Assembly: GCA_001768555.1 (NCBI GenBank)
Contig: MEOD01000021.1
Coordinates: 4,432-39,751, forward strand
Length of the DNA stretch: 35,320 bases
Direction: 5' to 3'
Source: Bacteroidetes bacterium GWF2_29_10
Lineage (GTDB): Bacteria; Bacteroidota; Bacteroidia; Bacteroidales; GWE2-29-8
Every line of letters starts with the position of its first letter. Positions within the stretch are counted from its first letter, which is position 1. Below are positions 1-35,320 of this stretch, piece after piece. A program made the translations under genes and the position numbers. The notes under the pieces were generated by a model that worked only from the letters and a program-made list of their open reading frames with translations, was not told where the DNA came from and did no database searches.

Positions 1-20
1 AAAGTGACGTGAGTTTAGTT

Positions 21-112
21 CGACCTTGATGGGGTCGTAGGTTGTTTTAGGGATAATTCGTTCTACAAACGTTATATCCCTTCGGGATAAATATATGTTG
101 CCTCTTTGAGGC
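21..112. repeat. Block of three short hairpins (putative dispersed repeat)
   Basis: Three perfect stem-loops follow one another. CGACC/GGTCG pairs at 21-25 and 33-37. TATCCC/GGGATA pairs around a TTC loop at 75-89. GCCTC/GAGGC pairs around TTT at 100-112. The interval has no credible reading frame and is richer in G and C than the bases after it. From memory, the phrase TTCTACAAACGTTATATCCC followed by TTCGGGAT resembles intergenic repeats seen in many Bacteroidota genomes; that resemblance was not searched. The rest of 1-255 shows only a weak promoter-like box (TACTTTTA at 214-221) ahead of the next gene. Confidence 0.5.
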
Positions 113-255
113 TTTAGGAGAAATAATTAGGTGAGGAGAGAGAAATATTACAATAGGGAAAATCTTTTGTTTTCTGTTAATAAATATTTGTACATTGCAA
201 TTTGATTTGGTAGTACTTTTACAAAAGAAATCAATAGTATAAATAGCTGAGGATT

Positions 256-2112
256 ATGAGAAGTTTTATAGATTTATTAAAGAGTAAAGGAGAGTTGTTA
301 GATATTGGATGTTTTGTGGATCCAGTTTTAGAGATATCGGAGCTTGCGGATAGGGTTTTAAAGTCGGGGGATAATAAAGCGTTATTGTTTCTTAATACGG
401 GGACAGAGTTTCCGTTGTTGATTAATTCGATGGGTTCGGAGAAGCGTATTTGTTTGGCTTTAGGGATGGATAGTTTTGATGATTTTTCGGTTCGAATAGA
501 TAGTTTGATGAGTAAATTGGATGTAAAGGATAAGCATTTAAGGAGTAAGCTAGATATTTTGTTTGAATTGTACAGGATATCTTCTTTTTTGCCAAAGAGG
601 TTGAGTGGGAAGGGGGTTTGCCAAGCAAATGTTATGGATGAAGTTAATTTGAACAGGTTGCCAATACTTAAGTGTTGGCCTTATGATGGAGGTAGGTTTG
701 TGACGCTTCCAGTTGTGCATACGATAGATCCGGAGAGTGGAATTGAGAATGTAGGTATGTATAGGATGCAAGTGTTTGATGAAAAGACAACAGGAATGCA
801 TTGGCATATTCATAAGGGTTCGGCAAGACATTTTGATAAATACAAAAAGCTAAATAAACGCATGCCAATTACGGTTACGCTTGGGGGTGATCCTGTTTAT
901 ACTTATGCTGCTACAGCTCCATTGCCAGATAATATTAATGAATATATTTTAGCGGGTTTTCTGAAGAAGCGAGCAGTAAGTATGGTAAAGTCATTGACTA
1001 ATGATATTTATGTGCCTTCGGATGTAGATTTTGTAATAGAGGGTTATATTGATCCGAATGAAGATTTTAAATTGGAGGGTCCTTTTGGAGATCATACTGG
1101 TTTTTATTCGTTGGAGGATTATTATCCAGTGTTTCATATAGAAAGTATTTCGTATAAGGATAAAGCAGTTTATCCGGCTACAATAGTTGGTATTCCGCCA
1201 CAGGAGGATGCTTGGATAGGTAAAGCAACGGAGCGAATATTTCTATCTCCAATTAAGCTTACTATTTCGCCAGAGATAAATGATTTGGTTATGCCTTTTG
1301 AGGGAGTTTTCCATAATTTAGTTTTGATAAGTATAGATAAAAGTTATGAGTATCATTCGCAAAAGATAATGCATTCTTTGTGGGGAGCAGGACAGATGAT
1401 GTTTACGAAAGTTATAGGTTCTTTTGACAAGGATGTTAATTTGAATGATTATATGGAGTTAGGACGGTTGGTTAGCAGGAATATTAATAGTGAGGATGAT
1501 ATAATAATAAGCTCGGGGCCTACCGATGTGCTTGACCATGCATCAAATAATAAGTATAATGGTGGTAAATTGGGGTTTGACGCGACAAGTAAAGGAAATA
1601 CGATTGAGAATAATGAATTATTTGATTTGATGCCTGCTATTAAAGCTTATATTGCTGATGATTTGAGGGTGAAGTTATCGAATATTAGTTTGTTAGGAGA
1701 AGGTATAAGTTTGGTAATTATTAGTGTTAAGGAGGATGTGGATTTGAATGAAATTGGAAGGGATTTCTTTAATAAGTTTGGTGGTGATATTAAGTTTTTA
1801 TTGATAGCGGAGAGTATAATAGATGTTAATAATCTGAGCAATGTTGTTTGGCGAACACTTGGTAATTTAGATCCTGCAAGGGATATTCATTTTGTAAATA
1901 AAATGCCATTAAACATAATGCTTGATGGAACAAAAAAGAAAACATCAAAGAATAATGTCAATGGTAATTGGCCAAATATTGTTGTTTCAAATCAAGAAAC
2001 GATAGATAAGGTGGACCGCAGATGGAGCGAATATAATATTGGAGAATTTGTTAAGTCACCATCGGATTATTATAAGAATGAGGTTTATGGAGAAAAAGCG
2101 TATACGGATTAA
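256..2112 (+). CDS. ubiD: UbiD-family decarboxylase, probably menaquinone biosynthesis (futalosine route) type
   Basis: This 618-residue protein has the UbiD family signature. EGPFGDHTGFY occupies residues 274-284, and GMYRMQ with Arg170 lies where the family's catalytic Arg is expected; Glu274 and Asp279 are candidates for the acidic residues of the active site. UbiD enzymes decarboxylate aromatic or unsaturated acids with prenylated FMN made by a UbiX partner, which is not in this window. Bacteroidota homologues of about this length are usually named menaquinone biosynthesis decarboxylase; the substrate here is inferred only from that. The ATG at 256 has no obvious Shine-Dalgarno sequence. 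A weak TACTTTTA box lies at 214-221. The coding strand is unusually G-rich (for example 301-360 has 19 G and 5 C), unlike most genes further along. The gene is convergent with the next one, with a 16-bp gap. Confidence 0.85.
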   Translation: MRSFIDLLKSKGELLDIGCFVDPVLEISELADRVLKSGDNKALLFLNTGTEFPLLINSMGSEKRICLALGMDSFDDFSVRIDSLMSKLDVKDKHLRSKLDILFELYRISSFLPKRLSGKGVCQANVMDEVNLNRLPILKCWPYDGGRFVTLPVVHTIDPESGIENVGMYRMQVFDEKTTGMHWHIHKGSARHFDKYKKLNKRMPITVTLGGDPVYTYAATAPLPDNINEYILAGFLKKRAVSMVKSLTNDIYVPSDVDFVIEGYIDPNEDFKLEGPFGDHTGFYSLEDYYPVFHIESISYKDKAVYPATIVGIPPQEDAWIGKATERIFLSPIKLTISPEINDLVMPFEGVFHNLVLISIDKSYEYHSQKIMHSLWGAGQMMFTKVIGSFDKDVNLNDYMELGRLVSRNINSEDDIIISSGPTDVLDHASNNKYNGGKLGFDATSKGNTIENNELFDLMPAIKAYIADDLRVKLSNISLLGEGISLVIISVKEDVDLNEIGRDFFNKFGGDIKFLLIAESIIDVNNLSNVVWRTLGNLDPARDIHFVNKMPLNIMLDGTKKKTSKNNVNGNWPNIVVSNQETIDKVDRRWSEYNIGEFVKSPSDYYKNEVYGEKAYTD

Positions 2113-2128
2113 TGTATCCATAATAAAT

Positions 2129-3070
2129 TTACTTTTGCTTTTTCCTTAAGAATATTTTCGTTCCAGCTTTTAAGGGTTGTCCGAATTCGAGATTATTCTT
2201 TTTGTATAATTTTTTCATTTTAACGCCATAAGTTTGGGAAATCATGCGCATTGTTTCTCCGTTTGCAACTATATGGTATTCTTTTTCGCCCTTGTTTCTT
2301 TTAGGTTTTATGTAAACGGTTTCTCCTTGTCGGATTTTTTCATCCTTTTGCATATCATTGTATTTAATGATTTGCCAAACCATCATGTCAAATTCTTTTG
2401 CAATTTTCTCTGGAGTATCGCCTTTTTCTGCAATTATGTATGCAGTTTTGTTATTGTATAATGTTTTTCTTTTATTTTTAATATCATTAATAAATATTTC
2501 TCTATCTTTTGCACTGTGTTTTGTGTTGTTTCGATTGTGATTATTAAATGCAATTGCATCAGATTCAGACATTTTGTCAAATCGTTCTAGGTTGTATTTT
2601 TCGATTAAATCAATAAGAAGTTGAGGGTATTTAGGATTAGTTGCATATCCTGCATTTTTTAATCCATAAGCCCAACCTTTGTAATCGGTAGGTTTAAGTT
2701 CGAATAATTTAGCGTATCGATCTCTAGTTTTTAGAAATTCAGAATGGTCGTTAAAAGATTCTTCGGGTTTATTGTATTTTCTGAAGCATTCGTCTTTTTC
2801 ATCATCATCAGCATAGTATTTTTCACCAGTCCATACCCCATGACATTTAATTCCGAAATGATTGTTTGCATTTACAGCAAGTTTGCTAGTTCCAGCAGCG
2901 GATTCAATTATTCCTTGGGCTAGAGTTATACTTGCAGGAATTCCATATTTTTTCATCTTAAGTATTGCTATTCCTTTATAGTTTTCAATGTATTCTTCAT
3001 TATTTTGTTGACAGATTAAAATATTGGAGAATAAAATAAAAAATATTGAAATAAAAATAACTCTCATCAT
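2129..3070 (-). CDS. Secreted glucosaminidase (peptidoglycan hydrolase) with two LysM domains
   Basis: This 313-residue protein has a signal peptide (about residues 1-20, hydrophobic IFISIFFILFSNILIC). Residues 27-165 match the GH73/flagellar-type glucosaminidase fold: ITLAQGIIESAAGTS carries the probable catalytic Glu56, followed by NHFGIKCHG and GYATNPKYPQLLIDLI. Two LysM peptidoglycan-binding domains follow at about 210-258 and 262-312, each with the typical GDT or GET start. It should cleave or remodel cell-wall glycan in the periplasm. The Cys at position 20 is preceded by Ile, so it is not a good lipobox. The start is MM; either Met is possible. A good promoter lies just upstream on the same strand (3094-3123). 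Specific physiological role (cell separation, turnover) is not shown by the sequence. Confidence 0.88.
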   Translation of the reverse strand: MMRVIFISIFFILFSNILICQQNNEEYIENYKGIAILKMKKYGIPASITLAQGIIESAAGTSKLAVNANNHFGIKCHGVWTGEKYYADDDEKDECFRKYNKPEESFNDHSEFLKTRDRYAKLFELKPTDYKGWAYGLKNAGYATNPKYPQLLIDLIEKYNLERFDKMSESDAIAFNNHNRNNTKHSAKDREIFINDIKNKRKTLYNNKTAYIIAEKGDTPEKIAKEFDMMVWQIIKYNDMQKDEKIRQGETVYIKPKRNKGEKEYHIVANGETMRMISQTYGVKMKKLYKKNNLEFGQPLKAGTKIFLRKKQK

Positions 3071-3093
3071 GCTTAAAGTTTTATATGTAATGC

Positions 3094-3123
3094 CAAAATT
3101 ACAAAAAAAATATTATTGTGCAA
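3094..3123 (-). promoter_or_regulatory. Bacteroidetes-type promoter for the glucosaminidase gene
   Basis: Read on the minus strand, TTG (3123-3121) is followed after 19 bases by TAATTTTG (3101-3094), which matches the TTG / TAnnTTTG consensus. It would start transcription about 15-20 bases before the ATG at 3070. Confidence 0.6.
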
Positions 3124-3154
3124 GTATAGAAGTTTAGATTAGAGTGAAATATGG

Positions 3155-3601
3155 TTATTTTTCATAGAGAGGAATTTCGCTGATAAATTGGAACGTATTG
3201 TTGCTATGATTAATATTGCAGCAGTAATGATTGATTCCATTTGTTACTGCAATATAATTAGAATTGAATGCCATATTATATATTGCAACTTGAGTAAATG
3301 TTTCTTGTGTAATCTTTACAGATGGAGCTTTACATTCAATAATAATAAATGGTTGCATTGTGTTTTTATAGACAATTATATCACAACGTTTTTTCATCTT
3401 GTTTAGATAAAGACTTTGCTCAACACCAATAAGTCCTATAGGGTAATTCTTTTCGTTAATAAGATATTCAATGAAATTCTGTCGTACCCACTCTTCTGGA
3501 GTTAGCAAATAATACTTTTTTCTTATTTTATCAAACACATAATCGGAACCGTTTATTTGTTTAATATTAAAATTATATTCAGGAAGATTGAGTTTATCCA
3601 T
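3155..3601 (-). CDS. Orphan HsdR N-terminal-like (HSDR_N_2) protein with PD-(D/E)xK nuclease motif
   Basis: This 148-residue protein looks like the N-terminal nuclease domain of type I restriction R subunits, found alone. The conserved layout is visible: PEEWVRQNFIEYLI (35-48), GVEQSL with Glu61, KRCDIIVY with Asp74, and IIIECKAP with Glu89 and Lys91, which together make a complete PD-(D/E)xK set. No helicase, HsdM or HsdS gene is nearby, so a working restriction system is not indicated. Stand-alone copies of this size occur widely in Bacteroidota with unknown function. It is the last gene of a minus-strand unit, 12 bases after the DUF2279 gene, and so is probably co-transcribed with it. Confidence 0.75.
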   Translation of the reverse strand: MDKLNLPEYNFNIKQINGSDYVFDKIRKKYYLLTPEEWVRQNFIEYLINEKNYPIGLIGVEQSLYLNKMKKRCDIIVYKNTMQPFIIIECKAPSVKITQETFTQVAIYNMAFNSNYIAVTNGINHYCCNINHSNNTFQFISEIPLYEK

Positions 3602-3613
3602 TTATTCTCCTTC

Positions 3614-4486
3614 TTAAAATTTAATAAGATGTGAATTATAGCCATCATAAAACTTTAATGCAGGAGAAGGCAGGTGATAGTAATTGATGAATTCTTTTAT
3701 CTTTGCTTCATTCTTTTGATTTGTGAATTTAATATGCCTTAAATCAATATCAAAACCCAAATAAAGCTCTCTATCTCCATTTCCTTTTCCATCAAGTTGG
3801 GTTGCACTTAAACCTATTGCAGGACATAACCATTTGGGAAATGTTTTTGAATTAGTTAGCCCTTGAATGTTAAATGAAAGCCAGTAAGTATGCCTTTCAT
3901 AGTCATCCATAAAAGATTTGTCTTTGTTCCATTCAATTGTTTTAAAGTAAGATTTATTTACAAAATCATAACTCCACTTTAGGTTTATATTTTTTAATTT
4001 TGGATATTTATATTGAAGTACTGGATAAAATGCGCCAAGTATATTCGCGCTCATATCAGTTAATGAAAATCCCCACCATGGAGCCAACCCATCTTTTATC
4101 TCAACAATTGAAGACATTGTTATAGAGAATCCAGCCCCATACCATTTTGCTTTCTCTTCATTAAATCCAACCCACTCCATAAGTATAGAAAACGCCTGTG
4201 TTGTTACCTGAGAAGACCAAAAATGACCTGCTTTATCCAATCCTTTTGCATATGTAAGCTCGTGGGTATCGTCGAAATGGAATTTTCCCCCTCCATATCC
4301 TTTCCACCATGAATTGTTAAAGTATATAAATACGCCTGCTGTAGCTATTGGAACAGATGATGAAATTATAGCAAGTCTCGTATAATTAATTTTATTTTTT
4401 AAGGTATCGCTACCTGAGAAAGAAGAATAGCAAAACTTATTTGCTAAAACTAGTATTAATAATAAAATTACTTTTTTATAATTCAT
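3614..4486 (-). CDS. DUF2279/YfiM-like exported protein, copy 1
   Basis: This 290-residue protein starts with a signal peptide or anchor (KKVILLLILVLANKFCYS) and has a second hydrophobic stretch near 38-55. The core resembles DUF2279 (E. coli YfiM-like): GLDKAGH at 82-88, an acidic VEIKDG at 128-133, and SLTDMSAN at 141-148. It shares with the next gene the segment YWLSF near 200 and the C-terminal pattern YxLPxPAxKF, so the two are a tandem duplicated pair. It lies 33 bases downstream of that paralogue and 12 bases upstream of the HsdR-like gene, all on the minus strand. Function is unknown; the conserved Asp/His/Glu residues would suit a membrane-associated enzyme or a structural envelope protein, but nothing here decides it. 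Confidence 0.7.
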   Translation of the reverse strand: MNYKKVILLLILVLANKFCYSSFSGSDTLKNKINYTRLAIISSSVPIATAGVFIYFNNSWWKGYGGGKFHFDDTHELTYAKGLDKAGHFWSSQVTTQAFSILMEWVGFNEEKAKWYGAGFSITMSSIVEIKDGLAPWWGFSLTDMSANILGAFYPVLQYKYPKLKNINLKWSYDFVNKSYFKTIEWNKDKSFMDDYERHTYWLSFNIQGLTNSKTFPKWLCPAIGLSATQLDGKGNGDRELYLGFDIDLRHIKFTNQKNEAKIKEFINYYHLPSPALKFYDGYNSHLIKF

Positions 4487-4520
4487 AAATATTTGATTCC
4501 AATCACAAAGGTAATTTTTT

Positions 4521-5417
4521 TTAATGCATTAGAAACATTTTGTATTCTGTTTGTGAATTTTCTTTAAATTTAATTGCAGGTAAAGGAAGACGATAAGTGT
4601 TTAAAACATCAATAAAGTTACGTGTTTTTTTGTTCTTTGATTGAATATGATTTAGGTTAATATCTAGTCCTACAATAAATTCTCTCCTTTTTAAATCATT
4701 ATTTCCCTTAGAAACACCATCTGCTCCATATCCTAATGCTAAATTAATGTATTTTGGCCAAAATTGATTGTACTTTTCGCCTAATATATTCTTAACATCA
4801 AATGATAGCCAATAAATATGTCCATCATAATCATCAGTGATAGATAATTTCTTTTTCTGCCAAGGATTAAATTCGCTAGGGTAATAGCTCCATTTAAACT
4901 GAATGTTTTTTGAAATATTATTACGTGTTTGTAAGTATGCAAATCCTATTCCTGCAATGTTTGACAACAAATCATCAGGAGAAAACTGGTAGGATGAAAA
5001 GCCGTCTCCCATCTCAACGGAAACAGCATAAAGGAGAGGAATTCCTACGCTATACTTTATTGCATCTTTTTCCTTATAGTCAGCCCATTTCATTACCGAG
5101 TAAAATGTTTTGAAATAGAGATATGAAATATAGGCATGCCCTAATTTGTCTATACCTTTAGAATAATTATTAAAATAACCTTCCCAATGGCAATGAAATG
5201 GATGGTAATCATCTTCCCACCACCATTTATACTGTGTGTAAAAAATAGCAGCAGTATTAGCAACTATTCCAACTTTTACAGCATTCCTTTTGTTGAAAGA
5301 AGATTTTGTGTTCTTTGTTGCATTTACAGAATCAAGCTCTTGAGATAGCAATTTAAAGTCTGATTGAATAAAGAAAATAATTAATGTGAGGATGATTAAA
5401 AACTTAGAATAATTCAT
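4521..5417 (-). CDS. DUF2279/YfiM-like exported protein, copy 2
   Basis: This 298-residue protein is a paralogue of the gene that follows it. It has an N-terminal hydrophobic segment (FLIILTLIIFFIQS) and a second near 50-62. The shared core is GIDKLGH (88-94), SVEMGDGF (133-140), and SPDDLLSN (146-153), then DDYDGHIYWLSF and a C-terminal YRLPLPAIKF. The residues that align between the copies are Asp90/Asp84, His94/His88, Glu135/Glu129, Asp149/Asp144 and Asn153/Asn148, which suggests they matter to function. It also has a Trp/His-rich stretch (WWWEDDYHPFHCHWEG, 65-80) that is only partly kept in copy 1. It starts 2 bases after the stop of the upstream DUF1207-like gene, so the two are very probably translated from one message. 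Confidence 0.7.
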   Translation of the reverse strand: MNYSKFLIILTLIIFFIQSDFKLLSQELDSVNATKNTKSSFNKRNAVKVGIVANTAAIFYTQYKWWWEDDYHPFHCHWEGYFNNYSKGIDKLGHAYISYLYFKTFYSVMKWADYKEKDAIKYSVGIPLLYAVSVEMGDGFSSYQFSPDDLLSNIAGIGFAYLQTRNNISKNIQFKWSYYPSEFNPWQKKKLSITDDYDGHIYWLSFDVKNILGEKYNQFWPKYINLALGYGADGVSKGNNDLKRREFIVGLDINLNHIQSKNKKTRNFIDVLNTYRLPLPAIKFKENSQTEYKMFLMH

Positions 5418-5419
5418 TA

Positions 5420-6223
5420 TTAAAAAGCGTCAATATATGTTCCGAAAAAAAACTCGTTTATGTATTTGCCAAAATATTGACCATTTTCTGAATAACCATT
5501 ATAATAATTTACAGCAAATCGTATCTTTTTGTTTATAGCAATACCTGTTTGAATATTTACAGATGATTTGAAATCATGCTCTTCTTTAAATTTAAGGTCA
5601 GAAGCTAAATATAAATCGTAATGCTTTTTAGATAAATAATTAATATTAAAGCCCAATATTAGATTGCCTTTTGCTCCAATATTTTTATCTACAAGATAAT
5701 GAAAAATATATGAATAGCCTCCATAAATGGAACTTTTATACTTCTGGTTGTAATATATTAAATAAGCATTATAGAAATCCTTAACAAAATTATTTGGAGT
5801 CATCTTTTCTTCTATTATTGCATCATCAAGTAAGTGATGACTTGTGTGTCCTTTACCTAAAGATATTGCAAGATTATTTGTTATACTTATTTGCAAATTC
5901 CCATTAACATGATATTCTGTAGTGTATAATGTAAAACCTCCTATGCCCATTTTCATATCGTTATAATTTAATGCATTAATAATAAAATCTACATTATGAT
6001 TAAGCACATTTATTCGCATTAAAGGAATCGAAACACCAAATGCTGGATAATAACGAGATGAAACCGTACTTTTTGATATGGAAAAAGAACTGTATCGAGA
6101 ATCTCCAATATTGAATTTATTATTAATTTTACTATTAAAAAAAACTTTATTAGTGTCTACTTCTCCCAATAGCATTAAGCTAGTCAACATCACAAATACA
6201 AATACACAATAAACCTTAATCAT
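5420..6223 (-). CDS. DUF1207-like outer-membrane beta-barrel protein
   Basis: I do not recognise this protein with certainty. It has a signal peptide (MIKVYCVFVFVMLTSLMLLG) followed by about 240 residues of alternating hydrophobic/polar strands and ends in aromatic-rich FFFGTYIDAF, which suits an outer-membrane barrel. The segment GKGHTSHHLLDD and the late NYYNGYSENGQYFG recall DUF1207 proteins; that match is from memory. The reading frame can be extended upstream to a TTG at 6241, but the ATG at 6223 places the signal peptide at the N-terminus and is preferred (267 residues). A TATGTTTG box lies at 6246-6239 on this strand, but no -33 element is at the right distance. It is first in the minus-strand unit with the two DUF2279 genes and the HsdR-like gene. 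Confidence 0.6.
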   Translation of the reverse strand: MIKVYCVFVFVMLTSLMLLGEVDTNKVFFNSKINNKFNIGDSRYSSFSISKSTVSSRYYPAFGVSIPLMRINVLNHNVDFIINALNYNDMKMGIGGFTLYTTEYHVNGNLQISITNNLAISLGKGHTSHHLLDDAIIEEKMTPNNFVKDFYNAYLIYYNQKYKSSIYGGYSYIFHYLVDKNIGAKGNLILGFNINYLSKKHYDLYLASDLKFKEEHDFKSSVNIQTGIAINKKIRFAVNYYNGYSENGQYFGKYINEFFFGTYIDAF

Positions 6224-6576
6224 TATCTTATTTTTCGACAAACATAATTTATTTTTTTCTAATTAGTTATATTCCTCTACAAAAAAATAAAACCAAATTG
6301 TCCATTATGATGAGTTTAATTTAAAGTTTTGGGTTTTTGTTCCAAATTTTTACAAACCAATTTCTGTCTCGTCCTGAAATAGGTTTACACAAAAAATAGA
6401 AATTATGAAAAAAGACTTTAAACTTATTTCAGGATTATCTAAGCAAAATGAATCCAAGTAAACCAATCCTGCTTATTAAAAAGTAACGTGAACACTTATA
6501 TAATAAGAAGAATTATTCTCCAATAATAAGAAAAAATGCTTAAAAATAGGAAAACATAGCATATTGTCAAAAAGAT
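6224..6576. other. Non-coding gap between cinA and the DUF1207-like gene
   Basis: No credible gene is present. The interval contains a possible promoter box for the DUF1207-like gene and an inverted-repeat relic listed separately. The remainder is A/T-rich without clear structure. Confidence 0.6.
6372..6434. mobile_element. 63-bp inverted-repeat relic, possibly of an insertion sequence
   Basis: TCCTGAAATAGGTTTA (6372-6387) and TAAACTTATTTCAGGA (6419-6434) are inverted repeats matching at 15 of 16 positions, with 31 bases between. The left end is preceded by CTGTCTCG, which together with the repeat resembles the outer ends of Bacteroidota IS elements as I remember them. A tiny frame of 18 codons starts at ATG 6405 and runs through the right repeat. 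No transposase remains, so this would be an internally deleted element or a MITE. An ordinary hairpin of another role cannot be excluded. Confidence 0.4.
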
Positions 6577-7836
6577 TTAACTGTTTTCCTCAATTATTAG
6601 TTTCCTAAGCATATTTAAGGCTGTTTGTGAAGTTTTTATTATATTGTGTTCTCTATTATTTCCAAATATATACTTTTTAATAATTGATTTGTTGTTTTTA
6701 GAACTTCTAACCCCAATGAATATAGTTCCAACAGGTTTTGTTGGAGTTCCTCCTGATGGTCCAGCAATACCAGAAACGGCTATAATATAATCCGTTTTTA
6801 ATAATTTTTCTCCTGATAATAACATTTTCTCTACCGTTTCCATACTAACTGCACCATATGTTTCCAAGATATTATTGTCAATTCCTAATAAAGAGTTTTT
6901 TAATTGATTGGAGTAAGGTATTATTGATCCATTAAAATATTCAGAACTTCCACTTACGGACGTTATTAAATGTGCAATATATCCACCTGTGCAACTTTCT
7001 ATTGTTCCTATTGTCTTTTTATTATTTAACAGTAACGTTCCTACAACAGATTGTAGAGTGTCTTCGTCAAAGCCATATATTAAATCACCTATTATCGCAT
7101 TTAACTCTTGTATTTTATTATCTATTTGCTTCTTTTCAACATCAAAGTTATTACCACTAGAAGTTAATCTTAATTTCACTATACTTTGGGAAGGTAAATA
7201 AGCTAAACTAATATTTTCTGGTAAACTATTTTCCCAATCTTTCAATTTATCAGCAAGAAAAGATTCTCCTAATCCTTGAGTCAAAACTGATTTATAATAC
7301 AATTTAGAGATGTTATATTTGTTTTGAATATATGGTATCACAAATGAGCTAAACATTCCTTTCATTTCAAAAGGTACGCCAGGCATTGAAATCAGCATTT
7401 TGTTTGAGTTTTCAAATAACATACCTGGGGCTGTTCCTAATTTATTTCTTATTACAGTGCAATTATTAGGAACTTCTGCTTGACTAGCATTTAAAGGTGT
7501 CATTGCAAACCCTCTATTTTTAAATAATGTTTCAATATCTTGATAAACATCATTATCTACGACTAGTTGACTATTAAAAAACTTGCATAATGTAGTTTTT
7601 GTTATGTCATCATTTGTTGGACCTAAGCCACCTGAAATAAAAATAACATCTGCTCTTTTATATGCTAATTGAATAGCATTTGTTATATCGTCATAGTTAT
7701 CCCCTACTGTGCTAAACCATGAAGGTTTTATTCCTATAATATTAGAGCATTGTTGCGCAATCCATGTAGAATTTGAATCAACAATTTGGCCTATCAATAA
7801 CTCATCTCCTATTGTAATTATTTCTATTTTTATCAT
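6577..7836 (-). CDS. cinA: CinA family: nicotinamide-nucleotide amidohydrolase / competence-damage protein
   Basis: This 419-residue protein is of normal CinA length and has both domains. The N-terminal molybdopterin-binding-like (COG1058) domain shows ITIGDELLIGQIVDSNS near the start and FISGGLGPTNDDITK around residues 67-81. The C-terminal amidohydrolase (PncC) domain shows ESCTGGYIAHLITSVSGSS around 280-298 and AVSGIAGPSGGTPTKPVG around 354-371. The C-terminal domain deamidates nicotinamide mononucleotide to nicotinic acid mononucleotide and the N-terminal domain is linked to ADP-ribose pyrophosphatase activity, so the role is recycling of pyridine nucleotides in the cytoplasm. A TACTTTTG box (7873-7866, minus strand) sits 30 bases before the ATG, but no -33 element is at the usual distance. 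It is divergent from rex. Confidence 0.93.
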   Translation of the reverse strand: MIKIEIITIGDELLIGQIVDSNSTWIAQQCSNIIGIKPSWFSTVGDNYDDITNAIQLAYKRADVIFISGGLGPTNDDITKTTLCKFFNSQLVVDNDVYQDIETLFKNRGFAMTPLNASQAEVPNNCTVIRNKLGTAPGMLFENSNKMLISMPGVPFEMKGMFSSFVIPYIQNKYNISKLYYKSVLTQGLGESFLADKLKDWENSLPENISLAYLPSQSIVKLRLTSSGNNFDVEKKQIDNKIQELNAIIGDLIYGFDEDTLQSVVGTLLLNNKKTIGTIESCTGGYIAHLITSVSGSSEYFNGSIIPYSNQLKNSLLGIDNNILETYGAVSMETVEKMLLSGEKLLKTDYIIAVSGIAGPSGGTPTKPVGTIFIGVRSSKNNKSIIKKYIFGNNREHNIIKTSQTALNMLRKLIIEENS

Positions 7837-8181
7837 TATTTAATTATAAAAAACTAGACTAAGTTCAAAAGTAAAAAAAAATATAATTATGGAAACTTTG
7901 TGTACAAGAAAATACATTACCATAAAAATCGAAGCAAAAATACAAATAAACCTAAATTAAAAATAAAAAATAACTATGTACAATTACCTCAGCATGAAAT
8001 TAACTATTATAAAATAGTGCTTATTTTTTTATTGCTAATAAAGAAATACATCCTTATTTCAGAAAGACCTTATTTAGAATTATAAATTTTCAAACAAATC
8101 TTTATTTCTTTAACTTAGTCTAATTTAGGAGTGTTATTTTATTAAAATTTTCTTTTTATTTTGTTTAGATTAATTATAAAT

Positions 8182-8221
8182 TTTTAATTTAATAAAGAAA
8201 AATTTCTTTATTAAATTAAAA
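8182..8221. promoter_or_regulatory. Perfect 19+19-bp palindrome at the rex promoter, candidate Rex operator
   Basis: TTTTAATTTAATAAAGAAA (8182-8200) and its exact reverse complement (8203-8221) flank a 2-base centre. The inner 18 bases, TAAAGAAAAATTTCTTTA, keep the GAAA..TTTC core of the usual Rex box (TTGTGAAATATTTCACAA) but not its outer TTGT/ACAA. The right arm covers the expected -33 position of the promoter at 8228-8235, which is a place where a bound repressor would block polymerase. Assignment to Rex is inference from position and partial motif. Confidence 0.5.
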
Positions 8222-8227
8222 TTATAT

Positions 8228-8235
8228 TATCTTTG
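8228..8235 (+). promoter_or_regulatory. -7 box of the rex-hyd operon promoter
   Basis: TATCTTTG is an exact match to the Bacteroidetes TAnnTTTG element, 22 bases before the rex ATG. The -33 region falls inside the right arm of the palindrome and has only TTTC or TTTA instead of TTTG. Confidence 0.6.
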
Positions 8236-8257
8236 CATCATAAAATTAAATAGGAAA

Positions 8258-8923
8258 ATGGAAGAAAAAATAAAAACAACAAAAAGCAAATTGCAACCAG
8301 TTCCAGAACCTACAGTTCGGAGAATGCCTAATTATCTTACATTTTTGAAAGAACTACAAAAGAGTGGAGAACAATACATTTCTGCTCCTGTTATTGCAAA
8401 AATTCTCAATTTGGATCCAACGCAGGTTGTAAAAGATTTATCATATACAGGAATTACAGGAAAACCCAAAGTTGGTTATGTGGTTGAAGATTTACTAAAT
8501 TTGCTTGAGGATTTCCTTGGTTATAATAGGCAACATGAAGCATTTTTAGTTGGAGCAGGTTTTTTAGGAGGAGCACTTATTCAATATCAGGGCTTTCGTG
8601 AAGCAGGATTAAAAATTGTGGCAGCATTTGATGTTGATAAAAAGAAAATAGGAACAGAAATAGCTGGAGTTTCAATATTTGATTTGAAAAATTTCCGCAA
8701 TTTAGCTAGTCGTATTCACATATCAATAGGAATAATAACTACGCCTGCATCAGAGGCACAATCTGTTGCAGATATAATGGTAGTTTGCGGGATAAAAGCA
8801 ATATGGAATTTTGCACCAGTATCAATTTGGGTTCCAGAGCATATTATTATTCAGGACACGCATATATATTCAAATCTAGCTGTTATAATTAATAAACTAG
8901 GGCAAACAAACAATGATAAATAA
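8258..8923 (+). CDS. rex: Redox-sensing transcriptional repressor Rex
   Basis: This 221-residue protein has the Rex layout. A winged-helix DNA-binding domain covers about residues 17-90 (PTVRRMPNYLTFLKELQKSG, SAPVIAKILNLDPTQVVKDL, TGKPKVGYVVEDL). A Rossmann NAD(H)-binding domain starts at FLVGAGFLGGAL (about 97-108), where most Rex proteins have GAGNLGRAL, and an Asp ends the second strand (AAFDVDKKKIG). The C-terminal HIIIQDTHIYSNLAVI helix is the swapped dimer element. Rex binds DNA when NADH/NAD+ is low and lets go when NADH rises. It is first in the operon, 35 bases ahead of hydC, with a palindrome over its own promoter, so it likely controls itself and the hydrogenase. A longer N-terminal tail (about 15 polar residues) precedes the helix domain. 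Confidence 0.93.
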   Translation: MEEKIKTTKSKLQPVPEPTVRRMPNYLTFLKELQKSGEQYISAPVIAKILNLDPTQVVKDLSYTGITGKPKVGYVVEDLLNLLEDFLGYNRQHEAFLVGAGFLGGALIQYQGFREAGLKIVAAFDVDKKKIGTEIAGVSIFDLKNFRNLASRIHISIGIITTPASEAQSVADIMVVCGIKAIWNFAPVSIWVPEHIIIQDTHIYSNLAVIINKLGQTNNDK

Positions 8924-8958
8924 TTGAATTAAATGTTTTAATAAAAAATTATAAAAAA

Positions 8959-9462
8959 ATGAAAACAGAACCAAACAATAATCTCAGACAATTTCAGCAG
9001 GTGCTAGAAATAATAGAGAAAAACAATCACGATAAAACACATTTAATAACTATTCTACAGCAGGTGCAGGATGCGTATCGTTATTTGCCTCCACAAGTGT
9101 TGACATATATTGCAACAATGTTAAAAATGCCTGTTGCAGAGGTATATGGAGTTGCCACATTCTATGCACATTTTTCGCTTGAAGCAAAAGGAAAGTATGT
9201 CATTAAAGTTTGTGATGGGACTGCTTGCCATGTTAAAGGTTCCTCAAAACTATTAGATACATTGTATAGCAAGTTAAAGCTAAGTGAAAAAAAGCACACT
9301 ACAGATGATATGATGTTTACACTAGAGGCGGTTAGCTGTTTAGGAGCTTGTGGGCTTGCGCCAGTTATGGTTGTCAATGATAAAATTTACGGTGAGGTTA
9401 ATGCAAAACGTTGTGGAGAGATTGTTGACAACATAATAAATGCAGAACTAGGAGAAGGCTAA
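8959..9462 (+). CDS. hydC: HydC, NuoE-like [2Fe-2S] subunit of bifurcating [FeFe]-hydrogenase
   Basis: This 167-residue protein belongs to the NuoE/24-kDa family. A helical N-terminal part (about 10-70, with LITILQQVQDAYRYLPP and VAEVYGVATFYAHF) is followed by a thioredoxin-like domain with the four cluster ligands in the pattern C-x4-C (VCDGTACHVKG) and C-x3-C (VSCLGACGLAPVM). In HydABC complexes it carries electrons next to the flavin subunit. It lies 35 bases after rex and 34 bases before hydB, in the same order as other hydCBA operons. A NuoE of complex I is unlikely because the only partners here are a fused NuoF-like subunit and a hydrogenase. Confidence 0.92.
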   Translation: MKTEPNNNLRQFQQVLEIIEKNNHDKTHLITILQQVQDAYRYLPPQVLTYIATMLKMPVAEVYGVATFYAHFSLEAKGKYVIKVCDGTACHVKGSSKLLDTLYSKLKLSEKKHTTDDMMFTLEAVSCLGACGLAPVMVVNDKIYGEVNAKRCGEIVDNIINAELGEG

Positions 9463-9496
9463 TAATAATAAAAATAACCAGAAAAGATATTAAATT

Positions 9497-11404
9497 ATGA
9501 AAACAATAACAAAAGCCACCTTAGAATTAATAAGGGAGCATTACAATAAATCTATAAAATCCGTACATAAACGAATTATTGTATGTGCAGGAACGGGTTG
9601 CATAGCAAACGGTTCTATGTTAGTTTACGAAGCTTTAGAAAAAGCGATAAAAGCAACAGGGATGGAGCTTTTTGTCGAATTAGAATTAGATGTTCATGAT
9701 GATAAAAAAAAGGTACATTTAAATGGGAGTGGTTGTCAAGGATTTTGCGCACAAGGTCCACTAGTTAATATTCTTCCAGAAGAAACGATGTATGTAAAAG
9801 TCAAACCCGAAGATGCATTAGAAATTATAGAACGTTCCATTTTAAAAGATGAAGTAATAGAACGCTTGTTATATGTAAATCCAGTAACAGGAGAAAGAAG
9901 TAGAGGACAGTTAGATATTCCTTTTTATAAACTTCAAAATCGTTTAGTTTTAGGGGAATGTGGACATGTTGATCCTGAAAATATTCGAGAATACATTGCT
10001 CATAATGGATACTTTGCAGCAGAGAAAGTTTTTAATCATATGACAGATGTAGATGTTTGTGACACATTAGTTGATTCAGGCTTACGAGGTCGAGGAGGAG
10101 GAGGATTTTCTACTGGTAAAAAATGGCATCTTACACGAGTAGAAAAATCAGACAAGAAGTATGTTATTTGTAATGGAGACGAAGGTGATCCTGGAGCCTT
10201 TATGGATCGGAGTCTTATGGAGGGTAATCCACATCGAGTTATAGAAGGAATAATGATTGCTGCACGTGCTATTAATGCAAATGAAGGTTATGTTTATGTT
10301 CGGCTTGAGTACCCATTAGCAGTAAAACGAATGCGTAAAGCAATAGAAGATGCAATGGATGCAGGCATATTAGGTGAAAATATTTTTGGAAGTGGGAAAA
10401 GTATGCATATCAGTGTTATGGAAGGAGCTGGAGCGTTTGTTTGCGGAGAAGAAACAGCCTTAATGGCTTCAATAGAAGGTAAAAGAGGTATGCCAATGCC
10501 CAAACCTCCATTTCCTGCTCAAAAAGGGTTATTTGGAAAGCCAACAGTTATTAACAACGTTGAAACTTTAGCCGCTGTTCCTTTGATTATTCGAAATGGT
10601 GCATCATGGTTTAATCAATACGGTACATCAACATCAAAAGGGACTAAAACATTTGCTCTAACAGGACATGTAGCAAACACAGGATTAATAGAAGTTCCTT
10701 TTGGAACAACACTTCGTGAAATAGTTTACAATATTGGAGGAGGGGTTACGGATAATGATGGAAAAGTTACAGGAGATGGATTTAAAGCAGTTCAAATTGG
10801 CGGTCCTTCAGGAGGTTGTTTAACAGAAACGGATATTGATTTGCCTCTTGATTATGATAATCTTATTGCAAAGGGCGCTATGGTTGGTTCTGGAGGTCTT
10901 GTTGTAATGAATACCCAAACATGTATGGTTCAGATTGCGAGATTTTTTATGAATTTTACACAGAATGAAAGTTGCGGAAAATGTGTTCCTTGCCGAGAAG
11001 GTACAAAGCAAATGTTATCTTTACTTGATGAAATTATAGAAGGAAATGGAACAATAGAAACTATAGAATTACTACAGGAAGTAGGTAAGTGTGTTAAAAA
11101 AGCATCTCTTTGCGGTTTAGGAAAGACTGCTCCAAGCCCAGTTCTTTCTACAATTGAAAAATTTAATGATGAATATTTGCAACATGTATTAAAAAAACGA
11201 TGTGCAACTAATAATTGCAAATCATTACGTAATGTAACAATAGATATAGAAAAGTGTATAGGTTGTACCTCTTGTGCACGCAAATGTCCAGTTGGAGCTA
11301 TAAGTGGAGAAAAGAAACAGCCCCATGTGATTAATTCTGACTTATGTACAAAATGTGGTGTGTGTAATAGTGTGTGCAAATTTAATGCAATATTAGGTTT
11401 TTAA
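9497..11404 (+). CDS. hydB: HydB, NuoF-like flavin subunit of bifurcating [FeFe]-hydrogenase
   Basis: This 635-residue protein has four parts. An N-terminal thioredoxin-like [2Fe-2S] domain shows CAGTGC and GSGCQGFCAQGP (about 31-95). The FMN/NADH-binding core shows GLRGRGGGGFSTGKKW (near 195-210), CNGDEGDPGAFMDRSLMEG, and GAGAFVCGEETALMASIEG. The N3-type [4Fe-4S] site is SCGKCVPCREG near 492 with the late Cys in SLCGLG. A C-terminal 2x[4Fe-4S] ferredoxin holds CIGCTSCARKCP and CTKCGVCNSVC. This domain set is that of HydB of Thermotoga-type complexes, which exchanges electrons with NAD(H) and ferredoxin at a single flavin. It follows hydC by 34 bases and precedes hydA by 17. Confidence 0.94.
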   Translation: MKTITKATLELIREHYNKSIKSVHKRIIVCAGTGCIANGSMLVYEALEKAIKATGMELFVELELDVHDDKKKVHLNGSGCQGFCAQGPLVNILPEETMYVKVKPEDALEIIERSILKDEVIERLLYVNPVTGERSRGQLDIPFYKLQNRLVLGECGHVDPENIREYIAHNGYFAAEKVFNHMTDVDVCDTLVDSGLRGRGGGGFSTGKKWHLTRVEKSDKKYVICNGDEGDPGAFMDRSLMEGNPHRVIEGIMIAARAINANEGYVYVRLEYPLAVKRMRKAIEDAMDAGILGENIFGSGKSMHISVMEGAGAFVCGEETALMASIEGKRGMPMPKPPFPAQKGLFGKPTVINNVETLAAVPLIIRNGASWFNQYGTSTSKGTKTFALTGHVANTGLIEVPFGTTLREIVYNIGGGVTDNDGKVTGDGFKAVQIGGPSGGCLTETDIDLPLDYDNLIAKGAMVGSGGLVVMNTQTCMVQIARFFMNFTQNESCGKCVPCREGTKQMLSLLDEIIEGNGTIETIELLQEVGKCVKKASLCGLGKTAPSPVLSTIEKFNDEYLQHVLKKRCATNNCKSLRNVTIDIEKCIGCTSCARKCPVGAISGEKKQPHVINSDLCTKCGVCNSVCKFNAILGF

Positions 11405-11421
11405 CAAAAAAAATTATTATT

Positions 11422-13470
11422 ATGGAAACAAAAGGAAATGTAAATATTGACGGGATTATAGTCCCTATAGATAATGAGAAAAATTTACTTGAACTTATTC
11501 GTAAAGCAGACATTGAACTACCAACATTCTGTTATCATTCCCATTTAAGTATTTATGGAGCATGCAGACTTTGTGTATCTGACATTGAAGGAATGGGAAT
11601 TCAGGCAACCTGTTCTATTCAACCTAGAGATGGGATGATTGTACGTACTAATACTTCAGAAGTAAGACAAATAAGAAAGATAAATCTTGAATTAATTTTA
11701 GCAAATCACAAAATAGATTGCCCTAGTTGTTCTCGTTCAAGCAATTGTAAATTACAAGATTTAGCTCGTCGTCTTGGAGTAACAAAAGTTAGGTTTAAAC
11801 AAACAAATAGTCATCTACCTATAGATGATTGTTCAAATAGTATTATTCATGACCCTAATAAGTGTATTTTATGTGGAGATTGTGTAAGGGCGTGTAAGGA
11901 AATTCAATCAGTTGGAGCAATTGATTTTGTAAATAGAGGCTCTCAAACAATTGTTGGTCCTGCATTTAACAAAAGCCTTCGTGATGTGGAATGTGTTTAT
12001 TGTGGACAATGTGTATCTGTTTGCCCAGTAGGAGCATTAGTTCCGAAACCAGAAACAGAAGAAGTTTGGGATGCAATTCATAATCCAGAAAAATATGTAG
12101 TAGCCCAAATAGCACCTGCAGTTAGAGTAGCTCTTGGAGAAAGTTTTGGAATAGAAGCCGGAGTAATTACTACTGGTCAAATAGTAACATCTTTAAAGCG
12201 TATGGGATTTAACAAGGTGTATGATACCTCTTTTACAGCAGATTTAACAGTTTTAGAAGAAGCATCGGAATTTATATCTCGCAAACTTAAAGGCGAACTT
12301 TTGCCTCAATTTACTTCATGTTGTCCTGGCTGGGTAAAATTTGCAGAACAATATTACCCTGAATTGTTACCAAATTTATCTACATGTAAATCGCCTCAAC
12401 AAATGTTTGGAAGTGTTGCTCGTGAAATATTACCAAAAATGTTAGGAATAAAACCTGAAAATTTGGTTATTGTATCAATAATGCCTTGCACTGCGAAGAA
12501 ATTTGAAGCTAAACGAGAAGAATTTATTCATAATGGCCTTGCAGATGTTGACCATGTTCTTTCAACAGAAGGTTTAGCTCGTATGATTCAAGAAACAGGA
12601 ATTCAATTTAACAAGTTAAAACCTGAATCTTTCGATTTACCTTTAGGATTTAAAACTGGTGCAGGGGTTATTTTTGGTAATACAGGAGGGGTTAGTGAAG
12701 CTGTACTTCGTTATGCTTATGAGAAAATTACAGGAGAGACTCTCATAGATACAGACATAAAGATTGTTAGAGGAATGGAAGGAATCAGAGATGTTAATAT
12801 AAAATTGGGGGATTTGAATATAAAATTGGCTATTGTTCATACGTTAAGTAATGCAAGAAAATTATGTGACAAAATAGTTGCAGGAGAAGCAAATTATGAT
12901 CTTATTGAGGTAATGGCTTGTCCTGGAGGTTGTATAGCGGGTGGAGGCCAACCTGTTAGTTTTGATACTGACTTTAGAATGAAAAGAATGCAAGGCTTAT
13001 ATAATACAGACAAGCAGTTAGAGCTTCATAAATCACAGGATAATCCATACATTAAAGAATTATATAAAACAACTTTAGGAGAAATTGGCAGTCCAAAAGC
13101 TCATGAACTTTTACACACTCATTATCATGGAAGAAAAAGAATAACTGATCAAGTAATAAACATACGCAATACAGTTCATCCAAAGATTGAAATTTATGTT
13201 TGTTTGGGTACTAATTGCTATATTAGAGGAGCTCATGAATTGATGAAACAACTTACTCAATATGTTACAGAAAACAAATTGGAAGATATAATTGGTTTTG
13301 AAGGTCAAGAAGATATGGTAGATGTAAAAGGCACATTTTGTTTTGAACGTTGTGAAAAAGGACCTGTACTTAGAGTTAATGAGCATATTCTTGAACATGC
13401 CACATTTGAAAAAGCCAAAGCTCTTTTGTATAAAGAAATACAAAGAATAGGTTTACTTGTTAATAAATAG
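11422..13470 (+). CDS. hydA: HydA, catalytic [FeFe]-hydrogenase subunit (group A3-like, with C-terminal [2Fe-2S] domain)
   Basis: This 682-residue protein contains a complete active site. The N-terminus has a NuoG-like [2Fe-2S] domain (FCYHSHLSIYGACRLC), a His-Cys cluster (HKIDCPSCSRSSNC), and two [4Fe-4S] clusters (CILCGDCVRACK, CVYCGQCVSVCP). The H-cluster motifs are TSCCPGW (298-304), MPCTAKK (354-360) and MACPGGC (498-504); ligands are Cys301, Cys356, Cys500 and Cys504, and Cys300 is the proton-relay Cys. A C-terminal thioredoxin-like [2Fe-2S] domain follows (VCLGTNC and FCFERCEKGP), as in Thermotoga HydA. The enzyme reversibly makes H2 with electrons confurcated from NADH and reduced ferredoxin. 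Maturation needs HydE, HydF and HydG, which are not in this window. An 84-base gap separates it from hydS, the largest gap in the operon. Confidence 0.95.
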   Translation: METKGNVNIDGIIVPIDNEKNLLELIRKADIELPTFCYHSHLSIYGACRLCVSDIEGMGIQATCSIQPRDGMIVRTNTSEVRQIRKINLELILANHKIDCPSCSRSSNCKLQDLARRLGVTKVRFKQTNSHLPIDDCSNSIIHDPNKCILCGDCVRACKEIQSVGAIDFVNRGSQTIVGPAFNKSLRDVECVYCGQCVSVCPVGALVPKPETEEVWDAIHNPEKYVVAQIAPAVRVALGESFGIEAGVITTGQIVTSLKRMGFNKVYDTSFTADLTVLEEASEFISRKLKGELLPQFTSCCPGWVKFAEQYYPELLPNLSTCKSPQQMFGSVAREILPKMLGIKPENLVIVSIMPCTAKKFEAKREEFIHNGLADVDHVLSTEGLARMIQETGIQFNKLKPESFDLPLGFKTGAGVIFGNTGGVSEAVLRYAYEKITGETLIDTDIKIVRGMEGIRDVNIKLGDLNIKLAIVHTLSNARKLCDKIVAGEANYDLIEVMACPGGCIAGGGQPVSFDTDFRMKRMQGLYNTDKQLELHKSQDNPYIKELYKTTLGEIGSPKAHELLHTHYHGRKRITDQVINIRNTVHPKIEIYVCLGTNCYIRGAHELMKQLTQYVTENKLEDIIGFEGQEDMVDVKGTFCFERCEKGPVLRVNEHILEHATFEKAKALLYKEIQRIGLLVNK

Positions 13471-13554
13471 CATATTGTATAAACTTGTAAAATTTGAATT
13501 AATTGTGTGTGAACTCGTAATAAAAAGAATAGTTAAATTTTAATTAGAAATAAA

Positions 13555-15279
13555 ATGAAATCTTCTGAAAGACCCAAAGAAAAACTACCAGTTGTTTATA
13601 CATCAAAAGCAAAGTGTAGGGATTGTTATCGTTGTGTTAGAGTTTGCCCTGTTCATGCTATAAAGATGAAAGATGGTCAAGCTCAAGTTATTACAGAACG
13701 TTGTATTACTTGTGGTACATGTATTACGGTTTGTCCTCAACAAGCAAAATCTTATCGCACAGATTATATAAAAGTTTTACAAATGATAGAGGATGGGGAG
13801 ACTTTGGCTTTGAGCCTAGCTCCATCCTTTGTGTCAAATTATAATGATTGGGAGCAAGAACGTTTGCCTTCAGCATTACGCATGTTAGGTTTTAAATATG
13901 TAGGAGAAACGGCTGTTGGAGCATTGCATTCGGCATTAGCTACTTCTAAATACATTAAAGAAAATTCAAATAAATCTCATATATGCAGTGCTTGTCCAGC
14001 CATTGTTAGTTTTATATTGCATGAATTTCCAGAACTAACATCAAACATAGTTCCAATAGTGTCTCCAATGATGGCTCACGCTCGAATATTAAAATCTCGA
14101 AACTCAGATGTAAAAGTTGTATTTGCAGGTCCATGTGTTGCAAAAAAAGAAGAGGCTCAATGGGGAAATAACGAACTATTTATTGATGCTGTACTAACAT
14201 TTGAGGAATTGGATGAGTTATTTCGTCTTAAAAACATACATTTTGAAGAATGCGAAAATAGTTCTTTTGATGAACATGCGTCCCCATATGCAAGAATGTT
14301 TCCACTTGAAGGTGGTTTGCTTCGTACGGCAGAAATGGAAACAAATATGCTTGATAAAAATGTAATAGCAATTAGTGGTGCCGATGAAATAAAAGAGGCA
14401 CTAATAAATATTACAGAAATGAAATCAGAAACAATAATATTAGAGCCTCTTTTTTGCAAAAATGGATGCATAAATGGTCCATTTGTAAAACAACAAACAA
14501 ATAACTTCTCAAAAAGAAGAAAAATACTAAATTACGCAGGGAATTGCTCTGGACTATTAAATCAGACAATCCATCTGTATGAAAAAATGGAAACACAGTG
14601 TTACCCGATAATTAATACTCCAAAACATACTTATACCGAAGAGGAAATAAGAAATGTGCTTATTAAAACAGGGAAACACCAAATATCAGATGAATTAAAT
14701 TGTACATCTTGTGGTTATAACACCTGTAGAGAAAAAGCTATAGCTGTATTAGATAATATAGCGGAAATTGACATGTGTATGCCTTACATGAGACAATTAG
14801 CTGAACAAAAAATAGACACTATAATTACTCACGACCCAAATGGTATTGTGTTATTGAGTAATAAACTGGAGATAATACACATGAATACAGCCTTCAAAAA
14901 AATGTTTTCATGTTCCGATACAATGATTGGGAAAAAGATAAACTATCTAATAGATCCCGATCTTTTTGAAAAACTTATAACAGGGAAAGACAACGTACTT
15001 CGTCAAGCAGTTCAATATTCTAGTTATAATCTGATTTGCCATTTAATTGCATATACATTACCTGAAGAAAAAAATATAGTAGGAATTTTTGTTGACATAA
15101 CTGATAGCAAGTCAAACAAAGACAAGCTCAATGAAGTTAAGTCAGAAACGATTTTAAAAGCCCAAGAATTGATTGAACATCAAATTAGTATGGCACAAGA
15201 ATTGGCCAAGGTTCTTGGAGATAACACAGCAAGAGGTGAAATTTTAATGAAAAATTTAATTGACTCTATAAAAAAATAA
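13555..15279 (+). CDS. hydS: HydS, putative sensory [FeFe]-hydrogenase with Fe-S and PAS domains
   Basis: This 574-residue protein begins with two [4Fe-4S] clusters (CRDCYRCVRVCP, CITCGTCITVCP). The H-domain keeps all four H-cluster Cys: Cys147 (CSACP, 144-148), Cys194 (GPCVAKK) and Cys301/Cys305 (FCKNGC). Three residues that tune catalysis differ from HydA: Ala146 replaces the proton-relay Cys, Gly192 replaces the Met of MPC, and Leu299 replaces the Met of MAC. A [4Fe-4S] domain with spacing C-x2-C-x4-C-x16-C (Cys383-Cys408) and a PAS domain (about 420-525) follow, then a helical C-terminus. This is the architecture of group C sensory hydrogenases, thought to sense H2 and signal through the PAS region. 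The phosphatase gene starts 3 bases later, which makes it the likely output partner. Confidence 0.9.
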   Translation: MKSSERPKEKLPVVYTSKAKCRDCYRCVRVCPVHAIKMKDGQAQVITERCITCGTCITVCPQQAKSYRTDYIKVLQMIEDGETLALSLAPSFVSNYNDWEQERLPSALRMLGFKYVGETAVGALHSALATSKYIKENSNKSHICSACPAIVSFILHEFPELTSNIVPIVSPMMAHARILKSRNSDVKVVFAGPCVAKKEEAQWGNNELFIDAVLTFEELDELFRLKNIHFEECENSSFDEHASPYARMFPLEGGLLRTAEMETNMLDKNVIAISGADEIKEALINITEMKSETIILEPLFCKNGCINGPFVKQQTNNFSKRRKILNYAGNCSGLLNQTIHLYEKMETQCYPIINTPKHTYTEEEIRNVLIKTGKHQISDELNCTSCGYNTCREKAIAVLDNIAEIDMCMPYMRQLAEQKIDTIITHDPNGIVLLSNKLEIIHMNTAFKKMFSCSDTMIGKKINYLIDPDLFEKLITGKDNVLRQAVQYSSYNLICHLIAYTLPEEKNIVGIFVDITDSKSNKDKLNEVKSETILKAQELIEHQISMAQELAKVLGDNTARGEILMKNLIDSIKK

Positions 15280-15282
15280 CAA

Positions 15283-16428
15283 ATGTATATACACACGGAT
15301 ATATTTGCAGTGCAATCGTCAAAAAAAATAGATCAACCATGTGGAGATGCATATGGAACATTTAGAGATGAAGTTGCAACAAATATAGTTTTGGCTGACG
15401 GTTTAGGTTCTGGAATAAAAGCACATATTGCGGCGAATATGTGTGTTTCCCGTATTATAGGACTAATAAGAATGGGAATGTCGTTAAGAGATGTATTTAA
15501 GGCGGTATCATCAACTATGGATAAAGCTTGGGGAACAGGAGCTCCATTTTCGGTATTTACAATTGCACGAATTCTTAACAATGGTCAAACAACAATACTT
15601 ATTTACGAAATGCCTCCCCCTCTACTTGTTAATAAAAACCATGCTCAACTTTTACCCACTCGTATTTATACACAAGGAAAAGCTATAGTTAGAGAATCCA
15701 ATTGTATTATTGATAAAGGAGAAGGTTTGCTTTTACTTTCAGATGGAATTACTCAATCTGGTATTGGAAAATATTTTACAAGCGGGTGGGATGTTGATGG
15801 AGTAAAAAGTTTTCTATTGTCTTACCTCCCAAGAGAACGAGTAGATGGTTCTACAATTACACGATTAGTACATGATCAAGCAAAATCATATTGGCCAGAA
15901 GGAAAAGGAGATGATTGTTCTGTTATTTTAGCCCTTAATCGTCGTGGGGTTATTGTAAATTTATTGAGTGGACCTCCTTTTATGAAATCTGATGATGTTG
16001 ATTGGGTTAATCATTTTATGCAAACAGAAGGGATTCATATTATTAGTGGAGGATCAACAGCTATGATTACGGCCAAAATTAATAACAAACAGCTAGAGGT
16101 AAATAAGTCTGAAAATCATATTACACCTCCATCGTATAAGTTAAATGGCATAGAATTAGTGACAGAAGGTATGGTTACTCTAAATCAAGTATTTCACTTA
16201 CTTGATGAAGACCCTGATAAGTATCCTCAAGATTCTCCTGCATCCAATCTTGCATATTTTTTAAAAGTTGCAGACAGAGTAAATATTTGGTTAGGTAAAG
16301 CAGAAAATCTAAATGAAGGAAGTATTGAATTTAAACAACAAGGTTTGTTAAATCGAGGTAAAATAATAAAAAAAATAATAGAAAAACTCAGAGAACAAGG
16401 TAAACTTGTAGTGGTAAATGAAAAATAA
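15283..16428 (+). CDS. SpoIIE/PP2C-type serine/threonine phosphatase, HydS partner
   Basis: The N-terminal part of this 381-residue protein (about 1-215) is a PP2C/SpoIIE domain with the metal-binding acids in order: GD at 21-22, ADGLGSG with Asp39, LLSDG with Asp154, and GDDCS with Asp210/Asp211. Enzymes of this type dephosphorylate Ser/Thr on anti-anti-sigma factors or other proteins in the cytoplasm. Residues 215-381 form an extra region that I cannot assign; it holds an apparent GGSTAMITAK segment and a helical Lys-rich end. No sensory domain is fused to it, so input probably comes from HydS, whose stop codon is 3 bases upstream. No kinase, STAS protein or sigma factor is in the window, so the substrate is unknown. 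It ends the operon; only weak AT-only hairpins follow. Confidence 0.85.
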   Translation: MYIHTDIFAVQSSKKIDQPCGDAYGTFRDEVATNIVLADGLGSGIKAHIAANMCVSRIIGLIRMGMSLRDVFKAVSSTMDKAWGTGAPFSVFTIARILNNGQTTILIYEMPPPLLVNKNHAQLLPTRIYTQGKAIVRESNCIIDKGEGLLLLSDGITQSGIGKYFTSGWDVDGVKSFLLSYLPRERVDGSTITRLVHDQAKSYWPEGKGDDCSVILALNRRGVIVNLLSGPPFMKSDDVDWVNHFMQTEGIHIISGGSTAMITAKINNKQLEVNKSENHITPPSYKLNGIELVTEGMVTLNQVFHLLDEDPDKYPQDSPASNLAYFLKVADRVNIWLGKAENLNEGSIEFKQQGLLNRGKIIKKIIEKLREQGKLVVVNEK

Positions 16429-16629
16429 AAATATTTTATTAGATACTTAATATCAAAGTAATAAAAGCTATTTTTATTTTGAGCAATAATAATACAAATA
16501 ATATTTATTTTTTTCGTCTTCTGAAAATATAACCATAAGTCGTTTTCTCAATTCCAAAAAATATATTTCTGTTTTAAATATAATCTGTATAATTGTATTG
16601 TTAAAAATAACAATGTTAAATAATTTTCG

Positions 16630-19419
16630 ATGCAATTTAGTCTGAAGCCTTTTAAATTTCTACTAACAAGTATCATGTGTTTAATTTTAAACATTCATTC
16701 CTATTCACAGTATTATGAAACTGGACAGGAACCATCAAATATTAAATGGTATTCATATCAAACAGAAAATTTTACTATAATTCATCAACAAGATTTTACA
16801 AATAATGCTATTCTAATTGGGAATCTTCTAGAACAAGCAATTAATAAATATCCCGACATAAAAATAAAAAGGCGCTTAAAGGTGGTTATACATAGCAGTA
16901 GCATATCTTCGAATGGAATTGTGGCTTGGGCACCTGCGCGTATGGAGTTATATCCTATTTTTGAACCATCCGCTTCAGGAAATCATCCTTTTGAAGAATT
17001 AGCAAAGCATGAGTTAAGACACGTAGTGCAATTGCGTAGAGTAAATAAAGGCATGACCCGATTTTTATCGTTTATTTTTGGAGAACATATAATAGGAGGA
17101 ATACTTGGGTTGTATATTCCGATGTGGTTTTTGGAAGGAGATGCCGTGGTTGAAGAAACTAATGGAACTGTTTCGGGAAGAGGAACAAATGCTGATTTTA
17201 CAGTCCAAACAAGAGCTATGCTTTTAAACAATAAAATGTATTCTTTCAACAAAATGTCAATGGGTTCGTATAAAGATAATTTGCCAGATGCTTATGAATT
17301 TGGATACACCTTATTGTCTTATACAGATAATTATAAACAATCTGAACTTAGAGATTACCCAATTGTAAATTCTGGGAAAAACCCATACGCTATAACTCCT
17401 TTTAATAAAGGGATAAAAAAATCTACAGGCTTGTCAAAAAGAAAATACTACAATAAGGTTTTCAATGAATTGCAAAAAAATCTAAAAGCAGAACAAAACA
17501 CCAAAACTTTTGAATCTTACAACTCTCTAAACCAGCGAAAGAAAAACCACAATAATAACTACATAAACCCTTTTACTTACAATAATAATTTATATTGCTT
17601 AAAAACAGGACAAACATCAACTAATCAAATTATTAAAATAGATAATAACAAAAAAGAAAAATGCATATTAAAAATAGGCTACGAAAACTCTAATAGAATC
17701 TATTCTAACAATCAATTTATAACTTGGTCGGAAATAAAATACGATGTAAGGTGGACTAATAGACAATATTCTATAATTAAAATTTACAATCTTAAAACTA
17801 ATAGCATAATTAAATTAAAAGGAAATACTCGATACTTCTCTCCTGCAATAACAAATGATGGAAATAAAATTTGTGTGGTTGAGTACACAACAACTAATAA
17901 CGTTGTGCTTAAAATTATTGATGTAAAAACTAACAAAACAATAAAAGAAAAAAACTTTGGCAATTACGCAAACATTAATCATCCTTCATGGAATAAAGAT
18001 GCAAGCAAACTTTACTTTATATTGGTTGAAAATAATGCAAAATACATTTGTTCTTATAATTTAGAAAATGATTCTCTAACATATCATTTTGGAGGAGTAA
18101 ATAAAGGAATTGAATACCCTGTAGTATATGATGAAAATAAAATAATCTATTCTGCAATCAATAAAGGAATACGCAATATTTATTTGTTTAGTTTAGATAA
18201 TAAAAAACATTATAAGCTTACTAATACAATGTATGGAGCAACTCTCCCCTTCGTTTATGCAGATACATTGTATTTTTCTAAGTTTAATTACTATGGATAT
18301 GATTTAGCAAAAATATATATAGATAGAACACAATTAGAAGAAGTGGTATTTGAAAGTAATATAGAAATAAGAGATAGTAAGTCTGAATCTCTGCTTAACA
18401 TGTATGATACCATTCCAATAAACAAGATTAAAAGATATAGAAAAGGCACACATCTTTTTAACGTTCATAGCTGGGCCCCTTTTTATTATGACTTAGATAA
18501 ATATACTGCAAATCCTGGACTTACACTCATTTCTCAAGATGTTTTAAGCACAACCATTAGCAAATTATACTATGAATATAATAGTGAAAAGAATTATAAT
18601 AAAGCTGGGTTTAACATTGAATACAAAGGTTTTTTTCCTGTAATAGGTTTTGATTCTTATTTACTTAACAAAAACATTAGCAATACTAAGCGATACAATC
18701 TTTACTATAATTCTGCCTATTTCTCTATTCCCCTATTCTTCAAGTCAAGGAACTCTAATTTCAACATTGGAATTTCATCAAGAATAGAAGACTATCGCTA
18801 TAAAAACCTAATTACAAAAAATACAAAAGAAAAATTTTATGCATCAAGCAACAGAATATTTTTCAAGCATTCTATTGATAAAACTCAAAACGATATTGAC
18901 TCAAAATTTATGCAATATTTAGACATAAATTATAAACTATCAGCCTTTAATATTTATAGTTATAAATTTGACGAGAACGTATTTGCAATAAAAACTCTAT
19001 TTAACTTTCCAGGAATATTTAATCACGATATTTTAAAACTAAGATTTGAATATCAGAAAAACAAATTTGATGATATTTACTATTTTTCTAATATTATTAG
19101 CATACCTAAAGGTGTTGCTGATTTCTTTGATGAGAATATGGCTACCTATAGCATAATGTATGCAACTCCTTTACTATATCCTGACATTAGCATTGGCTCA
19201 ATTGCATATATCAAAAGAATTATACTCAACCCATACTTCGAAAACATTAACTATGGCAAAGGTTTAAAACATAACATCTATTCGTACGGAGCTAATCTAA
19301 CAACAGAAACGCATCTTTTCCGAACAATATTTCCATTTGAAATAGGAGTACGAATAAATAAAGTTTATAATGAAAATTTTTATACTTCTTACTTTATTTT
19401 TAACATTATGATTCAATAA
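16630..19419 (+). CDS. Secreted gluzincin-like (HExxH) protein with propeller and barrel-like regions
   Basis: This 929-residue protein has a signal peptide (FKFLLTSIMCLILNIHSYSQ). Residues about 35-230 look like a peptidase MA-like metallopeptidase: HELRH at 127-131 and WFLEGDAVVEE with Glu169 complete a HExxH...E zinc site. The middle (about 310-590) contains repeated strands such as YFSPAITNDGNKICVVEYT and HPSWNKDASKLYFI, typical of TolB/WD40-like propellers. The C-terminal third, after FNVHSWAPFYYD, is strand-rich and may be an outer-membrane barrel. Such proteins occur in Bacteroidota without known function. The coding strand is strikingly C-rich and G-poor (17521-17580 has 16 C and 3 G). 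The start at 16630 fits the signal peptide. The predicted zinc site is seen; activity and location are inferred. Confidence 0.65.
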   Translation: MQFSLKPFKFLLTSIMCLILNIHSYSQYYETGQEPSNIKWYSYQTENFTIIHQQDFTNNAILIGNLLEQAINKYPDIKIKRRLKVVIHSSSISSNGIVAWAPARMELYPIFEPSASGNHPFEELAKHELRHVVQLRRVNKGMTRFLSFIFGEHIIGGILGLYIPMWFLEGDAVVEETNGTVSGRGTNADFTVQTRAMLLNNKMYSFNKMSMGSYKDNLPDAYEFGYTLLSYTDNYKQSELRDYPIVNSGKNPYAITPFNKGIKKSTGLSKRKYYNKVFNELQKNLKAEQNTKTFESYNSLNQRKKNHNNNYINPFTYNNNLYCLKTGQTSTNQIIKIDNNKKEKCILKIGYENSNRIYSNNQFITWSEIKYDVRWTNRQYSIIKIYNLKTNSIIKLKGNTRYFSPAITNDGNKICVVEYTTTNNVVLKIIDVKTNKTIKEKNFGNYANINHPSWNKDASKLYFILVENNAKYICSYNLENDSLTYHFGGVNKGIEYPVVYDENKIIYSAINKGIRNIYLFSLDNKKHYKLTNTMYGATLPFVYADTLYFSKFNYYGYDLAKIYIDRTQLEEVVFESNIEIRDSKSESLLNMYDTIPINKIKRYRKGTHLFNVHSWAPFYYDLDKYTANPGLTLISQDVLSTTISKLYYEYNSEKNYNKAGFNIEYKGFFPVIGFDSYLLNKNISNTKRYNLYYNSAYFSIPLFFKSRNSNFNIGISSRIEDYRYKNLITKNTKEKFYASSNRIFFKHSIDKTQNDIDSKFMQYLDINYKLSAFNIYSYKFDENVFAIKTLFNFPGIFNHDILKLRFEYQKNKFDDIYYFSNIISIPKGVADFFDENMATYSIMYATPLLYPDISIGSIAYIKRIILNPYFENINYGKGLKHNIYSYGANLTTETHLFRTIFPFEIGVRINKVYNENFYTSYFIFNIMIQ

Positions 19420-19512
19420 TTAAAATGTTTTTAAATTTATAGAAATGGTTATGTTTATTTAATGGTGTATATTTTGTGAGTTATTATAGTATTAAAAATA
19501 AATAAAATATTG

Positions 19513-19986
19513 ATGGAAATTAGATTAATCTGCATTGCAAAAACTGAGGATAAGTATTTAATAGAAGGTATTGAGAAATATGAGAAAAGAATTATGAAAT
19601 ACACAAAATATCAAAAAATTATCATACCTGATTTAAAAACTACAAAATCGTTAAGCATACAACAAATAAAAGAGAAAGAAAGTGAACTAATTATTAAACA
19701 AATAAAAGAACAAGATTACAACATAATTCTTGATGAAAAAGGGACGGAGTATAATTCAATTGACTTTGCATATTACTTAGAAAATGTTTATACAAAATCA
19801 TTAAAGAGAATTAACTTTATAATTGGAGGTCCTTATGGATTTGATAATAGAATCTATAAACTAGCACAACAGAAAATATCATTGTCTAAAATGACATTTT
19901 CACATCAATTAATAAGATTAATATTTTTAGAGCAATTATATAGAGCATTTACAATAATTAAAGGGGAACCTTATCACCATGAATAA
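19513..19986 (+). CDS. rlmH: RlmH, 23S rRNA (pseudouridine1915-N3)-methyltransferase
   Basis: This 157-residue protein is full length for RlmH, a SPOUT-class methyltransferase that uses S-adenosylmethionine to methylate pseudouridine 1915 in helix 69 of 23S rRNA on the assembled ribosome. The family signatures are present: IILDEKGTEYNS, the SAM-binding knot loop FIIGGPYGFDN, and the C-terminal SLSKMTFSHQLIRLIFLEQL running to the terminal PYHHE. An open frame begins one codon earlier at a TTG (19510), but the ATG at 19513 gives the standard MEIRLICIAK start. It stands alone between two envelope genes. Confidence 0.95.
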   Translation: MEIRLICIAKTEDKYLIEGIEKYEKRIMKYTKYQKIIIPDLKTTKSLSIQQIKEKESELIIKQIKEQDYNIILDEKGTEYNSIDFAYYLENVYTKSLKRINFIIGGPYGFDNRIYKLAQQKISLSKMTFSHQLIRLIFLEQLYRAFTIIKGEPYHHE

Positions 19987-20161
19987 CAAATTAAAACAAA
20001 CATTTATGTCTAATATAGTGCCTATATACTTAATTAATAATCTGTAAAAAGATAAATTCAATTATTAAAATTTCAATTTTTTATTTTTTTTCATCATTAT
20101 ATTGAAAAATATATATAATTTAGCACTTTAAAATTAAAATAGTAATTACTCTATTAACACT

Positions 20162-22174
20162 ATGAAAAAGATTAAATTATTTTTTATTACATTATTATTC
20201 TTGTCTGTAGCTGTAGCTACAAGAGCACAAGAAGAAGACATTATGGTAACAGCTGATAAAGCTTTTGATTTGAACAAATATACTGATGCTAAAACACTCT
20301 ATGAGAAAGCATTATCCAAATCAAAAGACAATGAACGAACATCAAAAGCCACATTTATGATTGGTAATTGCTATATGAAAATGGCAGATACAAAAATGGC
20401 TGAAGAATGGTTTAAGAAGGTTGTAGACACCTACCCAGAGCCTTATGTATTATTGTATTATGCTGATATGTTAAAAGCAAATGACAAGTATGCAGATGCA
20501 ATGGTTTATTATGAAAAGTATAAAGAGAAAGCACCATCTGACACAAAAGCAGAAGACGGTATTGAATCTTGCAAATTATCTCAAAAATGGAAAGATAATC
20601 CAATGCCTTTTATTATTACAAATGTAAAGGGTTTGAATAGTGCTGATGGAGATTTTTCTTTAATATTTGAAGATGATAAAAATTATAGAAATATTGTATT
20701 TACATCAACACGACCAAGCGCCGTTGGAGATAAAAAAGACGCATGGACAGGTCAAAGTTTTTCCGATATTTATTCTGCAAAAAAAGACATGAAAGGTAAA
20801 TGGAGTACGCCATCACCACTAGGAATGCAAATTAATTCTGCAGCAAATGAAGGAGCTGCATGTTTTAATAGTGATATGACTGAAATAATTTTTACTAGAT
20901 GTGGATTTAAAAAGAAAAAACAATTAGGTTGTGAAATATATCACTCAGTAAAAGAAGGAAAAGAATGGAAAAATGCAGAATTAATTCCATTAATAACAGA
21001 CACTGTTAATGTTATTACCTTGGGACATCCTGCATTAAGTAATGATGATTTAGAATTATATTTTGCTTCAGATATGCCAAATGGTATTGGAGGAAGAGAT
21101 ATATGGGTAGCAAAAAGAGCTAGTAAATCAGAAGCTTTTGGAGAACCAGTAAACTTAGGTCCATCAATTAATACAGAAAATGATGAAATGTTTCCTTATA
21201 TTTCTAAAGATGGGTCGTTATATTTTGCTTCAAATGGTCAGATTGGTATGGGAGGTCTTGATATTTTTAAAGCAGAAAAAACTGCTAATGGATGGTCAAA
21301 TGTTACAAATATGAAATATCCTATCAACACATCTTCAAATGATTATGGAATTGTTTTTGAAGGCAAAGCAACAAAAGGGTATTTTACATCAGACAGACCT
21401 GGTGGACGTGGAGGAGATGATATTTACTCTTTTGAAAAAATACCTTTATTATTTAGTATAAAAGGATTAGTTATTGATGACAGCACAAAACAACCTGTTG
21501 TTGACGCTATAGTTAAAATAGTAGGTTCAGATGGAACTACTGCAGAAACTACAACAGACAAAACTGGAACATATATTTTTGACAACAAAAAGATCAAAGA
21601 AAATAACACTTATGACATAACTGTAAACAAGGATAATTATTTCTCTGCATCAGCAAAAGAAACAACTTTAGGGTTTGAAGCTTCTAAAGATTTAGTAAAA
21701 GATATTAGAATTAAGCAAATTCCTGCTCCAAATGAAGTAATAACATTACCTGAAATATATTACGCTTATGATAAATGGGATTTATTAGATAAGTCTAAAA
21801 ATTCTCTAGATGGGTTGATTAAAACTCTTAAAGATAATCCTAAATTAGTTATAGAATTATCTTCACACACAGACTCAAGAGGAACTGATGAATATAATAA
21901 TGATTTATCTCAAAAAAGAGCGCAGTCAGTTGTTAATTACCTTATAGAAAAAGGAATAGAACAAACAAGATTAGTTGCTAAAGGTTATGGAAAAACAAAA
22001 TTAAGGGTTGCATGTACAGAGTGTACAGAAGAACAACACCAACAAAATCGTAGAACTGAATTTAGAATTATTTCTCAGGACTACGTTCCAGGAAGTGGAG
22101 TTTTTCCTACTGAAAAGAAAAAAGAAGAAAAAAAAGAAGGGAAAAAATCAACAAAAGGGAAAAAAAAGAAATAA
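20162..22174 (+). CDS. PorE-like protein: TPR, propeller (PD40), carboxypeptidase-regulatory and OmpA domains
   Basis: This 670-residue protein has a signal peptide (FFITLLFLSVAVATRAQ), TPR repeats (about 25-145), and a propeller of about five PD40 blades whose repeated motif is seen in LYFASDMPNGIGGRDIW, LYFASNGQIGMGGLDIF and GYFTSDRPGGRGGDDIY. A CRD-like sandwich follows (about 430-515, IKGLVIDDSTKQPVVDA), then an OmpA-like peptidoglycan-binding domain (about 530-640, SSHTDSRGTDEYNNDLSQKRA), and a Lys-rich tail. This domain order is that of PorE, a T9SS component that links the machine to the cell wall. Several paralogues with the same order exist in Bacteroidota, so orthology is not certain; the presence of a T9SS cargo gene in this window is in keeping with it. 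A strong terminator follows the gene. Confidence 0.8.
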   Translation: MKKIKLFFITLLFLSVAVATRAQEEDIMVTADKAFDLNKYTDAKTLYEKALSKSKDNERTSKATFMIGNCYMKMADTKMAEEWFKKVVDTYPEPYVLLYYADMLKANDKYADAMVYYEKYKEKAPSDTKAEDGIESCKLSQKWKDNPMPFIITNVKGLNSADGDFSLIFEDDKNYRNIVFTSTRPSAVGDKKDAWTGQSFSDIYSAKKDMKGKWSTPSPLGMQINSAANEGAACFNSDMTEIIFTRCGFKKKKQLGCEIYHSVKEGKEWKNAELIPLITDTVNVITLGHPALSNDDLELYFASDMPNGIGGRDIWVAKRASKSEAFGEPVNLGPSINTENDEMFPYISKDGSLYFASNGQIGMGGLDIFKAEKTANGWSNVTNMKYPINTSSNDYGIVFEGKATKGYFTSDRPGGRGGDDIYSFEKIPLLFSIKGLVIDDSTKQPVVDAIVKIVGSDGTTAETTTDKTGTYIFDNKKIKENNTYDITVNKDNYFSASAKETTLGFEASKDLVKDIRIKQIPAPNEVITLPEIYYAYDKWDLLDKSKNSLDGLIKTLKDNPKLVIELSSHTDSRGTDEYNNDLSQKRAQSVVNYLIEKGIEQTRLVAKGYGKTKLRVACTECTEEQHQQNRRTEFRIISQDYVPGSGVFPTEKKKEEKKEGKKSTKGKKKK

Positions 22175-22199
22175 AGCTTAAAATAATCAAATAATATTG

Positions 22200-22236
22200 A
22201 AAACATCTTTGTTTTAATTAACAAAGATGTTTTTTT
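22200..22236 (+). terminator. Intrinsic terminator after the PorE-like gene
   Basis: AAACATCTTTGTT (22201-22213) pairs perfectly with AACAAAGATGTTT (22220-22232) around a TTAATT loop, with one more A-T pair outside, and runs into a T tract. It lies 26 bases after the stop codon and only 24 bases before purM. Confidence 0.85.
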
Positions 22237-22260
22237 ATTTAAAAACTAAATTATTATCAA

Positions 22261-23430
22261 ATGTCTATAACTGACAAATACAATGATAGAGGAGTATCCT
22301 CGTCAAAAGAAGATGTACATAAGGCAATAAAACAATTAGACAAAGGTTTGTATAAAAACTCTTTTTGTAAAATTATTCCTGATTATTTAGGCGGTCAGAA
22401 TGATTACTGTAACATAATGCACGCAGATGGAGCCGGAACGAAATCATCTCTAGCTTATTTATATTGGAAAGAAACAGGAGACCTATCAGTATGGAAAGGA
22501 ATATCTCAAGATTCTATTGTAATGAATATTGACGATATGCTTTGTGTTGGAGTTGTTGATAATATATTACTATCATCAACAATAGGTAGAAACAAAAAAC
22601 TTATACCTTACGAAGTTATTGCCGAAATAATTAATGGTACATCAGAATTTCTTGAGAATATGCAATCGCATGGTATAAATATACATAATTCAGGAGGAGA
22701 AACAGCGGATGTGGGAGATTTGGTAAAAACAATTATTGTAGACACTACAGTAACTGCAAGAATAAAGAAAACAGAGGTTATAGAAAATAATATTAAGGCA
22801 GGTAATGTCATTATAGGATTATCTTCTTTTGGAAAATCTAATTATGAAAAGGAATATAATGGAGGTATGGGTAGTAATGGCCTAACTTCAGCAAGACACG
22901 ATATTTTTAATAAATATTTAGCAGAAAAATATCCAGAAAGTTATGACCATAATATTGACAAAAGTCTTGTTTATAGTGGTAAATATAAATTAACGGATAA
23001 AATAGAAGAAGTGGGTATTGATATTGGCAGATTAGTATTATCCCCAACAAGAACTTATGCTCCTGTCATGAAAGCAATATTAAAAGAGCACAAGAATAAT
23101 ATAAATGGCATAATACATTGCACAGGAGGAGCTCAAACAAAAGTTTTAAATTTTATAGATAATCTACATGTAATAAAAGACAGTTTTTTTAAATTACCAC
23201 CTCTATTTAGAATTATACAAGAGGAATCACAAACATCATGGAGTGAGATGTATAAAGTGTTTAATATGGGACATAGAATGGAAATATATACTGATGAAAA
23301 ATTTACTGAAGATATTATAAATATATCAAACAGCTTTGGAATTGAAGCAAAAATTATAGGGCATTGCGAAGCATTAACTCATAAAAAATTAACAATAAGA
23401 AGCGAATTTGGCGAATTCCTTTATTGTTAA
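22261..23430 (+). CDS. purM: Phosphoribosylformylglycinamidine cyclo-ligase (AIR synthetase)
   Basis: This 389-residue protein catalyses the ATP-dependent closure of FGAM to AIR, the fifth step of purine synthesis. The family motifs are seen: YNDRGVSSSKEDVHKAI at the N-terminus, the ATP/substrate loop HADGAGTKSS (about 58-67), DSIVMNIDDMLCVGV, and NSGGETADVGD (about 142-152). It is longer than the common 345-residue enzyme; my recollection is that many Bacteroidota enzymes are about 390 residues. The ATG is 24 bases after a strong terminator, so it needs a promoter overlapping that hairpin or depends on read-through. Its end carries the promoter of prfA. Confidence 0.9.
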   Translation: MSITDKYNDRGVSSSKEDVHKAIKQLDKGLYKNSFCKIIPDYLGGQNDYCNIMHADGAGTKSSLAYLYWKETGDLSVWKGISQDSIVMNIDDMLCVGVVDNILLSSTIGRNKKLIPYEVIAEIINGTSEFLENMQSHGINIHNSGGETADVGDLVKTIIVDTTVTARIKKTEVIENNIKAGNVIIGLSSFGKSNYEKEYNGGMGSNGLTSARHDIFNKYLAEKYPESYDHNIDKSLVYSGKYKLTDKIEEVGIDIGRLVLSPTRTYAPVMKAILKEHKNNINGIIHCTGGAQTKVLNFIDNLHVIKDSFFKLPPLFRIIQEESQTSWSEMYKVFNMGHRMEIYTDEKFTEDIINISNSFGIEAKIIGHCEALTHKKLTIRSEFGEFLYC

Positions 23431-23438
23431 TATCTTTG
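23407..23438 (+). promoter_or_regulatory. Bacteroidetes-type promoter for prfA-pyrF
   Basis: TTTG (23407-23410), a 20-base spacer, and TATCTTTG (23431-23438) match the full consensus with ideal spacing. The -33 box lies in the last codons of purM and the -7 box begins right after its stop codon, 40 bases before the prfA ATG. Confidence 0.7.
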
Positions 23439-23477
23439 TAATCTTTTTTGAAAATAAAAATTAAAATATAATATAAG

Positions 23478-24557
23478 ATGTTACTTGATAAATTAGAGTC
23501 GGTCTATAGACATTGGGAAGAGTTAGACCAACAATTAAAGGATCCGGATGTTGTTTCTGATATAAAAAAATACATAAAGCTAAGCAAAGAAATAAAAGAG
23601 CTACAATCTGTAGTTAATGCTTATAAAGAGTACAAAAATGTTTGCATGAATTTAGATTCATCAAAAAAAATTCTTGATACAGAAAAAGATGAAGAGTTTA
23701 GGGAAATGGCAAAGATAGAAGTAGAGGAGCTTACCGAAACAAAAGAAAAAATGGAGGAAGAAATCCAAATTCTTCTTCTCCCAACAGATCCTCAGGATGT
23801 AAAAAATGCTATAGTAGAAATTAGAGCAGGATCTGGAGGTGATGAAGCTAGTATATTTGCAGGAGATTTATTTCGTATGTATATTAAATTTTGCGAAACA
23901 AAAAGATGGAAAGTAGAACTAGTTGACGAAACATCTGGAACAATGGGAGGTTATAAAGAAATAATATTTAATGTTTCTGGAGATGGAGCATATGGGATAC
24001 TTAAATATGAATCAGGTGTTCATAGAGTTCAAAGGGTTCCTCAAACAGAAGCTCAAGGACGAGTGCACACATCTGCAGCATCAGTAGTTGTTTTACCTGA
24101 AGCCGATGAATTTGATATTCATTTAAGTATGAATGATGTTCGTAAGGATACTTACTGCTCTTCAGGTCCAGGAGGTCAATCTGTAAATACTACATATTCT
24201 GCGGTAAGACTAACTCATATTCCAACAGGTTTAGTTGTTACTTGTCAAGACCAAAAATCACAAATTAAAAATTTAGAAAAAGCATTAGGAGTATTAAGAA
24301 CTCGATTGTTTGAAAGGGAATATTCTAAATATTTGGATGAAATATCATCTAAAAGAAAGACAATGGTTTCTACAGGTGATAGATCCGCCAAGATAAGAAC
24401 ATATAATTATCCTCAAGGAAGGGTTACAGAGCATAGAATTGGATTAACCTTATATAATTTGCAAGCTATTATTGATGGAGACATTATGCCTATAATAGGT
24501 GCATTACAAGTTGCAGAAAATGCAGAAAGATTAAAAGAAGGATTTAGTGACATATAA
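23478..24557 (+). CDS. prfA: Peptide chain release factor 1
   Basis: This 359-residue protein is normal length for RF1. The GGQ motif that triggers peptidyl-tRNA hydrolysis is at 232-234 ([12 protein letters not shown]). The codon-recognition tripeptide is Pro188-Gln189-Thr190 in VPQTEAQGR, the PxT form of RF1, so it should read UAA and UAG; RF2 would have SPF. The helical N-terminal domain and [15 protein letters not shown] (about 117-131) are also typical. A near-ideal promoter precedes it, and pyrF begins 5 bases after its stop, so the two share a message. Confidence 0.97.
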
Positions 24558-24562
24558 ATAAC

Positions 24563-25369
24563 ATGAAAAAAGAGGATATAATAAAACAAATTAATATAAA
24601 GAAAACATTCCTTTGTGTTGGGTTGGATACAGACATAGAAAAAATACCTACTTTCTTACTTGACTATGAAGACCCTATATTTGAATTTAATAAAAGAATA
24701 ATTGATGCAACCCAAAATTATTGTATCTCTTATAAATTAAATCTTGCATTTTATGAATCACAAGGTATAAAAGGATGGGAAAGTTTAGCAAAAACAGTTA
24801 ATTATATTCCAAAAGATATATTTAAAATAGCTGATGCAAAAAGAGGAGATATTGGAAATACTTCAAAAATGTATGCTAAAGCAATATTTGAACATTTTTC
24901 ATTTGATGCAATTACCGTTTCTCCTTATATGGGTTCTGATTCAATCTCTCCATTTTTAGAATATTCAAATAAATGGGTTATAATATTAGGATTGACCTCA
25001 AATAAAGGCGCAGATGACTTTCAATTAATAAAAGATAATAAAGGCAAACATCTCTTTGAAAATGTGATAGAAACATCACAAAGATGGGGAACACAGGAAA
25101 ATATAATGTATGTTGTTGGAGCAACCAAAACCGAATACTTAGAAAAAATAAGAAACATTATACCTGACAATTTTTTATTAATTCCTGGTGTAGGTAAACA
25201 GGGAGGCAATTTAGAAGATGTTTTTAAATATGGAGCAAATAAAGATTGTGGACTTATCGTAAACTCTTCAAGAGATATAATATATGCATCTAATGATCAG
25301 ACATTTGCGGAAGAAGCTAAAAAAAAGGCAAAAGAAATTAGTAGTAGTATGGCTTTGCTAATGGAATAA
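24563..25369 (+). CDS. pyrF: Orotidine 5'-phosphate decarboxylase
   Basis: This 268-residue protein converts OMP to UMP, the last step of pyrimidine synthesis. It is of the longer (about 270-residue) type. Visible motifs are [14 protein letters not shown] at the start of the barrel, [17 protein letters not shown] with the catalytic Asp-Lys-Asp set, [14 protein letters not shown], and [11 protein letters not shown], the phosphate-binding end. It lies 5 bases after prfA and is co-transcribed with it; this pairing has no obvious functional reason. It converges with the membrane-protein gene, 9 bases apart. Confidence 0.95.
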
Positions 25370-25378
25370 TTTCTAAAT

Positions 25379-27736
25379 TTAATTATTAGTTTTTTTTTCG
25401 TTTAAAATAATAATTTTGTAATCATCAATTATTATATCGCTTTTACTTTTATTCCATAAATACCCATTTAAAATACAATTACTCTTATTGTGTTTATATT
25501 CAATTGTATTAGAAATATTTAGCCAATTCTCATTATCAAATAATTGTTCATCAATTGGGATTCCTGTCCATTTTATATTTCCAAATTTATCATCAATAGA
25601 TAATATGAGTAAAATATTTTTAGAATACTTATAATTATTTGATTTAGCCCAACATTCTATCTTTATTTTATAATCTCCAAAAGGCATGCTGTCTAAAGGA
25701 TAAGAGAATGAGGATGAAAATACGTTTGAGTTAACAAAATTAGCTTTAGAACCTGAAAATTTTACTTTTTTTGTTAATGATACATTATTATTCCAATATG
25801 GATATTGTTGTTTTTCAAAAGTATTTGTGGAGCTAAAAACAATAGTATCTTTTTTTAAATCACTAATCTTAAAAAAATCATAAAGACAATTAGTTGTTTC
25901 ATTAAAGAAGTCTATTTTTTCCCACTCAATGTTTAGTTTTGCTGATAGTATTCCTTGATTAGAAGCTTTAAACATAATTTGACTAACATTATCTTTTTTA
26001 TTTATATTATAAATGTATGGGTTAACCCATATTCCATCTTCGGCATTTTTAGGAACAATTCTATGTTTTATAATAATTCCATTGTCTAATTTTAGATAAA
26101 CCCAAAACTGTTCGTCTTTATAAAAGAAAGTTTTAATTGCTTGTAATATACTTTTATCAAAATTTAATTTTACACGAACCAATGAATTTTTGTGTTGAGG
26201 AACATTTGCCCATTCTCCCCAATTTAAAGTTGATTTTTTGATTGAATTACTTTTTGATTTTATAGGATTTAAACGCTTTTTAAAAATTGCGAATTTGTTA
26301 TTTGAATAATAATAATAATAATTACTTATTAATTGGATAATTGTTAAAGGCTCATCATTAAAAGCATACCTATTATCTATACTGTAAAAACAGGAGTTAA
26401 TTAGTTCCCATATAATAAATTGAGGAGCATTTTTTGAATTAAAATGTTCTGCATTCTGCTTATCCAACCAATTAGTATAAGAAGCATAAGCATGTATCAC
26501 AGGTCTTGGTTGCCAATTTAAGTTGTTTGCAGGGATAATTGAATAATCCCAAGGATAAATATCAACAGTTTTTTTATTTAATGAATTCTTAATTGACAGA
26601 GGTAGTTTGTTTGACGATATGTTTTCATTTATTTTTATTTTTGCTTTTGTTTTTATTTCAGAATATTTAGTAACAAAATCAACAAAATTATTTATTCTAA
26701 TTAATTCATATTTTAAAGGAGTGTAATTAACACTATTTTTCATATTTATAGAAAGCAGTAATATTGCAATAATTGATAATACAGTATTTTTAAAGATGTT
26801 TTTTCTATTAAACATTATAAAAATTAGCAATGATATTATAACATAAAAGAGATATCCTCTTACATGGCTAAAATCTTCTCTAGACATTCCATGTTTCCAT
26901 GCAGCAAAAAGACTTAAAGAAATTAGTATTCCATAGAATAATGATTTCTTTGTTTTATTAATAAACGGTATAGAAAAAGATATTATTAAAAATGCAGAAA
27001 GAATCCACCAATTATTATATGGATACCAACTTGCTGCGGCAGAATTATCTTGAGCTAGATTAAATATGCCTATAAAATATCTAACTAAACCAGAGAAGGT
27101 CCCATACATTAAAAGCCAAAATAAAATAACACTACTAATAATAGTAAAAATATCACATATAATACTTTTGTAACTTTTATATTCAAAAAACATATAGTAA
27201 AGAAAAAATGTGAAACATAGCAACCCTGACATGATTGCTACATTTGCTTTTACATAAAAAGCAAAAGCAGTTAAAATAAATGCTAATATTTTAAATATAT
27301 ACTTTTTATAAATAAAATAATTGCAAAATAGAAGAATAATATTAGTCAAAATTAAGTGGTAAAAACCAGCAATAATTGATATTAGATATGCAATAAAGAA
27401 AATGATAATCCATTTATAATTTTTCTTTGTTTGAAGTAAATAAGAAACATTAATGACTAAAAGAATTTTTAATAAAGATGTTATAAGTGTTGCTATTAAA
27501 ATATTCTCCTGTAAGGGATACATAAAGAAAGCTAATGGGCCATGCGGGAATAAAATATGTTTCCCAATACTTAGGTCATTACTATATAGATAATTAAACA
27601 CCCATGACATAGGAGGATCAATTCCAACAGAAAAAGTCCAATCATTTTCAGGAAATGTTCCAATAACTACAAAAAAACCTATAAGTAAAATTTTAAGAAC
27701 CTCTCTTATATTTACTTCTTTTAGTGTTAAAAACAT
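25379..27736 (-). CDS. Large polytopic membrane protein with C-terminal extracytoplasmic domain
   Basis: I do not recognise this 785-residue protein. The N-terminal ~335 residues contain about ten hydrophobic helices (for example ILLIGFFVVIGTF, IIFFIAYLISIIAGFYHLI, FLIISFSIPFI). The first long loop contains GIDPPMSWVFNYLY and HGPLAFFMYP, an acidic/Pro-rich loop reminiscent of GT-C type glycosyltransferases and related proteins. The remaining ~450 residues are hydrophilic and strand-rich, likely outside the membrane, with several Trp and Tyr (for example YPWDYSIIPANNLNWQPRP). It may be an envelope glycosyltransferase or polymer-processing protein, but no catalytic set is certain. It lies downstream of the C69 gene on the same strand, with a hairpin between them. 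Confidence 0.6.
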   Translation of the reverse strand: MFLTLKEVNIREVLKILLIGFFVVIGTFPENDWTFSVGIDPPMSWVFNYLYSNDLSIGKHILFPHGPLAFFMYPLQENILIATLITSLLKILLVINVSYLLQTKKNYKWIIIFFIAYLISIIAGFYHLILTNIILLFCNYFIYKKYIFKILAFILTAFAFYVKANVAIMSGLLCFTFFLYYMFFEYKSYKSIICDIFTIISSVILFWLLMYGTFSGLVRYFIGIFNLAQDNSAAASWYPYNNWWILSAFLIISFSIPFINKTKKSLFYGILISLSLFAAWKHGMSREDFSHVRGYLFYVIISLLIFIMFNRKNIFKNTVLSIIAILLLSINMKNSVNYTPLKYELIRINNFVDFVTKYSEIKTKAKIKINENISSNKLPLSIKNSLNKKTVDIYPWDYSIIPANNLNWQPRPVIHAYASYTNWLDKQNAEHFNSKNAPQFIIWELINSCFYSIDNRYAFNDEPLTIIQLISNYYYYYSNNKFAIFKKRLNPIKSKSNSIKKSTLNWGEWANVPQHKNSLVRVKLNFDKSILQAIKTFFYKDEQFWVYLKLDNGIIIKHRIVPKNAEDGIWVNPYIYNINKKDNVSQIMFKASNQGILSAKLNIEWEKIDFFNETTNCLYDFFKISDLKKDTIVFSSTNTFEKQQYPYWNNNVSLTKKVKFSGSKANFVNSNVFSSSFSYPLDSMPFGDYKIKIECWAKSNNYKYSKNILLILSIDDKFGNIKWTGIPIDEQLFDNENWLNISNTIEYKHNKSNCILNGYLWNKSKSDIIIDDYKIIILNEKKTNN

Positions 27737-27765
27737 TTTATATTTTATTGTATTCCTATGTCTAT

Positions 27766-27807
27766 ATTATAATTAGAGGCAGATAACTTACCTGCCTCTA
27801 AATTATA
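27766..27807 (-). terminator. Hairpin after the C69 peptidase gene, terminator-like
   Basis: TTAGAGGCAG (27773-27782) pairs perfectly with CTGCCTCTAA (27792-27801) around a 9-base loop, and AT-rich flanks extend the stem after a 1-base bulge. It lies just past the stop of the C69 gene on its strand. There is no long T tract, so termination may be partial, and the membrane-protein gene downstream could be reached by read-through. Confidence 0.55.
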
Positions 27808-27829
27808 ACAATAATATTTAAACAATAAT

Positions 27830-29518
27830 TTAATGAGAGCTAGGAGCTTCATTTTTAAGTTTTTTCATTTTAAGATGGTCTCCAGTATCATCTGCAATTC
27901 TTTTTCTCCATTGTTCAGGATAACCTATATGTTTTGGTTTTCCATATTCGTCTTTCACGTTACCATCTAAATATTTAAATAATAGAGACTCTCCTAATTT
28001 CATCCATCTTTTAGTAACCATATCTCCCTGTGCAACGGAATATTCTGTTAAATACTCACGGGCCATTTCTGGAGATATTTTATATAAAGCATCTGCCTTT
28101 TTTTCAATTTCTGGTTGCATTGAAAAAAAGCTTCCTTCTAATTCATATTGGACCTTTTGCACATCTACAATCATGTCAGAATATCTTGAGTATGCAAAAT
28201 TGGCAACGAAATTAAATACCCAAAAAGCTGCATCCCAACTAAACTGATGGAATGAACCAGTACCTTCTGCAAAACTATAAGGAACTTTTCTAATTCCACA
28301 ATACATAGGGACATAACAAGTACTATAAGTGTCATCAACACCAAACCATATAATACCTCCGATTGGGTTAGGCAACCAAGAACGACTTTGAGTAACAAAA
28401 GAGAACCCCGTTTGTTGAGTAGATATAGCTCTTTCATTAAGATATTCTATAGAATCTACTTTCCAAGTTAAAGGTCTCCATCTGTAAGGTAAACTATATG
28501 GACCTGCACCTAAATCTTTAGTCATATCAAATTCAGTTCCTTCGTAATGGTCCCTCATTAATTGCATAACATCATGAACTGATAATTTTTTATCAGGCTT
28601 AATCCATAAAGGCATAGGGCTAGCACCGTCAACACCTTTTACAAAATCTATAGGGATGTTTAAAGAAGGAGCAGCTCTTCGAAACATGCTCCACACTCTA
28701 GCTTCGCTAAATCTTAATGCTCCATAAGTTAATGGGGCAAAAGCATCAGCAAAACTAAAATTTTTATCATCACCTTTAAAATACCCTTTTTCTTTAGCAA
28801 AAGCAATCATATTAGGGTCATACAAACAATTTTCTTTATCATTCAAAGATATTTGTCTTATTCTAGCTTGGTTAGCATGACCTGATATATAACCATCAGG
28901 CACTTTTAAAGCAATCCAATTAGCTCCTTTACTTTTAGGACCTTTTCCTATAATTTCCATGTACCAAACTTCATTTGGGTCAGAAATAGAGAAAGATTCT
29001 CCTGAGCTATAATATCCATATTCATTTACAAGTTCTTCCATTATTTTAATAGCTTCTCTTGCTGTTTTAGCTCTTTGAAGCGTAACATAAATAAGACTAC
29101 CATAATCCATAATTCCTTCTGGATTTTGCAGTTCGTCACGACCACCATAAGTTGTTTCGCCAATTGCAACTTGATATTCATTAATATTTCCAACTACAGA
29201 ATAAGTTTGAGTTGCTTGTTTTATTTTTCCAAGATATTTTCCAGTATCCCATTCATATATATCACGCATAACACCTTCAGGGTATGATGCTGCAGGTCTA
29301 TAATATAATTCTCCATATAGTACATGAGAATCTGCCGAATATGTAATCATAGTGGAACCATCTTTTGATGCTCCTTTAGTTACGAGTAAATTAGTGCAAG
29401 ACTGGACTTTTGTATTGAATGAAATTATAAATAAAAAGGCAAATACAAATAATTTTTTGCCCCAATTAAAAGTTTGGTTTTGCCAAGTTGCATAATCAAT
29501 AATTTTTTTTTGTTTCAT
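27830..29518 (-). CDS. Secreted C69-family dipeptidase (PepD-like)
   Basis: This 562-residue protein has a signal sequence (KKLFVFAFLFIISF) that ends at Ser40. Cys41, the first residue of CTNLLVTKGASKDG, becomes the N-terminal nucleophile of an Ntn-hydrolase (peptidase family C69, dipeptidase A) after cleavage. GSTMITYSADSH and VGNINEYQVAIGETTYGG are also typical of the family. Such enzymes split dipeptides, probably in the periplasm, and suit an amino-acid-fermenting anaerobe. The N-region before the hydrophobic core is long (20 residues, with two Trp), and no later Met provides a better start. A CAAATATA box (29557-29564, read as TATATTTG on this strand) could be its -7 element, without a clear -33. 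Confidence 0.88.
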   Translation of the reverse strand: MKQKKIIDYATWQNQTFNWGKKLFVFAFLFIISFNTKVQSCTNLLVTKGASKDGSTMITYSADSHVLYGELYYRPAASYPEGVMRDIYEWDTGKYLGKIKQATQTYSVVGNINEYQVAIGETTYGGRDELQNPEGIMDYGSLIYVTLQRAKTAREAIKIMEELVNEYGYYSSGESFSISDPNEVWYMEIIGKGPKSKGANWIALKVPDGYISGHANQARIRQISLNDKENCLYDPNMIAFAKEKGYFKGDDKNFSFADAFAPLTYGALRFSEARVWSMFRRAAPSLNIPIDFVKGVDGASPMPLWIKPDKKLSVHDVMQLMRDHYEGTEFDMTKDLGAGPYSLPYRWRPLTWKVDSIEYLNERAISTQQTGFSFVTQSRSWLPNPIGGIIWFGVDDTYSTCYVPMYCGIRKVPYSFAEGTGSFHQFSWDAAFWVFNFVANFAYSRYSDMIVDVQKVQYELEGSFFSMQPEIEKKADALYKISPEMAREYLTEYSVAQGDMVTKRWMKLGESLLFKYLDGNVKDEYGKPKHIGYPEQWRKRIADDTGDHLKMKKLKNEAPSSH

Positions 29519-29627
29519 ACATATTTGTTTTTAGATAGTTATTTTTCAAATTTCAACAAATATACAATTTTTTTGAAAATTGCATATTTTGTTTATTTAA
29601 AAGTAGCAATTATTTTTACTGTATACG

Positions 29628-34825
<5,198 letters not shown>

Positions 34826-34877
34826 AATTGTTTGTTTATTTTTTAAATTTTAAAATCTTCTTACTAATAATAAAGTA

Positions 34878-34910
34878 CAAAGATAATAAAAAAAAAACTA
34901 ATAGAAACAA
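34878..34910 (-). promoter_or_regulatory. Bacteroidetes-type promoter for the T9SS cargo gene
   Basis: On the minus strand TTG (34910-34908), 22 bases, then TATCTTTG (34885-34878), an exact TAnnTTTG box. The spacer is at the long end of the usual range. The 5' untranslated region would be about 45-50 bases. Confidence 0.55.
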
Positions 34911-35027
34911 TTTTTTTTAATAAAATATTAAAAAAAAATTTAATTATGTTGCCATAAAAAAAATTAACCTTATAGCCAATCTAAAATTGCTAAATTTCAA
35001 AAATAGATGCTGCGTTTTTTAATATAC

Positions 35028-35117
35028 TTTACATTATCCCAGATTGTCCATTAGAGAAACGCCATAAATATTTTTGAAATTTTCTAATGGATACCATTAG
35101 AAAATTTGCAATGTAAA
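35028..35117. repeat. Nested inverted repeats (cruciform or MITE-like)
   Basis: A perfect 14-bp stem, AAATTTTCTAATGG (35077-35090) with its complement at 35094-35107, has a loop of only ATA. An outer pair TTTACATT (35028-35035) and AATGTAAA (35110-35117) encloses it. A second copy of the right arm, CCATTAGAGAAA at 35049-35060, could pair instead with the left arm, giving two exclusive folds. There is no T tract and no gene directly next to it. Confidence 0.55.
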
Positions 35118-35320
35118 TAGTTGTAAATTATAGTTATAAATAATTATCAATATTTTATTTTGTTTTTTGATTGTTAAATTTGTTGGTATATTGGAATTGA
35201 ATTTATATAAGAAGGTATAAAGCATGCGAAAATTTAGCTATAAAAAAAACACAATCAATTTTATCATATTGTGCTATTTTAGTTAATATACTGATAATTA
35301 AAGTTAAGGATGTTTATTCT

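Follow-up and report, generated by a model that had tools for sequence, protein, structure and literature searches.

The window considered here, by which we mean the whole stretch of 35,320 nucleotides analysed from contig MEOD01000021.1 of Bacteroidetes bacterium GWF2_29_10, encodes an [FeFe]-hydrogenase of sensory group C (HydS) that is probably a cytoplasmic sensor of H2 or redox state of the group C3 type, with the PP2C phosphatase of the next gene downstream as its output. The parts of this module, their conservation and their co-inheritance can be read by sequence comparison. What we regard as new is the set of conserved coupling parts, together with the evidence for their swapping, both of which appear more interesting than the missing cysteine of HydS in a kind of system that is already known (C3). 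The source assembly spans 2.8 Mb in 110 contigs and is 92% complete. The genes of interest lie on the + strand in the order Rex, HydC, HydB, HydA, HydS and SpoIIE/PP2C phosphatase, with the following features:

8258..8923, + strand: Rex, NADH-responsive repressor that opens the hydrogenase block (NCBIfam NF003994, 286 bits, above cut-off)
8959..9462, + strand: HydC, thioredoxin-like [2Fe-2S] subunit (PF01257, 8.8e-52)
9497..11404, + strand: HydB, FMN/NADH subunit (PF01512, PF10589)
11422..13470, + strand: HydA, catalytic group A [FeFe]-hydrogenase (NF040763, 773 bits, above cut-off; motifs)
13180..13428, + strand: C-terminal thioredoxin-like [2Fe-2S] domain of HydA, residues 587-669, with C594, C599, C640 and C644 (PF01257, 7.4e-9)
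13555..15279, + strand: HydS, sensory group C [FeFe]-hydrogenase, 574 aa (ORF, Pfam domains, residues, tree)
13615..13734, + strand: two ferredoxin-type [4Fe-4S] Cys sets of HydS, C21-C31 and C50-C60 (Fer4 twice, Pfam)
13807..14481, + strand: H-domain of HydS, residues 85-309 (PF02906, Fe_hyd_lg_C, 1.4e-47)
14695..14784, + strand: C-terminal [4Fe-4S] domain of HydS, with C383, C386, C391 and C408 nearby (PF04060, 2.1e-8)
14836..15105, + strand: PAS domain of HydS, residues 428-517 (PAS_9, 2.6e-5; AF2 fold)
15112..15276, + strand: C-terminal helical tail of HydS, proposed phosphatase coupler (tail profile; helix predicted with low confidence)
15283..16428, + strand: SpoIIE/PP2C phosphatase, 381 aa (ORF; SpoIIE PF07228, 1e-8)
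15283..15945, + strand: PP2C (SpoIIE/RsbU-type) catalytic domain, residues 1-221 (PF07228, 1e-8; AF2, Foldseek)
15946..16425, + strand: unclassified C-terminal domain of the phosphatase, residues 222-381, about 160 aa (confident alpha/beta fold)

The initial annotation placed the HydS and phosphatase reading frames three bases apart, and the junction does read TAA-CAA-ATG, the HydS stop TAA occupying 15277-15279. Its residue assignments also hold position by position: HydS keeps the four H-cluster ligands C147, C194, C301 and C305, while relative to group A the proton-relay Cys is replaced by A146 and the two conserved Met by G192 and L299, residues that set HydS apart from the catalytic group A. 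HydA of the same block carries the canonical motifs TSCCPGW, MPC and ACPGGC, so that the contrast between HydA and HydS is internal to one operon. A protein encoded near the block bears a type IX secretion tail (Por_Secre_tail), which points to Bacteroidota as the most likely origin. The eight ferredoxin-type Cys of HydS are all invariant in a 16-row alignment (A1), and the Cys of its C-terminal [4Fe-4S] domain are invariant across HydS linked to PP2C, to histidine kinase (HK) and to SpoIIE. The additional Fe-S and PAS domains that had been proposed were recovered as PF04060 and as a PAS_9 match of 24.9 bits, slightly under the Pfam cut-off of 27, for which AF2 predicts a confident PAS-like fold with pLDDT of ~90-96 across most of the domain.

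The substitutions themselves say less about sensing than was at first supposed. Gly192 and Leu299 appear from the sequences to be features of group C rather than marks of a subgroup; equivalents of both are present in 33 of 33 HK-fused HydS. The missing relay Cys was rejected as proof of a sensor, since 7 of 35 other PP2C-linked HydS keep the Cys and the HydS of Thermotoga maritima, with Ala at this position, is still catalytically active (PMC10055695). No HisKA or HATPase domain was found by Pfam in HydS or its neighbours, which sets it outside group C1. The features shared with group C3 are the four H-cluster ligands, the additional [4Fe-4S] and PAS domains, the adjacent PP2C gene and the grouping in trees, an assignment drawn from domains, adjacency and trees that were built without HydDB reference sequences.

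The phosphatase is predicted, from its metal-binding Asp residues and its modelled fold, to be an active enzyme of the PP2C/PPM class. Those residues (Asp22, Asp39-Gly40, Asp154-Gly155 and Asp210-Asp211) are invariant in 54 of 54 HydS-linked phosphatases, and the AF2 model (pLDDT 93.3) has its best Foldseek matches in RsbU, SpoIIE and RsbX, the search having been run on the whole model, with matches dominated by the PP2C part. Residues 222-381 gave no convincing sequence match in Pfam, NCBIfam or PDB and have a confident predicted alpha/beta fold (pLDDT 93). This C-terminal domain occurs in 11 of 297 Bacteroidota genomes, once in each and always in a PP2C with a HydS-type tail encoded upstream. 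Five further copies came from named genomes, four of them HydS-linked and the fifth, in Pelotomaculum (L228), behind a [2Fe-2S] ferredoxin only.

The pairing of HydS with a phosphatase extends well beyond this genome. Loci were drawn from relatives, from 80 named genomes and from phylum samples, a sample that is skewed towards relatives of the query and in which the phylum samples are the less biased portion. Among 102 candidate HydS, 54 have a phosphatase gene directly 3', 33 are fused to HK and four, all from Bacteroidota genomes, are fused to SpoIIE. The 54 pairs are spread over many phyla, with gaps of -59 to +35 nt that are often -4 (a 4-nt overlap), and the phosphatase gene adjoins HydS even where HydABC is not adjacent. 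The full order from Rex to PP2C recurs in Omnitrophota, Firestonebacteria, Bacillota, Cloacimonadota and a deltaproteobacterial genome, and the pair lies beside a shorter hydrogenase in Carboxylicivirga, Butyricimonas (both cultured Bacteroidota), spirochaetes and Clostridia. Viral contigs searched with the phosphatase gave one match only (L125).

The two proteins also appear to have been inherited together. In a quick tree of H-domains, with SH-aLRT support only, HydS of the window falls in a fully supported clade of 16 rows whose members are PP2C-linked or fragmentary and which takes in Riflebacteria, Omnitrophota, Planctomycetota, Thermodesulfobacteriota, Firestonebacteria and Bacillota; HK-fused HydS, whose operons carry response regulators downstream, lie on a separate branch. 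The phosphatases from 13 loci of the window's HydS clade likewise form one clade (support 100/100), and distances between HydS correlate with those between phosphatases (Mantel r 0.75 with hybrids left out, a value reached in 0 of 2000 permutations). The conserved pairs, the matching trees and the Mantel test together rule out chance adjacency. On the points by which the initial annotation proposed to be judged, the relay residue is Ala, HydS lies far from group A and the phosphatase link is conserved. Its central claim, that HydS signals through a PP2C phosphatase rather than a histidine kinase, is well supported by phylogeny, conserved adjacency, the partner-specific tail and the SpoIIE fusions; the loss of the relay Cys, taken alone, is no proof of it.

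Two further parts distinguish PP2C-linked from HK-fused HydS. A profile of the C-terminal tail matches 54 of 54 of the former and 0 of 33 of the latter; when trained without the window's clade it still matched 13 of 13 members of that clade and 0 of 33 HK-fused HydS, and its other matches among 1120 proteins were only pieces of HydS. When the PAS-tail region and the phosphatase were modelled as one chain by reading through the TAA at 15277-15279 (P0001, with a mostly unpaired alignment, A6), AF2 gave a long helix, with pLDDT of about 51-66 in the tail and no confident tail position or interface. The second part is a thioredoxin-like [2Fe-2S] domain, encoded within 600 nt upstream at 44 of 52 PP2C-linked versus 0 of 33 HK-fused loci, and at 35 of 43 PP2C-linked loci outside the training set. 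The window has it at the C-terminal end of HydA, where it corresponds to the small ferredoxin gene found before HydS-PP2C at other loci; the HydA directly upstream is mostly of 660-693 aa in PP2C operons versus 538-600 aa in HK operons. The matching C-terminal cluster of HydA in the structure of HydABC from T. maritima lies >30 A from all the others, a distance too great for electron exchange, and has no assigned role (PMC9499530); a signalling role for this isolated cluster is therefore worth testing.

Rearranged loci suggest that these parts can travel separately from the H-domain. Some Bacteroidales have, next to a HydCBA-HydS-kinase set, a second HydS-PP2C pair in divergent orientation (L028, L029, L033, L094, L109). 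The H-domains of these hybrids group within the kinase branch and their phosphatases within Bacteroidota C3; a single grouping of all PP2C-linked H-domains is rejected by the AU test at p 0.01, with the caveat that the hybrid grouping had been seen before testing and that the branch is long. Most hybrids lack the ligand equivalent to C301 (YCEGC, YNEGC, YHSGC) and for that reason may lack a normal H-cluster. At L232-L234, from three genomes belonging to a single genus, a [2Fe-2S] protein, a 168-aa PAS-tail protein and a PP2C with the C-terminal domain are encoded with no adjacent H-domain. The phosphatase module can therefore exist without H2 sensing, a point against the explanation that we prefer; the cohesion of the cassette here and in the hybrids speaks for it. 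Taken together, the hybrids and the sets lacking an H-domain lead us to infer that the PAS-tail-phosphatase unit is an output that can be detached and the H-domain an input that can be replaced. A bolder extension, which we offer tentatively, would see a portable redox cassette of [2Fe-2S] protein, PAS domain with coupling helix, and PP2C with its own domain, joined to varied H-domains or to none, in which the C-terminal cluster of HydA reports the state of the catalyst to the sensor-phosphatase.

A target was sought in the operon and across the genome, as the initial annotation had recommended for STAS proteins and kinases. No Hanks-type Ser/Thr kinase was found in the genome at E 0.001, and the only complete STAS-HATPase-SpoIIE set (RsbW/RsbV-like) lies elsewhere, self-contained with a phosphatase of its own. 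A partner-switching target within the operon was rejected; Pfam finds none in the block, which thus differs from RsbU/RsbP systems. Queries for RsbW, RsbT and STAS found no such gene adjoining any PP2C-linked HydS. That the pair comes without an accompanying STAS or kinase gene speaks against the explanation we prefer. Matches to the Rex operator numbered 8, versus 5.4 expected by chance, with none upstream of Rex or HydS. The maturase HydG is present, and HydF was not found in the 92%-complete assembly; the argument that no H-cluster is made was set aside, since HydG is present and a genome of the same family has HydF, which makes an assembly gap the likelier reason.

In the mechanism that we favor, H2, or the redox state that it sets, would alter the H-cluster and attached Fe-S clusters of HydS, and the thioredoxin-like [2Fe-2S] domain (in the window, the C-terminal domain of HydA) probably takes part as an input relay. 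The change would then pass on to the PAS domain and to the helix at its C-terminal end, which would dock on the separate PP2C and switch it in trans, much as PAS and coiled-coil linkers do in cis in phosphatases of the RsbP and RsbU type; action in trans is most likely because the chain is cut between helix and phosphatase. The phosphatase could in turn dephosphorylate Ser/Thr of a target protein, and so tune the expression or activity of the neighboring bifurcating hydrogenase and fermentation genes. Here H2 as the signal, direct contact between tail and phosphatase, the way the switch turns, and the target are what we infer, the choice of H2 resting on precedent and on the fact that the ligands of the H-cluster have been kept. 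The relay through Fe-S clusters may be mistaken, since H2 does not reduce the C-terminal cluster of the group D sensor, a related protein.

A serious rival, to which we give a smaller though appreciable chance, is that the module senses redox state (ferredoxin or NADH) through the [2Fe-2S] domain rather than H2, with the H-domain feeding or modulating it. The frequency of that domain upstream of PP2C-linked HydS and its persistence where the H-domain is absent fit such a reading, as do the presence of Rex in the same block and the hybrids that have lost one H-cluster ligand; against it, all four ligands are retained in the window's clade and in C3 generally, which one would hardly expect if H2 played no part. 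Quite improbable, by comparison, is a HydS that serves as a low-activity catalytic hydrogenase or as an electron-entry module of HydABC, with the phosphatase as a passenger gene. The activity of T. maritima HydS despite two of the same substitutions, the relay Cys kept by a fifth (7/35) of other C3 HydS and the location of hydS within a catalytic operon lend it something, but a PAS domain and a partner-specific tail would be useless to a plain catalyst, and the phosphatase adjoins HydS in 54 loci of many phyla, including loci without adjacent HydABC.

Within the sensor-phosphatase explanation that we prefer, the phosphatase might work by partner switching, undoing the phosphorylation of a STAS protein by an RsbW-type kinase encoded elsewhere. 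We hold this variant to be possible but doubtful: the PP2C fold is nearest to RsbU, SpoIIE and RsbX and the genome holds STAS and HATPase_c_2 genes, yet its sole complete set already has a phosphatase, and RsbW, RsbT and STAS genes were not found beside PP2C-linked HydS.

A whole class of [FeFe]-hydrogenases in anaerobes is called sensory on the strength of outputs that are still putative. The comparison made here yields parts that can be tested, namely a putative phosphatase-binding tail, an unclassified phosphatase domain and a [2Fe-2S] domain possibly linking catalyst to sensor, and offers a candidate role for the isolated cluster of a solved bifurcating hydrogenase. Control by H2 also bears on fermentation products in gut and rumen communities.

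HydDB distinguishes three putative subgroups within group C, linked to a histidine kinase (C1), to chemotaxis (C2) or to a phosphatase (C3) (PMC5037454), and the pair in the window is like C3 in its group C H-domain, its additional Fe-S and PAS domains and its adjacent Ser/Thr phosphatase, with no difference in kind. The C3 label separates outputs uncleanly, because forms with a histidine kinase domain have also been assigned to it (PMC11406978). The initial annotation took the signaling output to be undescribed in Bacteroidota, and no description of a HydS-phosphatase output there was found in the literature searched, with subscription papers mostly outside it; the claim of novelty does not extend to the kind of system, C3 being already defined and the pair being present in other Bacteroidota. 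Its mention of similar sets in Clostridia is borne out by published work (PMC6776011, PMC5707799, PMC11837493). The group C enzyme of Ruminococcus albus, which bears a PAS domain and comes with a putative Ser/Thr phosphatase subunit, is proposed as an H2 sensor (PMC6776011), and in hfsABCD of Thermoanaerobacterium HydS (hfsB) is followed by a serine phosphatase (hfsC); ethanol yield and adhE expression both rise when hfsA or hfsB is deleted, and a high yield of ethanol requires wild-type hfsC and hfsD (PMC5707799, PMC11837493). These systems resemble the window in having HydS and a serine phosphatase within a hydrogenase operon, with genetic evidence there for a regulatory role, and differ from it in lying beside a ferredoxin-dependent hydrogenase (HfsD/HydA2), whereas the pair in the window follows Rex-HydC-HydB-HydA, and HydA itself carries the [2Fe-2S] domain.

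T. maritima HydS is like HydS of the window in its Ala at the relay position, its Gly at the M353 position and its PAS domain, and differs at the M497 position, where it has Ser rather than Leu (PMC10055695). RsbP joins PAS, coiled coil and PPM in a single chain, and linkers of this kind serve phosphatases and kinases interchangeably; RsbP and RsbU thus share with the pair in the window a PP2C under the control of a PAS domain and/or coiled-coil linker (PMC3183031, PMC12143880). Unlike them, the window has its PAS-helix and phosphatase as separate proteins, an H-domain as sensor and an additional C-terminal domain on the phosphatase. The HydS-histidine kinase fusions of Bacteroidota and Ignavibacteriota have the same class of H-domain in the same slot after HydA, but there HisKA/HATPase replaces the PAS-tail, response regulators follow downstream and the [2Fe-2S] domain upstream, which marks the phosphatase-linked form, is lacking.

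In six of the loci collected for comparison, the sensory hydrogenase HydS and the SpoIIE/RsbU-type phosphatase (PP2C) encoded behind it form hybrid pairs, which combine an H-domain of the histidine-kinase branch with a tail (the C-terminal helix that marks PP2C-linked HydS) and a phosphatase that are both of the C3 type. Most hybrids carry a substitution at the leading Cys of their L3 motif, which holds the C301/C305 equivalents (YCEGC, YNEGC, YHSGC), and their H-cluster may therefore be altered or absent. At four other loci HydS and a SpoIIE/RsbU-type phosphatase domain are fused into single chains of 933-1353 aa; L036, the sole fusion scanned for domains, contains several PAS domains. The hydrogenase domain is absent beside the cassettes of three genomes of a single Bacteroidota genus, which consist of a [2Fe-2S] protein, a PAS-tail unit that forms a separate protein of 168 aa, and PP2C including its C-terminal domain.

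Hybrid HydS-PP2C pairs:
L028:348-3413
L029:3126-6187
L033:3274-6347
L094:101-3165
L109:76-3116
L044:1643-4606
HydS-phosphatase fusions:
L036:6304-10365
L037:1568-5590
L038:292-4077
L040:5036-7837
Cassettes lacking the H-domain:
L232:5512-7455
L233:5751-7694
L234:4521-6470
Second HydCBA operon with histidine kinase:
L136:3801-12093 (own genome, contig 35)
L145:4084-12615

A Pelotomaculum-type phosphatase of the window PP2C family (L228:741-2244) lacks a HydS in front of it and has just a thioredoxin-like [2Fe-2S] protein there. A HydA fragment-HydS-PP2C set (L125:534-3468) lies on a contig catalogued as viral (IMG/VR) and is probably host DNA. The own genome also carries, on contig 12, a self-contained set of SpoIIE phosphatase, RsbW-like ATPase and STAS protein (L137:5494-7559), followed by 549-aa and 1015-aa proteins. 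Two neighbouring minus-strand genes of the window (3614-4486 and 4521-5417) encode predicted DUF2279 lipoproteins, apparently a tandem pair.

As to maturases, the own genome encodes HydG (520 bits, L159); HydF was not found in its assembly and is present in a same-family genome, and its absence is probably an assembly gap. In the second HydCBA operon, a histidine kinase of ~600 aa, whose N-terminus is hydrophobic and in which no H-domain was detected, occupies the slot of the HydS-kinase fusion of relatives, and response regulator, receiver-kinase and Rex still come after it.
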